NCBI GenBank assembly: GCA_003252455.1
Contig: QKED01000011.1
Location: forward strand, 124,001 to 188,000
Direction: 5' to 3'
DNA length: 64,000 nucleotides
Source: Gammaproteobacteria bacterium
GTDB lineage: Bacteria; Pseudomonadota; Gammaproteobacteria; Thiohalomonadales; Thiohalomonadaceae
In this document: positions 1-64,000 of the stretch, one piece after another
How positions within the stretch are numbered: position 1 is the first letter of the stretch
How the letters are laid out: the number at the start of each line of letters is the position of its first letter
Program-made: the position numbers and the translations under genes
Notes under the pieces: generated by a model
Told to the model about the DNA's origin: nothing
Seen by the model: only the letters and a program-made list of their open reading frames with translations
Database searches by the model: none

Positions 1-128
1 TCGCCCTTCTGTTCGACGTCGAAGCCGGCCTCGTAGATCTCCATGATCTGTCGACCGGCCTGTATGGCCACATCGATAGTGGGTTCGAGTAGCTCGATGG
101 GGGCGATGGTGAAGCCGCTCTCGCTCAT
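1..128 (-). CDS. cysQ: 3'(2'),5'-bisphosphate nucleotidase CysQ (N-terminal fragment, cut by window edge)
   Basis: An ATG at 128-126 opens a leftward frame with no stop up to the window edge (42 codons visible). The visible N-terminus has a helix rich in LLEPTIDVAIQAGRQIMEIY followed by a region reading EQKG. This matches the start of CysQ, an inositol-monophosphatase-fold Mg-dependent phosphatase that removes phosphate from PAP/PAPS in sulfur assimilation. The start overlaps the nudE stop by four bases (ATGA), so the two are probably translationally coupled; nudE-cysQ adjacency is common in gammaproteobacteria. The catalytic motifs lie outside the window, so identity rests on the N-terminus and neighbour. 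Confidence 0.65.
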   Translation of the reverse strand, partial: MSESGFTIAPIELLEPTIDVAIQAGRQIMEIYEAGFDVEQKG

Positions 129-691
129 GCGCGTCGCTCCTGGGCCAGCGCCTCGCGGGCGAGGAAGAGTGCGGCGATGGTGCGCGCCTCGGTGAGGTCG
201 TCACGCGCCACCAACTCGCCGAGGCGTGCCAGCGGCCAGGGTACCACCTCCAACGGCTCGGGTTCGTCACCGGGGAGGCGTGAGGGGTAGAGGTCGCGCG
301 CCAACACCACCTGGGTGGTGTGGCCGATGTAACCGGGGGCGAGGCTCAGTTCGGTGAGCAGGGTGAGGTCGCGGGCGGCGTAGCCCACCTCCTCCTGGAT
401 CTCGCGGTTGGCGGCGGCCAGCGGTGCCTCGCCCGCCTCGATGCGCCCTTTGGGCAGCCCCAGCTCGTAGCGCTCGTTACCGGCACCGTATTCGCGCACC
501 AGGAGCAGCGTCTGGTCGTCGAGCAGTGGTACCACCAGCACGGCGCCAGCGGCGGTGCCGAGCAGCCGCTCGTAGGTCACCTCGCGGCCGTTGGAGAAGC
601 GCAGTTCGAGCTGCTGGATGTGAAAGAGGCGCGTACGCGCGAGGCTTTCGACGTGCAAGATTTGTGGCTTGTGCGAATCGCTGGCGGACAT
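125..691 (-). CDS. nudE: ADP compounds hydrolase NudE (Nudix)
   Basis: 188 aa, the usual NudE length. It carries a complete Nudix box around residues 80-102: GRIEAGEAP, then REIQEEVG, matching the G-x5-E-x7-REUXEEXGU pattern whose glutamates bind Mg. The family hydrolyses ADP-ribose, NADH and Ap3A in the cytosol. The N-terminus (residues 15-45) reads as the beta-rich dimerisation region of NudE/NudF proteins. The gene is followed by cysQ with an ATGA overlap and is divergent from yrfG, the same trio seen in Enterobacteria and relatives. The alternative is the closely related NudF ADP-ribose pyrophosphatase; the neighbours favour NudE. Confidence 0.9.
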   Translation of the reverse strand: MSASDSHKPQILHVESLARTRLFHIQQLELRFSNGREVTYERLLGTAAGAVLVVPLLDDQTLLLVREYGAGNERYELGLPKGRIEAGEAPLAAANREIQEEVGYAARDLTLLTELSLAPGYIGHTTQVVLARDLYPSRLPGDEPEPLEVVPWPLARLGELVARDDLTEARTIAALFLAREALAQERRA

Positions 692-791
692 GCTGGGGCT
701 CTCACGGCCTCTTTACGGCGTGGTCGCATGATAACCTGCCGCTTCCCCCATGGCATCCGCTCAAAAGGGATACTTATACATAGGAGTCTCT

Positions 792-1445
792 ATGCTCGAT
801 TGGTCCCGCATCGACACCGTGCTGCTCGATATGGACGGCACCCTGCTCGACCTGCACTTCGATAGCCACTTCTGGCTCGAACACGTGCCGCTGCGCTATG
901 CGCAGAAGCACGCCATCTCGGTCGAGGAGGCGAAGGCGCAGCTCTTCCCGCGCATGCGCGAGATGGAGGGGACCATCGACTGGTACTGCATCGACTTCTG
1001 GAGCCGTGAACTGGACATGGATATCGCCCTGCTCAAGGAGGAGGTCGACCACCTCATCGCCGTCTTCCCGCACGTGCGCGAGTTTCTCGATGCGGTGCGC
1101 GCCAGCGGGCGGCGCGCAGTGCTGGTGACCAACGCGCACATGAAGTCGCTGGCGCTGAAGATGGAGAGGACGCGCCTCGCCGGTCACCTCGACGCGCTGG
1201 TCTGCGCCCATGACTTTGGCCTACCCAAGGAGGAGGCGCGCTTCTGGGACGCGCTGCGCGAGCGTGAGCCCTTCGACCCGGCGCGCACCCTGTTCATCGA
1301 CGACAGTCCGAGGGTGCTGGAGAGCGCTCGGCGCTATGGCATCGGCCAACTGCTGGCGGTACGGCGACCCGACTCCAAGGGGCCGGTACGTGAGCTGGAC
1401 GGCTTTCAGATGCTCGACACCTTCACCCAGATCATGCCCCACTGA
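792..1445 (+). CDS. yrfG: GMP/IMP nucleotidase (HAD superfamily, YrfG)
   Basis: 217 aa HAD hydrolase. Motif I is DMDGT near residue 12 (nucleophile Asp), motif II is LVTNAH near residue 115, and motif IV is FIDDS near residue 175. YrfG dephosphorylates purine 5'-nucleotides. I start it at the ATG at 792 because TAGGAG lies six bases upstream and the HAD fold begins at once; an in-frame ATG at 750 would add 14 unconserved residues. It is divergent from nudE, sharing a roughly 100-bp intergenic region. Substrate preference comes from the family and the nudE/cysQ neighbourhood. Confidence 0.88.
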   Translation: MLDWSRIDTVLLDMDGTLLDLHFDSHFWLEHVPLRYAQKHAISVEEAKAQLFPRMREMEGTIDWYCIDFWSRELDMDIALLKEEVDHLIAVFPHVREFLDAVRASGRRAVLVTNAHMKSLALKMERTRLAGHLDALVCAHDFGLPKEEARFWDALREREPFDPARTLFIDDSPRVLESARRYGIGQLLAVRRPDSKGPVRELDGFQMLDTFTQIMPH

Positions 1446-1610
1446 GCAGCCCGTCGTCGGCAACTGGCGGCGTGGGTCTGCGTTGCGCTAGAGTGGGTCG
1501 CCGTAAGGTGTACGGGGTCGAACGTGGACAGATCTGGGCCGGAGGGTCGAGATGAGGAAGCCCCACGGGGGGCACCGCGAGGCGACCTACCCCGAAGGGG
1601 TGGTGTACGC

Positions 1611-1633
1611 ATTTACACCGGAAAGATGTAAAT
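1611..1633. promoter_or_regulatory. 7-bp perfect inverted repeat just upstream of the GGDEF/EAL gene
   Basis: ATTTACA (1611-1617) and TGTAAAT (1627-1633) are exact inverted copies separated by nine bases. They sit about 20 bases before the downstream start codon, in an AT-rich pocket of the 209-bp yrfG to GGDEF/EAL gap. This could be an operator or a short mRNA hairpin near the ribosome site. The rest of the gap shows no recognisable gene or RNA. Confidence 0.3.
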
Positions 1634-1654
1634 CATGTCCTACACTTAGGCTAG

Positions 1655-4600
1655 GTGGGCCGTGTGAGGTCTACGGTGTTAGTCCTTTCACGGATCCTCG
1701 GGGGGCCTGTGCGACATCTTCTCGCCGCGATGACTCTGCTCGGCAGCCTGCTGTGGGCCCTACCCCTGTTCGCGGTGCACGCCGCGGCCCCACTACCGCT
1801 TACCGAGGGGCAACGCGCCTTCGTCTCCGAGCACCCGATGGTGCGGGTGCGCTACAGCCATTTTCCCCCCTTTCACTTCGAGGAGCAGGGCGAGGCCAAG
1901 GGCATCGCTGTCGAGCTGCTGCGCCGCGTGGGCGAGCTGACCGGTATCCAGTTCCTCTTCATCCATGACCTCGACTGGCCCGGGGCGCTCGACGCCCTCA
2001 CCACCCATCGCCGCTTCGACCTGCTCATCACCGCCAAGCGCACCCCGGAGCGCGAGCAGGTGATGGACTTTACCCACGACTATCTGCGCATGCCCTGGGT
2101 TATCTTCACCCGTGCAGAGGCCCCCTTCATCAGTGGTCTCGACGGCCTCGCCGGCTGGCGCGTGGTGGTGGAGCGCGGCTATGTGATGGAGGGGATCCTG
2201 CGCGAGCATGTCCCCGACGCCCTGGTGGTGCCGGTGGATGGCCTGGCCGAGGAGGCGCTGCGCCGGGTCGCCTCCGGGGGGGCCGACGCCTATGTGGGCA
2301 ATCTCACCGTGGGCAGTTACATCAGCGGTCAACTGGGGTTGACCAACCTCAAGGTGGCCGCCCCCACCGGGCTTGGGGATCACACCCAGGCGATGGCGGT
2401 GCGCAACGACTGGCCGGAGCTGACCACACTGCTCAACCTCGCCCTCGACCGCATCTCGCCCACCGAGCGTGCCGCCATCTACCAGCGCTGGATGACCGTG
2501 AGCTACGAGGATACGGAGCAGGTGCGTAACCTGCGCCTCTGGCTCGCCTTGGCCACCGGCGTGGTGCTCTTCGGCCTCGGCGTGCTGTGGGTCAATCGGC
2601 GCCTGCGCCGCGAGGTACGCCGACGCACCGAGGCGGAGGCGCGTGCGCGTGCCGGTGAGGCGCGTTACCGCGACCTGTTCGAGCAGGTCGACGGCGGTAT
2701 CGCCATCTATCAGTCGGTGGATGGGGGGCGCGACTTCCGTTTTGTCGAGTTCAACCGCGCGGCGGAGGTGATCAACCACACCCCGCGCGAGGTGGTCCTG
2801 GGGCGCAACGTCACCGAGGTCTTTCCCGGGGTCGGCGAGGTGGGGCTGTTGGCCCTGCTGCGCCAGGTCTCCGAGGATGGGGAGCCACGTCGGCTGCCGA
2901 TCACGGCCTATCAGGACGAGCGCCTCACCCTGTGGGTGGAGAACTACGTCTTTCGCCTCTCCGATGGCTGTGTGGTGGCCCTGCACACCGACCAGACCCG
3001 CGCGCAACGGACCCGCGTCGAGCTGGAGCGGTTGAGCCACGGCCTGGAGCGTGCGCAGGCCATCGCCCTGCTCGGTAGTTGGCAGTGGGATATAGGCGAG
3101 GGGAGGCTCAACTGGTCGGCGGAGATCTACCGCATCTTCGGTCTCAGCCCCTATAGCTTACGTCCCACCTACGAAGACTTTCTCGCCTTCGTCCACCCGG
3201 ACGACCGTGAGCGGGTGAGTGAGGCGGTGGAGCGTGCCCTGGAGGACCCGGCGGTCGGCTACCGTATCGAGCACCGTGTAGTGCGCCGTGGCGGCGAGGT
3301 GCGCCACGTGGTGGAGATCGGCGAGGTGGAGCGGGACTCGCAGGGGCAACCCTTCTGCATGTTCGGCACGGTGCAGGATGTGACCGAACAGCGCCAGATG
3401 GAGGAGCGCCTGCAGCTGGCGCACAAGGTGCTTCAGAGTGCCAGTGAGGCGATCGTCATCACCGACCCCAAGGGGGTGATCCTGGAGGTCAACCCGGCCT
3501 ACGAGAGCATCATGGGCTACACCCAGGCGGAGGTAGTGGGGCGCACGCCACACTACGTCTCCTCCGGTCACCACGACCGCGAGTTCTATCAGGCCATGTG
3601 GCGCGAGCTGACCGAGCGCGGGCGCTGGGAGGGTGAGATCTGGGACCGTCGTCGCAGCGGCGAGGTGTTTCCCCAGTGGCTGAGCATCAGCACGATCCGC
3701 AACAGCCTCGGCGAGGTGGTCAACTATGTCGGTATCTTCCTCGACATCAGCCGCCAGAAGGCGGTGGAGCGGCGCCTCGAAGAGCTGGCCTTCAGCGACA
3801 GCCTGACCAACCTACCCAACCGTACCCTGTTTCATGATCGCCTCAAGCAGGGTATCGAGGCGGCACGCCGCGACGGTACACGCCTGGCCCTCATCTATAT
3901 CGACATCGACCGCTTCAAGGATGTGAACGATACCCTCGGCCACGCCGCCGGCGACGAGCTGTTGCGCTATGTGGCGGTGCGCCTCCGGGAGCGGGTGCGT
4001 GGCTCGGACACGGTAGCACGCCTGGGTGGAGACGAGTTCACGCTGATCCTGGGGCGGGTGGGGGAACCCGACACCCTCTCCTCCATCGCCGAGGAGCTCA
4101 ATCAGAAGCTCGCCGAGCCGGTGCACTTGACCTCTGGGCAGGTGCAGCTCAGCGCCTCCATCGGCATCGCCGTCTACCCGGAGGACGGCAGCGACGCCCA
4201 AGCCCTGCTGCAGCATGCCGACCTGGCCATGTACCGGGCCAAGGAGTCGGGGCGTGACAGCTACTGCTTCTACTCCCCCGCCCTGCAGTCGCAGGTACAC
4301 GAACGGGTCACCTTGGAGCACGACCTGCGTCGCGCCCTGGCCGGTGGTGACGAGTTGCTGCTCTACTACCAGCCCAAGGTGCAGCTCGGTGACGGACGCG
4401 TAAACGGGGTGGAGGCGCTGGTACGCTGGTTGCACCCGGAGCGTGGTCTACTCGGGCCGGACCGCTTCATCCCCATCGCCGAGGAGAGCGGACTCATCGT
4501 GCCACTGGGGGATTGGGTGCTGATGGAGGCGTGCCGCCAGTTGGCCAGCTGGGGTCGCGAGCAGGGGTGGGCGATCGGGCTGGCGGTCAACCTCTCTGCA

Positions 4601-5119
4601 CGTCAGCTGTTCAGTGGCGACATCGTCGAGACGGTGCGCCAGGCGCTGGCAAGTAGCGGTCTACCCCCCGAGCGGCTGGAGCTGGAGTTGACCGAGACGG
4701 CGATGATCGGCAACTTCGATAAGGCCATCGACACCCTGCATCGGCTACGCGCCCTGGGCGTCTCCCTGGCCATCGACGACTTCGGTACCGGCTACGCCTC
4801 GCTTCGCTACCTCAAGCAGTTGCCGGTCAACACCCTGAAGATCGACGGCTCTTTCATCCAGGAGTTGGGGGCCAGTGCGGCGCAGTTGGCCGCGGAGAGC
4901 GCCTCTCTGGTGCAGACCATCATCGCCCTGGCCGCCAGTCGCCACCTGAACGTAGTGGCGGAGGGGATCGAACTACCGCACCAGGCGGAGTTCCTGCGTC
5001 GGCATCAGTGTCACGAGGGGCAGGGCTACCTCTTTGGCAAGCCGATGAGTGCCGGAGAGTTGCACCGCTGCCTGCTCGGCGGCGGGCTCACCGTGGCGCC
5101 CTCGACCTCGGCGAAGTAG
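1655..5119 (+). CDS. Membrane receptor with solute-binding, PAS, GGDEF and EAL domains (c-di-GMP turnover)
   Basis: 1154 aa. Signal sequence at residues 20-44; periplasmic SBP_bac_3-type ligand-binding domain at about 48-282; transmembrane helix at about 294-313; three PAS-like segments (about 335-450, 465-580, 590-700); GGDEF domain at 712-870; EAL domain at 890-1140. GGDEF is intact at 791-795, with an RGSD I-site at 782-785, the standard five-residue spacing for product inhibition. EAL is intact at 920-922 and DDFGTGY at 1041-1047, so both cyclase and phosphodiesterase activities are possible. Ligand is unknown; amino acids or small organics are typical for SBP_bac_3. The start is uncertain: GTG 1655, GTG 1664 (AGGTGG upstream) or ATG 1730. 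Confidence 0.9.
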   Translation: MGRVRSTVLVLSRILGGPVRHLLAAMTLLGSLLWALPLFAVHAAAPLPLTEGQRAFVSEHPMVRVRYSHFPPFHFEEQGEAKGIAVELLRRVGELTGIQFLFIHDLDWPGALDALTTHRRFDLLITAKRTPEREQVMDFTHDYLRMPWVIFTRAEAPFISGLDGLAGWRVVVERGYVMEGILREHVPDALVVPVDGLAEEALRRVASGGADAYVGNLTVGSYISGQLGLTNLKVAAPTGLGDHTQAMAVRNDWPELTTLLNLALDRISPTERAAIYQRWMTVSYEDTEQVRNLRLWLALATGVVLFGLGVLWVNRRLRREVRRRTEAEARARAGEARYRDLFEQVDGGIAIYQSVDGGRDFRFVEFNRAAEVINHTPREVVLGRNVTEVFPGVGEVGLLALLRQVSEDGEPRRLPITAYQDERLTLWVENYVFRLSDGCVVALHTDQTRAQRTRVELERLSHGLERAQAIALLGSWQWDIGEGRLNWSAEIYRIFGLSPYSLRPTYEDFLAFVHPDDRERVSEAVERALEDPAVGYRIEHRVVRRGGEVRHVVEIGEVERDSQGQPFCMFGTVQDVTEQRQMEERLQLAHKVLQSASEAIVITDPKGVILEVNPAYESIMGYTQAEVVGRTPHYVSSGHHDREFYQAMWRELTERGRWEGEIWDRRRSGEVFPQWLSISTIRNSLGEVVNYVGIFLDISRQKAVERRLEELAFSDSLTNLPNRTLFHDRLKQGIEAARRDGTRLALIYIDIDRFKDVNDTLGHAAGDELLRYVAVRLRERVRGSDTVARLGGDEFTLILGRVGEPDTLSSIAEELNQKLAEPVHLTSGQVQLSASIGIAVYPEDGSDAQALLQHADLAMYRAKESGRDSYCFYSPALQSQVHERVTLEHDLRRALAGGDELLLYYQPKVQLGDGRVNGVEALVRWLHPERGLLGPDRFIPIAEESGLIVPLGDWVLMEACRQLASWGREQGWAIGLAVNLSARQLFSGDIVETVRQALASSGLPPERLELELTETAMIGNFDKAIDTLHRLRALGVSLAIDDFGTGYASLRYLKQLPVNTLKIDGSFIQELGASAAQLAAESASLVQTIIALAASRHLNVVAEGIELPHQAEFLRRHQCHEGQGYLFGKPMSAGELHRCLLGGGLTVAPSTSAK

Positions 5120-5135
5120 CGCGCGGCGGCGGGCG

Positions 5136-5513
5136 TCAGCGCGTGAAGCGCTTGTCCCACCCCTTGAAGCGGTGGCGGCAGTAGGCCAGCAGCTCGGCGT
5201 AGTTGCGATAGTGGCGCTTGAAGCCGTTCTCCGCCGGGGCGTCCAGTTCGCACCAGTCGTTGCTGTAGCCACGACAGATCTGCGGGCGCTCGGCGTAGAT
5301 ACCGCAACCGCCCCCTTCGAGCAGGTGCGTGCAGGGGTTGTTGACGAGCAGGAACCAGCCGTCTTCGTCCTGATAAATCTGTATATCGCGATGCGATATC
5401 TGCCACAGTAGGTGGTCGAAGTCGGCCATGTTGCGCGGGGTGGAGATGGCCTGGGTGATATAGGTACAGCACTTGTCGTTGGTGCAGCGGCTGCACTTGT
5501 GTTCGTCGCTCAT
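5136..5513 (-). CDS. YkgJ-family cysteine-cluster protein
   Basis: 125 aa. Cysteines occur as KCSRCTNDKCC near residues 6-16, then near 63 (NPC), 73 (GGGC), 84 (ICRG), 91 (DWC) and 115. This is the pattern of the CxxCxxxCC (YkgJ) family, thought to bind zinc or an iron-sulfur cluster; function is unknown. I start at the ATG at 5513 because the cysteine motif begins six residues in and the longer upstream frame is low-complexity and overlaps rhlB. It lies downstream of rhlB on the same strand and converges with the GGDEF/EAL gene, ending 16 bases from its stop. Confidence 0.82.
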   Translation of the reverse strand: MSDEHKCSRCTNDKCCTYITQAISTPRNMADFDHLLWQISHRDIQIYQDEDGWFLLVNNPCTHLLEGGGCGIYAERPQICRGYSNDWCELDAPAENGFKRHYRNYAELLAYCRHRFKGWDKRFTR

Positions 5514-5536
5514 GGCGCTGGCTCGGTCCTGGGCTG

Positions 5537-6805
5537 TTAGCGGGGGCGGTGGGGTCGGCCCTGGCCACGGGGTGGGCCGCGGTGCCGTGGGGATGAGTCG
5601 TCGTGCCGCTCGCGCGGCGCCGGTGGGAGGGTCTGGGCGAGCAGCTCGGCGCTCACCGGTAGGCTCGGGATCTTGCGCCCGATGTACTGCTCCAGGTCCA
5701 GCAACGCGAAGGCGTAGCGCTCGCAGGCAAAGGTGATCGCCTTGCCGTGCTGTCCGGCGCGCCCGGTGCGACCGATGCGATGCACGTAATCTTCGGGGTC
5801 CTGTGGCAAGTCGTAGTTGAAGACGTGGCTCAGGTCGGGGATATGCAGCCCCCGGGCCGCCACATCGGTGGCGACCAAGAGTTGTAGTTCGCCCTCGTTG
5901 AGGCGACCGAGCAGCTGTTGGCGCTTGCGCTGTGGCACGTCGCCGGAGAGCACGGCGGCACGGTAGCCATTGCCCACCAAGAGGCGCTCCACCCGTTCGG
6001 CACACCCCTTGGTGTTGACGAAGACCAGTGCCCGTTCGGGCGTCTCGCGTCGAAGCAGGCCGACGAGTAGGGCGAGTTTCTCATCGTCGGCGGGGTAGTA
6101 GAGGCTCTCCTCGATCTGCCCCTGGGTGGTGGCGCTTGGTTCGATGGCCACCTGGTGGGGGTTGTTCATGTGTTCATAGGCCAGCTCAGTGACGCGTAGC
6201 GAGAGGGTGGCAGAGAAGAGCTGGTTGAGCCGTGCAGTGGGTGGGGGCATGCGCCGCAGCAGGAAACGGATATCCTTGATGAAGCCGAGGTCGAACATGC
6301 GATCGGCCTCGTCGAGCACCAGCGCCTCGATGTGGCGCAGGTCGAAGACATGCTGCTTGAAATAGTCGATGAGCCGCCCGGGGGTGCCGATGAGCAGGTC
6401 GACCCCTGCCTCGATCGCCTGACGCTGACGCTGATAGTCGGTACCGCCGTAGGCGAGGGCGAGGCGCAACTCGGTGTAGGCGGCCAACTGCGTGGCGTCT
6501 TTGTGGATCTGGATCGCCAGCTCGCGGGTCGGGGCCAGGATCAGCGCCCGCGGCTGGTTGGACCGCCGCTGTGGGTCGTCGGGCCGGGTGAGCAGGCGCT
6601 GTAGCAAGGCGATGAGAAAGGCGGCACTCTTGCCGGTGCCGGTCTGCGCCTGGCCAGCGACATCCTCGCCCGCCAGGGAGAGGGGTAGGGCGCGCGCCTG
6701 GATCGGTGTGCAGTAGCGAAACCCCGAGGCCTCGATGCCCTGACGCAGGGAGGGGGCCAGGGGTAGGTCGGCAAAGGCTTGCTCGGTCAGGTGTTGCTCG
6801 GTCAT
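5537..6805 (-). CDS. rhlB: ATP-dependent RNA helicase RhlB (DEAD box)
   Basis: 422 aa. The N-terminus [18 protein letters not shown] matches RhlB. Q motif with GFRYCTPIQ near 29; Walker A AQTGTGKS near 50; APTRELA near 86; LDEADRM near 162; FSATLS near 195; [10 protein letters not shown] near 310; [10 protein letters not shown] near 335. The C-terminal tail is rich in Arg/Pro/His, as expected for RNA contact. RhlB unwinds structured RNA in the degradosome. Its divergent placement next to trxA and rho is the canonical gammaproteobacterial arrangement. The ATG at 6805 is chosen because upstream in-frame residues do not resemble the family. Confidence 0.95.
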
Positions 6806-7176
6806 GGCATGGCCCGGGTGTATGGAGGCCGTTACGAGGGCCTCGTAAAGAGGGGGCGAAGGGCCCCGGCTCAGGGCGTATCGTGGCCTGCTCAAGGGCT
6901 TGCAATGGGGGGCGGATTGGGCTCAAATGGGCGCGTCCACCACCCTGGGGACGGTGGGCCGCGAGGCCAACGTCCCGGTACCGCACCCGCCACGCGGGGG
7001 CTGACCCACCATACCAGAAACAGACCCCCGGGTGATGCCATTTATCCGTCCAGACGCTACACTATCGACTCAAATCGAGCGTGTACTGGGGCTTTAACCT
7101 CACCACAGGTGTGCGCCGGAGGCCGCCGCGAGTCGCGCCGCCCCGGTGATTATTTCTCTTCTTGGAGGCACAGACC
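6806..7176. other. Divergent intergenic region between rhlB and trxA
   Basis: 371 bp with no convincing gene. It must hold the promoters for both divergent genes. A TACACT hexamer at 7058-7063 is a possible -10 element toward trxA, without a good -35. A GGAGG ribosome site for trxA lies at 7164-7168. No terminator or structured RNA is evident. Confidence 0.5.
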
Positions 7177-7503
7177 TTGAGCGAAAAAATCGTTTACGTC
7201 ACTGATGACAACTTCGATGCCGAAGTCACCAATGCAAGCAGCCCCGTGCTGGTCGACTACTGGGCCGATTGGTGCGGTCCGTGCAAGATGATCGCGCCGA
7301 TCCTCGACGAGATCGCCGAGGAGTACGATGGCCGTCTCAAGGTGGCCAAGCTGAACATCGACGAGAACCCCAACACCCCGCCGAAGTTCGGCATTCGCGG
7401 CATCCCCACCCTGATGCTGTTCAAGGGTGGCAAGGTCGAGGCCACCAAGGTGGGCGCCGTCTCCAAGTCCCAGTTGACCGCCTTTATTGACAGCAATCTC
7501 TAA
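7177..7503 (+). CDS. trxA: Thioredoxin 1
   Basis: 108 aa. Active site WCGPC near residue 32 and conserved cis-Pro loop GIRGIPT near 73. Near-identical to enterobacterial TrxA throughout (for example KLNIDENP). It is the general cytosolic disulfide reductase. The start appears to be TTG at 7177: GGAGG lies at 7164-7168 with an eight-base spacer, and [12 protein letters not shown] matches the family N-terminus directly after it. A TTG at 7162 is in frame but would sit before the Shine-Dalgarno. Upstream of rho, as in Escherichia coli. Confidence 0.96.
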
Positions 7504-7761
7504 AGCGGACTACCATCGGGCACCCGTGGGCGCGAGCCTCACGCGTGCCCGAGATCGGGTGGAGAGTTCCCGATCGCTTCGGCCAAGTGCCGGCCCAAGG
7601 CACCTTTACACTAAAACGAATTAGATAGAGCATTTTCGCGAGCGCCGCCCTGGCTGCATCGTGGTTTCACATCCCCAACCCCACTCCGGTATCCAGCCCT
7701 CCCGGCCACAGCGCGCCGCTGATCCTGCACCGCCTGTGCCCCCTACGGACATTCAAGACAG
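7504..7761 (+). promoter_or_regulatory. rho leader region
   Basis: 258 bp between trxA and rho with no coding potential. In Enterobacteria the corresponding leader carries the rho promoter and sites of Rho autoattenuation; that role is inferred here from position. It contains C-rich stretches (7661-7745) that could serve as Rho-utilisation sequence, and an AT-rich pocket at 7606-7635 (TTTACACTAAAACGAATTAG) that could hold the promoter. Confidence 0.45.
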
Positions 7762-9018
7762 ATGAATCTCACCGAACTTAAGTTAATGAGCGCCGCCCAG
7801 CTGATCGATATTGCCCACGATATGGGCATCGAAGGGGTGTCGCGCTCGCGTAAGGAGCAGGTGATCTTCGCCCTGCTCAAGGCCCACGCCAAGAGCGGCG
7901 AGGATATCTACGGTGACGGCGTCTTGGAGATCCTGACGGACGGCTTCGGATTCCTGCGTTCCGGTAGCGCCTCCTATCTGGCCGGGCCCGACGACATCTA
8001 CGTCTCGCCCAGCCAGATTCGTCGTTTCAACCTGCGCACCGGTGATACCGTCTCGGGCAAGATTCGCCCGCCTAAGGAGGGGGAGCGCTACTTCGCCCTG
8101 CTCAAGGTCGACGAGATCAACTACGAGCCGCCGGAGAACGCCAAGAACAAGGTTAACTTCTCCAACCTCACCCCGCTGCACGCCAACGAGCGCCTGACCC
8201 TGGAGCTGGGCAACGGCAGCACCGAGGACATCACCGCCCGCGTCATCGACCTGGTGGCGCCCATCGGTAAGGGCCAGCGCGCCCTGGTGGTCTCCCCGCC
8301 CAAGGCGGGTAAGACCATGATGTTGCAGAATATCGCCCAGTCCATCACCACCAAGTGCCCCGACTGCTACGTCATCGTCCTGCTCATCGACGAGCGCCCG
8401 GAGGAGGTGACCGAGATGCAGCGCTCGGTGCGCGGTGAGGTGATCTCCTCCACCTTCGACGAGCCCGCCGCACGCCACGTGCAGGTGGCCGAGATGGTGA
8501 TCGAGAAGGCCAAGCGTCTGGTCGAGCACAAGCGTGACGTGGTCATCCTGCTCGACTCCATCACCCGTCTGGCGCGCGCCTACAACACCGTGGTGCCGAG
8601 CTCCGGCAAGGTGCTCACCGGTGGTGTCGACGCCAATGCCCTGCATCGCCCCAAGCGCTTCTTCGGCGCCGCGCGTAACATCGAGGAGGGCGGCTCGCTG
8701 ACTATCGTCGCCACCGCCCTGATCGACACCGGCTCGCGCATGGACGACGTGATCTACGAGGAGTTCAAGGGTACCGGCAACATGGAGATCCACCTGGATC
8801 GCCGCATCGCCGAGAAGCGCCTCTACCCCGCCATCAACATCAACCGCTCCGGCACCCGCCGCGAGGAGCTGCTCACCCACCCGGACGAGCTGCAGAAGAT
8901 GTGGATCCTGCGCAAGCTCCTGCACCCGATGGACGAGCTGGCGGCGATGGAGTTCCTCCACTCCAAGCTGCGTGCCTCCAAGACCAACATCGACTTCTTC
9001 GAATCGATGAAGCGCTGA
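7762..9018 (+). CDS. rho: Transcription termination factor Rho
   Basis: 418 aa, standard length. N-terminal helical domain ([18 protein letters not shown]), cold-shock-like RNA-binding domain at about 50-125 (GFGFLRS), then the RecA-like ATPase with P-loop PPKAGKTMM near 177-185, Walker [17 protein letters not shown] near 260, and the R-loop/arginine finger region near 350. Hexameric RNA helicase that terminates transcription. Followed by a strong intrinsic terminator. Preceded by trxA in the classical order. Confidence 0.98.
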
Positions 9019-9071
9019 GCGTCACGACCGCTGTCCGCCAGAGGGCCGGTCGAGCGCGTATAGAGCGAGCC

Positions 9072-9099
9072 AAAGGGTGGGGTCTCCCCACCCTTTTTT
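9072..9099 (+). terminator. Rho-independent terminator after rho
   Basis: An 11-bp perfect stem, AAAGGGTGGGG (9072-9082) with CCCCACCCTTT (9086-9096), a three-base loop, and a T run to 9099. About 55 bases after the rho stop. Confidence 0.92.
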
Positions 9100-9211
9100 C
9101 GTCTCGGTGTCCACCGCGGTCGCAGGCCGCTCTGCCTCCCCCTACTTCGGGTGTTCAAAATTACCCGAGCGCTCAGTAGACTGAGGCGAGTGACCCGTGC
9201 AGGAGATGGCC

Positions 9212-9532
9212 ATGAGCCTCAGCGACGACGGCATCGACTTCGACCAGCTGGCCCGCTTGGCGCGTGACGACCCCGAGCGCTTCGAGCAGGTGCGCGCACT
9301 GCTCATCGAGCGCGCCATCGTCGGTCTGCCCGAGGGGCAACGCCAGCGCATCCGCGCCCTGCAGTGGCGCATCGACCAGACCCGGCGTCTCGCCCCCACC
9401 CCCCAGGCCGCCAACCACACCCTCTCGGAGATGATGTGGGGGGCCCTCGACCGCCTCGCCGATCTCCTCAACGGCGAGGCCCAGACCAAGCGTGCCCCCG
9501 TGTTGCCCTTTCAGCCGCCGCCGCGCGATTAA
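9212..9532 (+). CDS. DUF3135 domain protein
   Basis: 106 aa, all-helical and soluble. FDQLARLARDDPERFE near the start and the ALQWRIDQTRRLAPTPQAA / SEMMWGALDRLADLL pattern in the second half match DUF3135, a small gammaproteobacterial family of unknown function. I start at the ATG at 9212 because AGGAG (9201-9205) is six bases away; the upstream GTG at 9197 and ATG at 9206 are in frame but badly spaced. Stands alone after the rho terminator. Confidence 0.75.
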   Translation: MSLSDDGIDFDQLARLARDDPERFEQVRALLIERAIVGLPEGQRQRIRALQWRIDQTRRLAPTPQAANHTLSEMMWGALDRLADLLNGEAQTKRAPVLPFQPPPRD

Positions 9533-9731
9533 TCGCCCTCTGTTGCTGATTTAATATGTTTGTTTTTATTGGGCACTTAACACCTCTGAAACAGTTGTGT
9601 ATCCAGACACTTGTGTAAACAATTCTTGCCCTTGATTCACACCTCCGGCGTTCACTGCTAGCTTTGCACCAAGCCCGCAAAAAACATGACGGGCAAGACA
9701 AAAAAGCAGCAATGAGTTGAGGTAAGCAGTA

Positions 9732-10109
9732 ATGAACAAGCGCATGATGATGGTGGCACTGGTGGGAGTGGGCCTGCTGGGCGGGGTCGCTCAGGCTGAA
9801 GAGGGGTTCTCCGCACAGGGCATAGAGCAGTTTCTGGTGGGGTCCTTCGCCGGTGCCGAGCAGATGCATTCCAAGGTCTATACCTGCGAGCGTCTGAGCT
9901 ATTACGGTGGCCTCTATGTGCGTGGCGATAAGGAGGGTGAGCGCCTGCTGGGTGTCTCCCCTTACGTGGACAATCCGGCCATCTACGCCCTGTTCAAAGA
10001 GTTGGCCACCGAGCACGGCTATGACCAGGCGCACTTCGATGCCATGCGGGGCCAGTGCCAGGAGCGTATCGCCAAGGTGGGGCACGGGGTCCAGGTAGCC
10101 GCCAAGTAG
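9732..10109 (+). CDS. Exported protein of unknown function
   Basis: 125 aa. A clear Sec signal peptide (MNKRMMMVALVGVGLLGGVAQA, cleavage before Glu23) leaves a mature protein of about 102 residues with two cysteines (near residues 50 and 113) that could form a disulfide. GAG-like spacing (GAGGTAAGCAGT) precedes the ATG. No family recognised. A mixed helical pattern with IYALFKELATEHGYDQAHFDAM suggests a small soluble periplasmic protein. The preceding 199 bp are unusually AT-rich for this genome and probably hold the promoter. A terminator follows. Confidence 0.72.
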   Translation: MNKRMMMVALVGVGLLGGVAQAEEGFSAQGIEQFLVGSFAGAEQMHSKVYTCERLSYYGGLYVRGDKEGERLLGVSPYVDNPAIYALFKELATEHGYDQAHFDAMRGQCQERIAKVGHGVQVAAK

Positions 10110-10129
10110 GCGGCGTCGGGGCTGTGAGC

Positions 10130-10160
10130 AAAGGGCTGGGGCGTGATCCCCGGCCCTTTT
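10130..10160 (+). terminator. Intrinsic terminator after the exported unknown protein
   Basis: Stem AAAGGGCTGGGG (10130-10141) with CCCCGGCCCTTT (10148-10159), one G-T wobble, six-base loop, then TTTT followed by GCGTTTTG. Confidence 0.85.
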
Positions 10161-10337
10161 GCGTTTTGATGTGATAGGGCGGTTACTGGACGGTGCCTTG
10201 GCCGTGTGTAGGCGTGCGGGTACCAAGGCTTGCGTGGGTAACGCCCATCGCGTAGAATTCGGCCTCTTTTCCTGGGCGCGCGGTATCCATCGTGGAGATG
10301 GATGGCGGCGCGTGGACTCATCCTTGAGGTTGCTGAC

Positions 10338-10541
10338 ATGAAAGCCGATATCCACCCGACCTACAACGAAATCACCGTGACCTGCAGCTGCGGTTCCACC
10401 TTCACCACCCGTTCTACCGGCGGTGATCTGAGCCTCGACGTCTGCTCCGCTTGCCACCCCTTCTACACCGGCAAGCAGAAGATCGTCGACACCGCTGGCC
10501 GCGTGGACAAGTTCCGTCAGAAGTACGGCCTCAAAAAGTAA
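10338..10541 (+). CDS. rpmE: 50S ribosomal protein L31 (zinc-binding type)
   Basis: 67 aa. [20 protein letters not shown] at the start and [16 protein letters not shown] in the centre match L31. The four zinc-ligand cysteines are present (CSC and CSAC), so this is the C+ form, which differs from the zinc-free paralogue used under zinc limitation. The ATG at 10338 gives the family N-terminus exactly. A strong terminator follows. Confidence 0.96.
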
Positions 10542-10569
10542 GCCCAGCGCGGCGTCCGCTGCGACACGA

Positions 10570-10596
10570 GGGGCGCCCCGCAAGGGCGCCCCTTTT
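10570..10596 (+). terminator. Intrinsic terminator after rpmE
   Basis: Perfect 9-bp stem GGGGCGCCC (10570-10578) with GGGCGCCCC (10584-10592), loop CGCAA, then TTTT. Confidence 0.9.
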
Positions 10597-10639
10597 GCGT
10601 TTACCGTCTCTTGCTCTCGTCCCCATCGGAGGTCACCCC

Positions 10640-11896
10640 ATGAGCGACTCGCGTAGCGAACTGGATCAGAAGGCACTCGACTATCACGCCCTGCCGACCC
10701 CCGGCAAGGTGGGTATCGCCACCACCAAACCCTGTGAGACCCAGCAGGAGCTGAGCCTCGCCTATACCCCGGGTGTGGCCGTGCCGGTGCGCGCCATCGC
10801 CGAGAACCCTGCCGACGCCTACCGTTACACCGCCAAGGGCAATCTGGTGGCGGTCATCTCCGACGGCACCGCCGTGCTCGGCCTGGGCAACGTCGGTCCG
10901 CTGGCGGGCAAGCCGGTGATGGAGGGCAAGGGGGTGCTGTTCAAGCGCTTCGCCGGGATCGATGTGTTCGACATCGAGGTCGACTCCAAGTCCACCGAGC
11001 ACTTCATCGAGACGGTGGCCGCCATTGCACCGACCTTCGGTGGCATCAACCTCGAAGATATCGCTGCGCCGCACTGCTTCGAGATCGAGGAGACGCTCAA
11101 GGCACGCCTCGACATCCCGGTCTTCCACGACGACCAGCACGGCACCGCGATCATCATCGCCGCCGGTCTGCTCAACGCCCTGGAGATCCAGGGCAAGGCG
11201 CTGGCCGATGCGCGCATCGTCTGTCTCGGCGCCGGTGCCGCCGGTATCGCCTCCATGAAATTGCTGCTGGCCCTCGGTGCCCAGCAGCGGAATCTCTACA
11301 TGGTCGACCGCAAGGGCATCATCCACAGTGGGCGCGACGACCTCAACGAGCACAAAGCGCTGTTCGCCCTAGAGACCGAGCGCCGCACCCTGGCCGATGC
11401 CCTGGAGGGTGCCGACGTCTTCATCGGCGTCTCCGGCCCCGATCTGGTGAGCCCGGAGATGCTCGCCAGCATGGCCGCCAAGCCGGTGGTCTTCGCCCTC
11501 TCCAACCCGGTGCCGGAGATCCGCTACGAGGTGGCCCGCGGGGTGCGCGACGACCTGATCATGGCCACCGGGCGCAGCGACTACCCCAACCAGGTGAACA
11601 ACGTCCTCGGCTTCCCCTTCATCTTCCGTGGCGCCCTGGATGTACAGGCCAGCGCCATCAACCAGGAGATGGAGATCGCCGCGGTCAAGGCGCTGCGTGA
11701 CCTGGCCCGTGAGCCGGTGCCCGCCGAGGTGCTCAAGGCCTATGGGGTGGCGGAGATGACCTTCGGTCCCGATTACATCATCCCCAAGCCGTTCGACCCA
11801 CGTCTCATCGCCACCGTGCCGGTGGCAGTGGCTGGCGCCGCGGTGGATACGGGTGTGGCCCGCGCGCCCTGGCCCGCCCACTATCCTGCACGCTGA
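10640..11896 (+). CDS. Malic enzyme, short form (malate to pyruvate + CO2)
   Basis: 418 aa. Catalytic region YTPGVAVPV near 44 and [20 protein letters not shown] near 80; metal site FHDDQHGTA near 158; Rossmann motif [11 protein letters not shown] near 196; ALSNPVPEI near 290. It oxidatively decarboxylates malate using NAD or NADP. Unlike E. coli MaeB (about 759 aa) it lacks the C-terminal phosphotransacetylase-like domain. The ATG at 10640 has CGGAGG eight bases upstream. Monocistronic: terminators bound it on both sides. Cofactor preference cannot be read safely. Confidence 0.93.
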
Positions 11897-11921
11897 GCGG
11901 CTCAGCCCTCTGGCTAGAGAG

Positions 11922-11946
11922 AGCCGGCCCTTGGGCCGGCTTTTTT
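11922..11946 (+). terminator. Intrinsic terminator after malic enzyme
   Basis: GCCGGC (11923-11928) and GCCGGC (11935-11940), a self-complementary GC stem around CCTTGG, extended by an A-T pair, followed by TTTTTT to 11946. Confidence 0.88.
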
Positions 11947-12069
11947 GCCTTTACAGGGGGCAAATGGCACGAACGGTACGCACCAATTTGACGCACTCAG
12001 ATCTCCATCACGCCAAAGGTGAAAAAGTGTGCGTTTAATGCTCCCCTGTGTAACGCCAGGAGGTGCGCG

Positions 12070-12555
12070 ATGATGCAACCGCTGATCGATTGGGACCAAG
12101 CCGAACTCGCCATCGGTATCGATGAGATCGACAATCAGCATCGGGAACTGGTGGATATCCTCAACCGTCTCAATGAGGCGGTGACCCTGCGCCAGGGGGC
12201 CACGGTGGCCAACGCCGCGCTCGACCAGTTGCACGACTACACGCGTATCCACTTTGCCGTGGAGGAGAGCATCATGCGCCTGCTCGGCTACCCCGATTAC
12301 GCCGAGCACAAGCTCAAGCACGAGCGACTGGTCAACGAGCTGCACTCCCTCTCCACGCGCTTCCACGATGAGGGACGGGCGATCAACCACGAACTGATGT
12401 TCTTCCTCAAAACCTGGCTCACCACCCATATCCAGGAGAGCGACCGGGAGTACGCCGACCACTTCCTCGCCGCCGGGGTACAGACGGGCGGTGGCGCGGT
12501 GGCCAAGGCCGGTTGGATGGCCAATCTGGTCGGGCGTATCCGTAGCCTGGGGTGA
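12070..12555 (+). CDS. Bacteriohemerythrin (O2-binding diiron protein)
   Basis: 161 aa four-helix bundle. Diiron ligands visible: NQHREL near 24, HFAVEE near 61, HKLKHE near 80 (His-x3-His), and HIQESD near 121. These give the H...HxxxE...HxxxH...HxxxxD pattern of single-domain bacteriohemerythrins, which bind O2 reversibly and may buffer or deliver oxygen. AGGAGG at 12058-12063 serves either ATG 12070 or ATG 12073. The gene converges with the hybrid kinase downstream. An apparent TGGCAC near 11964 lacks a -12 GC and is not called a sigma-54 site. Confidence 0.93.
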   Translation: MMQPLIDWDQAELAIGIDEIDNQHRELVDILNRLNEAVTLRQGATVANAALDQLHDYTRIHFAVEESIMRLLGYPDYAEHKLKHERLVNELHSLSTRFHDEGRAINHELMFFLKTWLTTHIQESDREYADHFLAAGVQTGGGAVAKAGWMANLVGRIRSLG

Positions 12556-12567
12556 GGCCTCGGTGGC

Positions 12568-15513
12568 TCAGTCGAGCCGGTCGAGGTGGTCGAGCAGACT
12601 CTGGAAGGCGTAGCGTTCCACCCGATTGCGTAGCTGCAGGGCGAGCTTGGGTTGTTCCTGCTCGATGTGCTCCAGCGCCTGATTGAGGCGGGTGGGGTTG
12701 CCGTGCATCAGCGCCGCACGCAGCTCCTCGCGCAGGGGTAGGGTGAGTGGTGTGAGGTCGAGCGGCTGCCCCTCCGTGCCCTCGTCGTGAGAGAAGCGCC
12801 AGCTGAGTGGCAGTTGCTGCTCCAGTAGGGCGAGCAGTTGCGAGGGCTCTACCGGCTTGGAGATGTGCCCGGCACAGCCGGCACTCCTGCACTGTTCTCG
12901 GTCGTCGTCAAAGGCGCGTGCCGAAACGGCGATGATCGGCAGATGCGGGCGCAGCTCGTGCAACTTGCGTGAGGCGGTAAGGCCATCCATCTGCGGCATC
13001 ACCAGGTCCATCAGCACCAGGTCGGGGGCACTGTAGATGGTGTGCTCCAGCGCCGCCGGTCCATCCTCGGCCTGATCGATGAGGAAGCCGAGCGGCTCTA
13101 GCAAGCAGCTGAGGATGGCGCGGTTGTCCGGCTGGTCGTCCACCACCAGGATGCGGAACGGGCTCTCCTGATGGTCGGTACGGTTGTAGCCGACGGCCCA
13201 CTCCAGCCCCAGACTGGAGCGCTCGCGACTGCTCGGACAGCTGCTCTGGGGGGCTGGCAGGCTGAGTTCGAAGCGGCTCCCCTCGTCCACCCGGCTCTCT
13301 ACCTTGAGTTGTCCCCCCATGCGTTCGATCAGCAGACGGCTCAGGGCCAGGCCGAGACCGCTGCCGTCGCGCTTGTACTTGGCGTCACCGGCGTGGCCGT
13401 AGGGGATGAAGAGGTGCGGGAGCTGGGTGTCGTCGATGCCGATGCCGGTGTCGCGGGTGACCAACTGTAGGGTCCCGTCACGGTAGCCCGCCTCCAGCGT
13501 CACCTCGCCCCGGGGGGTAAACTTCACCGCGTTGCTCAGCAGATGCTGCAGCACCTGGCGCAGGCGCTGCTCGTCCAACTCCAGACAGCGGGGTAGCGAC
13601 TCAATGCCACGTAGGTGAAACTGCAACCCCTTCTGGCGGGCGCGAAAGATGTACTGCTCGGCGACCTGGGCGATCAGCTCGTGTACATCGTGTGCCGCGA
13701 CCACCAACTCCATGCGCCCTGCCTCGATGCGCGATAGATCGAGCACGTCGTTGATCAGCTGCAGCAGGTACTCGCCGGCGTGTTGCACCGCGTTGAGCGC
13801 GCTGTGTTGATCGTGGTTGAGATTGCTCTCTTTGAGCAGCATGCGCGAGTAGCCGAGTACCGCGTTGAGCGGGGTACGCAGCTCGTAACTCATGTTGGCG
13901 AGGAAGTTGCTCTTGGCCTGATTGGCGGCGTCGGCCCGCTTGCGTGCCTCGGTCAGCTCGCGGGCGGACTCCTGCATCACGCTCACGTCACGAAACGCCA
14001 CGACCGCCCCGACCACCCCCTCGCTGCGGCGTACCACGCCGGTGGAGCGTACGCTCACCGGTAGGGCGCTGCCGTCCTGGCGCCAGAACAGCTCCTCCTC
14101 GTTGATGTAGATGTCGGAGTTGCGCGTGGTGCGCATGATGGGGCACTCCAGCTCATCCAGGTGGCTACCGTCCATGCGGTGGTGGTGGAACAGGCGGTGG
14201 GCCGACTTGCCCAGCAGGTGCGCGCGGCTGTAGCCGAGCAGGCGGCACGCCTCGTGGTTGACGTACTCGATAATGCCTTGGGTATTGACCACGTAGACCC
14301 CCTCGGCCAGGGTGTCGGTGATCTCGTGCAGGCGCTGCACCTGCTCGGCCAGTTCGCGCTTGTCGCGGTAGCGGGCGCAGAGCGTCTCCAGCAGTTGCCA
14401 CTCCAGGTAGGCGAGGATCATCAGCGAGACCAGCATGATGCCCCACTCTAGTCGATAGGTACCATCGAACAGGTTGGTGAGGGAGTAGGCGGGGAGTCGT
14501 ACCATCCCCTTCCAGTGGAACTCTTGCCAGGCGTGGTGGTGGTGGGGGGCGTCGTGGGTATCGGGGATGGCCCCCACCTGTCCAGAGGCGAGAGGGTAGA
14601 TGGTGTTGAAAAGGTAGAGGCTCTGGCCCGCCACCACCTGACCGTGGTCGGCCTGGTGGATGGTGGCCCATGCCTCGGGGTGGCGACGGGCGAAGCTCAC
14701 CTGCTGGTCGAAGCGAAAGCCCCAGGCCAGCTCCGGCTCGGGGCTCAGCAGCCAGTAACCCTCCGGGTTGAGGAGGACGGCGCGTTCGCCAGCGAAGTGG
14801 GCGGCAAAGTCGTCGAGCATGCGCTGGGCCAGATACTCCAGCACCAGGATGCCGCGCCGTTCACCCTCGCGGTTGTAGACCGCCATGGCCATCGACATCA
14901 GCGGCGTGAAGGGGTTGGTCACCACCCCCTGGTCGGTCTCCAGGTCGAGGTGGGAGACGTAGACCTCGTCCGGGTGGAGGGTCTGGGTGTTGTGAAAATA
15001 CTCCTCACGCGTCTGGTCGAGGAGCTGCTCACGCTCGACCACCCGCGGTCGGCCACCGGAGAGGTCGATGCGCAACCGCTCCCGTCCGCGCTCATCGACA
15101 AAGCGCACCCGATTGTAGATCCCCTTGTGAGTGACGAAGTTAAGCAGGTTCTCGGCCAGACGGCGGTAGCTCTCGTCGCTCTCGTGTGCAATGAATTCGT
15201 TGATCAGCGGGGTCTGGGTGATGACGTGTAGGTCTTCGATGGCGGCCTGGATACGCACCACGATCATCTGTGAGGCGAGCCTGAGGTTGGACTCCTGGCT
15301 CATGGTCTGCTGCTCCCAGGCCTGACGCGCCTGGATGTGCAGGGTGACGAGGGTGATGGCGAAGACCAGCAGACACGAGAGGCCGAAGAGACCGGCATAG
15401 AGCAGGCGCCGCTTGGACGAGGGGAGTTCGTACCAGCGTTCCGCGCTCAACACCTCGGGGAAGACCCCCTTGGCCATATCCGGTTGCTTCCGGCTCCGTT
15501 GTTGAGAGGACAT
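12568..15513 (-). CDS. Hybrid sensor histidine kinase with Tyr in place of the phospho-acceptor His
   Basis: 981 aa. TM1 at about 36-60; large periplasmic Cache-like sensor at about 61-353, with a His-rich loop at 318-335; TM2 at about 354-374; PAS at about 395-515; HisKA at about 530-600; ATPase at about 648-753 (N box with N661, DTGIGI at 688-693, GSGLGLALSR at 717-726); receiver domain at about 787-900 with acceptor D836 and SKPV lysine near 886. The H box reads MSYELRTPLN where kinases read MSHELRTPL: codon 543 is TAC, one base from CAC. ATP-binding and receiver residues are intact. Start ATG 15513 has CGGAG just upstream. Either a true pseudokinase or one base change or error. Confidence 0.9.
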   Translation of the reverse strand: MSSQQRSRKQPDMAKGVFPEVLSAERWYELPSSKRRLLYAGLFGLSCLLVFAITLVTLHIQARQAWEQQTMSQESNLRLASQMIVVRIQAAIEDLHVITQTPLINEFIAHESDESYRRLAENLLNFVTHKGIYNRVRFVDERGRERLRIDLSGGRPRVVEREQLLDQTREEYFHNTQTLHPDEVYVSHLDLETDQGVVTNPFTPLMSMAMAVYNREGERRGILVLEYLAQRMLDDFAAHFAGERAVLLNPEGYWLLSPEPELAWGFRFDQQVSFARRHPEAWATIHQADHGQVVAGQSLYLFNTIYPLASGQVGAIPDTHDAPHHHHAWQEFHWKGMVRLPAYSLTNLFDGTYRLEWGIMLVSLMILAYLEWQLLETLCARYRDKRELAEQVQRLHEITDTLAEGVYVVNTQGIIEYVNHEACRLLGYSRAHLLGKSAHRLFHHHRMDGSHLDELECPIMRTTRNSDIYINEEELFWRQDGSALPVSVRSTGVVRRSEGVVGAVVAFRDVSVMQESARELTEARKRADAANQAKSNFLANMSYELRTPLNAVLGYSRMLLKESNLNHDQHSALNAVQHAGEYLLQLINDVLDLSRIEAGRMELVVAAHDVHELIAQVAEQYIFRARQKGLQFHLRGIESLPRCLELDEQRLRQVLQHLLSNAVKFTPRGEVTLEAGYRDGTLQLVTRDTGIGIDDTQLPHLFIPYGHAGDAKYKRDGSGLGLALSRLLIERMGGQLKVESRVDEGSRFELSLPAPQSSCPSSRERSSLGLEWAVGYNRTDHQESPFRILVVDDQPDNRAILSCLLEPLGFLIDQAEDGPAALEHTIYSAPDLVLMDLVMPQMDGLTASRKLHELRPHLPIIAVSARAFDDDREQCRSAGCAGHISKPVEPSQLLALLEQQLPLSWRFSHDEGTEGQPLDLTPLTLPLREELRAALMHGNPTRLNQALEHIEQEQPKLALQLRNRVERYAFQSLLDHLDRLD

Positions 15514-16004
15514 GCTGTCTCCGTTTACCGGGTCCCAAGGCCCTGGACGCCCGTAGCGAGTGTAGGCAGAGGCCCGCAGCGGTCGGCAGGCTGAACAGCC
15601 CCGCGCTACGGGTAACAGGGCCCGATGAACAAGCGCAGAGTTTCCCACAGCCGGGCGCGTCGTGCACCGGGGCGGTGGGAAGTTGCGGGGCAATCGCCCC
15701 ACTTTTTGTCACAATGGACACAGGGGTCACAGAGTGCAACCCTGCTTGAGCAAGGGGGGGATAACGGTGGGCCGCTTGCGCCCATCGCCCTTCAACCGCA
15801 GTGACTCGTCTGCCCGCTGACGCCCCTCACTCGGTGCGCGTCTCTGTCTGTGTGGCGAGCGATCTCTGGTTTACCGGCGTTGGTGGTTACCCTGGGGCAA
15901 CAGACGGCGGGTGGCCACACATGCGGTGCTCCATATGCCTGCGGGTGGAAGGGCGCGATGCAACGGTGTGGCACCTCGCCCCCCGTTTGAGGCTACGTCC
16001 TGGG
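15514..16004. other. Intergenic region between the hybrid kinase and the AAA+ operon end
   Basis: 491 bp without a gene I can support; frames present are short and low-complexity. It must contain the promoter for the leftward hybrid kinase. A short stem GGGGC-AATC-GCCCC near 15687-15700, followed by ACTTTTTG, is a weak terminator-like element on the plus strand with no gene feeding it. Confidence 0.45.
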
Positions 16005-16505
16005 TCACTCCTCGGCGAGCAAGCGCTCGGCCATCCCCAGTACGACACTCCCGCCCACCTGGTCTTGTGGGTCCAGCTCGGCCAGGCGGGTGAGGGCAGC
16101 ATGGGCCTCGGCCACCTCCCCACTGCGCAGCAGCACGAAGCCGAGTGCCTTGAGGCTGTAGAGGTAGAGGCGGATAGCCCCGCTGGCGGGCGACCAGGGG
16201 GCGCTCTGCGGGGAGAGCTTGTGCCAATCGGGGTCGAATCCGGCGCTGGAGGCGGCGCGCTCCAGCGCCTCGTGGATCAGCCCCAGCGCCTCGGCGTGGC
16301 GGTTGCTGTAGGCGTACATCTTGTAGAGCGCCACCACCGGCTCCAGCCGCTCGGGGATCAGCGTGCGGGTATCGAGCAGCAGGCGCTCGGTGCGCGCCCA
16401 GTCCTGATGCACGTCCAGCTCGGAACGCAGCAGTTGCTGCAGGGCGATGGGCACCACCTCGCCCTTGGGGAGAGGAAATTCGTCGAACAGGTCGCGTAGT
16501 TGCAT
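16005..16505 (-). CDS. 166-aa helical (TPR-like) protein, last gene of the AAA+ operon
   Basis: Soluble, almost fully helical. Segments around residues 55-90 (ERLEPVVALYKMYAYSNRHA) and 115-150 (LKALGFVLLRSGEVAEAHAA) have the spacing of tetratricopeptide-like helical pairs, suggesting a protein-protein adaptor. No cysteines and no enzyme motif. I do not recognise a named family. It follows the GST gene by 42 bases on the same strand and is probably cotranscribed from the sigma-54 site at 19606-19621. Confidence 0.72.
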   Translation of the reverse strand: MQLRDLFDEFPLPKGEVVPIALQQLLRSELDVHQDWARTERLLLDTRTLIPERLEPVVALYKMYAYSNRHAEALGLIHEALERAASSAGFDPDWHKLSPQSAPWSPASGAIRLYLYSLKALGFVLLRSGEVAEAHAALTRLAELDPQDQVGGSVVLGMAERLLAEE

Positions 16506-16547
16506 GCAATGGACTCGTAAGGGGGCGAGTAGGGGGACGAGGGGCGC

Positions 16548-17174
16548 TCAGCGGTAGAGGCTGGCGTAGCCCTCCTCCAGCATCACCTGGCGCACGGCGG
16601 GGCGGCGTAGCAGGCGGCGAAAGTGCGCCTCGCACTCCATGGGCAGGGGGATGCCGATGTTGTCGGCCCAGAACTCCACGTAGAAGAGTGCGGCGTCGGC
16701 GATGGTGAAGTCGTTCTGGTGGCGCCCCTTGAGGCGGCCTGCGGCGATGGCGAAGCCCTCGGCCACCAGCTCACGACCGCGTGCCTTGATCGCCTTCTGC
16801 TCCTCCGGGTTAGAGCTGTACTGGTCGGTGGTGAAGATGCGCGTGAAGCCCTGGCCGTGGATGCGATTCACCGCGAGGTCCAGCAGCTCCAGGGTGGCCA
16901 GCTCCCCTTCGAGGTCATCCGGCAGCAGCTTGCGTCGGGGGTGGGCGCGGGCCAGCCACCAGGCGATGGACAAGAAATCGGTGAGGGCGGTGCCATCTTC
17001 CCGCACCAGCGTGGGAATCGTACCCTTAGGGTTGAGGGCGCGATAGTCGGGCGTGTTGTGGTCACCCGCCATCAGGTTGACCAGGTGCGCCTCGAACACC
17101 AGCCCGCACTCCTCTAAGAGGATGTGGATGCCGGTGCTGCACGAGCCGGGGGTCATGTAGAAGCGCATGGTCAT
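16548..17174 (-). CDS. Glutathione S-transferase family protein
   Basis: 208 aa. N-terminal thioredoxin-like domain with YMTPGSCSTGIHILLEECG near residues 6-24, where beta-class GSTs have a catalytic Cys/Ser; NPKGTIPTLV near 50 carries the cis-Pro; TALTDFLSIAWWL near 66 is the glutathione-binding turn; helical C-terminal domain with FTIADAALFYVEFW near 155. The ATG at 17174 overlaps the NifX-like stop (ATGA), so the two are translationally coupled. GST-family genes are known next to nif genes in several diazotrophs, but the substrate here is unknown. Confidence 0.87.
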   Translation of the reverse strand: MTMRFYMTPGSCSTGIHILLEECGLVFEAHLVNLMAGDHNTPDYRALNPKGTIPTLVREDGTALTDFLSIAWWLARAHPRRKLLPDDLEGELATLELLDLAVNRIHGQGFTRIFTTDQYSSNPEEQKAIKARGRELVAEGFAIAAGRLKGRHQNDFTIADAALFYVEFWADNIGIPLPMECEAHFRRLLRRPAVRQVMLEEGYASLYR

Positions 17175-17515
17175 CTGCGCCCCTCCAGCCATGCGGCTAT
17201 CGCCTCGTCGATGGTCATCCAGCCGTAGGCGTCCACCGCCTCGACACCGATGGCGGCGAGCTTGTCGCGCGGGCCGTCGCCGATCTTGGCGACGAAGACC
17301 GCCTGGCAATCCTTCACCGCCTCCAGGATGCCGCTCAGGGCGCCCTTGTTGGAGCTGCCGCCGAGGCAGTAGTGCTCCACCTGGCGCTGCTCCAGCAGCG
17401 TCGGCGTGCCGTTCTCCACGGTGTAGATCCAAAACTGCTTGGCGTGGCCGAAGTGCTCGCTCACCGCCAGCCCCTCCTGGCTCGCGATGGCGACGCGTAG
17501 GGTCTCACTCATCAT
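17171..17515 (-). CDS. NifX/NifB C-terminal-like (dinitrogenase Fe-Mo cofactor biosynthesis) domain protein
   Basis: 114 aa single domain. VAIASQEGLAVSEHFGHAKQ near 8-27, LEQRQVEHYC near 41-50 and VFVAKIGDGPRDKLAAIGVE near 73-92 follow the NifX/NifY/NifB-tail fold that binds FeMo-co or NifB-co precursors. It is not NifX proper, because nifE/nifN are not adjacent. Cysteines at about 50 and 70. The start is one of two tandem ATGs (17515 or 17512); AGGAG upstream fits the second better. Overlaps the 122-aa gene by 11 bases and the GST gene by four. Related domains also occur in proteins unrelated to nitrogenase, so the link to nitrogen fixation is inference. Confidence 0.85.
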   Translation of the reverse strand: MMSETLRVAIASQEGLAVSEHFGHAKQFWIYTVENGTPTLLEQRQVEHYCLGGSSNKGALSGILEAVKDCQAVFVAKIGDGPRDKLAAIGVEAVDAYGWMTIDEAIAAWLEGRR

Positions 17516-17873
17516 CCTGCTCCTGGTTGAACGGCACTGTGTCGAATAGGCCTTCTGCGCGGATCCACGCCTTGAAGCCCTTCATCACCGGGCGCGAGAT
17601 GCGGCTCTCGGCCAGTACGCGCTCCTCGTAGATGCGGCGGCGGGTCTCGTCGTCCAGGTTGTCCCGGCTCTCGGCGATGAGCTGGTGGCTCTCCGCCCCG
17701 AGCAGCTCGCCCGGCAGGTGCTTAACCTGGTCGTAGAGGGCGGCCATCACCACCTTCTCCTCCAGGTCCATCTTGCACTTGCCGTCGAGGATCTTGAGCA
17801 TCACGGCGGTGGCGCAGTCGACCTGCAGCGGCTCGAAGGGGTGGGCGGTGCACCAGTCGGCAAGAGCGCTCAT
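17505..17873 (-). CDS. 122-aa protein of unknown function in the AAA+/NifX operon
   Basis: Acidic and helical, with three cysteines in the first third (residues 8, 20, 33) within WCTAHPFEPLQVDC and DGKC. The spacing could bind a metal or cluster but is not a known motif. The middle (residues 40-90) is charged and helix-forming; the tail ends in QEQDDE. I recognise no family. Its ATG overlaps the AAA+ stop (ATGA) and its end overlaps the NifX-like start, so it is tightly embedded in the operon and likely a partner of one or both neighbours. Confidence 0.78.
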   Translation of the reverse strand: MSALADWCTAHPFEPLQVDCATAVMLKILDGKCKMDLEEKVVMAALYDQVKHLPGELLGAESHQLIAESRDNLDDETRRRIYEERVLAESRISRPVMKGFKAWIRAEGLFDTVPFNQEQDDE

Positions 17874-19573
17874 GGATCACCTCCCGTGTCCATGCCCCGG
17901 AAGATGGAGCAGCGCTGGAACACCTCCATGCTCGGTTCTACCTGCTTGTGGTGGCAGTACTTGGCGGTGAGTTTGGCCAGCCCCTTGATGTCACGCCCGC
18001 TCGCCTCGACGAAGGTCGCGGCCAGGGTGTCGAGCATGGCGGCATCGAGGTCGAGGCCGAACTGTTCGGCCATCACCGCCCAGATGCGCCTCCGGTCGTC
18101 GAGCCCCGGCGGGTGGTAGCGAATGAGGGCGATGCAGCGCGAGACGATCGCCTCGTCGATGTCGCCGACGCGGTTGGTGGTGAGAAAGAGCAGGCCGTTG
18201 AAGTATTCGAGCACACGCAGGAAGACGCCGACCACGGCGTTGGCGGCGATGTTGTCGTCGCGCCGCTTGATGTAGACGTCCGCCTCGTCGATCAGCATCA
18301 CCGCGCCCCAGCGCTGCGCGCGGGTGAGGGTGTTCTTCAGCGCCACCTCCATCTGCGCCACGTCGAGGCCGAGCTGACCGGAGTGGACGCGGTAGAGCGG
18401 GCGCTTGATGATCTCGGCGTAGACCTCGGCGGTGAGGGTCTTGCCGACCCCGGCGGGCCCGGCGCAGAGCACCGTGGTGCCGCCGGACTTGCCCTCGACG
18501 ATGTCGTCCATCAGCAGGTCCATCTCGGCGGTGAGGATGTCGATGAGGTCGGTCTGCTCCGGCGGCAGCACCAGCTTCTGCTTCAGCTCGGGCTGGTATT
18601 CGTAGGGGCGCATGTCGTCCACGTGCACCCAGAGGTGGTGGTGCAGCTCCAGGTGGAACATGAGGATGTAGGCGTGCACCGGCAGCTGGGTGAAGAGGCC
18701 GTCGGGCAGGTTCTCGGCGATGCGCTCCAGGGCCGCCTCGACCTTGTCGTCGTAGCTGCTGCTGCGCCCCGCCTTGCGCAGATATTTGGCGAGGAACTCG
18801 CCGGAGCTGTCGAGGGTGAGGTCGCGCTGCTCCAGCACCGCCTCGTCGTTGACCAGGCGTGCCCAGCCACCGCCCGAGGAGAGCACCACGCGCTCCTTGC
18901 GCGTCCAGTCGGTGCCGCGATGGGTGGCACTCGGGTCGTCGGCGTAGATGCCGGTGCCACGCCCGGAGAACTGACGGCTGTAGTCGGCGCGCCAAGCGAA
19001 GTAGCGCTCGGCGGCGCGGTCGTAGTCGGCGATCAGCGCCTCGGTCTCCTTCACGTAACCGGCGGCGGCGAAGATCTCCGGCAGGTTGCGCCCGAGGATG
19101 TCGCGTTCGCGGATGATCAGCGTGGAGGTGACCACCTTGCCCACCGAGTTGGCCTTGAGGTCGAGCAGGATGCGCCCCGCCTCCTCCTCGCCGGGCGGGG
19201 TGTAGTCGAGGCGCAGCACCAGATAGGGCAGCGGCTTGGCCGCCGCGTTGAGGCGAAAGAGCCAGCCGCGCTGCGCACCGCTGACCAGATACTCCGCCAG
19301 CAGCGGCAGCACCTGCTCCAGCTCCCCCTCCTCGAAGCGTCGCCCCTGGTCCGCCACCGCCGCCGTGAGGGTGGCGATCTGCGCCGCCCGCCCGGCCCAG
19401 TGTGGGCCGCGCTCCAGATAGTGCTGATGCAGGTAGTCGAGCTGCTCGGCGCTGAGGGTGGTGAAGGGGGTCTCGGCGCGGTTGCCGAACTTGAGCTGCT
19501 CGGCCAGGGGTTGCAGCTCTGGGTAGCGGGCCACCAGGGCCTCGACCTGGGGGCGTTCGATCTGGAGTTTCAT
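17870..19573 (-). CDS. AAA+ ATPase, first gene of a sigma-54-linked operon
   Basis: 567 aa. A long N-terminal region (1-340) has no recognised domain. The AAA+ core spans about 345-540: Walker A GPAGVGKT at 372-379, Walker B VMLIDEAD at 425-432, sensor 1 TTN at 465-467, arginine finger R479 in IVSRC, small helical lid after 490. The active-site set is complete, so it should hydrolyse ATP and may remodel or load a partner, as CbbQ/NorQ or ClpX-type AAA+ proteins do for metalloenzymes; this role is inference. Start ATG 19573 lies about 20 bases downstream of the start site predicted from the -24/-12 promoter. ATGA overlap with the next gene. Confidence 0.88.
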   Translation of the reverse strand: MKLQIERPQVEALVARYPELQPLAEQLKFGNRAETPFTTLSAEQLDYLHQHYLERGPHWAGRAAQIATLTAAVADQGRRFEEGELEQVLPLLAEYLVSGAQRGWLFRLNAAAKPLPYLVLRLDYTPPGEEEAGRILLDLKANSVGKVVTSTLIIRERDILGRNLPEIFAAAGYVKETEALIADYDRAAERYFAWRADYSRQFSGRGTGIYADDPSATHRGTDWTRKERVVLSSGGGWARLVNDEAVLEQRDLTLDSSGEFLAKYLRKAGRSSSYDDKVEAALERIAENLPDGLFTQLPVHAYILMFHLELHHHLWVHVDDMRPYEYQPELKQKLVLPPEQTDLIDILTAEMDLLMDDIVEGKSGGTTVLCAGPAGVGKTLTAEVYAEIIKRPLYRVHSGQLGLDVAQMEVALKNTLTRAQRWGAVMLIDEADVYIKRRDDNIAANAVVGVFLRVLEYFNGLLFLTTNRVGDIDEAIVSRCIALIRYHPPGLDDRRRIWAVMAEQFGLDLDAAMLDTLAATFVEASGRDIKGLAKLTAKYCHHKQVEPSMEVFQRCSIFRGMDTGGDP

Positions 19574-19605
19574 CGGGGGCTCTCTTGCGGCGACAGGGAG
19601 TCATA

Positions 19606-19621
19606 AGCAAGAGCGGTGCCA
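19606..19621 (-). promoter_or_regulatory. Sigma-54 (-24/-12) promoter for the AAA+/NifX/GST operon
   Basis: Read leftward, the site is TGGCACCGCTCTTGCT. It has GG and GC exactly 12 bases apart, and both elements (TGGCAC, TTGCT) match the RpoN consensus. It lies 33 bases before the AAA+ ATG. I saw no TGT-N10-ACA NifA site in the next ~100 bases upstream, so the activator is unknown. Confidence 0.75.
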
Positions 19622-19719
19622 CGCCTAAGTCATTGAAAGCCTAACCTCGATGAGGCAATCCCGACAATACAACTATGGCACGCTGGTAGGGCGGATAAGC
19701 GCAGCGTCATCCGCCGCTA

Positions 19720-20556
19720 TCACCGAGTCCCTCGGCACTTCGGATACTGACAACAGCCCCAAAACTCACTCCCCGCCCGCTCACCGCGACGCACCGTGCG
19801 CCTGACCATCGCCGAGCCACAATGCAGGCAACGCGGCGCGGCCACTTCCGGTGCAGATTCTGTTGGGGCCGGTTTGGTCACAGGTGGTCGGGCTGGCGCT
19901 TCCGGTGGCGGCGAAGGCCTGGACCGAGCCTTACGCTCACGCAGGTGGGCGACATGCTCACGGTGGGTACGCAGCGTCTCCGGTTTGTGTACCCTCTCCA
20001 GTGTTTTGACAATCGCCTGTTGCTCGGCAGCGCTGATAATCACCGTTTGGAACGCCTCGATATAGTCGGCGAGCGCCGCTAGCCGCAGCACATTACCCGG
20101 CAGCTCGGTCTTGAACTCGTTGTTCCCGACAAAGACCACGATGGAGTGGAGCTGGGTGGATGCCAGTTCGAGCAGTGTCTGCAACGTCTGGGTATGTTTG
20201 TAGTTCTGGTGCAGCGGGTTTTGGAAACGTTGGGTGTGGCGGTAGTACTTGCGTGTCCACTGCTTTTGGCGCGCACCACCGAAGATCCAGCCGCTCATGT
20301 TCTTGGTCTCGATGACGAAGAGGCCGTAGGGGGAGACCAGCAGGTGGTCGATCTGTGTGGTGCCGTCGGCGGTGGGTAGGGTCAGGTTGGTGAGCAGTCG
20401 GTAGTCGGGTCCGAGGTTACGCCGCAGATAGTGGTTGACTTTGCGCTCGCCGAGCCAACCGCGCACCACCGGGAGCGTGAGCAGCTGGGAGATGAGCACC
20501 AGCGGGATGAGCAGATAGAGGTAGTTGATGATGTCCAGGTAGGGGGCGAGGTGCAT
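19720..20556 (-). CDS. NERD-domain protein with C-terminal topoisomerase-type zinc finger
   Basis: 278 aa. N-terminal transmembrane helix (about 8-30), then a NERD nuclease-related domain at about 35-150 with WLGERKV, IDHLLVSPYGLFVIETKN (nuclease-like D/ETK core) and QNPLHQNYKH. A Pro-rich linker at about 205-235 leads to a single zinc ribbon CLHCGSAM ... CCQYPKCRG. NERD proteins are thought to process DNA or RNA; direct activity is often unproven. I start at the ATG at 20556, with AGGA seven bases upstream; an in-frame ATG at 20574 adds six residues. The first gene of an accessory patch next to an IS remnant. Confidence 0.82.
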   Translation of the reverse strand: MHLAPYLDIINYLYLLIPLVLISQLLTLPVVRGWLGERKVNHYLRRNLGPDYRLLTNLTLPTADGTTQIDHLLVSPYGLFVIETKNMSGWIFGGARQKQWTRKYYRHTQRFQNPLHQNYKHTQTLQTLLELASTQLHSIVVFVGNNEFKTELPGNVLRLAALADYIEAFQTVIISAAEQQAIVKTLERVHKPETLRTHREHVAHLRERKARSRPSPPPEAPARPPVTKPAPTESAPEVAAPRCLHCGSAMVRRTVRRGERAGSEFWGCCQYPKCRGTR

Positions 20557-20597
20557 GAGGCCGTCCTTTGGCATAGCTGGTGGTATGTGTCTCGGCG

Positions 20598-21107
20598 TTA
20601 GGGCTGAGAGTTGCGCCGCTCTAGGTATTCAGCCAGATAAGGCAAACCATAATCTTTCAGTGATTCAAGCAGTCGATCGGCAATTGGCTTACAGCGCTCT
20701 GCAGCGAGCTGGTCAGTGACACCCATGTGGTAGGGGCGTTCAAAGGGTATATCGGTATTCGCGCTTTGCCTCGGGTTCTCTAAGTGAATAGTCGAGATTA
20801 GAAAGAACTTCTCCCTAAGCACAGGCTCTGTGTTGAACTCATGAGTGGGCATTAGTAAGTAGGCTTTGTCGCTTCTATCCGGTAGCTCTTCGGATGCGCT
20901 CCATCCGACCAAGATCGAACAGTAGTCTCTCTGACTGGTTGGGCAAGGGTGGTAGATGATCCAAAGGCTTGTATTGCCACGGCGCGAGGTGAAAGCGACC
21001 TCGCCGGGGTAGAGGTCTCCTTTTCGCGTAGGCTTGAAGTTGTCGGCGAGGGCCGGTATCTCTTTGCTGAAGTAGCTGCGCAAGAATTTTCCATACTCTT
21101 TTTTCAT
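20598..21107 (-). CDS. Hypothetical protein, 169 aa, accessory patch
   Basis: No recognised family. Mixed alpha/beta, no signal peptide or membrane helix. Contains GEVAFTSRRGNTSLWIIYHP near 35-54 and ILVGWSAS near 66, with a long helical C-terminus. Base composition is clearly lower in GC than surrounding housekeeping genes, suggesting transfer. AAAGGGATACG precedes the ATG at 21107. It lies downstream of an IS3-family remnant and a gene tail and upstream of the NERD gene, all on the same strand. Confidence 0.65.
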   Translation of the reverse strand: MKKEYGKFLRSYFSKEIPALADNFKPTRKGDLYPGEVAFTSRRGNTSLWIIYHPCPTSQRDYCSILVGWSASEELPDRSDKAYLLMPTHEFNTEPVLREKFFLISTIHLENPRQSANTDIPFERPYHMGVTDQLAAERCKPIADRLLESLKDYGLPYLAEYLERRNSQP

Positions 21108-21125
21108 CGTATCCCTTTGGTCGTG

Positions 21126-21318
21126 TTACTCCCCCCCAACCACTAGCGGCTCCCGGCGCATATAGAGGTCATTGAGAAAGGTCTCGCCACTGGTGTGGTC
21201 GGAGATGCGTGCGGCGAGGTCGGCGATGTAGTGGCCGGGTTCGGCGGTGAGGCGCTTGGGTTCACCCTTGGGGGTGGTGTAGTTGCCGGAGCCGAGGGTC
21301 TCGGAGGTGATGCTGGTG
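21126..21318 (-). pseudogene. 3' tail of an unidentified gene, 5' part replaced by an IS3-family fragment
   Basis: About 62 codons of well-behaved protein sequence (SITSETLGSGNYTTPKGEPK ... ending REPLVVGGE) run into a stop at 21126. Upstream, at about 21318, the frame passes directly into transposase-derived sequence in a different frame, so the original start and N-terminus are gone. I do not recognise the parent gene. The join implies an insertion followed by deletion. Confidence 0.5.
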
Positions 21319-21506
21319 GTTGAAGCAGTCCACCCACGCCAGGGTGGCAAGTTCTACCGATTTCCGGGTTTTCCCACGGACCGCGCCGGTGGATCTCCTC
21401 CGCCTTGTACAGACCAATTCACTGCCCTCAGGGGAAAACTTGTTCGACGTGTTCATGGCTCCATTCTCCCTGTTAGTGGAGCCTCCGCGAAACTCGGGGC
21501 GATTCA
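21318..21506 (-). mobile_element. Internally deleted IS3-family (IS51-type) remnant
   Basis: Reading leftward, a terminal inverted-repeat-like end (21506-21475, starting TGAATCGCCCCGAGTTTCG) is followed by an orfA start, MNTSNKFSPE. The sequence then jumps within about 75 bases to an orfB tail-like segment, KSVELATLAWVDCFNH, which in intact elements lies near the end of the integrase-type transposase. About 1 kb is therefore missing and no second end is visible. It cannot encode a transposase. Fragments of this type are common scars in proteobacterial genomes. Confidence 0.7.
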
Positions 21507-21608
21507 ATCAACAGATCTAGATGCCCTGCCTACACACGCGCCACGCTGTCGCGTCGGATAGCGATATAGCCACGTTGATGCGGCCAGATACGGCACGCGA
21601 GGGCACGG

Positions 21609-22814
21609 TTAAGCCGGTACTTTGCAACCGAGTTGTGATGCAGCGAATTGCAGTCCCGACTTGTACACCTGGATCGCCGCCTCGCTCTCGCCCATGGTTT
21701 CGAGTAGCTGTGCCAGCTCACAGTGGGTACGCGGGAGGGGGTGGCGGCTCAATGAGGCCTCGAAGAAGCTGCGTGCCTTGCCCCACAGCTTGGCACGGGC
21801 GGCCAGGCGTGCGCAGACAAGGAGTAGTTCGGGGTGGTGCGGGTTCTGTTTGAGCCACTCCTCGGCATGCGCCAGTGGCTGGGTCGCCGGGGCCAGTTCC
21901 AGGTGGCCGTAGAGCTCTAACAGGGGGGGCGAAAGCGACTCCGCCAGGGCCGCGTGGAGCCGCTTTTCGGCCTCGGTGTGGTGGCCGAGGGCCATCAGGC
22001 GACTGACAAAGATTGCCAGTACCTCGGGTTTGGTGTGGAGCGTCTTCGGGATGGCGGCCCAGGCCTTGCGAAGCCCGTCCTCGTCACCACTGTCGGCCGC
22101 ATGACGCAGTCCTTCGATGTGTAACTGTTGTTCCAGGGTGAGCAGGCGTGCCTCCTCCAAGACCTGTTGGCGGCGTAGCTCGGGGAGCAACAGACGCAGG
22201 TCATCCCAACTCTGGAGACGGATGTAGAGCTTGTGCAATAGGTAGAGCACATGGCCATGTTTCGGTGCACTGTGATGCAGCTCGCGCAGCGTGGCGAGGG
22301 CCGATTCGTACTCCCCGGCGGAGAGTTGGATGTCTGCCTGGGTCAGACCGACCGCGAGCTTGGCGTCCGGGGTGCTGAGGTAGGCCTCGGCCAAATACTG
22401 GTCGCGTTGCTCACCATGCCCGAGTTTCTGTGCCGCGCGGGCGGCACCTAGGTAGTTGATGAGTGGGGTGTCGGAGTGGTCGGCGAGTCTGATCAGGTCC
22501 TGTTCCGCCTCTTTCCAGTGTCCCTCGGCCAGGGCGATTAGCCCCTTCTGCGTCAGCTGGCAGGCGCGCCGATTGAGGGTACGGTTGTGCCAGTGTTGCC
22601 AGATGGAAGGGATGCTGAAAAAGCCGCTCAGGGTGCGTACCACCACATAGAAGACGAGATAAAGCAATAGCCAGAAGAGCAGCAGGACAAAGAGGCTGCT
22701 CTCCGCACTCCAGCGTCCGTGACTGATGTAGACGTAACCGGGGTCTTTCAGCGCCGCCAGCCCGAGCATGGTGGTACCGAGTAGCATCAGCAGGAGAAAA
22801 GTGAGGATCCTCAT
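21609..22814 (-). CDS. hemY: HemY, membrane TPR protein of heme biosynthesis operon
   Basis: 401 aa. Two N-terminal membrane helices (about 3-20 and 40-62) with the HemY signature DPGYVYISHGRW near 24 and WQHWHNRT near 73. The cytoplasmic part is a series of TPR-like helical pairs (about 85-390). This is the gammaproteobacterial HemY, not the oxygen-dependent protoporphyrinogen oxidase of the same name. Its exact role in heme synthesis or porphyrin handling is unsettled. Four-base ATGA overlap with hemX. The gene ends about 100 bases from the IS3 remnant but its C-terminus looks complete. Confidence 0.93.
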   Translation of the reverse strand: MRILTFLLLMLLGTTMLGLAALKDPGYVYISHGRWSAESSLFVLLLFWLLLYLVFYVVVRTLSGFFSIPSIWQHWHNRTLNRRACQLTQKGLIALAEGHWKEAEQDLIRLADHSDTPLINYLGAARAAQKLGHGEQRDQYLAEAYLSTPDAKLAVGLTQADIQLSAGEYESALATLRELHHSAPKHGHVLYLLHKLYIRLQSWDDLRLLLPELRRQQVLEEARLLTLEQQLHIEGLRHAADSGDEDGLRKAWAAIPKTLHTKPEVLAIFVSRLMALGHHTEAEKRLHAALAESLSPPLLELYGHLELAPATQPLAHAEEWLKQNPHHPELLLVCARLAARAKLWGKARSFFEASLSRHPLPRTHCELAQLLETMGESEAAIQVYKSGLQFAASQLGCKVPA

Positions 22815-24100
22815 GGCCGCACCCCATCCGCCTCGGGCTGGGCGGGCGCCTCGGGCTGGGTGAGGGCGGGCCGGTTCTCCTGTGCGATCCCCTCGACGGG
22901 GGGCTGCGCCACCTCAGCCCCGGGGGCTGGGGTGACCTGTGGGGGGGGCTCTCGCGCCGGCTCCTGTGACGATTGAGGCGGCTCGTCTTGCACGGGTGCC
23001 TCCATTGCAGGTGTCGCAGCAGAAGGGTCCTCTGGTGGGGCGGGCCGGGGTAACGGCTCGTCACCCTGCGCCAATGCCTCGCTACGCAGACGCTGTAGGG
23101 TCGTGAGCGGGGCCGATAGGTCGGGCATCGGTGGGTCGATCTCCAGCGTCAGCAGCTGTTTGAGGCGGCGCTGTAGGTTTTGTGTCGCCATCTGCTCCCC
23201 ATCGAACTCGGCATCGAGTCGTTGCAGGGCGTCTCCCAGTTGGGCCAGATAGAGATTGGCATTGCGTTCGATGGCGGCCAGTCGCGCGCCCTCTAGCAAC
23301 AGGCGCAGCTCGTGGTGCAACAGGCGGCGGCTCTCCGGGGGTAAGGGGGTTACCCCAGAGGGGTAGCGTCGTACCTCCACCAGATGGTCGAGGAGTGCGG
23401 AGAAGCGTTGTTTGAGCCCCTCGAAGCCCTCTGCATCGGCGTCGGTGCCAGGGAGGGGGGAGTGGTCGAGCAGGGAGGCCGGGGTGTAGCGTGGGCGCAG
23501 GGGCAGGGTGTCGACCCCGTCGATCAGTTCGCCGATCGCCTCGGCCAGACGACGTGGGTCCACCGGCTCCAGCACCGCCAATTGGGCCAGGGCCTGGGCG
23601 ATACGGTCGCGTACCGGGGCGTAGCGTGCCGGGACACTGAGCAGACGCAGGTCGGCGGCGTGTAGCGCCGCCTCCGCCCCACCGAGGTCGTGGGCCAGTT
23701 GCAGCCGGTGGGTGGCGATGCGAAGCAGATACTCCGCCTCCGCCAGGGCGAGGCTGCTCACCTGCTCGGGGGTGAGGCGGCGCAGTGCCGCCAGTTCGGC
23801 CTCGACGCGTCCCAGGGCGGCGAGGCGTGCGGCTTGTTGCTGCTGTTCGCCCTCAAACTGCTGGTGCAATACCTGAAGTTGTCGCACGCCCTGTTCGAGT
23901 TCAGCCAGGCGTGCATCGACTCTATTTAGTGCGCTCTGCTGCCCGTCTGTGACCGGTAGTGCTGCCCGGCTCGGCATCTGCGTCCAGAGCCAGTAACCCC
24001 CAGCGGCACAGCCGAGCGAGAGGGTCAGGGCCAGGACGCCAAGCAGTGGGCCAGGGCCAGACGCGGTGATCTGTTCAGGCGTGGGTGTCGGTTCGTGCAT
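22811..24100 (-). CDS. hemX: HemX, uroporphyrinogen-III C-methyltransferase-like membrane protein
   Basis: 429 aa. One N-terminal membrane helix at about 18-40, a coiled coil at about 50-105 (VDARLAELEQGVRQLQVLHQ), a helical domain with EAEYLLRIATHRLQLAHD near 135 that is the HemX signature, and a Pro/Glu-rich tail (about 340-429). It is often annotated as a methyltransferase but has no SAM-binding motif, so enzymatic function is doubtful. GGGGAG precedes ATG 24100, which lies inside the hemD 3' end. Fits the hemC-hemD-hemX-hemY operon. Confidence 0.92.
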   Translation of the reverse strand: MHEPTPTPEQITASGPGPLLGVLALTLSLGCAAGGYWLWTQMPSRAALPVTDGQQSALNRVDARLAELEQGVRQLQVLHQQFEGEQQQQAARLAALGRVEAELAALRRLTPEQVSSLALAEAEYLLRIATHRLQLAHDLGGAEAALHAADLRLLSVPARYAPVRDRIAQALAQLAVLEPVDPRRLAEAIGELIDGVDTLPLRPRYTPASLLDHSPLPGTDADAEGFEGLKQRFSALLDHLVEVRRYPSGVTPLPPESRRLLHHELRLLLEGARLAAIERNANLYLAQLGDALQRLDAEFDGEQMATQNLQRRLKQLLTLEIDPPMPDLSAPLTTLQRLRSEALAQGDEPLPRPAPPEDPSAATPAMEAPVQDEPPQSSQEPAREPPPQVTPAPGAEVAQPPVEGIAQENRPALTQPEAPAQPEADGVRP

Positions 24101-24893
24101 CTTCCATCTCCCCTCTCCAGGCGCACAGGCGGTCCACGACCCCCGCATCACTCGCCTCCTCTACCAGCAGCAGGGGGGCGGTGAAGCCAAGGCGCAGAGC
24201 CTCGTCACGGGTGCGTGGGCTGAACAGCAGCAGTGGCGTAGCGCGTAGCCACCCCTGGGCCGAATGCGGCAACAGGGCGATTAGGTTGTGCAGCGCCTCG
24301 CCACTGGTCAAGCTGATGATATCGACCCCGTTGGCGCCTTGCCAGCGTGCCACGGTCGCGGTGTTCGGGGGGGGAGGGGGTGTGCGCCGATAGAGTTCGA
24401 CATACTCCACCTCGGCACCGCGTATGCGGAGTGTCTCGGCCAACAGCTCTCGTCCCCCCTCACCGCGCAGGATGAGGACACGTGTGCCCTGCACGGTGTG
24501 AAACTCGGGGGTGGCGAGCAGCCCCTCGCTGTCGAAGCCGAGGCTCGGCACCAGGTCAGCCCCCCGCCCAAAGGCGCTCTGCACGGCGCGTTCACTGCCC
24601 TTGCCGACACAGGCGATGCGACAGGTGGCGGGGAGGGGGAGACCCAGCTCGTCGAGGCGCTCGGCACAGAGGCGGGCGGCATTGGGGCTGACGAAGACCA
24701 GCCAGCGATAGCCGGCGAGGGCGCGCAGGCGCTGGTCACGCCCCTGCGGGTCGCTGGGTGGTTCGATGGTGAGCAGGGGGTAGTGAATGGGGTGCGCGCC
24801 CAAGGCCTCCAGTTGGGCACAGAGGGCGGCGGCCTGACCGGCGGGGCGCGTCACCAGCACCCCGAGCCCGGCCAGTGGTTCAGGCCTTGGCAT
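24075..24893 (-). CDS. hemD: Uroporphyrinogen-III synthase
   Basis: 272 aa. Bilobed HemD fold: [12 protein letters not shown] near 9, [11 protein letters not shown] near 68, [10 protein letters not shown] near 97, [13 protein letters not shown] near 140, [14 protein letters not shown] near 190, [14 protein letters not shown] near 225. It cyclises hydroxymethylbilane with inversion of ring D. The family is weakly conserved, so position after hemC adds weight. The start at ATG 24893 overlaps hemC by 14 bases; an upstream in-frame start would run deeper into hemC. Confidence 0.93.
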
Positions 24894-25812
24894 ACAGTGC
24901 CTTGAGGATCTCCCCGGCACCGCGTGAGAGCAGGTCCTCGGCTAATACCTTGCCCAGCTCCTCGGCCTCCTCGGGGCGGCCACTGATGGAGCCGTGGATC
25001 ACCTCGGAGCCATCCTCGCGCGCCACCAGACCGTGCAGCACGATGACGCCGTGGTCCAGCTCGGCATACCCGGCGATGGGCACCTGACAGCCCCCTTCGA
25101 GGCGGCGGTTCATGGCGCGCTCGGCGCGTACGCGGATGGCGGTGTCTCTGTGGTTGAGCGGGGCGAGCAGGGCATTCACCTCGGCGTCGTCGCTACGGCA
25201 CTCGATGCCCACGGCGCCCTGGCCCACGGCGGGCATGCTGGCGGTGACGTCGATAAGCTCGCGGATGCGCTCTTCGAGCTTGAGACGCTTGAGACCGGCC
25301 CCGGCGAGGATGATGGCGTCGTACTCGCCGTCGTCGAGCTTACGCAGGCGGGTCTGCACGTTGCCGCGCAGGAACTTGATCTGCAGGTCGGGGCGGCGCG
25401 CCAGCAGCTGGGCCTGACGGCGCAGGCTGGAGGTGCCCACCACCGCCCCCTGGGGCAGGGCGTCGAGGTTGGCGTAGGTGTTGGAGACGAAGGCGTCGCG
25501 CGGGTCTTCGCGTTCGCAGATCACCGCCAGATGCAGCCCCTCGGGCAGCTCCATCGGCACATCCTTCATGGAGTGCACTGCGATGTCCGCCTCACCGCGC
25601 AGCATCCCCTCTTCTAGCTCTTTCACGAACAGCCCTTTGCCGCCGATCTTGGCCAGCGGGGTGTCGAGGATCTTGTCGCCCTGGGACTTCATCTTGATCA
25701 GCTCCACCTCCAGACCGGGGTGGATGGTGCGCAGTAGGTCGGCGACATAGTCGGCCTGCCACAGGGCCAGGAGACTGTCGCGGGTGGCGATGCGGATCAG
25801 CTTTTTGCTCAT
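24880..25812 (-). CDS. hemC: Porphobilinogen deaminase (hydroxymethylbilane synthase)
   Basis: 310 aa. [20 protein letters not shown] at the start, [12 protein letters not shown] near 57, HSMKDVP with catalytic Asp near 84, [10 protein letters not shown] near 127, and the dipyrromethane-cofactor cysteine in GGCQVPI near 243. It polymerises four porphobilinogen units. First gene of the heme operon. AAGGAA lies upstream of the ATG with a slightly long spacer; the promoter should be in 25813-25910. Confidence 0.97.
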
Positions 25813-25911
25813 CGGGGCGGGGTTCCTTTCGGGCTAAAGACAATCGGGTATGCTAACCGCTCGGCGTGGTGATTGCACTCTGCGCAAGGTGCTGTGGAGG
25901 GTGACCGAAGG

Positions 25912-26056
25912 CTTTTTGCCACGGAGGCACGGAGGACACAGAGAAGTGTGAGTGGGCATTCGTGGTAACCCTAGTGTGCGGTACACGCTTCTCTGCGGAT
26001 CACATGATCCAACGACTGATAGCCCTCCGTGTTCTCTGTGTCTGCGTGGCTAAGAG
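25912..26056. repeat. Large imperfect inverted repeat (CACGGAGG-type palindromic element)
   Basis: The left arm at about 25914-25946 (GCCACGGAGGCACGGAGGAC...) and right arm at about 26023-26053 (CCCTCCGTGTTCTCTGTGTC...) are imperfect inverted copies built from the internally repeating unit GCCACGNAGNCACNGAG. The centre is non-repetitive. Related GCCACGRAG/CACRGAG repeats are seen widely in environmental bacterial genomes as small palindromic elements. No coding potential. It lies between hemC and the waaF end, and could act as a bidirectional transcript end or be a relic of a small mobile element. Confidence 0.6.
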
Positions 26057-26072
26057 CTACAGCGCAGGGCGC

Positions 26073-27080
26073 TCAGGTTAGGCGGGCGAGGGCGTCGGTC
26101 ACCTGCTCCACGCGGATGCCGGTGAGGCAGTTGGTGTGGCCGAGGGGGCAGACGCGCTCGAAGCAAGGGCTGCACTTGAGGTGGCGGTAGAGCACCCGTG
26201 CGCGCTCGGTCAGCGGCGGGGTGTAGTCCGGGGTGGAGGAGCCGTAGAGCGCCACCAGCGGCGTGCCGACGGCGGCGGTCACGTGCATCAGCCCCGAGTC
26301 GTTGCTGACCACGGCGCGGGCGGCGGCGAGCAGGTCGACCGCCTCCACCAACCGGGTCTGGCCACAGAGGTTGTGCACGTCAGTGAGGCCCTCGGCGATC
26401 TCGGCGCAGATGGCGTGGTCCTTGTCGGAGCCGACGAGCCACACCGTCTCGCCCGCCGCACTCAACTGCTCGGCGAGCGCCCGCCAGTGTCCCACCGGCC
26501 ACTGCTTGGCCGGGCCGTACTCGGCACCGGGGCAGAAGGCCACCGCACCGGGGGTCAGCCCCAGGCGCTCCAGGCTCGCCGCCTGCGCCTCGGTGTCGAC
26601 TCTGAGTCGCGGTTGAGGAATAGGGGGCGGCAGCGTGGCGTCGCGTGCCTCGCCCAGGGCCACATAGCGCTGCACCGTCTGGGTCAGCACCGACTTGTCC
26701 AGCGGGCGGATGTCGTTGAGCAGCCCGTAGCGCGACTCACCCTTGTAGCCGGTGCGCACCTTGGCCTTGGCGAAGAAGGGCACCAGCGCCGCCTTGAGCG
26801 AGCGCGGCAGGACGATGGCCTGGTCGAATGCGCGCCCACGCAGCGTCTTGCCAAGCTGCCAGCGTGCACCCAAGCCAAACTGCCCATGCCCAACCTCCAG
26901 CGCATGGGCCGCCTGCACCTCGTCCATGCGTGCCAACAAGGGTAGCGACCAGGCGGGGGCCACCACCTCCAGCTCACAGCCGGGGTGGAGTTGGTGGAGA
27001 CGCTGGTAGAGGGCGTTGGCCATCACCATGTCGCCCACCCAGGCGGGGCCGATGACGAGGATTTTGTAGGGCTTTTGCAT
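26073..27080 (-). CDS. waaF: ADP-heptose:LPS heptosyltransferase II
   Basis: 335 aa GT9 enzyme. ILVIGPAWVGDMVMANAL near the start, FCPGAEYGPAKQWP near 182 and VSNDSGLMHVTAAVGTP near 258 are WaaF signatures; CSPCFERVCPLGHTNCL near 306 is the typical C-terminal cysteine segment. It transfers the second heptose to the LPS inner core at the cytoplasmic face. hldE, which makes the heptose donor, lies 4 kb away. Divergent from parDE. WaaC is the alternative but the motifs favour WaaF. Confidence 0.93.
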   Translation of the reverse strand: MQKPYKILVIGPAWVGDMVMANALYQRLHQLHPGCELEVVAPAWSLPLLARMDEVQAAHALEVGHGQFGLGARWQLGKTLRGRAFDQAIVLPRSLKAALVPFFAKAKVRTGYKGESRYGLLNDIRPLDKSVLTQTVQRYVALGEARDATLPPPIPQPRLRVDTEAQAASLERLGLTPGAVAFCPGAEYGPAKQWPVGHWRALAEQLSAAGETVWLVGSDKDHAICAEIAEGLTDVHNLCGQTRLVEAVDLLAAARAVVSNDSGLMHVTAAVGTPLVALYGSSTPDYTPPLTERARVLYRHLKCSPCFERVCPLGHTNCLTGIRVEQVTDALARLT

Positions 27081-27104
27081 ACACTCGGTATCAAATCGAT
27101 TGCG

Positions 27105-27149
27105 TTGACGGTCTCGTGGTGTACGACTAGATTACCAATATTTGGTAAT
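27105..27149 (+). promoter_or_regulatory. parDE promoter with overlapping palindromic operator
   Basis: TTGACG (27105-27110), 17-base spacer, TAGATT (27128-27133) form a sigma-70 promoter. A perfect palindrome ATTACCAA-TAT-TTGGTAAT (27131-27149) overlaps the -10 element and lies 15 bases before the parD ATG. This is the expected place for the ribbon-helix-helix antitoxin to repress its own operon. Confidence 0.75.
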
Positions 27150-27163
27150 GGTCGGGCTATGTC

Positions 27164-27406
27164 ATGAGTAAGAATACCAGTATCTCCCTGGGCTCCCACT
27201 TCGAAGGTTTCGTCGCGGATCAGATCGAGGGGGGCCGTTATGCCACCACCAGCGAGGTGGTGAGAGCCGGTCTACGGCTCTTGGAACAGGAAGAGGCCAA
27301 GCTCGCCAACCTGCGCCGTCTACTCGCCGAGGGGGAGGCGAGTGGACGTGCCGATTACAGTCTCGAAGGTCTGATCGCTGAGTTGGATGGTGAGCCCAGA
27401 TCCTGA
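27164..27406 (+). CDS. parD: ParD-type antitoxin (ribbon-helix-helix)
   Basis: 80 aa. The N-terminal ribbon SKNTSISLGSHFEGFVADQI and helix GRYATTSEVVRAGLRLLEQEE match ParD/CopG DNA-binding antitoxins; the C-terminal 30 residues are the flexible toxin-binding tail. It neutralises ParE and represses its operon, most likely through the palindrome just upstream. Stop and the parE start share one base (TGATG), ensuring coupled translation. Confidence 0.93.
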   Translation: MSKNTSISLGSHFEGFVADQIEGGRYATTSEVVRAGLRLLEQEEAKLANLRRLLAEGEASGRADYSLEGLIAELDGEPRS

Positions 27407-27714
27407 TGGCAGGTTTCTATCTTTCCGTTAGCGCTAAGGAGGATATGCTCGCCATCGCCCGATACACACAGAGGCAATGGGGTGTCGCGCAGCGCAACGA
27501 CTATCTTCGTATGCTGGATGGTGCCTTCCATCGCCTGGCTGAGATGCCGGAATTGGGCGCGCAGTGTGACTTCATTCGCCCTGGCTATCGCAAGCATCCT
27601 GTGGGTAGCCACCTCATTTTTTATCGCCTTGACGCCCAGCATGTGCTGGAGGTGGTGCGAGTGCTTCATCAGATGATGGACGTGTGCAAAGCTCACTTGA
27701 GCGGCGAAGGATGA
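27406..27714 (+). CDS. parE: ParE-type toxin (RelE/ParE superfamily)
   Basis: 102 aa. YLSVSAKEDMLAIARYTQRQ near 5-24 and RPGYRKHPVGSHLIFYRLD near 60-78, ending in VLHQMMD, follow the ParE fold. Family members inhibit DNA gyrase, while RelE relatives cleave mRNA; the sequence favours ParE because RelE catalytic residues are not evident. Translationally coupled to parD. Intact, so the module is probably active. Confidence 0.92.
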   Translation: MAGFYLSVSAKEDMLAIARYTQRQWGVAQRNDYLRMLDGAFHRLAEMPELGAQCDFIRPGYRKHPVGSHLIFYRLDAQHVLEVVRVLHQMMDVCKAHLSGEG

Positions 27715-27863
27715 TGCGCGGATTAAACTCCTTCACAGAGTGTGTTTGGGCTGTACTTGCTTCTCTCAGCGCCAAGAGGTGCGGAGTGGTTTAGCTCCGA
27801 ACAGAGTGGATTACTTGTAGTGGGTCCACATCTACTTTTACCAGTCAGCGTGAGGCACACAGG

Positions 27864-28346
27864 ATGTACCGACAGGTCCCCGAATCGGCATGGCATGAGG
27901 TTGCCAACCCCGTCTGCATTGCGACTATCCCACTCTATCCAAGCGATGTGGCAGAGCAGTTCGGCATCCACTTTTCCGAGGGTGAAGAGGATGGGCTTGG
28001 GCTCAGTGTGTATGCCTTTGTGGAGTTCAATGGCGTAATCGCCATACTCAAGGCGCTGCCCGAAGGTCCACCTGAAACGCACTATCTCTATGTCTGGGTC
28101 GCGAGCTACCTACCCGATTGGGAGCCTGTATTCAATGGCTTGTCGCAGTGGGGCATAGAGCGCGGTGACATGCCTTTTGTGCAGGAAGGCCTCACACCTG
28201 GAGAGTGGCGATTGGTGCGAAGAGGCCTGGACGGAGTCGAGCAAGAGCTGTTCGGCTTTGCAGAAGAGATCTCCGCCTATCATGTGCGGCAGAGTTACGC
28301 AGACCGGGATAGAGAGGCGGAGTTTTTTGTGCGTAGACGGGGGTGA
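27864..28346 (+). CDS. Hypothetical protein, 160 aa
   Basis: Soluble acidic alpha/beta protein with no signal peptide or recognised family. Aromatic-rich centre (HYLYVWVASYLPDWEPVFNG near 73-92). GAGG sits about ten bases before the ATG. The opposite-strand frame at 27723-28082 is less plausible: Cys/Ser-rich without fold-like pattern. The preceding ~150 bp hold no gene. Possibly part of the same acquired patch as parDE. Confidence 0.55.
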   Translation: MYRQVPESAWHEVANPVCIATIPLYPSDVAEQFGIHFSEGEEDGLGLSVYAFVEFNGVIAILKALPEGPPETHYLYVWVASYLPDWEPVFNGLSQWGIERGDMPFVQEGLTPGEWRLVRRGLDGVEQELFGFAEEISAYHVRQSYADRDREAEFFVRRRG

Positions 28347-28360
28347 TCGTTTGTCGGTAG

Positions 28361-29143
28361 CTACCCCAACAGCCGCTCGACGATAGCCACGTTCTCCCGC
28401 AGGTGCACCGGGTTTATGGTCCCCACCACCACGGAGGAGACGGCGGGCTGGGCGAAGACGCAGCGCAGCGCCTCCTCCACGCCGCCACCGCCGGCCTTGG
28501 CGTCGGCGTGGCCGCTCATCAGCCCCTTTTTGATCACCACGCCTTTGCCTAGCTCTGCGGCGCGTTGCAGCACGGGGAGTTCATCGAGGTAGACCGGGTT
28601 GTAGGTGGCCATCACCAGGTCCATGTTCTCGACACTCCAGATCCCCCCCTCGACTGTCTTGGTCGATAGTCCGATCGCCTTGATCTTACCTTCGTGTTTC
28701 AGCTCGGCGAGGGTATCGCACACGGCCTCGTTGTGGATGATGGCCATGTCGTCGCCGTGGGAGTGGACCAGCACCACGTCGATGTAGTCGCGCCCGAGGC
28801 GGCGCAGGCTGCGCTCGACGCTCATGCGGGTGTAGGCGGCACTGAAATCGAAGGCGGACTCACCGTTTTCGAACAGCTCGCCCACCTTGCCGACGATGAC
28901 CCAGTCGTCCTTGTGTGGCAGCAGTTGGCCGAGGCGCTCTTCGGAGTTGCCGTAGGCGGGGGCGGTGTCGAGGGTGTTGATGCCGAGCTCCCAGGCCAGT
29001 TCGAGTAGGGCGCGGGCCTCGGCATCGTCCGGGATCTTGAACTGCCAGGGGTACTTCACCTGCTGGTCACGGCCCAGTTTGACCGTGCCGAGGCCGAGGG
29101 GGCTGACCTGGATGCCGGTGCTGCCGAGGGGTCTTAGCTCCAT
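28361..29143 (-). CDS. Aldo/keto reductase family protein
   Basis: 260 aa TIM barrel. The catalytic tetrad is visible: Asp and Tyr in NTLDTAPAYGNSE near 50, Lys in IVGKVGE near 77, His in VVLVHSHGDD near 117. Near the C-terminus, SSVVVGTINPVHLREN matches the NADPH-phosphate binding region. Cytosolic carbonyl reductase; substrate unknown. The ATG at 29143 gives the family start MELRPLGSTGIQVSPLGLGT. It overlaps the preceding FAD oxidoreductase by ten bases, so the two form an operon. Confidence 0.92.
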   Translation of the reverse strand: MELRPLGSTGIQVSPLGLGTVKLGRDQQVKYPWQFKIPDDAEARALLELAWELGINTLDTAPAYGNSEERLGQLLPHKDDWVIVGKVGELFENGESAFDFSAAYTRMSVERSLRRLGRDYIDVVLVHSHGDDMAIIHNEAVCDTLAELKHEGKIKAIGLSTKTVEGGIWSVENMDLVMATYNPVYLDELPVLQRAAELGKGVVIKKGLMSGHADAKAGGGGVEEALRCVFAQPAVSSVVVGTINPVHLRENVAIVERLLG

Positions 29144-30321
29144 GTGCGCGCTTCCTGCCAGGGGAGAAGGGCGTAGCCGGGGTGGGGCCACGTGGGGCCA
29201 GGCTGTGCCGTGGTGGGTGGGATCTCCGCCGCCATGAGCGCCGCCTCGACCTGATCGGCGAGCAGCGGGGCGAAGGCGAGCTTGGTCGGCCAGGCGGTCA
29301 TGACGCCGTCGACTGACTCGTGCAATGAGGGGGTCTCGGGACGGCTGCCGTCGGGGCGCTTCACCTCGGCGCGGTCGATGGGCAGCGGGGCGAAGCGGGT
29401 CTGGCTCAGGTCGACCCAGGGTAGCAGCTCGGCCAGCTCGGCACGGGCGGCGGCGACCTGCTCGGCGTCGGGTCTGCCGACGCCCTGTTCGGCGATCTGC
29501 CCGCCCAGATACCAGACCGGCTCGCCATCGGCGGCGGTGTGGCTGGAGATGGTCAGGCGCGGGTTGGCACTGGCGCCCAGGCAGTGGGCGTAGAGGCCGC
29601 CGGGTAGGCCGCCACGCGCCATCACCATGTTGAGCGGGCGCAGCTGCATGGCGGGCTCGTGCTGGCCGAGGGTGGCGAGTAGCTCGGCGTTGCCCTGACC
29701 GGCGGTGAGGATGAGTCGTTTGGCCGCGATGGTGCGGCGCTGGCCACCGATGTTGGCCTCCAGCCGATTGTCGTTCCAGACAATGGCGTTGTCGTCGAGC
29801 CGGGCGATGCGATCCGCCAAGGGGTCTGCCAGGGCGCGCACCAGCGAGGCGGTGTCGAGTACCGGCTCGTCGAGCTGGTAGACCTGGCCTTTGAAGTCGG
29901 GGTGGCGGAGCGCCTCGGGGTAGTCACCAGGCTCCAGCGCCACCATGCGGCTGCGCATCAGTTTGCTGGCAAAGAAACCGGCGAGGCGCGAGGTGAGCGA
30001 GCGGGTCGACCAGAGGAACTGGTGTTCGGCGAGGAGTTGGACAGCGCTCAGGTCCAGTTCCCCGTGGCCGTCGAGGCAGGCGCGCCAGCGCCCTGGCATG
30101 GTGGCGATGGCCTGGCTGGCAGCGCTCACCTCACCGGTGAGGGCGTACTTGGTGCCGCCGTGGATGATCCCCTGGGCGTGGCGCGTCTGCCCCTGGCCGA
30201 GGGCGTGGCGCTCCAACAGGAGTACGGAGTAGCCGAGCCGCGTGAGGCGGGCGAGGAGCCAGAGGCCGGCGATGCCCCCGCCGAGGATGACGAGGTCTGT
30301 GGTGTGGTCGGATGGGGGCAT
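29134..30321 (-). CDS. FAD-dependent oxidoreductase (DAO/GlpA-type)
   Basis: 395 aa. N-terminal Rossmann motif LVILGGGIAGLWLLARL near 10-26, then LLERHALGQGQTRHAQGIIH, typical of the DAO family (L-2-hydroxyglutarate, glycerol-3-phosphate, amino acid oxidases). ILTAGQGNAELL near 205 is the second FAD contact. The substrate is unclear; Gly-rich HGGTKYALTG near 54 resembles glycerol-3-phosphate-dehydrogenase-like members. No signal peptide. Same strand and overlapping with the aldo/keto reductase, suggesting a joint pathway such as alcohol/aldehyde turnover. Confidence 0.87.
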   Translation of the reverse strand: MPPSDHTTDLVILGGGIAGLWLLARLTRLGYSVLLLERHALGQGQTRHAQGIIHGGTKYALTGEVSAASQAIATMPGRWRACLDGHGELDLSAVQLLAEHQFLWSTRSLTSRLAGFFASKLMRSRMVALEPGDYPEALRHPDFKGQVYQLDEPVLDTASLVRALADPLADRIARLDDNAIVWNDNRLEANIGGQRRTIAAKRLILTAGQGNAELLATLGQHEPAMQLRPLNMVMARGGLPGGLYAHCLGASANPRLTISSHTAADGEPVWYLGGQIAEQGVGRPDAEQVAAARAELAELLPWVDLSQTRFAPLPIDRAEVKRPDGSRPETPSLHESVDGVMTAWPTKLAFAPLLADQVEAALMAAEIPPTTAQPGPTWPHPGYALLPWQEARTWS

Positions 30322-30339
30322 GCGCGGCAGGTCTTGGCT

Positions 30340-30780
30340 CTACTGTTCCAGCTTGACCAGGGTGACGTCGTAGACGACCGGGTGCTTATCGGAGCGGGTT
30401 ACCTTGAAGTAGGCCACGTCGAGCAGGTGGGGCGGCATGAAGTAGAAAGAGCCGTCGCTATGGCGCTCGATATAGATGGTCTGCTTGGTGTCGTCGCGCT
30501 TGGGGTCGGAGTTGGTCATGTGGATGACCATGGCGTCGTTGAGCACGCCGCCGAACTCGTAGGTGTAGTAGAACGACTCGTTGTACTGGATGGACTGCGA
30601 CTTGAGGTTGAGGAAGACCCCGCTGGGGACGATCTGGTCGTGCCAGATGAGGCCGATCTCGTGGTCCGCCTCGACGTAGTCGCTGACGTTGATGCCGGCA
30701 CGCTTGCTCACGTCACGCCACTCGCCTGCGTGGCACTGGAGTGAAACGAGGAGCAGCAGGGGTAGTAGGAGTTTATGCAT
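30340..30780 (-). CDS. Exported hypothetical protein, 146 aa
   Basis: Signal peptide MHKLLLPLLLLVSLQCHA with likely cleavage before Gly19; the cysteine in it does not fit a lipobox. The mature part is beta-rich with YTYEFGGVLNDAMVIHMTNS near 73-92 and IYIERHSDGSFYFMPPHLLD near 104-123. No named family. It precedes the FAD oxidoreductase by 18 bases on the same strand, so it may share its promoter. Confidence 0.7.
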   Translation of the reverse strand: MHKLLLPLLLLVSLQCHAGEWRDVSKRAGINVSDYVEADHEIGLIWHDQIVPSGVFLNLKSQSIQYNESFYYTYEFGGVLNDAMVIHMTNSDPKRDDTKQTIYIERHSDGSFYFMPPHLLDVAYFKVTRSDKHPVVYDVTLVKLEQ

Positions 30781-30924
30781 GTTCTCACCCTTGAGAAATG
30801 TTGTGAACGGATACGGCCTGTAGAGGCACTCAGGCGCGGTCGCCTGGGCACCGACCTTATCACCAAACCGACGTCGCTGCAGGTCGAGTTTGACCGATGG
30901 GGGCGCTGGCTGGCCTGTGACCGC

Positions 30925-32358
30925 TCAAGTGCCCTGGCGTTCGCGGATCAGCTTGATCAGGTTGGTGGTGGAGGCGCCCTCGACGAAGGTCATCACACGT
31001 ACCTCGCCACCGCTCTGGCGTACGCAGTCGCCGCCGGGGATCTGGTCGGGGTCGTTGTCGCCCCCCTTGACCAGGATGTGCGGGGCGAGGCGGCAGATGA
31101 GGCGGGTGGGGGTGTCCTCGAAGAAGGGTACCACCCAGTCGACGCACTCCAGCCCCGCGAGCACGCGCATGCGCCGCTCCATGGTGTTCATCGGGCGCTC
31201 GGGGCCCTTGAGGCGGCGGACGCTGGCGTCGTCGTTGACCGCGACGATGAGCCTATCACCCAGCTCGCGCGCCTGTTCCAGGTAGGTGACGTGACCGGCG
31301 TGGAGCAGGTCGAAACAGCCGTTGGTCATGACGACCTTCTCGCCGCGTGCCTTGGCCTGCTCGATGAGCTGCATCAGACGCTCCTCGTCGACCATGCCGC
31401 GCTCCACCTCCTCCTCTTCGCGCAGGGCGTGGCGCAGCTCGGCGACCGAGACGTGCGCGGTGCCGAGCTTACCGACCACCACACCTGCGGCCATATTGGC
31501 CAGGGCGGTCGCCTCGGGCATCGGCATGCCGGCGGCCAGCGCCGCGGCGAGGGTGGAGATGACCGTATCACCGGCGCCGGTGACGTCGAACACCTCGCGC
31601 GCGCGGGTCGGCAGGTGCAGCGGCTCGGCGCCGCGCAGCAGGCTCATGCCCTGTTCACTGCGGGTGATGAGCAGGGCGTCGAGACCGAGGTTGGCGCGCA
31701 GTGCCTCGCCCTTCTCCACCAGCTCCTGCTCGCTGTGCACCTTGCCCGAGACCTGCTCGAACTCGTGCAGGTTGGGGGTGATCAGGGTCGCCCCGGTGTA
31801 GCGACCGAAGTCGCTGCCCTTGGGGTCGATGAGGATCGGCTTGCCCGCCTGGCGGGCGAGGGCGATGTAGTGCGGGATGTCGCGCAGGGTGCCCTTGCCG
31901 TAGTCGGAGAGCACCACCAGGTCGGCGTGCTCCAAGAGGCGGGTAAAGCGTTCGTAGAGCCCGGCGCCGTTGTAGCCGGGGAAGCCATCCTCGAAGTCGA
32001 GGCGGATCAGCTGCTGGTGGCGGCTCATGACGCGCAGCTTGGTGATGGTGGCGAACTCGGCACGGCGCTCGAACTCGCAGTGCACCCCGACCGATTCGAG
32101 CTGGCGGTAGAGGGCGTTCGCCGCCTCGTCGTCGCCGGTCAGGCCGAGCACGGTAGCATGAGCGCCGAGCGCGGCGATGTTGAGGGCGACGTTGCCGGCA
32201 CCCCCGGCACGCTCCTCGGCCTCGCCCACGCGCACCACAGGCACCGGCGCCTCGGGGGAGATGCGCGAGGTGTCGCCATGCCAGTAGCGGTCGAGCATCA
32301 GGTCGCCGACAACCAGGACACGGGCCTTGTCGAACTGGGGTAATTGGGTGATCTGCAT
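30925..32358 (-). CDS. hldE: Bifunctional heptose kinase/adenylyltransferase HldE
   Basis: 477 aa, same length as E. coli HldE. The PfkB kinase domain (1-315) has [20 protein letters not shown] near 15, [15 protein letters not shown] near 52 and [14 protein letters not shown] near 262. The nucleotidyltransferase domain (about 340-477) has [19 protein letters not shown] with the HxGH motif and the C-terminal [13 protein letters not shown]. It phosphorylates D-glycero-manno-heptose-7-P at C1, then transfers AMP to the dephosphorylated product to make ADP-heptose for LPS. Start ATG 32358 is chosen because MQITQLPQF aligns with the family; a GTG at 32379 adds seven residues. Confidence 0.97.
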
Positions 32359-32379
32359 GGGCGATCGGCGCGCGGGCAC

Positions 32380-32568
32380 CTACTCCTTGAGTTCGTAGAC
32401 GGCGCCGCAGTAGGGGCAGCGGGCACGCCCGTCCTGACCCATGGGCAGGTAGACGCGCGGGTGCGAGTCCCACACCGCCATGTTGGGCATGGGGCAGTGC
32501 AGGGGCAGGTCGGCGCGGCTGATGTGGTAGAGCTTGGAGGCGTTGGCCTGCTGGGGACGGTTGCTCAT
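32380..32568 (-). CDS. Zinc-finger (zf-CHCC) domain protein
   Basis: 62 aa. A Cys-x-His-x-Cys-x2-Cys arrangement: LHCPMPNMAVWDSHPRVYLP then ARCPYCGAVYEL, matching the zf-CHCC family related to the NDUFS6/Lpd zinc subunit fold. Function in bacteria is unknown. The ATG at 32568 is preferred; the longer frame to 32640 reads low-complexity. It sits immediately upstream of hldE and downstream of ilvE on the same strand, a common gammaproteobacterial neighbour set. Confidence 0.88.
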   Translation of the reverse strand: MSNRPQQANASKLYHISRADLPLHCPMPNMAVWDSHPRVYLPMGQDGRARCPYCGAVYELKE

Positions 32569-32681
32569 CGCTGGGCTCCTCGGTCGTGGCGCGGCGGGGG
32601 TGCGCTTATAGATGGGGGCCGTTCGGCCCCCTTCAATCACTAGACTACCCCCGGGCGGGCCGAGCGGCTACGCCGTGGCGC

Positions 32682-33605
32682 TCAGGCGACGGGGGTGAGC
32701 CACTCGGGGTGCTGGCTGCGGCGCCCGTGTACCTGGTCGAAGTACATGCCCTGCAGCTTCTCGGTGATGGGGCCACGACCTCCGCTGCCGATGGCGCGGT
32801 TGTCCACCTCGCGGATGGGGGTCACCTCGGCAGCGGTGCCGGTGAAGAAGGCCTCGTCGGCGATATACACCTCGTCGCGGGTGATGCGCTTCTCCTTGAT
32901 GGTGAGGCCGACCTCCTCCGCCAGGGTGAAGATGGTGCGGCGGGTGATGCCGTCGAGGGCGGAGGTGAGGTCGGGGGTGTAGAGCACACCGTCGCGTACC
33001 AGGAAGATGTTCTCGCCGGAGCCCTCGGCCACGTAGCCCTCGTTGTCGAGCAGCATTGCCTCGTCGTAGCCGCAGCCGAGCGCCTCTTGCAGCGCCAGCA
33101 TCGAGTTCATGTAGTTGCCGTTGGCCTTGGCCTTGCACATGGTGATGTTGACGTGGTGGCGGGTGTAGGAGGAGGTGCGGATGCGGATGCCCTTCTCCAT
33201 CCCCTCGGCGCCCAGATAGGCACCCCAGTGCCAGGCGGCGACCATGATGTGCACCTTGAGGTTGTCGGCGCGCAGGCCCATCCCCTCGGAGCCGTAGAAG
33301 GCCATCGGGCGGATGTAGGCGGATTCGAGGTTGTTCTCGCGCACCGCGGCACGCTGCGCCTCGTTCACCTGCTCCTTGGTGAAGGGCATCTTCATATTCA
33401 TGATGTGCGCGGAGCGGAACAGACGGTCGGTGTGCTCCTGCAGGCGGAAGATGGCGGTGCCCTGCTCCCCCTTGTAGGCGCGCACACCCTCGAACACGCC
33501 CATGCCGTAGTGCAGGGTGTGGGTCAGTACGTGGGTCTTGGCCTCGCGCCAGGGGACCATCTCACCATCCAACCAGATGACGCCGTCGCGGTCGTCCATC
33601 GACAT
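32682..33605 (-). CDS. ilvE: Branched-chain amino acid aminotransferase
   Basis: 307 aa. Class IV PLP fold: IWLDGEMVPWREAKTHVLTH at the start, GVFEGVRAY near 39, PLP-lysine region in CKAKANGNYMNSMLA near 158, EGSGENIFLV near 195, GITRRTIF near 218, FFTGTAAEVTPI near 255. It interconverts Val/Leu/Ile and their keto acids. TTGAGGAG lies just before the ATG at 33605. It follows glnE by about 50 bases on the same strand. Confidence 0.97.
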   Translation of the reverse strand: MSMDDRDGVIWLDGEMVPWREAKTHVLTHTLHYGMGVFEGVRAYKGEQGTAIFRLQEHTDRLFRSAHIMNMKMPFTKEQVNEAQRAAVRENNLESAYIRPMAFYGSEGMGLRADNLKVHIMVAAWHWGAYLGAEGMEKGIRIRTSSYTRHHVNITMCKAKANGNYMNSMLALQEALGCGYDEAMLLDNEGYVAEGSGENIFLVRDGVLYTPDLTSALDGITRRTIFTLAEEVGLTIKEKRITRDEVYIADEAFFTGTAAEVTPIREVDNRAIGSGGRGPITEKLQGMYFDQVHGRRSQHPEWLTPVA

Positions 33606-33655
33606 GATGTCGCTCCTCAAGAATCTAAACAGTTGCGGTACCGCCGGGGCGGGGA

Positions 33656-36568
33656 TTATTCGGCTTGGGCCTGTTCGGTGAAGAGCCGCTGCCAGGCGGC
33701 GCACACCTGCTCGCGCTCACCGCTCAGGGCGTCCGCCGCCACCACGGCTGGTTGATCTTGCAGTACCAGGTGGTGGACACGGTCGCGCAGGGCGCGGTAG
33801 GCGTCGGCCAGCGCGGCGGCGGTGGCGGGCGGCAACAGCCCCTCCTCGGCGCAGCGGTCGAGCACACGGATGTTGTCGCTGAATTCGGTCAATCCAGGGT
33901 GTTCGGCCGACCAGGCCAGAATCGCATATTGCACCATAAATTCGATATCGGCGATACCTCCCGCATCCTGCTTGAGGTCGAATTGGTCGCCCTTGGCCTT
34001 GCTCAGGTTGGCACGCATCTTCTCGCGCATCTCCACCACCTCCTTGGCCAGCGCCGCGTGTGCACGCCGCCGGGTGAGGATGTGGTGACGGATGGCGCGA
34101 AACTCCGCGCCGATCCGCCCGTCGCCGGCGACGCAGCGGGCGCGACAGAGCGCCTGGTGCTCCCAGGTCCAGGCGTGCTTCTCCTGGTAGTCGGCAAAGG
34201 CGTCGAGGCTCGCGACCAAGAGGCCGGAGTTGCCCGAGGGGCGCAGGCGCAGGTCCGCCTCGTAGAGGGTGCCGGAGGGGGTGCGGGTGGTGAGGATGTG
34301 GATGAGCCGCTGCGCCAGACGGGCGTAAAAGGTGTCGTTGTCCAACGGCTTGGCGCCATCGGTGCTGTGGCCGCTGGCGCCGCTGCCGTGCAGGAAGACG
34401 ATGTCGAGGTCGGAACCGTAGCCCAGCTCCAGGCCGCCGAGCTTGCCGTAGGCGATGATGGCGAAGCCGCTCTCGCTGCGCACGCCATCGGCGTATTGCG
34501 GGCGTCCGTGCTTGCGCACCAGCTGCGCCCAGGCGAGGGCGAGCGCCTCTTCGAGCACCACCTCGGCGATCCAGGTGAGGTGGTCGCTCACCTGCATCAG
34601 TGGCACCGCGCCGCTCACATCGGCGGCGGCCACGCGCAGTACGTTGGCCTGTTTGAAGTGGCGCAGGGTGTTGAGTGCCCCCTCCTCGTCGTCCACATCG
34701 AGGGTGGCGAGGCGCCCGTGCAGCTCCTCGGCCAGCTCGGCGCGGCTCGGGGGGGTGTAGAGGGTGCGCGGGTCGAGCAGCTCGTCGAGTACCTGCGGGT
34801 AGCGGGTGAGGTGGGCGGCGATCCAGCTGCTGGCGGCGCACAGGCGCACCAGCTGGGAGAGGGCCATGGGGTTTTCGATGAGCAGCGCCAGGTAGGCGGT
34901 GCGCTGGGTGATGGTCTCCAGCAGGTGCAGCAGGCGGGCGAGGGTGGTGTCGGCCCGCTTGTCTTCTGTCCCGCTCCCGGCACAGGCGCCGAGCAGCAGT
35001 GGCATGAGGCGGTCGAGGCGCTCGCGCCCCTTGGCGCTCAGCGAGCGCACGGCGCGCGAACCGCGCAGGGCGCCGAGTAGGCGCAGCGATTCGGCGGGGT
35101 CGGCGTAGCCCAGCTCGCTGAGGCGTGCCTGCGCCTGTTCATCGTCCATGGCGCCGCTCCAGAGCTTGAACAGCTCCAGCGGGTCGCTCGCGTCGTGGGC
35201 CTGTTGTGGGGCGGCGAAGATCAGCTCGAAGTGGGCGTGTACGCGGCGCATGTGGCGGCGCAGCACCGGCTCATAGGCGGCCCAGTCGGCGAAGCCCATG
35301 GCGTAGGCGAGGCGCGCGCGCCCCTCGGCGTCGTCCGGCAGCATCTGCGTCTGCTGGTCGGCGAAGGCCTGGATGCGGTGCTCGGAGTCGCGCAGGAAGA
35401 TGTAGGCGTCGCGCAGCTCGGCCACATGGTGGGCGGTGAGCATGCCCAGCTTCTGGAGTTCGGCGAGGATGGTGAGGATCGGGCGCTGCTGGAGGGCGGT
35501 GATGCGCCCACCGCGCAGCAGCTGGAACGCCTGGCCGACGAACTCCACCTCGCGGATGCCACCGGGGCCGAGCTTGACGTTCTCCTCGCGCCCCTTGCGC
35601 TTCACCTCGGCGGCGATCATCGCCTTCATTTCGCGCAGCGACTCGAAGGCGCCGAAGTCGATGTAGCGGCGGTAGACGAAGGGGCGCAGGGCCTTCATCA
35701 GCTCGGCGCCACGCGCTCTATCTCCCGCCACGACGCGCGCCTTGATCATGGCGTAGCGCTCCCACTCACGGCCATGCACCTGGTAGTAGTTCTCCATGGC
35801 GTCGAAGCTGATGGCCAGGGGACCGGCGCTGCCGAAGGGGCGTAGGCGCATGTCGACGCGAAACACGAAGCCGTAGACCGTGGGGCTGTTGATCACGGCG
35901 CTCAGGCGCTGGCCCAGGCGGATGAAGTACTCCTGGTTGGTGGTGGAGCGCGGGCCGCCAGTGGTCTCGCCATCTTCTGGGTAGGTGAAGATGAGGTCGA
36001 TATCGGAGGAGAAGTTGAGCTCCTGGGCGCCGAGCTTGCCCATGCCGATCACCACGAGGCGCTGGCGCACACCCTCGGCGTCCACCGGCTCGCCCCACTG
36101 CTGGGCGTGCCAGCCGTCGAGCAGGGTGAGGGCCTGATCGAGGCAGGCGTCGGCCAGGTCCGAGAGGTCGTCGGTCACCTCGTCGAGCTGGGCGTGGTCG
36201 CAGAGGTCGCGCCAGGCGATGCGCACCATCTCGCGGCGGCGGAACTTGCGCAGGCGCTCGCCCAGCTCCTTCTCGTTCGGCGTCCCTTCCAGGCGTGCGG
36301 CCAGCTCTGTCGCCAGTTCACCCTCGGCGCGCTTTTGCCAGATCGCCCCGCTGGCGAGCAGCTCGGCGCACAGGCCCGCATCGCGCGTCAGTACCTGGGC
36401 GGCGAACTCGGAGCAGGCGCAGACGCGTACCAGCTCGGCGAGGCGCTGCGCGTCGAGGGCGGCAATGGGTTCGACCTGGCGTTCGGCCAGGGTGGTGAGC
36501 AGGTTGCGGGTTCGCCCCTGCAGGGGGGCAGGGAGGGCGTCGATGAGGGGGGCGAGACGGGGATCCAA
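33656..36568 (-). CDS. glnE: Glutamine synthetase adenylyltransferase/deadenylylase GlnE
   Basis: 970 aa. Two nucleotidyltransferase domains: GKLGAQELNFSSDIDLIF near 165 (deadenylylation side) and GKLGGLELGYGSDLDIVF near 705 (adenylylation side), each with the metal-binding D-x-D. It modifies glutamine synthetase in response to PII. The start appears to be TTG at 36568: AGGAG lies nine bases upstream, DPRLAPLIDALPAPL follows, and this avoids overlapping the CDGSH gene. An ATG-started longer version runs through that gene and is rejected. Confidence 0.95.
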   Translation of the reverse strand: MDPRLAPLIDALPAPLQGRTRNLLTTLAERQVEPIAALDAQRLAELVRVCACSEFAAQVLTRDAGLCAELLASGAIWQKRAEGELATELAARLEGTPNEKELGERLRKFRRREMVRIAWRDLCDHAQLDEVTDDLSDLADACLDQALTLLDGWHAQQWGEPVDAEGVRQRLVVIGMGKLGAQELNFSSDIDLIFTYPEDGETTGGPRSTTNQEYFIRLGQRLSAVINSPTVYGFVFRVDMRLRPFGSAGPLAISFDAMENYYQVHGREWERYAMIKARVVAGDRARGAELMKALRPFVYRRYIDFGAFESLREMKAMIAAEVKRKGREENVKLGPGGIREVEFVGQAFQLLRGGRITALQQRPILTILAELQKLGMLTAHHVAELRDAYIFLRDSEHRIQAFADQQTQMLPDDAEGRARLAYAMGFADWAAYEPVLRRHMRRVHAHFELIFAAPQQAHDASDPLELFKLWSGAMDDEQAQARLSELGYADPAESLRLLGALRGSRAVRSLSAKGRERLDRLMPLLLGACAGSGTEDKRADTTLARLLHLLETITQRTAYLALLIENPMALSQLVRLCAASSWIAAHLTRYPQVLDELLDPRTLYTPPSRAELAEELHGRLATLDVDDEEGALNTLRHFKQANVLRVAAADVSGAVPLMQVSDHLTWIAEVVLEEALALAWAQLVRKHGRPQYADGVRSESGFAIIAYGKLGGLELGYGSDLDIVFLHGSGASGHSTDGAKPLDNDTFYARLAQRLIHILTTRTPSGTLYEADLRLRPSGNSGLLVASLDAFADYQEKHAWTWEHQALCRARCVAGDGRIGAEFRAIRHHILTRRRAHAALAKEVVEMREKMRANLSKAKGDQFDLKQDAGGIADIEFMVQYAILAWSAEHPGLTEFSDNIRVLDRCAEEGLLPPATAAALADAYRALRDRVHHLVLQDQPAVVAADALSGEREQVCAAWQRLFTEQAQAE

Positions 36569-36596
36569 GGGGGCAGGCTCCTGTCGGGTCCAGGGG

Positions 36597-36830
36597 TTAG
36601 GGGTGGCTGTCGTCGCAGAAGGGCATCTCTCGGCTACGCCCACAGCCGCACAGGCGTAGCGTGCTGGCCTCGATGGTGCAGAACACCAGCGGTTCGTGGC
36701 GCCCGCCGGTGAGGCGGTGGGCACCATCGCAGAAGGGTGGGGTGCGGGTCAGGCCGCAGCGGCACAGGTGCAGGGTGTGGCCGGCGTTGACGGGAACCTC
36801 GTAGGGTTCGCCCTGGTCGTATAGCTTCAT
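36597..36830 (-). CDS. Double CDGSH iron-sulfur domain protein
   Basis: 77 aa. Two CDGSH motifs: LCRCGLTRTPPFCDGAH near 22-38 and LCGCGRSREMPFCDDSH near 60-76. Each carries the three Cys and one His that bind a redox-active, acid-labile [2Fe-2S] cluster. Cytosolic; electron or cluster transfer is the usual proposal. Same strand as glnE, ending 28 bases before its TTG. Function inferred only from motif. Confidence 0.93.
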   Translation of the reverse strand: MKLYDQGEPYEVPVNAGHTLHLCRCGLTRTPPFCDGAHRLTGGRHEPLVFCTIEASTLRLCGCGRSREMPFCDDSHP

Positions 36831-36915
36831 CGGCTCTCCCGCCGCTGGAGGTGGAGGGGGCTATGCTACAATCGCGCACCGTTTTGGACCACCCCCACCC
36901 CATAGGTCCCCACCC

Positions 36916-38934
36916 ATGCACCTCATCCCCCGCATCGTCCGCCTCGCGGCGCTGGTGGCGCTGGTCAACATCGCCCTGATGGGGCTCTTGCGCCTCATCT
37001 TCTTCTGGCTCTTCGACGCCCCCAACGACCCGGTGGATGGTGCCTCGGCCCTCACCGCCTTCTACATCGGCATGAAGTTCGACCTGCGCCTCATCTTGCT
37101 GGCGCTGACGCCACTGATGTTGCTCGGCTGGTGGCGGTTGTTCGACCCGTTTCGGAGTGGTTTCGGGCGGGGCTTGTGGACACTCTGGTTCTATCTGGTG
37201 GGGGGCGCCCTCGCTCTCTTCTACGCCTTTGACTTCGGCTACTACGCCTACCTGCACATCCGCCTCGACTACACCATCCTGCGCTTTCTCGACAACCTCG
37301 CCACCTCGGCAGACATGGTCTGGGAGTCCTACCCGGTGGTCTGGATCACCCTGGGGCTGGTGCTGGCCACCTTCACCTACGGTCGGCTGCACCAGGCGCT
37401 CATCACCGTGGTGGCCAAGGGCGAGGAGAGGTCCTACCGCAAGCTGGCACGCAGCGGGGTGATCACCCTGAGCCTCTTCACCCTGCTGTTCGGCATCTAC
37501 GGCAAGCTCTCCTGGTACCCGCTGCGCTGGTCCGACGCCTTCTTCGGTACCCACGCCTTCGCCTCGGCAGTCGCCTCCAACCCGGTGCTCTACTTCTACG
37601 ACACCTTCAAGAACGGTGGTGTGGCGTGGAACCAGAAGGCCGTGGAGGCGGCCTATCCGCGCATGGCCAAATACATCGGCATCGAGCCCCCGGCGGACGG
37701 CACGATCCGCTTCGCGCGTCAGGGTCTGCCCCTGGGTACGGGCTTTACCACCCCGCCCAACGTGGTGTTGGTCTATCTGGAGTCCTTCGCCTGGTACAAG
37801 AGCGGCCTCTCCGGCAACCCCCTCGACCCGACCCCCAACATCGACCGTCTCGCCGCCGAGGGGCTGCTCTTCGACCACTACTACGTGCCGCACACCGGCA
37901 CCGCGCGCTCGGTCTTCGCCGGGATCACCGCCATCCCCGATGTGCAGCTCGACGACACCAGCTCGCGCAACCCGACCATCATCGATCAGCACACCCTCAT
38001 CAACGCCTTCCAGGGCTACGAGAAGTTCTACTTCCTCGGCGGTAGCGCCAACTGGCGCAACATCCGTGGCCTGCTCTCGCACAACATCCCCGGGTTGCAC
38101 ATCTACGAGGAGGGGAGCTACGCCTCGCCGCGCATCGACGTCTGGGGCATCTCCGATCTCGACCTGTTCAAGGAGGCGACGGCGGTACTCAACACACAGC
38201 AGAAGCCCTTCGTCGCCATCATCCAGACCTCCGGCAACCACCGCCCCTACACCATCCCCGAGGACAACCACGGCTTCAAGCGGGTCGAGCAGACCGAACT
38301 GGCGGTGACCGATTACGGCTTCGAGTCGCTGGAGGAGTTCAACTCCTACCGCTTCATGGACCACAGCGTCGGTTACTTTATCGAACAGGCGCGTAAGCAG
38401 CCCTGGTTCGACAACACCCTGTTCGTCTTCTTCGGTGACCACGGCATCAACCACGACGCCGGCAGGCACAGCCCCAAGGCCGACACCCAACTGATGCTCG
38501 GTAGCTACCATGTGCCGCTGCTCTACTACAGCCCGGCGCACATCGCCCCTGCGCGCAACCACACCGTCGCCAGTCAGGTGGATATGCTCGCCACCACCGC
38601 CAGCCTCACCGGTACCCCCTACACCAACACCACCTTCGGTCGCGACCTGCTCGACCCCCGCTTCGCCGACCAGCGCTACGCCTTCACCATCTCGCACCGT
38701 GCCGTGCCCGAGTTGGGCCTCATCGGTCCACGCTACGTCTACCGTATCCTCGGTGACGGCACCCAGGCGCGCCTCTACGACGCGCAGAGCGACAACCCGC
38801 GTGCCGATCTGAGCACCGAATACCCTGAGCTGGCCGCACAGATGCGCACCCTGACCCTCGACCTCTACGAGAGCGCCCGCTACCTGCTCAACCACAACAA
38901 GCCTCTGGCACACACCGGTGCATCGGCGCAGTAG
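36916..38934 (+). CDS. Membrane alkaline-phosphatase-fold phosphotransferase (LTA synthase/OpgB-like sulfatase family)
   Basis: 672 aa. Five N-terminal membrane helices (about 7-35, 55-75, 88-112, 138-158, 175-195), then a periplasmic sulfatase-fold domain from about 290. Metal/catalytic residues: YLES near 295, catalytic Thr in HTGTARSVFAG near 327, FFGDHGINHD near 507. Relatives transfer phosphoglycerol or phosphoethanolamine to envelope glycans; the exact substrate is unknown. First of a series of + strand envelope genes. Head-to-head with the CDGSH gene. Confidence 0.9.
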   Translation: MHLIPRIVRLAALVALVNIALMGLLRLIFFWLFDAPNDPVDGASALTAFYIGMKFDLRLILLALTPLMLLGWWRLFDPFRSGFGRGLWTLWFYLVGGALALFYAFDFGYYAYLHIRLDYTILRFLDNLATSADMVWESYPVVWITLGLVLATFTYGRLHQALITVVAKGEERSYRKLARSGVITLSLFTLLFGIYGKLSWYPLRWSDAFFGTHAFASAVASNPVLYFYDTFKNGGVAWNQKAVEAAYPRMAKYIGIEPPADGTIRFARQGLPLGTGFTTPPNVVLVYLESFAWYKSGLSGNPLDPTPNIDRLAAEGLLFDHYYVPHTGTARSVFAGITAIPDVQLDDTSSRNPTIIDQHTLINAFQGYEKFYFLGGSANWRNIRGLLSHNIPGLHIYEEGSYASPRIDVWGISDLDLFKEATAVLNTQQKPFVAIIQTSGNHRPYTIPEDNHGFKRVEQTELAVTDYGFESLEEFNSYRFMDHSVGYFIEQARKQPWFDNTLFVFFGDHGINHDAGRHSPKADTQLMLGSYHVPLLYYSPAHIAPARNHTVASQVDMLATTASLTGTPYTNTTFGRDLLDPRFADQRYAFTISHRAVPELGLIGPRYVYRILGDGTQARLYDAQSDNPRADLSTEYPELAAQMRTLTLDLYESARYLLNHNKPLAHTGASAQ

Positions 38935-39017
38935 ACCGAGACCTCCCCGGTCCGTATGATTAGGGTCCGTGGGCGTAGCGGATCGCGACGCCCCTCGTTT
39001 GCCGCGAGGGCAGACCC

Positions 39018-39422
39018 ATGCACCCGATGCCTCTGTATACGCTACGCCAAACCCGGGCTATGCGACTCTTGGTCACCCTCCTGCTGGTGGCGCTGGGCGG
39101 CTGTACACTCCTCTACCGTGACCTCTCCAACCCGGGGGCGATCTACTACCCCATCGCCATCCACAACCTGCATATCGGTGACAGCAAGGCGGCGGTGATC
39201 GAGGCCTTGGGGATGCCCTCACTGGTCAAATACGCCACGGTGATCGGCGCCCAGGCGGTCGATGCCTGGCGCTATGAGCAGTGGAACGCCATCGAGGGTC
39301 GGGACGAACGGGGCAAGGTCTACGACCTCTACTTCGTCGACGGCAAACTGGCGCAGGTGGGCCTGGCCGGGAGCTGGTCCGAGGAGAAGGACGCCGCCTA
39401 CGGCTTTCGTCAGCAGCCGTAG
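39018..39422 (+). CDS. Lipoprotein with BamE/SmpA-like domain
   Basis: 134 aa. Lipobox VALGGC with lipidated Cys29 after a hydrophobic core LLVTLLLVA. The mature region, with IHNLHIGDSKAAVIEALGMP, WRYEQWNA and YDLYFVDGKLAQV, follows the alpha/beta pattern of SmpA/OmlA (BamE) lipoproteins. GAGGG seven bases before ATG 39018 supports this start; ATG 39060 would give a shorter signal. Probably outer-membrane. The real bamE is usually next to fur, so this is a paralogue or a different family. Confidence 0.75.
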   Translation: MHPMPLYTLRQTRAMRLLVTLLLVALGGCTLLYRDLSNPGAIYYPIAIHNLHIGDSKAAVIEALGMPSLVKYATVIGAQAVDAWRYEQWNAIEGRDERGKVYDLYFVDGKLAQVGLAGSWSEEKDAAYGFRQQP

Positions 39423-39526
39423 GGTCGTGGTCGACCACACCCTTGCAAAACCCAGTGCATCACATAGGCTTTAACCGTGCCCAAATGGGTACGGTCAATG
39501 CACATGCGGTGCAAGAGGAGTCAGCA

Positions 39527-39736
39527 ATGGTCCGCGAAACCCTGATGCATATCGACGAGCCGCTCACCGCCCAGCAGCGGGAGCAACTGCAGGTGGCCCT
39601 CGGTGAGGAGACCCACTTCCACTCCACCAAACCTCACCTGATGTTCGTTCACTTCGACCCCGACCAGCACACCCCGCATGAGATGGTCGCCCTGGCCGCG
39701 CGCCAGGGGGTGCATGCACAACTGATCGACTTCTAA
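39527..39736 (+). CDS. Small 69-aa protein, ferredoxin-fold-like
   Basis: MVRETLMHIDEPLTAQQREQ, then HSTKPHLMFVHFDPDQHTPH and LAARQGVHAQLIDF. The beta-alpha-beta-beta-alpha-beta outline resembles the HMA/ferredoxin-like fold, but the CxxC metal site is absent. Function unknown. AGAGGAG lies six bases before the ATG, so the small gene is well supported. A longer in-frame reading from 39281 is not needed. Confidence 0.7.
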   Translation: MVRETLMHIDEPLTAQQREQLQVALGEETHFHSTKPHLMFVHFDPDQHTPHEMVALAARQGVHAQLIDF

Positions 39737-39862
39737 ACCCCGGCGGCCACGCCCCGCCCGGGGCGTGGCCATGCCGCTTCCTCCTGCCCCGCCGCTTGGG
39801 AACCACCACCGCCCTACCACGGTCCGATCCTGGAGCCGTCGCCAGCCCGTGGAGAGGAAGCC

Positions 39863-40495
39863 ATGTCCCGTCACCCGCCCAGAACCCTCCTGAACCTACT
39901 CCTGCTCGCCGTCATCACCCCGTTGCACGCCGAACAGAGCGCCGCGCAGACCGCCTTTGCCACCCGGCTGAGTGCCGCCGCACTGGAGCGCACCGAGCAC
40001 CGGGTGCGTTACGACGGCGGTTATCGCGCCATCGCTTACCCGATGGGCGATGTGCCGGACGACATCGGCGTGTGTGCCGACCTGGTGATACGCGCCTACC
40101 GCCGCCTCGGCATCGACCTGCAGCGCGAGGTACACGAGGCGATGCGCGCCGACTTTGCCACCTTCCCCAACCTCTGGGGACTCAAGGGGCCCGACCCCAA
40201 TATCGACCACCGCCGTGTGCCCAACCTGGAGCGATTGTTCGAACTCTACGGCGAACGCCTGCCGGTCACATCGGACCCGTCTGACTACCGTACGGGCGAT
40301 CTGGTGACATGGCGTTTGGGCGGACGCCTACCGCACATCGGAATTGTGCTGGATAAACGGTCCGATGACGGAAATCGGCCCTTGGTCGCACACAACGTAG
40401 GCAGTGGTCCACAAGTTGAAGATGTGCTGTTTGAGTACCCCATCCACCGCCACTACCGTTATTACGGAGCTCAATCGAGACCTACCAATCCATAA
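39863..40495 (+). CDS. DUF1287 (NlpC/P60-like) exported protein
   Basis: 210 aa. Signal peptide to about residue 24 (ending LHA). The mature part has YPMGDVPDDIGVCADLVIRA near 60-79 (likely catalytic Cys), GPDPNIDHRRVPNLE near 112, and RLPHIGIVLDKRS near 155 with the likely catalytic His. This is DUF1287, a papain-like family thought to act on peptidoglycan or other amides in the periplasm. AGGAAG precedes the ATG. Part of the envelope gene series; next gene 12 bases on. Confidence 0.88.
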   Translation: MSRHPPRTLLNLLLLAVITPLHAEQSAAQTAFATRLSAAALERTEHRVRYDGGYRAIAYPMGDVPDDIGVCADLVIRAYRRLGIDLQREVHEAMRADFATFPNLWGLKGPDPNIDHRRVPNLERLFELYGERLPVTSDPSDYRTGDLVTWRLGGRLPHIGIVLDKRSDDGNRPLVAHNVGSGPQVEDVLFEYPIHRHYRYYGAQSRPTNP

Positions 40496-40507
40496 CAGGA
40501 GTGCACT

Positions 40508-41050
40508 ATGAGATGGATGGGCCTGTCCCTGTTGCCGCTGGTCGTGACGCTGAGCGGTTGTACCCAGAGCAGTAGTGATGAGGGCGTGCCGACGATCCCC
40601 TCGTTGCTGTGTGAGACACAGTCGAAGATCCGTATGGACATGCTCAGTCTGGTGAATAAGGCGCGCGCCGAGGGGCGTAGTTGCGGTGGGGTGGCCTACA
40701 CCCCTGTGGCCGCGTTGACCTGGAACTCGGCGCTGGAGAACGCCGCCATGCGCCATGTGGACGACCTCGCCTACTGGGGTATAGGTCTGACCCATACGGG
40801 CACCGACGGCAGCAGTGTCGGCGAGCGGGTCAGTGACGAGGGGTATGTCTGGGCGGCGGTGGGTGAGAACCTGCAAGGTGGGGCGACCAGCTCGACCGAG
40901 GCGGTTGCCGCCTTGCTCGCCAGCCCCGCTCACTGCGCCAACATCATGTCGCCCACCTTCACCCAGATGGGTGGGGCCTGCGCAGGCAACAGCGTGAGTG
41001 CGGTGGGTACCTACTGGGCGCAGGTGTTCGCCGCCCCCACCCCCCCCTGA
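40508..41050 (+). CDS. CAP-domain (SCP/YkwD-like) lipoprotein
   Basis: 180 aa. Lipobox TLSGC with lipidated Cys18. CAP features: LSLVNKARAEGRSCGG near 46-61, LTWNSALENAAMRHVDDLA near 72-90, THTGTDGSSVGERV near 97, GENLQGG near 119, LLASPAHCANIMSP near 137, and YWAQVFA at the end. CAP proteins are secreted or surface proteins of varied or unknown function. AACAGGAG precedes the ATG. Only 12 bases after the DUF1287 gene, so cotranscribed. Confidence 0.9.
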   Translation: MRWMGLSLLPLVVTLSGCTQSSSDEGVPTIPSLLCETQSKIRMDMLSLVNKARAEGRSCGGVAYTPVAALTWNSALENAAMRHVDDLAYWGIGLTHTGTDGSSVGERVSDEGYVWAAVGENLQGGATSSTEAVAALLASPAHCANIMSPTFTQMGGACAGNSVSAVGTYWAQVFAAPTPP

Positions 41051-41067
41051 GTCCTGCCGGACCGCCC

Positions 41068-41433
41068 TTAGGCGGCCTTGGAGCGCCCCTTGCCTTTGGG
41101 CTTCTCCTCATCCTGGGCCGCCACCTCGGACGCCTCGTCCAGCGCCTCGTCCTCCATATCTTCATCCTCGTCCTCTTGGTCCTGCGGGCGCGGGTCCGGC
41201 CTGGGGCTGCCGCCCTTGAGGATGGTGATGGCGTCTGCGGCGTTCTGTGCCAGGAAGAAGGCCAGCTCGTCGAGGCTCTCCTCGGGGATCGACAGCTCGG
41301 CCCCGGCGAGTAGCTCGATCAGGTTGTCGGCGATATCGAGCTGCTTATCGTAGGCATCGGCCTCTTTTTTGCTGGTAAAAGTCATCTTTTCGACCCCATC
41401 TCTGACGACGATATATTTCACGACAACGGCCAT
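41068..41433 (-). CDS. yebG: YebG family protein
   Basis: 121 aa. The first 35 residues (VVVKYIVVRDGVEKMTFTSK KEADAYDKQLD) are strikingly close to E. coli YebG, and residues 60-75 (LDELAFFLAQNAADAITILK) also match. The tail is a long acidic stretch followed by a Lys/Arg cap. E. coli yebG is an SOS gene; I looked for CTGT-N8-ACAG upstream and found none, so regulation may differ. Function is unknown. Confidence 0.88.
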   Translation of the reverse strand: MAVVVKYIVVRDGVEKMTFTSKKEADAYDKQLDIADNLIELLAGAELSIPEESLDELAFFLAQNAADAITILKGGSPRPDPRPQDQEDEDEDMEDEALDEASEVAAQDEEKPKGKGRSKAA

Positions 41434-41584
41434 CGGGACCCTCTTGCACGGTGTTTGTGTGGTGGGCTAAGTGGTGGCGGTGGGGGCGTGAAGGCGCCAC
41501 CGCGTGGCACATGCTGCCACGCCACGGGACGCTTGGCCACTTGGCGATCGGCGCTGGGCGCGGCTAGCGGCCCTGGGGGGCGTC

Positions 41585-42931
41585 TCAACCGCCTTCGACC
41601 GGCGTCAGTGGCAGGTGGATAGTGACGCAGAGGCCGCCCAGCGTGGGGTCGCGGGTGAAGCCGATGCGCCCGTGGTAGAGGCGCACCACATCGGCGACGA
41701 TGGCCAGGCCGAGGCCGTGGCCGGCGGTCGCTTCGTCGACCCGGTTGCCGCGGCGGGTGAGCTGGTCGAGCTGGGCGTCGGGGCAGCCGGGGCCGTCGTC
41801 GCCAACGCGGATCTGCAGGGTGTCGGCCTCGCGCTGCAGGGTCACCACCACCTCTCGCCGCGCCCACTTGGCGGCGTTGTCGAGGAGATTGCCGCACAGT
41901 TCGAGCATATCTTCGCGGTCGAACGGCAGTCCGCCGAGGTCGGTGGGGACCTGGCGCGTGATGCGTAGGTGGCGCTCGGCGTAGATGCGCGAGAGCAGCT
42001 CGGCGAGGTCGTCGAGGGCCGCCTTGGGGTCGAACAGTTGTCCGGGGTGGTGGCCACCGGCGAGGCGCGCGCGGCGCAGCTCGCGCTCCATTAATTGCCG
42101 CATGCGCTCCAGCTGCCCCTGTAGCGCCTGCTGCAGATCGGGGTGCTGCAGCAGGCGCGGGTCGTCGAACAGTTGGGTGAGCAGGCTCAGCGGTGCCTTG
42201 AGGGCGTGGGCGAGGTTGCCGGTGGCGTTGCGTGAGCGTTGCAGGCGCTCGTCGAGGAGGCCGAGCAGACGGTTGATCTCCTGCTGCAGCGGGGCCAGCT
42301 CCACGGGCAGCGGGCTGTCGAGGCTGTGGCGTTCGCCCTTGCGCAGGGCGCGCAGTTGGTCGCGCAGGGCGTCGAGGGGGGCGGTGGTGGCGCGCACCAC
42401 CAGGCGCTGCGCCAGCAGCAGCAGGAGCAGCACCACCAGGGTGATGAGGGCCAGGGAGAGGTGGAAGTGTTCGAGCTGCTCCTGCAGCGGGGTGAGGTCC
42501 TCGGCCACCACCACCGTGAGGTCGTGCCCCTGCTTCTCGACGCCGAAGCGGTAGGCGAGCAGGGTATGGTCGAGGGGGCCGGAGAGTCGCTGTAGCTCCA
42601 CCTCGCCCACCGGTAGCGGTTGCGTCGGCAGGGGGTTGTCCCATAGGGAGCGCGAATAGTGGAGCACCTCGCCCTGGGACTCGACCTGGTAGTAGTGGCC
42701 GCTGAAGGGGCGTTGATAGATGAGTCCGAGGCGCTGCGGCTCGACCTGCAGGCGCCCCTCCACCCACTCCATGGCGGCGACCAGCGACTCCCCGTCGTGC
42801 ATCAGGCGGTTGCCTACCAGCCCCTCGCTGAGCGTGCGGATGCGCTGGTCTGCCACCCACCAGAGCAGCGCCAGGGTAAAGACCAGGCTGAGGCCGAGCG
42901 CCAGCAGCAGGGTACGCCGTAGGGACCTCAC
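41585..42931 (-). CDS. Sensor histidine kinase of a two-component system (PhoQ/QseC-like)
   Basis: 448 aa. TM1 at about 8-26, periplasmic domain about 27-158, TM2 about 160-180, HAMP about 181-235, phosphorylation helix [14 protein letters not shown] near 238-251 with an intact His, ATPase with [10 protein letters not shown] near 355, DDGPGC near 385 and GHGLGLAIV near 411. The periplasmic domain has no named fold and few cysteines. Its start overlaps the regulator stop by four bases. Downstream of a PepSY gene and the SHP/DHC/cytochrome b genes on the same strand, so likely their regulator. Confidence 0.93.
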
Positions 42932-43596
42932 CCCGGCTCCCCGGCGAAGACGTAGCCCTGGCCTCGGCGGGTGGTGATGAGGTCGCGCCCGACCTTCTGG
43001 CGCAGGCGGTTGACGTAGACCTCAAGCACGTTGCTGTCGGGGTCGTAATCACCCTCGTAGAGGTGCTCGGTGAGGTGGCCCTTGGAGAGTACCCGCCCGG
43101 GGTTGAGCATCAGGTAGCGCAGGAGGCGGAACTCGGTGCCGGTCAGTTCGTGGCTCTGGCCGTCGGGTGTGAGCACCGCCTGGCGCTCTTCGTCGAGGCA
43201 GAGACCGGCCACCGTCAGCGGGCCTGCGCTGTGTCCGTGGAGGCGGCGCAACAGCACCTCCAGACGGGCCAGCAGCTCCTCCATGTGGAAGGGTTTGCCG
43301 AGGTAGTCGTCGGCACCCGCCTTGAGGCCGTCGACCCGTTCGTGCCAGGCGTCGCGCGCGGTGAGCACGATCACCGGTAGGGCATTGCCCTGGGCGCGCC
43401 AGTGGCGCAGGACGTCGAGCCCGGGGCGCTCGGGCAGGCCGAGGTCCAGGATCACCGCGTCGAGCGGCTCCACGTCCCCGTAGTGCTGCGCGTCGATGCC
43501 ATTGGTGACCCACTCCACGGCGTAACCGGCGCGGTTGAGGCGCTGTTTGATGCGTGGGGCCAGCTCGGTGTCGTCTTCGGCGAGCAGGATGCGCAT
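42928..43596 (-). CDS. OmpR-family response regulator
   Basis: 222 aa. Receiver domain about 1-115 with acidic pocket AEDD near 6, phospho-acceptor in LDLGLP near 51 and conserved Lys in GKPFHMEE near 102. The winged-helix DNA-binding domain (about 125-220) has [13 protein letters not shown] and [18 protein letters not shown]. Very similar in layout to PhoP/QseB. Four-base overlap with the kinase and four-base gap to PepSY. Confidence 0.95.
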
Positions 43597-43600
43597 GGGC

Positions 43601-43921
43601 TCAATCCTCTTGATAGCGGCGGATCAGTTGGCCATTGTAGGGGTCGATGAGGTACTCCCACACCCGACCATCCCCCTCCAGTAGCTCCACTTCGTAGACC
43701 AGTCGCCCATCCTCCTCCTCCAGCTCCACCTCCAACACGCGGCCCGGGTGGCGCTGCATGAAGGGCAGGAGGATCTGCTCCAGCGGCAGGATGGTGCCTG
43801 CGCGGGTCAGCTCCAGGGCACGGCGGTGGTCCTGGCGCTCCTGCCGGTCATCGGCCCAGCCGCTCGGGCTGAGGGCCAACGCGAGCAGCAGGATGAACAG
43901 GCGTGGGGTCAATCCTCCCAT
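43601..43921 (-). CDS. Exported PepSY-domain protein
   Basis: 106 aa. Signal peptide [23 protein letters not shown], then PepSY-like sequence: [40 protein letters not shown] with [13 protein letters not shown] at the end. Such proteins often sit with QseBC-type systems and cytochromes and may modulate the sensor or act as inhibitors of maturation proteases. Overlaps the diheme cytochrome gene by 13 bases. Confidence 0.87.
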
Positions 43922-44481
43922 CGCCCCATCCCGGGGATGCGCACCTGGTGCTCGTCGAAGCTGCCGGCATCGGCCTGGGTGTGACAGGCGGCGCAGGCAC
44001 TGAGGGAGCCGACCTGCGGATTGTCGTGGACCGTGCGTGGGTCGATCTCGTGGTGTTTGCGTTGGAAGTAGCGGGTGGCGGTGAAACGCAGCGGGGTCTC
44101 ACTGGCGGGGATCGAGGCGGCCACGGCGGGGGCGCGCCCACTGGCCTCGGCACTGTCGGCGGCCTGTGTGGTGAGGTAGCCACGCAGCTGTGCGGTCACT
44201 GCGTCGCTCAGTTCGGCGTTGTCACCGAAGTGGTCGCCGAGGCCATCGAGCAGCGCCTCCCAGGAGCGCGCCGGGAGCAGGCCCGGTGGGTAGGCGAAGT
44301 GGCAGCCGCCGCACTCGCTGCGGTAGGTGGGGTCCTGTGCCGGGGAGAAGTCGGCCTGACGGAACATGGTGCTGTGGCCTCGTTGGCGGTCGCGTTCATG
44401 CTCGTCATCATCGCCGATCACCAGGCCGGCGGCCAGGCTGAGGGCGAGGGCGGTGAGGGTCAGGGGGTAGCGAAGTCGCAT
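43909..44481 (-). CDS. Diheme cytochrome c (DHC)
   Basis: 190 aa. Signal peptide about 1-23. Two heme-binding motifs: CGGCH near 57-61 and CAACH near 162-166, the second near the C-terminus. DDDEHERDRQRGH near 24 gives a charged N-terminus. This layout is typical of the DHC found with SHP and a b-type cytochrome in phototrophic and chemolithotrophic proteobacteria. Periplasmic electron carrier, proposed to reduce SHP. Confidence 0.93.
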   Translation of the reverse strand: MRLRYPLTLTALALSLAAGLVIGDDDEHERDRQRGHSTMFRQADFSPAQDPTYRSECGGCHFAYPPGLLPARSWEALLDGLGDHFGDNAELSDAVTAQLRGYLTTQAADSAEASGRAPAVAASIPASETPLRFTATRYFQRKHHEIDPRTVHDNPQVGSLSACAACHTQADAGSFDEHQVRIPGMGRWED

Positions 44482-44501
44482 GGCGTCCTCCAGTGGGGCG
44501 G

Positions 44502-44885
44502 TTATTGGGTGCTGAGGTAGGTGAGCAGGTCACCCTTTTCCTGGTCGCTGCAGGGGCGGCCCAGGGTCCATTTGCAGTTGCGCAGCAGCCACTTCTCCAT
44601 CTCGCTGCGCTGGGTCAGGCGCTGGGGGTTGGCGGAGGGGGCGAGGGGCTCGATCGTCTTGCCGGTCTTGGCGTGACGCCCGGAACGGCGCAGGTCGGCG
44701 CCGTGGCAGTCGGCGCACTGACGCGTGCCCTCAGCGCCCGGCCAGGTGCTCTGCCACAGGGTGGCACCGCGCTCGGCGCTGAAGGCTTCACCGGCGTTGG
44801 CGCGGTAGCTGTCGAGCAGCCCCTGCAGTTCGCTGGCATGGGTGAGGTTGGGGAGCAGCAGCAGGGCCAGGAGTAGTGTTCTCAT
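44502..44885 (-). CDS. SHP-type monoheme cytochrome c (DUF1924)
   Basis: 127 aa. Signal peptide to about residue 17. One heme motif CADCH near 57-61; NCKWTLGRPCSDQEKGDLL near the end gives two further cysteines that can form a disulfide, as in Rhodobacter sphaeroides heme protein (SHP). SHP binds O2, NO or other small ligands on a heme with a labile ligand. Overlaps cytochrome b by four bases. Confidence 0.92.
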   Translation of the reverse strand: MRTLLLALLLLPNLTHASELQGLLDSYRANAGEAFSAERGATLWQSTWPGAEGTRQCADCHGADLRRSGRHAKTGKTIEPLAPSANPQRLTQRSEMEKWLLRNCKWTLGRPCSDQEKGDLLTYLSTQ

Positions 44886-45466
44886 GCGTCATCCTCCGCG
44901 GGGGCGCGCTTACGACCGGTGACCATGGCGCGCACGAGGTTTTCGTCGTGTTGCAGACTGGCGAGGATCACCCCGCCAAGGTGTAGGAGGGCGAGCAGTA
45001 GGGTGGCGTTGGCGGCCACCTCGTGCAGCCCTTCGAGCCACTCGGCACCATCGTGGCCGAGCCCGGCGAGCCAAGGGGCCAACGGACCGGAGAACTCGGT
45101 GGCACCGTACAGGGCCAGGCCGCTGAGACCAGTGATGAGCAGGGCGAGGAGCAGGGCAACCACCATGGCCCCGCCGGCGGGGTTGTGGCCGATGTAGCGC
45201 TGCGGATGGTCGGCGCGGATGGCGCGCAGGTAGTCGAGTACGCGGCGTGGGCCGTACACGAAGTCGCTGAAGCGGGCGTGACGTGGGCCGATGAAGCCCC
45301 ACAGGGTGCGCAGCAGGACGATAGCGAGGAGGGTGTAGCCGAGCACTACGTGCAGGCTCAGCCACTCGTCACCCGTGAGCCAGGCGAGGGCGAAGCAGCC
45401 CACCAGGCCCCAGTGTAACAGGCGGACCAGCGGGTCCCAGACCTGGATCTCTTGGTTGGATGACAT
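44882..45466 (-). CDS. Cytochrome b561-type membrane protein
   Basis: 194 aa. Four membrane helices at about 13-32, 38-60, 95-118 and 148-172. Histidines in LLHWGLVG near 18, LHVVLGY near 39 and LHEVAANATLLLALLHLGG near 146-164 are probable heme ligands. It should link the quinone pool to the diheme cytochrome. First gene of the cytochrome operon and preceded by a striking inverted repeat that includes its ribosome site. Confidence 0.93.
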   Translation of the reverse strand: MSSNQEIQVWDPLVRLLHWGLVGCFALAWLTGDEWLSLHVVLGYTLLAIVLLRTLWGFIGPRHARFSDFVYGPRRVLDYLRAIRADHPQRYIGHNPAGGAMVVALLLALLITGLSGLALYGATEFSGPLAPWLAGLGHDGAEWLEGLHEVAANATLLLALLHLGGVILASLQHDENLVRAMVTGRKRAPAEDDA

Positions 45467-45505
45467 AGGGCGATACTCCCGTGTTGGTGTGGGGAGGAGT
45501 ATCGC
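45467..45505 (-). promoter_or_regulatory. 10-bp inverted repeat covering the ribosome-binding site of the cytochrome b operon
   Basis: Read leftward, GCGATACTCC (45505-45496) and GGAGTATCGC (45479-45470) are perfect inverted copies with a 16-base spacer. The second arm contains GGGAG, the Shine-Dalgarno of the ATG at 45466. The first arm can pair with it. It could be a translational switch or a dimeric regulator site. Confidence 0.55.
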
Positions 45506-45575
45506 CGGGGGAGATTAACCTGGACTGAAACCCTGCGCGGGTCGGGTCTTGGCCCCGTGGGGCGGGGCCGGGAGG

Positions 45576-46475
45576 TCAGGCGGTGAACTTGCCGTCGGCC
45601 AGGCGCTGGGCCTCCATCAGCTCCAGCTCGCGGGCGCCGGAGACCACCACGTCGTCGTCCGGTACCCAGTCGAGGCGGGTGTCGCGACCGGCGTAGTCGA
45701 CCGAGTTGAGGATCACCTTCATGGCGTTGAGGCGGGCGAGGTGCTTGCTGTTGGAGCGGATGATGGTCCACGGCGCGCAGCTGTTGTGGGTGCGGCGCAG
45801 CATCTCGTATTTGACGTTGGTGAAGTCGTCCCAGCGCTCTTGGGCCTGTACGTCCACTTCGGAGAGTTTCCACTGGCGCAGCGGGTCGGTCTTGCGCCGC
45901 TCGAACCGACGTGCCTGCTCCTCTTTGGTGACGGAGAAGTAGAGCTTGATGAGGACGATGTTGCTGCGCACCAGGTCGGCCTCGTAACCGGTGACACCGG
46001 CCATGAAGTTGTCGTACTCCTGCGGGGTGCAGAAGCCGAACACCGGCTCGACCATGGCACGGTTGTACCAACTGCGGTCGAACAGCACCACCTCGCCGCC
46101 GCGCGGTAGCTGCTCCACGTAGCGCTGGAAGTACCAGCGGGTGCGCTGCATCTCGGTGGGCTTGCCCAGGGCGACCACGCGGTAGTGCTTTTCGTTCATG
46201 TAGCGGGTGACGCGGCGGATGGTGCCACCCTTGCCGGCGGCATCGCGCCCCTCGAAGAGGATCACCATCTTCTTGCCGGTCTCCTCCAGGTGACGCTGCA
46301 GCTTGATCAGCTCCGCCTGATAGGGCTTGAGCTCCTGCTCTTCACGATTCTTGCGTACCGCGCGCTTCTCGCTCTTATGCATGCGCTTGAGCTCGTCGCG
46401 CAGGGTGTCGACCTCGTTGCGCAGGTTGAGCTGCTCTTCGGGGGAGAGGTATTCCAGGTGTTCGGTGAGATCCAT
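45576..46475 (-). CDS. ppk2: Polyphosphate kinase 2
   Basis: 299 aa, a single PPK2 domain. Walker A FEGRDAAGKGGTIRR near 75-89, lid region with FDRSWYNRAMVEPVFGF near 134-150, and motif near 195 with ERRKTDPLRQWKLSE. It phosphorylates nucleoside mono- or diphosphates using polyphosphate or the reverse. AGGAGG lies seven bases before ATG 46475; longer upstream frames lack family similarity. Substrate class (I, II or III) cannot be assigned with certainty. Confidence 0.94.
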   Translation of the reverse strand: MDLTEHLEYLSPEEQLNLRNEVDTLRDELKRMHKSEKRAVRKNREEQELKPYQAELIKLQRHLEETGKKMVILFEGRDAAGKGGTIRRVTRYMNEKHYRVVALGKPTEMQRTRWYFQRYVEQLPRGGEVVLFDRSWYNRAMVEPVFGFCTPQEYDNFMAGVTGYEADLVRSNIVLIKLYFSVTKEEQARRFERRKTDPLRQWKLSEVDVQAQERWDDFTNVKYEMLRRTHNSCAPWTIIRSNSKHLARLNAMKVILNSVDYAGRDTRLDWVPDDDVVVSGARELELMEAQRLADGKFTA

Positions 46476-46685
46476 CGGGGGGCCTCCTGATGTGTAGGCG
46501 CCGGCCGGCGCGTGTAGCGTAACCGGGCCATTATGCCACGGGGTGTTGTACCTCGGGGGGGTAAGAAAAAATGGGCGGGTGCCGACTGTCGCCACACAGA
46601 CCATCTGATACGTAGGGGGTGAAGTACGGCCGAGTAAGCAGGGGTGGTGGATCGCCGCGCCGCACCATCGCCACTTGGCGAGTGA

Positions 46686-46883
46686 GTGGCCCCTCACCCT
46701 GGAGCGACCGACCTGTGCATAGTTCGACCTGGAAATACCGAATTGGGGATAGATGTGCTGCCCGAAAGGTACTCTCATCGAGATCAATTTTCACTTGTCA
46801 ACATCTTGACAGCCATATTTCAGCGGAGATTTGCTCCCCTCGAAGCACTTCGTGAAATGCTAATAAATACCGTAACCCATTGA
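46686..46883 (+). pseudogene. Possible decayed fragment of an AlbA_2/RecG-like ATP-binding regulator
   Basis: The frame ends ... RRFAPLEALREMLINTVTH and then stops. PLEALREMLINTVTH resembles the PxEALREALxNAxxHRDY motif of AlbA_2-type 'putative DNA-binding/ATP-binding' proteins, cut just before HRDY. Only this short segment is suggestive; the upstream part is not. Could be coincidence. Confidence 0.25.
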
Positions 46884-46973
46884 TTTATATGTTTTGCAGC
46901 CCCTGGTCAAGAAACCATCAAATTAACCCGAGGGGGCATGGGAATGGGGCTTTTCGCTATCTTCCCAAGGACT

Positions 46974-47113
46974 CTCCACAAAGTTATGCACAGATCTTGT
47001 GGATGAGTGTCGCCGAACGTCATGCTGGTTAAAAAATAATCAATCGACGCCGAATTCGCTTCCCATAGGGGTTGGCGCAGGGGCTCCAACCCCTCTCCAC
47101 ATCCTTATCCACA
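46974..47113. promoter_or_regulatory. Cluster of DnaA-box-like 9-mers
   Basis: TTATCCACA (47105-47113) is a perfect consensus DnaA box and TTATGCACA (46984-46992) fits TTWTNCACA. TGTGGATGA (46998-47006) is a one-mismatch box on the other strand. CTCTCCACA occurs twice (46972-46980 and 47093-47101) as weaker matches. An AT-rich stretch (TTAAAAAATAATCAATC, around 47030-47046) lies between. No dnaA, dnaN, mnmG or rpmH nearby. Confidence 0.4.
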
Positions 47114-47149
47114 GGGATCGGGGAAAACTCTCGGCCTTGGGAGGATAGA

Positions 47150-48214
47150 ATGGGCCTCCGACCCCGACCCCGACCCCCGATGACGATACTCAGTACACAC
47201 ACCCCCGCCCTCTCGGTCGTGCTCCCCTTCTACAACGCCGAGGCGACCCTCGACGAGACACTCGCCTCCATCGCCGCCCAGACCCTGGTTGATTTCGAGT
47301 TGGTGGCCATCGACGATGGCTCCAGCGATGGCTCCGCCGCGTTGGTGCGCCGGTGGATGGCGCGTGATGGGCGTATCCGCCTGCTACAGCCGGGGCATCA
47401 GGGGGTGGTGGGGGCGATGAACAGTGGCCTGGCGGCGGCACGTGCGGCGGTGGTGGCACGCATGGACGCGGATGATCGTATGTATCCGCAGCGGCTGGCG
47501 GCGCAACTGGCCTACCTCGATGCACACCCCGGGGTGAGTCTGGTGGGGTGCCAGGTGCGCCTCATCCCCCCGGAGCAGGTCACCGCGGGCTTTGCCGAGT
47601 ACATCCGCTGGCAGAACCAGGTGCTTACCCCTGAGGATGTGCACGACGAGATCTATGTGGAGTTGCCCATCGCCAATCCGACCATCTGTTTTCGCCGTGC
47701 GGCGGTGGCGGCAGTGGGGGGCTTTCGCGATGGGGATTTCCCCGAGGACTACGAGCTGCAGTTGCGCTTGCACGGGGCTGGCCATGCCCTGGCGAAGTTG
47801 CCGCAGGTGTTGCTCGACTGGCGTGAGTCGAGCGGGCGGTTGACGCGCACCGACCCGCGCTACGCGCGCGAGGCGTTCGACCGCATCCGCGCCCTCTGGT
47901 TGGCCCGGGATGCGCGCCTGCACGGGGGACGGCCTTTGGTCTTCTGGGGGGCTGGACGGCGTACCCGACAGCGCTCGGTGCGGCTCATCGCACTCGGGCA
48001 CACGCCCTGCGCCTATGTGGATATCGACCCGCGCAAGATCGGCAACGCCATCGCTGGGGTACCGGTGGTGGCGCCGCAGTGGTTGGACCAGGGGCAGCAG
48101 CCGCGCCCGTTCGTCCTCAGCTATGTGAGTAATCACGGTGCGCGCGAGCTGATCGCCGCCCAGCTCCAGGCTATGGGTTATGCGCGCGGGCGCGATTACC
48201 TGATGGTGGGGTAG
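47150..48214 (+). CDS. Family 2 glycosyltransferase with C-terminal nucleotide-binding-like domain
   Basis: 354 aa. GT-A fold at about 15-240: SVVLPFYNAEATLDETLASI, AIDDGSSDGSAALV, and ARMDADDRM containing the DxD metal site. From about 268 a separate Rossmann-like segment, VFWGAGRRTRQRSVRLIALG then AYVDIDPRKIGNAIAGVPVV, resembles sugar-binding/PglD N-terminal domains. The start at ATG 47150 has GGGAGG with a five-base spacer; ATG 47180 is a later in-frame choice. Substrate unknown, cell-surface glycan likely. Confidence 0.87.
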   Translation: MGLRPRPRPPMTILSTHTPALSVVLPFYNAEATLDETLASIAAQTLVDFELVAIDDGSSDGSAALVRRWMARDGRIRLLQPGHQGVVGAMNSGLAAARAAVVARMDADDRMYPQRLAAQLAYLDAHPGVSLVGCQVRLIPPEQVTAGFAEYIRWQNQVLTPEDVHDEIYVELPIANPTICFRRAAVAAVGGFRDGDFPEDYELQLRLHGAGHALAKLPQVLLDWRESSGRLTRTDPRYAREAFDRIRALWLARDARLHGGRPLVFWGAGRRTRQRSVRLIALGHTPCAYVDIDPRKIGNAIAGVPVVAPQWLDQGQQPRPFVLSYVSNHGARELIAAQLQAMGYARGRDYLMVG

Positions 48215-48217
48215 GGC

Positions 48218-48964
48218 TCAGTCGCACGTCCCGGGGGCGGAGTCGTTACGGCAGCGGCGGCGGTCGTTCCAGATCGCCCCGCCGAGGCGCGCTCCGCTCA
48301 GGTCGCACTCGATGATCTCCGCCTCTGGCAATTGGGCGCGGGTCAGGTCGGCGTTGGTGAGCTTGCAGTAGAGCAGTTGTGCGCCATCCAGCCGCGCCTT
48401 GCTCAGGTCGGCACCGCTCAGGTCGGCCTCCTCCAGATCGGCCTGTTGCAGCTGGGCCTCGCTCATCTTGGCGTCGTTCAGGCGGGCGCCGTGCAGGCGG
48501 GCCTGCTTGAGGTCGGCCTGGGTGAGTAGGGCCTGGCTCAGGTCGGCCCCCTCCAGGCGTGCTTGGTAGAGGGTGGCGGAGGGGAGGCGGGCACCGGTCA
48601 GCTTGGCCCTGTTGAGGTTGGCGCGGGAGAGGTCGCTACGGTCGAGCAGGGCGCGTTGCAGGTCGGCCCGCTGCAGGTCGGCACTCACCAGGCGCGCCTC
48701 GCGCAGTCGCGCGCGCTGCAGGTTGGCCCCGGCGAGCTTGGCCTGGTCGAGATCCACCCCGCCCAGGCGTGCGCCGGAGAGGTCGGCATCACGCAGGTCG
48801 GCGCGGGTGAGGATCGCCCCTTCCAGGTCGGCGCCTGCGAGCTTGGCACCCCGCAGGTCGCACCCACGCCAGTTGACCTTGGGGCCAGCGGGGTCACCGC
48901 ACTCGGCATGGAGTTGGGCGCTGAGGCCAAGGAGGAGGGGTAAGAGGGGGATGAGACGATTCAC
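48218..48964 (-). CDS. Exported pentapeptide-repeat protein
   Basis: 248 aa. Starts at GTG 48964 (GGAG six bases upstream). Signal peptide MNRLIPLLPLLLGLSAQLHA, then continuous A(D/N)LxxA-type pentapeptide repeats from about 36 to 235, forming a right-handed quadrilateral beta-helix. Cysteine pairs cap each end: near 22 and 35, and near 240 and 247. Most pentapeptide-repeat proteins are cytosolic; this one should be periplasmic or secreted. Function unknown. Converges with the glycosyltransferase, three bases apart. Confidence 0.88.
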   Translation of the reverse strand: MNRLIPLLPLLLGLSAQLHAECGDPAGPKVNWRGCDLRGAKLAGADLEGAILTRADLRDADLSGARLGGVDLDQAKLAGANLQRARLREARLVSADLQRADLQRALLDRSDLSRANLNRAKLTGARLPSATLYQARLEGADLSQALLTQADLKQARLHGARLNDAKMSEAQLQQADLEEADLSGADLSKARLDGAQLLYCKLTNADLTRAQLPEAEIIECDLSGARLGGAIWNDRRRCRNDSAPGTCD

Positions 48965-49228
48965 GGAGGGCTCCGGGGTTGTGCGGCTGGGCGAACGGCG
49001 TGGCGGTCGGGCGTCTGGCGGCAGCGAGTGTGCCGGGCGTGGCGCGGGTGTCGGCACCGCGTCCCTGATCCCGCGTCTGGCCTGGCGCCACTCTGCTTGC
49101 GCACGCTAGCGCGTCTAGGTGTCAGCCGTGGGTTCGGGTCTTGGGCGGGCGTTCTGTCGTGCGAATGAAATGGTAGAATACCCGGCCCTCGGGGCCAACC
49201 CGCCCACTATCCGCCCTCAGGAGAGGCC

Positions 49229-50074
49229 ATGCGCACGACCATTATCCACGCCCGCGAGATCGACAACCGTCTCCATGCCCTACTCACCGCGGCCATCCCC
49301 GGCGAGCTGCGCGCCTGTGGCGACCACTACCGTCTCTATCACCACGTGGCGGTGCCGAGTAGTGTGTTGAGCCAGCTACGCGCGGAGTTCGAGTTCGACA
49401 TCAATCCGCTGCCGGAGGGGTTCGAGGCGGGGCAGGTGCGGTTGGTGGTGAGCGATATGGACTCCACCCTTATCGCCATCGAGTGCATCGATGAGATCGC
49501 CGACTTTGCCGGGCGCAAGGCCGAGGTGTCGGCGGTGACCGAGGCGGCGATGCGTGGTGAGCTCGATTTCGCCACCTCGCTGACACGTCGTGTGGCGCAG
49601 CTAAAGGGGCTCGACGAGGCGGTGCTGGCGCAGGTCTACAGTCAGCGTCTGCGCCTCAATCCGGGGGCCGAGACGATGCTCGCCGGACTGCGGGCAAAGG
49701 GTGTGCGCTTCGCACTGGTCTCTGGGGGGTTTACCTACTTCACCCACAAATTGGTGGCCCGTCTGGGGCTCGACTATAGCCGCGCCAACCAGTTGGAGCT
49801 GGAGGGGGGGCAACTTACCGGGCGGGTGCTGGGTAAGATCGTCGACGCCGAGGGTAAGGCGCAGTTTCTACGTGAGCTCTGTCTGGAGCTGGGTATCGAG
49901 TCGCGCCAGGTGGTGGCGATGGGGGACGGGGCGAACGACCTGGTGATGATGCGTGCCGCCGGTCTCGGGGTCGCCTACCACGCCAAGCCCGCCGTACAGG
50001 CGCAGGCGGATACGGCGCTCAACCACATGGGCCTCGACGGCCTGCTGCAGATCCTCGATTGCCCGGAGGGCTGA
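49229..50074 (+). CDS. serB: Phosphoserine phosphatase SerB
   Basis: 281 aa. The N-terminal regulatory region (about 1-70) lacks a complete ACT fold but is typical for gammaproteobacterial SerB. HAD core: VSDMDSTLIAIECIDEIAD near 74-92, ALVSGGFTYFTHKLVARLGL near 165, MGDGANDLVMMRAAGLGVAY near 230. Last step of serine biosynthesis. AGGAGAGG lies six bases before ATG 49229. A TAGAAT (49174-49179) could be its -10. Confidence 0.96.
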   Translation: MRTTIIHAREIDNRLHALLTAAIPGELRACGDHYRLYHHVAVPSSVLSQLRAEFEFDINPLPEGFEAGQVRLVVSDMDSTLIAIECIDEIADFAGRKAEVSAVTEAAMRGELDFATSLTRRVAQLKGLDEAVLAQVYSQRLRLNPGAETMLAGLRAKGVRFALVSGGFTYFTHKLVARLGLDYSRANQLELEGGQLTGRVLGKIVDAEGKAQFLRELCLELGIESRQVVAMGDGANDLVMMRAAGLGVAYHAKPAVQAQADTALNHMGLDGLLQILDCPEG

Positions 50075-50094
50075 CAGCACCGGCGGCGGCGCTC

Positions 50095-50349
50095 TCAGAG
50101 CCAGGGGTCGGAGGGGGGCATCTGCAGGTAGAAGCCCTTCTCGCGCAAGGCGGCGAGCACCTCACCCACATCACTTATGGCCAGCTTGCGCCCGGGGTGG
50201 AGCTTCACCTGCATGACGAACTGTGGTTTGCCGAAGCTGGCGAGGAGCGCCTCGGGGACGACGGAGAAGTCGTCCTTTCGTGTGATGAAGAGGTAAAGCC
50301 GATCACGCTTCGGGCTCTTGTAGATGGAGCAGGGGAGGGTATCGGACAT
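50095..50349 (-). CDS. ycgL: YcgL domain protein
   Basis: 84 aa. [20 protein letters not shown] near 8-27 and [20 protein letters not shown] near 30-49 align with E. coli YcgL; ends [16 protein letters not shown] as the family does. Small alpha/beta protein of unknown function. Converges with serB. Shares strand with the Rieske-fold gene upstream. Confidence 0.93.
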
Positions 50350-50403
50350 GGGAGTGGCCTTTGCTGGGATGCGCGAGGGGCAGCGATTATAGCAAACCGC
50401 GCC

Positions 50404-50952
50404 TTAGCGCAGGACCAACTCGCCGCCCTCGATGCGGTAGTCGGGCACGCTCAGGTTGCGCAGTGCATGCGGGCCGCGATAGACGCGTCCGGCGAGGTCG
50501 TACCAGCTGCCACGACACCCCTCCCTGAGCCCACCCGGCCAGGGTTGCCGTGGCGCCTCTGGGTCACCTGCGAGGCGTAGTTCGAGCGCGCAGCCGAGTT
50601 CGCCCGCCTGGTCGACCACGATCAGCCACGGTGCCTGGTAGGTGCGTCGTTCGGGCGGCAGGTCATTGGGTTGGTGCGACCAGCGGGAGTGGGGGTCGAG
50701 CAGACGAGGGTCGTCGGGGATGAGGGCGTGCTGTTGCTCCGTGTCGAGGCGCAGCACCAAGAGCGGGCGACCGAGGTGGGTCAGACGCAGCCCCTCGATG
50801 GGGACCTGAACGAGCGGGACGCGCAGCTCGCTACGCCCCGGCTCGGGCCCGCCGAGGGAGCCGAAGAGGGCCCAGGCGAAGGCGAGTAGGGCGAGGGTGA
50901 AGAGCAGCTTGAGGCCGACGCGCAGCAGCAGGCGGCGCTCTTCGGTGCGCAT
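50404..50952 (-). CDS. Membrane-anchored Rieske-fold protein lacking [2Fe-2S] ligands
   Basis: 182 aa. One N-terminal membrane helix (about 13-33). The C-terminal third follows a bc1-type Rieske domain: box 1 reads AGELGC (116-121) where CTHLGC is expected, and box 2 reads EGCRGS (144-149) where CPCHGS is expected. It then continues YDLAGRVYRGPHALRNLSVP DYRI as in true Rieske proteins. All four ligands are replaced (Cys to Ala116, His to Glu118, Cys to Glu144, His to Arg147). The two disulfide cysteines (121, 146) remain. It cannot bind a normal cluster. Function unknown, perhaps structural or regulatory. Confidence 0.75.
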   Translation of the reverse strand: MRTEERRLLLRVGLKLLFTLALLAFAWALFGSLGGPEPGRSELRVPLVQVPIEGLRLTHLGRPLLVLRLDTEQQHALIPDDPRLLDPHSRWSHQPNDLPPERRTYQAPWLIVVDQAGELGCALELRLAGDPEAPRQPWPGGLREGCRGSWYDLAGRVYRGPHALRNLSVPDYRIEGGELVLR

Positions 50953-50958
50953 GTGGTG

Positions 50959-51174
50959 CTAGTAGTCGAAGCGGTCTTGCAAGGTGGCGAGCTGTTCGGC
51001 GTGGTTGTCCAACTGCTGCTTTACCCGCACCAGATCACTGACGATGGCCTTCAGCATGTCGCTGTCGCGACACTCACCGGCATCCTCGCTGAGGCTATGC
51101 AGGAGGTCGATGGCCGTCTCCACAGAGAAGCTGGCATCCGAGATGTCGTGCTGGACGTTTTCGATCACTTTCAT
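50959..51174 (-). CDS. Small 71-aa helical protein
   Basis: MKVIENVQHDISDASFSVETAID then a helical C-terminus DLVRVKQQLDNHAEQLATLQ that looks like a short coiled coil. No family recognised. ATG 51174 is chosen over the longer frame to 51282, whose N-terminus is Pro/Arg-rich and unlike the rest. Six bases separate it from the Rieske-fold gene on the same strand, so the two may be cotranscribed. Confidence 0.6.
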   Translation of the reverse strand: MKVIENVQHDISDASFSVETAIDLLHSLSEDAGECRDSDMLKAIVSDLVRVKQQLDNHAEQLATLQDRFDY

Positions 51175-51276
51175 GGGCGCTGCATCTTCCGTCTGGCCGT
51201 TCCGCCTGGGCCATGGGTCGCTATTTCCTGCTTGATTGTGTGGCTGTCGCGCAGGAAATGCAAATCGCTCGGGAAT

Positions 51277-51292
51277 TGGCACCCTCTGTGCA
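51277..51292 (+). promoter_or_regulatory. Sigma-54 (-24/-12) promoter upstream of the diiron-oxidase-like gene
   Basis: TGGCACCCTCTGTGCA: GG and GC 12 bases apart, TGGCAC perfect, TGCA matching the -12 element. It lies 117 bases before the ATG at 51410 and points toward it. Activator binding sites not identified. Confidence 0.65.
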
Positions 51293-51409
51293 TTCTGGGG
51301 TTCGCCCCCCTCCGCGCGGCGGGTGTCCCTGTTACCACCTGAGGGTATGGCTTGCGTTTGACGTGCCGCGTCCCAACTCTATGGCTCTCTTTGCTCCAAG
51401 GAACCTCTG

Positions 51410-52633
51410 ATGCCCACTGCTCGCACCCTCACCGACCTGCTCTATACGGACGCCGAGGGCAGACCCCTGCTGCCCCCTTCGGTACACCCTATCCCTGAGC
51501 TGCTGCAGCTGGAGGTCGAGGCGGTGCTGGAGCGCTTCAAGCGTAGTCAAGTCGCTGACTTTCAGGCCGTTATCGGTACCTTGGACGACCCTGATACTGA
51601 ACTCGCCCGCCTCCTCGCGTCGCTGAAGGCAGTGGCCGAGGCGCAGCCGGGTAACCCCTTTGTGCGTAATCGGGTCTTCTCTTCCGAGCGCCTGGAGGCG
51701 CTGTTTCTGGAGCTGCACGAGCACGTGATGGGCCATCCGGTGTGGCGCCACCCCTGTTTTGCGCGCATCTTCCGCGGTGAGTTCAGTACGGCACAACTCA
51801 CAGAGTTCGCCCTGCACTACTTCAATCAGGTGAAGAACACCCGGCAGTGTGTCGCCCTCGCCTTGGGGCGCTACTCCGGGGTGATGGCGCTGCCCTACGG
51901 CCGCCTCAACGAGCGTATCTCAGAATTGAGCCAGATCGTCTTGGCCCAGTTGCTGGCCGATGAGTACGGGGTGGGTAGCCACACGGTGGAGGCCTATCCG
52001 AGCCTGGGCAACCTCTTCTCCTCGACCACGCATATCGTCATGTATCGGCAGATTTTCGAGGGGCTCGGGGTACCGTTCGAGGCGCAGGATGTGCCTCTAC
52101 TCCCCGGCGTGGCGGACAATGTCCTGACACAGCGTCTGGTGGCCGGTGACCCGGCGTTCACCAATCTGGAGGCGCTCGCCTCGGTGGGACTTGGCATGGA
52201 GTGGGGGGTCCCGGAGTTCTTCAGCCTGCTGCTCGGGGGCATGATCCGCCACGCCTGGCAGGAGCAGTTACCGCTCGATGCACACCACCTGTTGGTCTTT
52301 ATCGCCCACGTGCAGTACGACGTGCTGCATGCCATCGCCGTGATGATGGTCACCAGTCTGCACATTCAAGCTGAGGGTGATATTGAGGCGATCAAGCAGG
52401 CCACCAACACACTGATGGCGGCCCGCTACGGCATGATGAGCGAGATCTATGCCCATCTCTTCGGCGAACGGCTCCCGCACATCGCGCAGAGCGGGCTCGA
52501 CGAGCGCTACTTCCTCACCGATCGACGGATCGAGCAGTGCCTGCTGCACGCGCGTAGCTCGGTGGCGAAGGGGAGTGTGGTGAATAGCGAGCACTACCGT
52601 CATTCGACCGAGACCCCCTACCCATTCAAATGA
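51410..52633 (+). CDS. Heme-oxygenase-like (HDO-type) iron-containing redox protein
   Basis: 407 aa. After a unique N-terminus (about 1-105), the helical core (110-350) has the HDO arrangement. LLADEYGVGSH gives E185 and H191, GMEWGVPEF gives E264, and HVQYDVLH gives H300-x3-D304-x2-H307, which matches the last ligand set of SznF/UndA/CADD-type diiron enzymes. Members activate O2 for N-oxidation, fatty-acid decarboxylation or other oxidations. Substrate unknown. C-terminal ~55 residues have no match. Preceded by a sigma-54 site; followed 95 bases on by a rhodanese. Confidence 0.78.
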   Translation: MPTARTLTDLLYTDAEGRPLLPPSVHPIPELLQLEVEAVLERFKRSQVADFQAVIGTLDDPDTELARLLASLKAVAEAQPGNPFVRNRVFSSERLEALFLELHEHVMGHPVWRHPCFARIFRGEFSTAQLTEFALHYFNQVKNTRQCVALALGRYSGVMALPYGRLNERISELSQIVLAQLLADEYGVGSHTVEAYPSLGNLFSSTTHIVMYRQIFEGLGVPFEAQDVPLLPGVADNVLTQRLVAGDPAFTNLEALASVGLGMEWGVPEFFSLLLGGMIRHAWQEQLPLDAHHLLVFIAHVQYDVLHAIAVMMVTSLHIQAEGDIEAIKQATNTLMAARYGMMSEIYAHLFGERLPHIAQSGLDERYFLTDRRIEQCLLHARSSVAKGSVVNSEHYRHSTETPYPFK

Positions 52634-52727
52634 GGGCCGTGGGCGATTGAATTGCCCGGGCGCCTCCCATAGAATATTAGGAATTGCTGATAATTACTGA
52701 TTTTGTACCTAGGAGCCCCACCGAACT

Positions 52728-53048
52728 ATGTGGAACATCAAAGAGATCGACGCAGGTGAACTGCATCAGTGGCTAGAGAGCGGGGGTGACGCGGTGCGCC
52801 TTATCGATGTGCGTACCCCGGCCGAGGTGGCTCAAGGCTCTATACCTGGCGCCGAGTTCATCCCCCTGCACCTCATCCCGATCAAGATGACCGAGCTGAA
52901 GGGGGACAAGAAGGTGGTGATTTACTGCCGCTCAGGCGCCCGTTCCGCCCAGGCCTGTGCCTTTCTCTCTGCCCAGGGGATCGACAACACCTTCAATCTG
53001 CGTGGTGGCATTATCGCTTGGGTGCAGGGGGGGCGTGCCGTCGCCTGA
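52728..53048 (+). CDS. Single-domain rhodanese
   Basis: 106 aa. RLIDVRTPAEVAQGSIPGAE near 24-43 and active-site loop YCRSGARSAQAC near 65-76, with catalytic Cys66, then FNLRGGIIAWVQGG. Transfers sulfane sulfur; no signal peptide, so cytosolic. AGGAGCCCCACCGAACT precedes the ATG with a long spacer. It may share transcription with the diiron-oxidase-like gene. A strong hairpin follows. Confidence 0.93.
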   Translation: MWNIKEIDAGELHQWLESGGDAVRLIDVRTPAEVAQGSIPGAEFIPLHLIPIKMTELKGDKKVVIYCRSGARSAQACAFLSAQGIDNTFNLRGGIIAWVQGGRAVA

Positions 53049-53104
53049 GCGCGTTTTGCCTCAGCTCTTCTGATGGCGCGTCTGAGGCTTGATCGAGCTA
53101 GCCG

Positions 53105-53140
53105 ACGAGGTTAAGCAGGGCGTGACCTACTTAACCTCGT
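53105..53140. terminator. Hairpin between convergent rhodanese and pilin genes
   Basis: ACGAGGTTAAG (53105-53115) and CTTAACCTCGT (53130-53140) are a perfect 11-bp inverted repeat. The stem extends inward (CAGG/CCTA with one mismatch). Followed by TTTCG on the plus strand. The convergent placement suggests a shared terminator, though the T run is short. Confidence 0.6.
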
Positions 53141-53145
53141 TTCGT

Positions 53146-53622
53146 CTATAGCGTCGAACAGTTCTGCGGTAGATAGGCCTCGCGCCAAGCCGGGGCATTG
53201 GTGGCGTCAATGACGCAGACCCAGTTGCCCGTTGCCTGTCGATTCATCTGCACCTTAGCCCCAGCGATCGAGGGGTCTCCCTTGAGGGTGCACTCTATGC
53301 CCGGAGTGGCCGTACCATCAGCGTTGGGCGAATAGACCGTGATGGTACAGCGATGGCCGTTCGCCGCGGCGGTGAGCCCAAGACCATCGGCGGTGAAGGC
53401 ACCGTCGCTCCCACCTTTGGCATTCAACTCATATTCATACTGCTTGACGCTCGACGATATCTCCGCGAGACCCGAGGCTACCTGTGTCTTGGCAATGTAT
53501 TGGAGATAAGAGGGCATGGCGATAGCGGCCATCAAGCCAATAATGACCACGATCATCATTAACTCAATCAGGCTGAAGCCACGTTGGCGACCGTTTTGCG
53601 GGTGATGTAGCGCTGGCGTCAT
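53146..53622 (-). CDS. Type IV pilin-like protein
   Basis: 158 aa. Prepilin motif [20 protein letters not shown] with cleavage after Gly and Glu5 of the mature protein. The 15-residue leader [15 protein letters not shown] is longer than in pilA. The mature part resembles the neighbouring PilA ([20 protein letters not shown]), with a Cys pair near 95 and 111 and another at 136 and 155. Start ATG 53622. It could be a minor pilin or an alternative major pilin. No clear sigma-54 site upstream. Confidence 0.87.
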
Positions 53623-53904
53623 GAGAATGTCGTTTTCACTATAGAGTTTTATCGCATCGTTCCCTGTCCTTCGCGCGTGCACGGCACAGTCACCGTACAC
53701 CGAGTCCCTCCTCAAACCCACTTGGTATGTTTGAGGCAAACGGTGTTCTGCAACAAGCAGATCGCACCTGTTATCTCCCGAGATACAACATACGACAAGT
53801 GTGACAGAAGACAAAGATAGTTACATTGATGTATGGCAATCAACGAAGAGATTCAGGCAAATATTACTTGAAAAATCAATGACTCAGGAGAATCGTGGTG
53901 GCTG

Positions 53905-53936
53905 AAAAAACGAAAGGGACCCGAAGGTCCCTTTCG
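53905..53936 (-). terminator. Intrinsic terminator after pilA
   Basis: Perfect 11-bp stem CGAAAGGGACC (53911-53921 on the plus strand) with GGTCCCTTTCG (53926-53936), CGAA loop, and six A on the plus strand (53905-53910), giving a T run for leftward transcripts. Confidence 0.93.
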
Positions 53937-53984
53937 TGTGGAGCGGTGCCCTCTGAGTTGCAGAGGGCTGCTCTCATCCAAGCC

Positions 53985-54404
53985 TTACGGAGCAGTGCAG
54001 CCGCTGGGCAGGTACTTGGTAGCAACGTTGGACTTGCACTCCCAGGCACCGGTGGAGCTACGGTTCAGGTAGATCACGTTGCCGTTGATCGCGGGGGTAC
54101 CCTTGATGGTGCAGTTGATGGCGCCGGTGGCGGAGCCGTCAGTGCCGGCAGCAGCGGTAGCGATGGCGCTGCAACGCTGGGTGCTGGTGGAGAGGCCGAT
54201 GTCAGTGGGGCCGCTCACAGTGCTACCCTCGTTGGTCTTAACCTCGTACTGGGTCTTACCGGGGCTGATCTCGGCCAGAGAACCAGTGACCTGGGACTTG
54301 GCGATGTAGTCCTGGTAAGCGGGGATGGCGACAGCGGCCAGAATGCCGATGATGGCCACAACGATCATGAGCTCGATCAGGGTGAAACCCTTCTGCATGT
54401 TCAT
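53985..54404 (-). CDS. pilA: Type IV major pilin PilA
   Basis: 139 aa. A short six-residue leader MNMQKG, then [20 protein letters not shown] with Glu5 and the N-terminal alpha helix. The globular part has [20 protein letters not shown] and a C-terminal disulfide pair (near 121 and 136). Processed by PilD and assembled into type IV pili for adhesion, twitching or uptake. AAGGAG lies eight bases before the ATG. A consensus sigma-54 promoter is at 54503-54518. Confidence 0.94.
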
Positions 54405-54502
54405 ATGAAATCTCCTTGTTGAGAGGTATGACGAGCAAGTACTGGTCGTAGGGTGCGCTCTACCCGAGCGGTCCCGGTTTTACGCCAGCTCGCTGAGAGT
54501 TT

Positions 54503-54518
54503 TGCATGAGCCGTGCCA
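54503..54518 (-). promoter_or_regulatory. Sigma-54 promoter of pilA
   Basis: Read leftward, the site is TGGCACGGCTCATGCA: GG and GC 12 bases apart. It is about 100 bases before the pilA ATG. PilS/PilR-sigma-54 control of pilA is established in Pseudomonas and relatives. The AT-rich sequence upstream (54530-54600) is where PilR would bind. Confidence 0.8.
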
Positions 54519-54668
54519 ATTAGCAAGAATGCGTTGGAATAACTTCTAACTTATTGAAATCGAGTTTGTTTGTGACATTGTGTGACAATTTGTGTGGGTA
54601 GTAGGCGATCCGTTGATAGTGTCGGCAGGTGTTATAGATAGTCAGAGATGGTCAAATCACGTCAGCTG

Positions 54669-55742
54669 TCAGTGGGGTGACGCGTTGCGTCGGGTGGATA
54701 TTTGACGTGTCAGTGACCAGCGTACCTGCTCGCGGACGATTGGGTCCGGGTGGTGGCGCCGCCCCAGCAGGGCACGTAGGAGATCAGGGTCGCCCTCGGC
54801 ATTGCCCATGGCTAGGGCGATGTTGCGTAGCCAGCGGCTGTGACCGATGCGGCGAATGGCGGAGCCCTCGGTGTGGCGCAGAAAGGTCGCCTCGTCCCAC
54901 TGGAACAGGTCGATAAGGTGTGCCCGGTCGAGTTGCTTGCGGGGGGAGAAGTCGGCCACTTGGCTGACCGTGGCGAAGCGGTTCCAGGGGCAGACCCACT
55001 GACAGTCGTCACAGCCGTAGATGCGATTGCCGATGAGCGGTCGCAGCGCCTCGGGGATCGACCCGGGGTGTTCGATGGTCAGATAGGAGATGCAGCGCCG
55101 GGCGTCGAGGCGGTAGGGGGCGATGATCGCTTGGGTCGGGCAAAGGTCGAGACAGCGATGGCAGTCACCGCAGTGTGCCTCTACCTCGCTATCGACGGGG
55201 AGTGGCAGGTCCACAAACAGCTCGCCGATGAAGAACCACGAGCCGGTACGGCTCACCAGATTGGTGTGTTTGCCACGCCAGCCGAGGCCACCGAGGGCCG
55301 CCAAGGGCTTCTCCAGCACCGGAGCACTGTCCACGAACGGGCGCAGGCTACGGGGGCCGACTACTGTTTCGATACGCCGTGCCAGCTCGCCGAGGCGTTT
55401 GCGCATCAGTTTATGGTAGTCGCGACCGAGGGCGTAACGTGAGACATAGGCGAGGGGGGGGCGGTCGAGTACCTCGTCGATGGGGGCGGCGTCGCCCGGG
55501 AGATAGTCGAGGCGTACGCAGATCACCCGCTGGGTACCGGGTACCAGTGCGTCGGGGCGACTGCGCAGGGTGCCGTGGCGTGCCATGAAGGCCATCTCCC
55601 CGTGATAACCGGCATCAAGCCACGCCAGCAGCTCTCCCTCGGCCCGTGAGAGGTCGATGGGGGCGATCACCGTCTGGCTGAAGCCCAATTCATCTCCCCA
55701 CTCGCGGATGGCGGCGGTAAGTTGGATATAATCGACGCTCAT
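54669..55742 (-). CDS. queG: Epoxyqueuosine reductase QueG
   Basis: 357 aa. Corrinoid-binding N-terminal half with VDSAPVLEKPLAALGGLGWR near 133-152. Two [4Fe-4S] clusters: CGDCHRCLDLCP near 188-199, and CDDCQWVCPWNRF near 243-255. The C-terminal HEAT-like part includes WLRNIALAMGN. It makes queuosine in tRNA. ATG 55742 lies 24 bases from the divergent nnr start. Same divergent pairing as E. coli queG/nnr. Confidence 0.97.
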   Translation of the reverse strand: MSVDYIQLTAAIREWGDELGFSQTVIAPIDLSRAEGELLAWLDAGYHGEMAFMARHGTLRSRPDALVPGTQRVICVRLDYLPGDAAPIDEVLDRPPLAYVSRYALGRDYHKLMRKRLGELARRIETVVGPRSLRPFVDSAPVLEKPLAALGGLGWRGKHTNLVSRTGSWFFIGELFVDLPLPVDSEVEAHCGDCHRCLDLCPTQAIIAPYRLDARRCISYLTIEHPGSIPEALRPLIGNRIYGCDDCQWVCPWNRFATVSQVADFSPRKQLDRAHLIDLFQWDEATFLRHTEGSAIRRIGHSRWLRNIALAMGNAEGDPDLLRALLGRRHHPDPIVREQVRWSLTRQISTRRNASPH

Positions 55743-55766
55743 CTTGTCACCTGGAGCAGCTCCACC

Positions 55767-57245
55767 ATGAGCCACAGCCTACCCGATGCCCTCTACCAAG
55801 CCCAGCAGGTGCGTGAGATGGACCAGCGCGCCATGCAACAACCCGGCGTGGACGGCCTGACCCTCATGCGTCGTGCTGGGGCGTGCGCCTTCATGCGACT
55901 GCGCCGAGAGTGGCCGCGTACGCAACGCCTCCTAGTGGTGGCTGGGAGCGGGAATAATGGCGGGGATGGCTTTATCGTCGCCGCCCTGGCGCGGCGTGCC
56001 GGTATGCAGGTGAGCCTGGTGCTGGTGGGCGACGACCGCAAGCTCGCCCCCACGGCGGCCCAGGCCTTCGCCGAACTGGAGCTGGATCAGATCGACTATG
56101 GCCCCTTCACCGGTGCCCTGCCCGAGGCGGATGTCGTGGTCGACGCCTTGCTCGGCATCGGTCTTCACGGGCGCCTGCAACCCGATTATCGCGAGGTGAT
56201 CGACGCCATCAACCGCCATCGTGCGCCGGTGTTGGCGCTCGACATCCCCTCGGGACTCGACGCCAATACTGGCCACGTGACCGATCGCGCCGTGGTTGCC
56301 AACCACACCGTCACCTTTATCGCCGCCAAGCCGGGCCTGCTCACTGCCGAGGGACCGGCCCACTGCGGTACCCTGCATCTGGAGCGGCTCGGGGTGGAGC
56401 CTGGTGATCTACGCCCCTCGGTGCGTCTGCTCAATCAGGAGGCGCTGATGCACAACTTGCTGCCGCGGCGCCGTACCGCACACAAGGGGGCCTTCGGCCA
56501 TCTGCTGCTGGTCGGTGGTGACCACGGCATGATGGGCGCAGTCCAGCTCGCGGCGGCGGCGGCGGTGCGCTCCGGGGCTGGGCTGGTGAGTGTCGCTACC
56601 CGCGCCAGCCATGCCCCCATGGTGACCCAGGCCCTCTCCGAGCTGATGAGTCACGGGGTCGAGGCGGAGCAGGCGCTCACCCCGTTGCTGGCCCGTGCCA
56701 CCGTGGTGGCCATCGGTCCCGGCCTCGGCCAATCCATCTGGGCCCAAGCTCTGCTTGACCTGCTCTTGCCAGTGCAGCGCCCCATGGTCTTCGACGCGGA
56801 CGCCCTCAACCTACTCGGGCGTCACGCCCACGTTCCGCGTGAGAATGACCGCGTCTATACCCCCCACCCAGGCGAGGCGGCGCGCCTGCTCGGTTGGCGT
56901 ACCGACGAGGTGCAGTCCGACCGCTTTGCCGCCATCCACCGCCTGCAGCAGCAGTTCGGCGGCTGGTGGGTGCTCAAGGGCAGCGGTACCCTGGTGTGCG
57001 GGCCCGACCAGCAGATCGAACTTTGTCCTTACGGTAACCCCGGCATGGCCACTGGAGGCATGGGCGACCTGCTCACCGGCATTATCGCCAGCCTCATCTC
57101 GCAGCGCATCCCGGTGGGCGACGCGGTACGCCTGGGCGTTTGCCTGCATTCACGTGCTGGTGATCTGGCCGCCCAAGATGGCGAGCGTGGCATGCTCGCC
57201 AGTGACCTGTTGCTGCCGTTGCGACGCCTGGTCAACCCGGCATGA
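55767..57245 (+). CDS. nnr: Bifunctional NAD(P)HX epimerase/dehydratase
   Basis: 492 aa. The N-terminal YjeF epimerase domain (1-215) has AGSGNNGGDGFIVAALARRA near 54 and DIPSGLDAN near 162. The C-terminal ADP-dependent dehydratase domain (220-492) has GDHGMMGAVQLAAAAAVRSG near 252 and GNPGMATGGMGDLLTGIIAS near 426. It repairs hydrated NAD(P)H. GGAG precedes ATG 55767. Ends with an ATGA overlap into tsaE. Confidence 0.97.
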   Translation: MSHSLPDALYQAQQVREMDQRAMQQPGVDGLTLMRRAGACAFMRLRREWPRTQRLLVVAGSGNNGGDGFIVAALARRAGMQVSLVLVGDDRKLAPTAAQAFAELELDQIDYGPFTGALPEADVVVDALLGIGLHGRLQPDYREVIDAINRHRAPVLALDIPSGLDANTGHVTDRAVVANHTVTFIAAKPGLLTAEGPAHCGTLHLERLGVEPGDLRPSVRLLNQEALMHNLLPRRRTAHKGAFGHLLLVGGDHGMMGAVQLAAAAAVRSGAGLVSVATRASHAPMVTQALSELMSHGVEAEQALTPLLARATVVAIGPGLGQSIWAQALLDLLLPVQRPMVFDADALNLLGRHAHVPRENDRVYTPHPGEAARLLGWRTDEVQSDRFAAIHRLQQQFGGWWVLKGSGTLVCGPDQQIELCPYGNPGMATGGMGDLLTGIIASLISQRIPVGDAVRLGVCLHSRAGDLAAQDGERGMLASDLLLPLRRLVNPA

Positions 57246-57706
57246 GCCGGGTCCTCGAACTCTATCTCGACGATGAAGAGGGGATGATGGCGTTGGGCGG
57301 GCGACTCGCGCTCGCCGTTATCGCCCCTTGCATCCTCTTTCTGCACGGTGACCTCGGGGCGGGTAAGACCACCCTGGTGCGTGGCTTCCTGCGCGGGCTC
57401 GGTCACCAGGGCGCGGTACGCAGCCCGACCTATACTCTGGTCGAGCCCTACGAGCTACCTCAAGGCCGCTATTACCACTTTGACCTCTACCGCCTCGCCG
57501 ACCCGGAAGAGCTGGAGTACCTCGGTATCCGCGACTGCCTGGATGGCGAGGCGGTGGCCCTCTTCGAGTGGCCCGAGCAAGGGGAGGGGGTGCTCCCTGC
57601 GGCCGACCTGAGCCTCCACATCCACTATCGCTTACCGGGGCGTCACCTGCGCCTAGAGGCCCATAGTGCGCAGGGTGAGGCGGCGTTGGGGCGTCTGGGG
57701 GGCTGA
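57242..57706 (+). CDS. tsaE: tRNA threonylcarbamoyladenosine ATPase TsaE
   Basis: 154 aa. P-loop LHGDLGAGKTTLVRGFLRGL near 34-53, SPTYTLVEPYE near 61, HFDLYRLADPEELEYLGI near 79 and FEWPEQGEGVLP near 109. Required with TsaB/TsaD for t6A formation at A37. Translationally coupled to nnr by a four-base overlap. Confidence 0.96.
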   Translation: MSRVLELYLDDEEGMMALGGRLALAVIAPCILFLHGDLGAGKTTLVRGFLRGLGHQGAVRSPTYTLVEPYELPQGRYYHFDLYRLADPEELEYLGIRDCLDGEAVALFEWPEQGEGVLPAADLSLHIHYRLPGRHLRLEAHSAQGEAALGRLGG

Positions 57707-57918
57707 GCCTGCCGGCCTGATCGGGCCGTTTATCTCACCAACTGTGAAACATCATTAGTTTTCGACGCTAACGTGTTGATTTTTTCGACAGAAAGGTCTA
57801 GTTTCACCATTGCTCAGGTAGTTTTTCATATTGTCAGCGCAAATTGCTGATATATGGAGAAAAAGAACCAATTACAACTGCCGTGAACACCGGCCTGGAC
57901 AAGCCGATGGTGCCCACT

Positions 57919-59445
57919 ATGAGAGTTGCGATCCTTACCCTGCTAGCCTGCCTCGTCAGCCCCTCCTTGATGGCTCAAGTGGAGGTGATGGGCGCGCGCG
58001 TCTGGAATGGCGCCGATAAGACCCGCCTGGTCTTCGATCTGGGGGGGCGCACCCAGTACAACCTCTTCACCCTCGACGGCCCGCCGCGTGTGGTCATCGA
58101 CCTGGACGATGCCACTGCAGGCAGCGCCTTGGCCCGCGTCGACCTGGGCACCGGACCGATCAGTCAGATCCGGAGTGCCCGTCGTGGGCAGCATGACCTG
58201 CGCATCGTGCTCGACCTGTCGAGTGCCGCCGCTCCCTCGCACTTCTTGCTCCCCCCTCAGGCGGAGTATGGCTATCGCTTGGTCGTCGACCTGCGTGGTG
58301 CCAAGCCGATGCCGGCACCGGCCAACGATGCCTTGGCCAAGCGCCCTGCCCCCCCGGTCGAACGCAGCGTCGCCAGCACCGGTGGCGAGCCGCGTCGGGC
58401 CACCTACCAGGTGACCGATCAGGTCACTGAGGTGCAACGCCCGAGTCAACCGCGCAGTGGTGTGGGTACCGCCCGAGTCGTCAGCCGTGACGCCGCACCC
58501 GTCCAAGCGTCGGCCGCAGCTCCGACCCCGGTGCAGGCGACCGCGCTGGCCCGTACCCCTGAGGTGGCCCCGGCCCGCGATAGCCGCGTGGTGGTGGCCA
58601 TCGACGCGGGCCACGGTGGCTACGATCCAGGCGCCGTCGGCCCTGGCGGTCTGCAGGAGAAAGATGTGGTTTTCGCAATCGCCAAGGAGCTCAAGGCGAT
58701 GATCGACCGTGAGCCGGGCATGCGTGCGGTGATGATTCGCGACAACGACCGCTTTATCCCCCTCGCGGAGCGGGCCCGCATGGCCCGAGCTGCCCAGGCC
58801 GATCTGTTCATCTCGATCCACGCCAACTCCATCGAGAAGGGCAAGGCGAGCGGTGCCTCGGTCTACACCCTCTCGCCCAACGGTGCCTCCAGTGAGCACG
58901 CCAAGCTGATGGCGGCCAAGGAGAACTCGGCCGACCTCATCGGTGGTGTGACCCTCGACGATAAGGACCACCTGCTCGCCTCCGTGCTGCTCGACCTGTC
59001 GCAGACCGCCACCATCCAGACCAGCACCCAGATCGCCGACAGTGTCCTGCGTCACCTCAAAGGGGTGGGCAAGCTGCACAGTCGTCGGGTGGAGCAGGCC
59101 GGCTTTATGGTGTTGAAGTCGCCGGATATGCCCTCTATCCTGGTGGAGACCGCCTTTATCTCCGACCCCGATGAGGCGCGCCGCCTGGCGAGCAAGAAGT
59201 TCCAGCGCCAGATGGCCCTGGCGATCCTCGGAGGGGTGCGTGAGCACTTCGTCATGAATCCACCGGAGGGGACGCAGTTGGCTGAACGCAGCCGTCAGCA
59301 CACCATCGCCCGTGGCGAGACCCTCTCCCACATCGCCGCCCGCTATCAGGTGAACCTCGACAGCCTGCGGCGTGCCAACAAACTCGAAGACGACCGGGTG
59401 AATGTCGGCGATGTGCTGACCATCCCGGGCCTGAGCGACAGCTGA
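57919..59445 (+). CDS. amiB: N-acetylmuramoyl-L-alanine amidase with AMIN and LysM domains
   Basis: 508 aa. Signal peptide MRVAILTLLACLVSPSLMA; AMIN domain about 20-120 for septal targeting; low-complexity linker about 125-230; Amidase_3 domain about 235-450 with Zn ligands in AIDAGHGGYDPGAVG, then SIHANS and VETAFISDPDE (catalytic Glu); LysM about 460-505 (HTIARGETLSHIAARYQVNL). It splits septal peptidoglycan during division. The start is uncertain: ATG 57907 and 57919 are both in frame, and 57919 gives the better signal peptide. In E. coli amiB occupies this position. Confidence 0.93.
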   Translation: MRVAILTLLACLVSPSLMAQVEVMGARVWNGADKTRLVFDLGGRTQYNLFTLDGPPRVVIDLDDATAGSALARVDLGTGPISQIRSARRGQHDLRIVLDLSSAAAPSHFLLPPQAEYGYRLVVDLRGAKPMPAPANDALAKRPAPPVERSVASTGGEPRRATYQVTDQVTEVQRPSQPRSGVGTARVVSRDAAPVQASAAAPTPVQATALARTPEVAPARDSRVVVAIDAGHGGYDPGAVGPGGLQEKDVVFAIAKELKAMIDREPGMRAVMIRDNDRFIPLAERARMARAAQADLFISIHANSIEKGKASGASVYTLSPNGASSEHAKLMAAKENSADLIGGVTLDDKDHLLASVLLDLSQTATIQTSTQIADSVLRHLKGVGKLHSRRVEQAGFMVLKSPDMPSILVETAFISDPDEARRLASKKFQRQMALAILGGVREHFVMNPPEGTQLAERSRQHTIARGETLSHIAARYQVNLDSLRRANKLEDDRVNVGDVLTIPGLSDS

Positions 59446-59463
59446 CCGCACGCCTGCCGCTCG

Positions 59464-59498
59464 AAACGCCGCCGGACCCTTCGTCCGGCGGCGTTTTT
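59464..59498 (+). terminator. Strong intrinsic terminator between the amidase gene and mutL
   Basis: A 14-bp stem AAACGCCGCCGGAC (59464-59477) with GTCCGGCGGCGTTT (59483-59496), loop CCTTC, then TTTTT to 59498. It sits just before mutL. Confidence 0.9.
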
Positions 59499-59514
59499 CT
59501 TTTATGCTTGGCCG

Positions 59515-61359
59515 ATGAGTGCACCTGCCCCTACGCCGCCGCGCCGTATTGCCCCCCTCTCTACCCTGTTGGCCAATCAGATCGCCGCCGGCGAGGTGGT
59601 CGAGCGCCCCGCCTCCGTGGTCAAGGAGCTGCTGGAAAACGCCATCGACGCTGGCGCCACCGAGCTTATGCTGGAGGTGGAGGAGGGGGGCAAGCGCCTC
59701 ATACGCCTACGGGACAACGGCAGCGGTATCCATCCCGACGACCTCGCACTGGCCCTCAGTCGCCATGCCACGAGCAAGATCCATACAGGCAGTGACCTGG
59801 CCCGGGTTGCCACCCTCGGGTTTCGCGGTGAGGCGCTGGCTAGTATTGCGTCGGTCTCACGCCTCACACTGAGCAGTCGACAGGTGGGGCAGGAGAGTGG
59901 TTGGCGTATCGTCGGCGAGGAGTCCACAGCGCCGCGCCCCTGTGCCCATCCGGTGGGCACCACCCTGGAGGTGCGCGAGCTCTTTTATAACACCCCCGCA
60001 CGACGTAAGTTCCTGCGTGCCGAGCGCACTGAGTTCAACCATGTCGAAGAGGTGGTGCGACGCATCGCCCTGAGTCGCTTCGACCTGGCGCTGCACCTAC
60101 AACACAACGGGCGTACCGTCTGGCGGCTGCCTAGGGCCGACGAGAGCGGGGCCAAGGGACGGCGCATCGCCCGCCTGCTCGGCAACGGGTTCGAGCGCGA
60201 CGCCCTCTGCATCGATTTCAACGCCGCTGGTCTGCGTCTGCACGGCTGGTTGCTCGCCCCGTACGCGGCGCGCGCGCAGAACGATATCCAGCACCTCTTC
60301 CTCAACGGACGGGTGATCCGTGACCGTTTGGTGACCCATGCGCTGCGTCAGGCCCACACCGGTTGGATCGACGACGGTCGCCACCCGGGCTATCTCCTCT
60401 ATCTGGAGCTCGACCCGGCGGCGGTCGATGTGAACGTCCATCCGACAAAGCATGAGGTGCGCTTTCGTGAGGCGCGTCTGGTGCACGACTTTCTGCTACG
60501 GGCGGTCGAGTCGGCGCTCGCTACGCCACCCGAGGCACCCTTGTTGCTTGAAACCGCCCTGCAGATGGTTTCACCGGCCCTCGACGTGCAGGTACCTCCG
60601 AGCGCAGCGCCGCAGGTAACCGTTGTCGCCCCACCGCTCCACGCGTCAGGGGGAGAGGGTGTTCAGACGGGCGTCTCCACTTCGGTTCGAACCCCCGCTG
60701 CTGCTCGCCAAGGCCAGGGGCGGGCACTCTTCCCACCGCCACGGCCCCTCTCTAAGGCCGTGGATGCAACGGCCATCGCCGAGCAGAGCGCCCTTTACCG
60801 TCTGCCGCCTCGACCGCGCCCGACGTCCCTGCCGGGTACGCTGCTGGCGTGCCTGACCCGATGGCTCTGTGCCTGGCGCCTGCCCGATGGGGAGCTTCTG
60901 ATCATCGATCGTCGCGAACTAGCCCGGGCCATCGCCGCGTTGCAGGTCGGTTTAGTGGGGGGCGATACCCTGCCTGTGCCACGCCCCCTCTATCTGTCTC
61001 GCGCTGTATGGGAGGCCTTGGCAGATCGCCAGGAGGTCCTCGCGCAGTTGGGATTGGCGTGCGACCTGCTGGGTGAGGGGCAGTTGCTGGTGCGGGCCGT
61101 GCCGCGCGGGTATTCAGAGGCCCCGCTGGAGGCCCTCGTGCAGCGCCTTGCCCTCACCCCGAACAGTGTGGAGGCGCTGCGCGCGGGTCTTATCGCCGCC
61201 GCGCCGGTGGCCGAAGTGCCCAGCGACACCTTCGGCGCAACCCTGCAGGAGTGGCTGGCGCTCGACCCCGAGGGTGTCGATCACCTGACCCCTCCACTCG
61301 GGCGGCGCCTGCGTGATGGCGAGCTGCACGCCCTATTCGGACTGGGGGGGGAGGCATGA
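59515..61359 (+). CDS. mutL: DNA mismatch repair protein MutL
   Basis: 614 aa. GHKL ATPase N-domain: [20 protein letters not shown] near 21, [10 protein letters not shown] near 42, [11 protein letters not shown] near 67, TSKI near 86 and [10 protein letters not shown] near 102. Linker about 335-425. The C-terminal dimerisation domain shows no DQHA-x2-E-x4-E endonuclease motif, consistent with methyl-directed repair as in E. coli. Start ATG 59515 is soon after a terminator, so it may have its own promoter or rely on readthrough. ATGA overlap with miaA. Confidence 0.97.
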
Positions 61360-62324
61360 GCGAGGGCATGCTGCCTGCGGCGCTCTGCATCATGGGCCCC
61401 ACCGCGGCGGGTAAGACCGATCTGGCGGTGGCCCTGGCCGAACGCTTTCCGGTGCGCCTCATCAGTGTCGACTCGGCGCTGGTCTATCGCCAGATGGACA
61501 TAGGCACAGCCAAGCCCGACCCGGAGGTGCTGGCACGTGCGCCGCATCGTCTGATCGATATCCTCGACCCCGCCGAGAGCTACTCCGCCGCCCGCTTTCG
61601 TGCCGATGCCCTGGTGCAGATGAACGAGGCGAGGGCCGAGGGGGAGCTACCGGTATTGGTGGGGGGGACTCTGCTCTACTATCAGGCCCTCATCGAAGGG
61701 CTCTCGCCACTGCCGGAGTCCGATCCCGCCCTGCGCGCGCAGCTCTCAGCGCAGGCCGAGGAGCAGGGCTATGCTGCGCTACATGCCCGTCTGGCCGAGG
61801 TCGACCCGGCGTCAGCCGCACGCATTCACCCCAACGATCCGCAACGGCTACTGCGTGCCATGGAGGTCTATCTACTCAGCGGTGAACCCCTCACCAAACT
61901 CTGGGGGCAGGCCAAGCTACAGGCACCGGGGTTTCGATTTCTCAAGGTGGCGGTGGCCCCTCAAGAGCGTGAGTGGCTGCGCCAGCGCATCGCCCTGCGC
62001 TACCACCAGATGCTGGAGCGGGGATTTGTGGCCGAGGTGGAGCGTCTGCGCGCGCGTGGAGACCTGCATGCGGAACTCCCGGCCATGCGCGCGGTCGGAT
62101 ATCGCCAGGTGTGGAGCTACCTCGATGGGGAGATGGGCTACGACGAAATGGTGGAGCGCGGCATCATCGCTACGCGTCAATACGCCAAGCGGCAGTTCAC
62201 CTGGCTACGTCGCGAAGAGCGGCTAAACTGGTTGGAGAGCCGCGACACAAATCGCTTCGACGGTCTATTGAAAATCCTCGCCGATAACGCCATACAAATC
62301 CCCGGTGGGGCTGTGCTAGACTGA
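61356..62324 (+). CDS. miaA: tRNA dimethylallyltransferase MiaA
   Basis: 322 aa. P-loop [17 protein letters not shown] near 11-27; [16 protein letters not shown] near 39; [20 protein letters not shown] near 103; [12 protein letters not shown] near 276. It adds isopentenyl to A37 of UNN-reading tRNAs. Start overlaps the mutL stop by four bases. Confidence 0.97.
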
Positions 62325-62443
62325 AGCAGTATATTGTGAAATACCGATATGCCCTCCATACCTACAATTGTGGTGGCAACTCGGCGTCAATTGCGCCGAA
62401 AGTTGAAAATCCACCGAGATAACGACAAGGGAGCAATAACAAA

Positions 62444-62707
62444 ATGAGTAAAGGGCAGGCTTTGCAAGACCCGTTCCTGAACGCTCTGCGTAAGGAGCGA
62501 ATCCCCGTTTCCATCTATCTGGTCAACGGCATCAAGCTGCAGGGCCAGATCGACTCTTTCGATCAGTTCGTGGTGCTGCTGAAGAACTCGGTCAGTCAGA
62601 TGGTCTACAAGCATGCCATCTCGACCGTGGTACCCGCCCGCAACGTCAAGCTCAACTTCGCCCCGCAGCCCGGTGACGAGATGGGCCCAGGCCCGGACGG
62701 TTACTGA
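62444..62707 (+). CDS. hfq: RNA chaperone Hfq
   Basis: 87 aa. [20 protein letters not shown]; Sm1 region [20 protein letters not shown]; Sm2 motif YKHAIS near 55; a short tail of about 20 residues versus 35 in E. coli. Matches small-RNA matchmaking Hfq. GGGAG lies upstream of the ATG. The 119 bp after miaA probably contain an hfq promoter. Confidence 0.97.
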
Positions 62708-62752
62708 TTCGTCGGCTGAACCCCATATCTGCCCCAGTGCGGAGGCGCACGC

Positions 62753-64000
62753 TTGTTTGAACGTCCCAAGAGCGGCGAGCGTGCCGTTCTGGTGCACCTC
62801 GACCTCTCTGGCGAACAGGATCGTGAAGACCTGACGGAGCTGCGTGACCTCGCGCTCTCCGCAGGGGCCGATCCTGTGGCCAGTGTGGTCGGGGCACGTC
62901 GCTCGCCCGATCCCAAGTTTTTTGTCGGGAGTGGCAAGGTCGAGGAGATCCTCGAAGCCATTACCCTCCACGAGGCCGAACTGGTCCTCGTCAACCACGC
63001 CCTCACCCCGGCTCAGGAGCGCAATCTCGAACGCGCGCTTGAGTGCCGCGTGCTCGACCGAACCGGTCTCATCCTCGACATCTTTGCCCAACGTGCCCGC
63101 TCCCACGAGGGTAAGTTGCAGGTAGAGCTGGCCCAGCTCAAGCATCTCTCCACACGCCTGGTGCGTGGTTGGACCCACTTGGAGCGGCAAAAGGGCGGTA
63201 TCGGCCTGCGCGGCCCGGGTGAGACGCAGCTGGAGAGCGACCGCCGTCTCCTCGGTGTACGCCTCAAGCAGCTCAACAAACGCCTGGAGAAGGTGCGCTC
63301 GCAGCGCGAGATGGGGCGCCGCTCACGTCGGCGTGCCGAGATCCCCTCCGTCTCTCTGGTCGGCTACACCAACGCCGGTAAGTCGAGCCTGTTCAACCGG
63401 CTGACCGAGGACTCGGTCTACGCTGCCGACCAGCTCTTTGCCACCCTCGATCCCACTCTGCGTCGCCTCGAACTGGGTAGTGGGAGTGCCGTGGTGCTGG
63501 CCGATACCGTCGGCTTTATTCGCCATCTGCCCCATGACCTGGTGGCCGCCTTCCGCTCCACCCTACAGGAGACCCTGGAGGCGGACCTACTATTGCATGT
63601 CATCGATGCGGCCGACCCGGAACGCGAGGAGAAGATCCGCCAGGTCAACGAGGTGCTGCATGAGATCGGTGCCGGGGAACTTCCTCAGCTTCAGGTGTTC
63701 AACAAGATCGACTGCCTTGAGCAGGAGGGGGTCGGCCCGCACATGGAGCGCGACGGGGAGGGGGCGCCACTGCGCGTGCACCTCTCTGCCGTCACCGGTG
63801 CCGGAGTCGAGTTGCTGCGCGAGGCGATCCTCGCGCGTACCGGTACCCAACTGCACCGACTGCAGCTGCGACTCCCACCCCAGGCGGGTCGACTACGTGC
63901 CCGGCTCTATGAGCTGGGTGTGGTACAGCACGAAGAGCACGACGAGAGTGGCGATCTGTGGGTGAGTATCGAGATCCCCACCCGCGAGCTGCAGAGCCTG
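62753..64000 (+). CDS. hflX: GTPase HflX (3' end beyond window)
   Basis: 416 codons visible without a stop. The start appears to be TTG at 62753: GGAGG (62741-62745) is seven bases upstream and FERPKSGERAVLVHLDL matches HflX. HflX N-domain about 1-180 with FFVGSGKVEEI and GIGLRGPGETQLESDRR; G domain from about 200 with GYTNAGKSSLFNRL, ADTVGFIRHLPHDLV and FNKIDCL. It rescues or splits stalled ribosomes under stress. Only about 10-15 residues should be missing. Confidence 0.96.
   Translation, partial: MFERPKSGERAVLVHLDLSGEQDREDLTELRDLALSAGADPVASVVGARRSPDPKFFVGSGKVEEILEAITLHEAELVLVNHALTPAQERNLERALECRVLDRTGLILDIFAQRARSHEGKLQVELAQLKHLSTRLVRGWTHLERQKGGIGLRGPGETQLESDRRLLGVRLKQLNKRLEKVRSQREMGRRSRRRAEIPSVSLVGYTNAGKSSLFNRLTEDSVYAADQLFATLDPTLRRLELGSGSAVVLADTVGFIRHLPHDLVAAFRSTLQETLEADLLLHVIDAADPEREEKIRQVNEVLHEIGAGELPQLQVFNKIDCLEQEGVGPHMERDGEGAPLRVHLSAVTGAGVELLREAILARTGTQLHRLQLRLPPQAGRLRARLYELGVVQHEEHDESGDLWVSIEIPTRELQSL

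Follow-up and report, generated by a model that had tools for sequence, protein, structure and literature searches.

A five-gene operon encoding an AAA+ ATPase and a NifX-like protein is linked to nitrogen fixation

The assembly of nitrogenase is usually drawn with Nif scaffold proteins and carriers, and to our knowledge without a dedicated AAA+ motor. For other metalloenzyme systems, AAA+ ATPases such as CbbQ and NorQ are encoded with the system and presumably act on it, an arrangement that resembles the operon described here. A second point of comparison is offered by the carriers of the PF02579 domain family, to which NifX, NafY and the C-terminal domain of NifB belong. In cryo-EM structures, His35 of NifX is a ligand of NifB-co (PMC13128457), and His121 of NafY sits in an HFG motif (PMC8496260). 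Some members of the NifX family are without the histidine and are thought to serve as placeholders or antagonists (PMC13128457).

The operon consists of five closely packed minus-strand genes for an AAA+ protein, a 122-aa protein, a NifX-like protein, a GST and a TPR protein, located in a 64-kb stretch of DNA that is referred to as the window in its entirety (Table 1). The first four genes overlap by 4, 11 and 4 bases, and the TPR gene follows the GST gene after a gap of 42 bases. All five leftward genes and their overlaps lie where the initial annotation had placed them, its domain calls (AAA, PF02579, GST and a weak TPR) are backed by Pfam and NCBIfam, and, as it had stated, no nif structural genes were found in the 64 kb.

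Table 1. Coordinates of the operon genes and upstream elements in the window.
Feature	Position	Strand	Remark
567-aa AAA+ ATPase, nif-associated clade; N-terminal ~340 aa without known domain	17870..19573	-	
122-aa all-helical protein; C20 and C33 invariant; without Pfam or PDB relative	17505..17873	-	
Free-standing NifX/NifB-tail domain protein; His20 in HFG motif	17171..17515	-	
Beta-class-like glutathione S-transferase, nif-associated clade	16548..17174	-	
166-aa TPR-like protein	16005..16505	-	
-24/-12 (sigma-54) promoter element TGGCACCGCTCTTGCT	19606..19621	-	Perfect TGGCAC-N5-TTGCW
Degenerate NifA-type upstream activator site TGT-N10-TCA	19651..19666	-	Weak; one mismatch vs TGT-N10-ACA

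The perfect -24/-12 element that had been proposed in front of the AAA+ gene proved to be real: it is the sole perfect match on both strands of the 64 kb, lies 32 bases 5' of the ATG, and is an element as expected of the NifA/sigma-54 regulon. The activator site of the window, with its one mismatch, is nearer to the sigma-54 site than in the other UAS/sigma-54 pairs. For comparison, the 300 bases 5' of the AAA+ gene at 78 orthologous loci were set against shuffled sequences. An exact TGT-N10-ACA was present in 30 of the 78 regions (3.1 in the shuffles), a -24/-12 site, allowing one mismatch, in 12 (0.4 in the shuffles), and a UAS and sigma-54 pair at plausible spacing in 14 (0.05 in the shuffles, with a maximum of 1 in 100 rounds), all of these being counts that are not independent because related species were counted separately. 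NifA is encoded in the same genome (672 bits), and the operon is probably driven by sigma-54 with NifA as the activator.

The assembly of the host holds nifH, D, K, T, B, N and X, a NafY-like gene and nifA, all on contigs other than that of the window. The nifH gene and the start of nifD lie at the end of one contig (C88), and the remainder of nifD follows on another with nifK, nifT and the NafY-like gene (C103), while nifB is found on C30, nifN and nifX on C49, and nifA on C44. In the nifD search the gene had seemed absent from this genome, evidently because it is split over two contigs. The operon thus belongs to a diazotroph and is separate from its main nif genes. Including its NifX-like protein, the genome encodes five PF02579 proteins.

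The search for close relatives of the AAA+ protein gave 79 loci, mostly with 55-74% identity, and all 52 carrier genomes tested contained nif genes; nifH was over the cut-off in 46 of them, and the remaining six held nifB, nifK or nifN-type genes. As this carrier list is possibly biased, an even draw of 370 Gammaproteobacteria with a completeness of at least 90% was used, comprising 36 nifD+ genomes and excluding the window's own. A close AAA+ protein occurred in 7 genomes, all nifD+ (hypergeometric P 5e-8), the 122-aa family in 8, seven of which were nifD+ (P 4e-7), and the nif-type GST in 9, all nifD+ (P 3e-10), each hypergeometric P value being uncorrected for kinship. Not counted among the 7 is a genome with only a distant AAA+ relative (G214, 281 bits). 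In the exception for the 122-aa family (G283), the gene lies near GrxD/BolA and isc-type genes, and nifB and nifK were sought in that genome and not found. Another draw, of 182 genomes centred on an Alphaproteobacterium, was uninformative, as its one carrier was the central genome itself. The co-occurrence with nif that the initial annotation had raised as a question is seen for the AAA+, 122-aa and GST families. The linkage of the gene set to nitrogenase is firm, and the set almost certainly belongs to nitrogen fixation.

The AAA+ protein is absent from 29 of the 36 nifD+ Gammaproteobacteria in the draw of 370 genomes and therefore cannot be a required cofactor step. It is present in 8 of 37 nif+ Gammaproteobacteria if its own genome is counted (approximately 20%), an optional distribution that favours an enhancing or rescuing role; since the set is missing from most diazotrophs, it would raise the yield or rescue nitrogenase under some condition rather than perform an essential step. 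Azotobacter and Klebsiella, the usual models of nitrogen fixation, were not among the AAA+ carriers returned in the relative search, which may be why the clade was overlooked.

Physical linkage of the AAA+ gene to nif was found at the loci L020, L071, L081, L083, L088, L092, L095 and L114-L118. The order is nifHDK-AAA+-nifEN with a NafY/NifX-type gene in Variovorax (L081), and nifHDKT-NafY-nifEN-nifX-ferredoxin-TPR-AAA+-122 at L116, while L117 presents GST-122-AAA+-NifX-like on the same strand as TPR, ferredoxin, nifX, nifN and nifTK. NafY-AAA+-GST occurs with nifTKDH at L020, and the 122-aa gene is itself linked at L132, where nifHDKTY, a NifX-type gene, the 122-aa gene and nifEN are found. 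On the nif plasmid of Methylococcus EFPC2, the genes come after nifV-nifW-ferredoxin-TPR-GrxD-BolA. Often the AAA+ gene has a genomic location far from nif, as in Bradyrhizobium BTAi1 and Methylomonas LW13. Within 4 kb of the AAA+ gene, 61 loci with enough flank showed the GST gene 13 times, the 122-aa gene 10 times, a PF02579 domain 6 times and the TPR gene 5 times, so the NifX-like protein is a rare partner; none of the other four families was nearby in 36 of the 61, and the AAA+ gene is the sole constant member. With regards to the expected conservation of gene order, it is the gene set that is conserved; among the loci viewed, only the window has the five genes in exactly this order, and elsewhere the partners are shuffled or missing. 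At L021, for example, AAA+-GST-TPR is found as in the window, minus the middle two genes.

The best Pfam model for the AAA+ protein is PF00004 (AAA, 56.8 bits). Its Walker A (GPAGVGKT) and Walker B (LIDEAD) motifs, the sensor-1 Asn and the Arg residues are largely invariant across 40 AAA+ sequences, and the initial annotation was right in that the motifs are complete and that no Pfam domain above the curated cut-off precedes residue ~350. By eye, the pore-loop region HSGQLGL is without the usual aromatic residue. The N-terminal ~330 residues were modelled fairly to well (block pLDDT mostly 74-95, weaker around 211-230) and the AAA core poorly (pLDDT <50 over most of 350-467); a Foldseek search of the model against the PDB gave nothing at E <= 0.001, and the matches listed were other AAA+ proteins. 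An anti-phage identity (IetA, TRIP13) was rejected, as the matches were weak and confined to the AAA core. In the tree, the nif clade is separated from its plasmid and phage relatives by a long, fully supported branch, for which the program warns of long-branch effects. Both groups share His300 and His311, whereas His307 (invariant) and His312 (95%) of the nif clade are absent from the four plasmid and phage relatives examined, and this residue pattern at most hints at a metal or cofactor role. The domain classes are all familiar ones. In the open-access papers searched, no description was found of an AAA+ clade restricted to nif and accompanied by such a partner set.

The model of the 122-aa protein consists of six helices (pLDDT 90.5), with no match to PDB folds at E below 3.7 and no family by Pfam or NCBIfam. 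Three early cysteines had been pointed out, of which C20 and C33 hold throughout the family but C8 does not. A 100-aa protein 5' of the GST in some loci was rejected as a relative by eye. The NifX-like protein matches PF02579 with 80.6 bits (cut-off 26.3, 1e-22), its nearest NCBIfam model is the NifB tail (94 bits), and it is 35% identical to the NifB encoded in the same assembly. With 51 bits against the cut-off of 112 of the NifX equivalog TIGR02663, the protein does not qualify as NifX itself, although the genome's own NifX also falls short (100 bits). Its His20 (numbered from the second Met, 17512) lines up with NifX His35 and, in NafY, with the HFG motif of H121, and is invariant in 13 rows. 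The GST has a beta-class-like fold (1a0f, 1pmt) and an SC motif; selenocysteine in the GST of two genomes (G302 and G291) was rejected, the TGA being a normal stop codon close to the C-terminal end. The single repeat of the TPR protein is barely above the Pfam cut-off, and the protein is related to the TPR protein beside the Shethna-I-type 2Fe-2S ferredoxin in nif clusters.

A metallocofactor maturation, protection or insertion system had initially been proposed. Its tie to sigma-54 and a metalloenzyme stood, and the enzyme can be named as nitrogenase from the co-occurrence, the neighbourhoods, the NifA-type sites and the conserved ligand His. A remodeller encoded beside a cofactor-binding domain suggests the handling of the nitrogenase cofactor or its host protein. 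It is close to evenly balanced whether this is an accessory nitrogen-fixation operon whose AAA+ protein remodels nitrogenase or a maturation protein around cofactor handling. The AAA+ protein would then be a hexameric, ATP-driven remodeller, with a clade-specific N-terminal region that may grip NifDK, NifEN or NifH, as a component of nitrogenase or a protein of its maturation, and would open or pull this client for cofactor insertion, exchange or stripping. The NifX-like protein would meanwhile hold NifB-co or FeMo-co via His20, the 122-aa helical protein could be an adaptor, the GST might be the source of glutathione or thiol chemistry, and the TPR protein may connect with Fe-S proteins encoded in the nif cluster. 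The most specific form is rather doubtful: an AAA+ motor dedicated to this task would open nitrogenase or NifEN, use ATP to insert, exchange or salvage the cofactor, and have a NifX-type carrier to itself. Plasmids and jumbo phages carry AAA+ proteins of the same architecture away from nif, so generic protein handling is conceivable.

Repair of damaged components is only slightly less likely than assisted insertion. Here, the AAA+ protein would clear or refold oxygen- or redox-damaged nitrogenase or Fe-S proteins, the GST would remove oxidised thiols and electrophiles, and the NifX-like protein would salvage the released cofactor, a possible reading if on the doubtful side. It fits the GST, with its thiol active-site motif, being the commonest AAA+ neighbour, the optional nature of the set, and the Rieske, rhodanese, GrxD/BolA and 2Fe-2S genes adjoining some loci. 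Methylomonas, Xanthobacter, Zoogloea, Bradyrhizobium and Thiothrix are aerobic or microaerobic genera, and the carriers belong largely to genera with such a lifestyle; however, a test for aerobic bias did not discriminate, haem-copper oxidase genes being present in 36 of the 37 nif+ genomes irrespective of the AAA+ gene. Furthermore, no protease domain was found in the AAA+ protein by Pfam or NCBIfam, which speaks against this reading. A generic accessory AAA+ chaperone that rides with nif by horizontal transfer and co-regulation and has no nitrogenase client is unlikely: relatives with ~40% identity do occur on plasmids and in the Bacillus phages AR9 and PBS1 in unrelated contexts, but the well-separated nif clade was found only with nif genes, and the AAA+ gene is often kept at a distance from them, which passive linkage would not yield. 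A regulatory role, in which the NifX-like protein and the 122-aa protein would monitor cofactor or Fe status instead of transferring cofactor, would suit the placeholders or antagonists of the NifX family, but is very unlikely given that His20 is retained and that Pfam searches of all five proteins detected no domain for DNA binding.

If the AAA+ protein does remodel nitrogenase or a maturation protein, the motor would be an energy-dependent cofactor-handling step missing from the standard nif assembly scheme. The nif-restricted AAA+ clade, the 122-aa family and the nif-restricted GST point to an unexplored level in the maturation or repair of nitrogenase. The idea would be directly testable in culturable hosts such as Methylomonas, Bradyrhizobium BTAi1, Xanthobacter and Zoogloea, and may be relevant to building nitrogenase in plants.

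Compared with the described systems, the parallel to CbbQ and NorQ drawn in the initial annotation fails at the level of the AAA+ branch: these are MoxR-type proteins, whereas the operon protein is of the classical PF00004 type (Msp1/VCP/PAN-like), its best PDB relatives are VCP-like proteins, Msp1 and 26S Rpt, and it has no VWA partner, as Pfam found no VWA domain in the four other operon genes. AAA+ proteins of jumbo phages and plasmids (phrog_29662) share the same architecture over residues ~85-561 at about 40% identity; unlike the operon protein, they have no nif link in the contexts viewed, and four examples are without His307 and 20 other residues invariant in the nif clade. The phrog_29662 label 'ATP-dependent protease' does not apply to the operon protein, which has no protease domain. 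The GST resembles the beta-class enzymes E. coli GstA and Proteus PmGST in fold and SC motif, but falls into a distinct set confined to diazotrophs in the 370-genome sample. With the NifX, NafY and NifB C-terminal domain carriers, the NifX-like protein shares the fold family, the HFG motif and a histidine at the position of NifX H35; in contrast to NifB, it is free-standing and not fused to a radical-SAM domain, and in contrast to the PF02579 carriers, it is not beside nifEN and is encoded with an AAA+ protein.

In genome G283, a carrier of the 122-aa gene, no nifB, nifD or nifK was detectable, and the gene (locus L131, G283:C37) adjoins GrxD/BolA and isc-type genes. It is here either the remnant of a lost nif cluster or a gene with a different role.

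Neighbours and relatives of the operon genes are listed in the table. Directly upstream of the operon, the NERD-domain gene lies outside the gene families tied to nif. At most of 22 loci, a 4Fe-4S/CCG-domain oxidoreductase gene immediately precedes the AAA+ gene. In L118 and L114 the AAA+ gene is adjoined by 79–83-aa families and an FAH-family protein. Several nif clusters (L118, L095, L114 and L144) have a separate family of approximately 100 aa immediately 5' of their nif-type GST gene. The fifth PF02579 protein of the window's genome carries HAG in place of HFG, and its tail is His-rich.

Coordinates of flanking and related genes
Feature	Position	Strand	Context
NERD nuclease-related domain protein, C-terminal zinc ribbon	window 19720-20574	-	directly upstream of operon
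Large hybrid sensor kinase (bacterial sensor domain, PAS, HisKA, receiver)	window 12568-15702	-	downstream of operon
4Fe-4S/CCG-domain oxidoreductase	L056:8641-9993		example locus
~100-aa family	L118:15079-15381		
Fifth PF02579 protein	L113:6676-7047 (G000:C71)		

Outside the nif clade, the plasmid and phage matches H2–H29 place members of the broader AAA+ family on 157 plasmid records, 78 of them from Citrobacter. Some plasmid and phage relatives are annotated as 'ATP-dependent protease'; their relative in the window has no protease domain. Further members are encoded by the Bacillus jumbo phages AR9 and PBS1.
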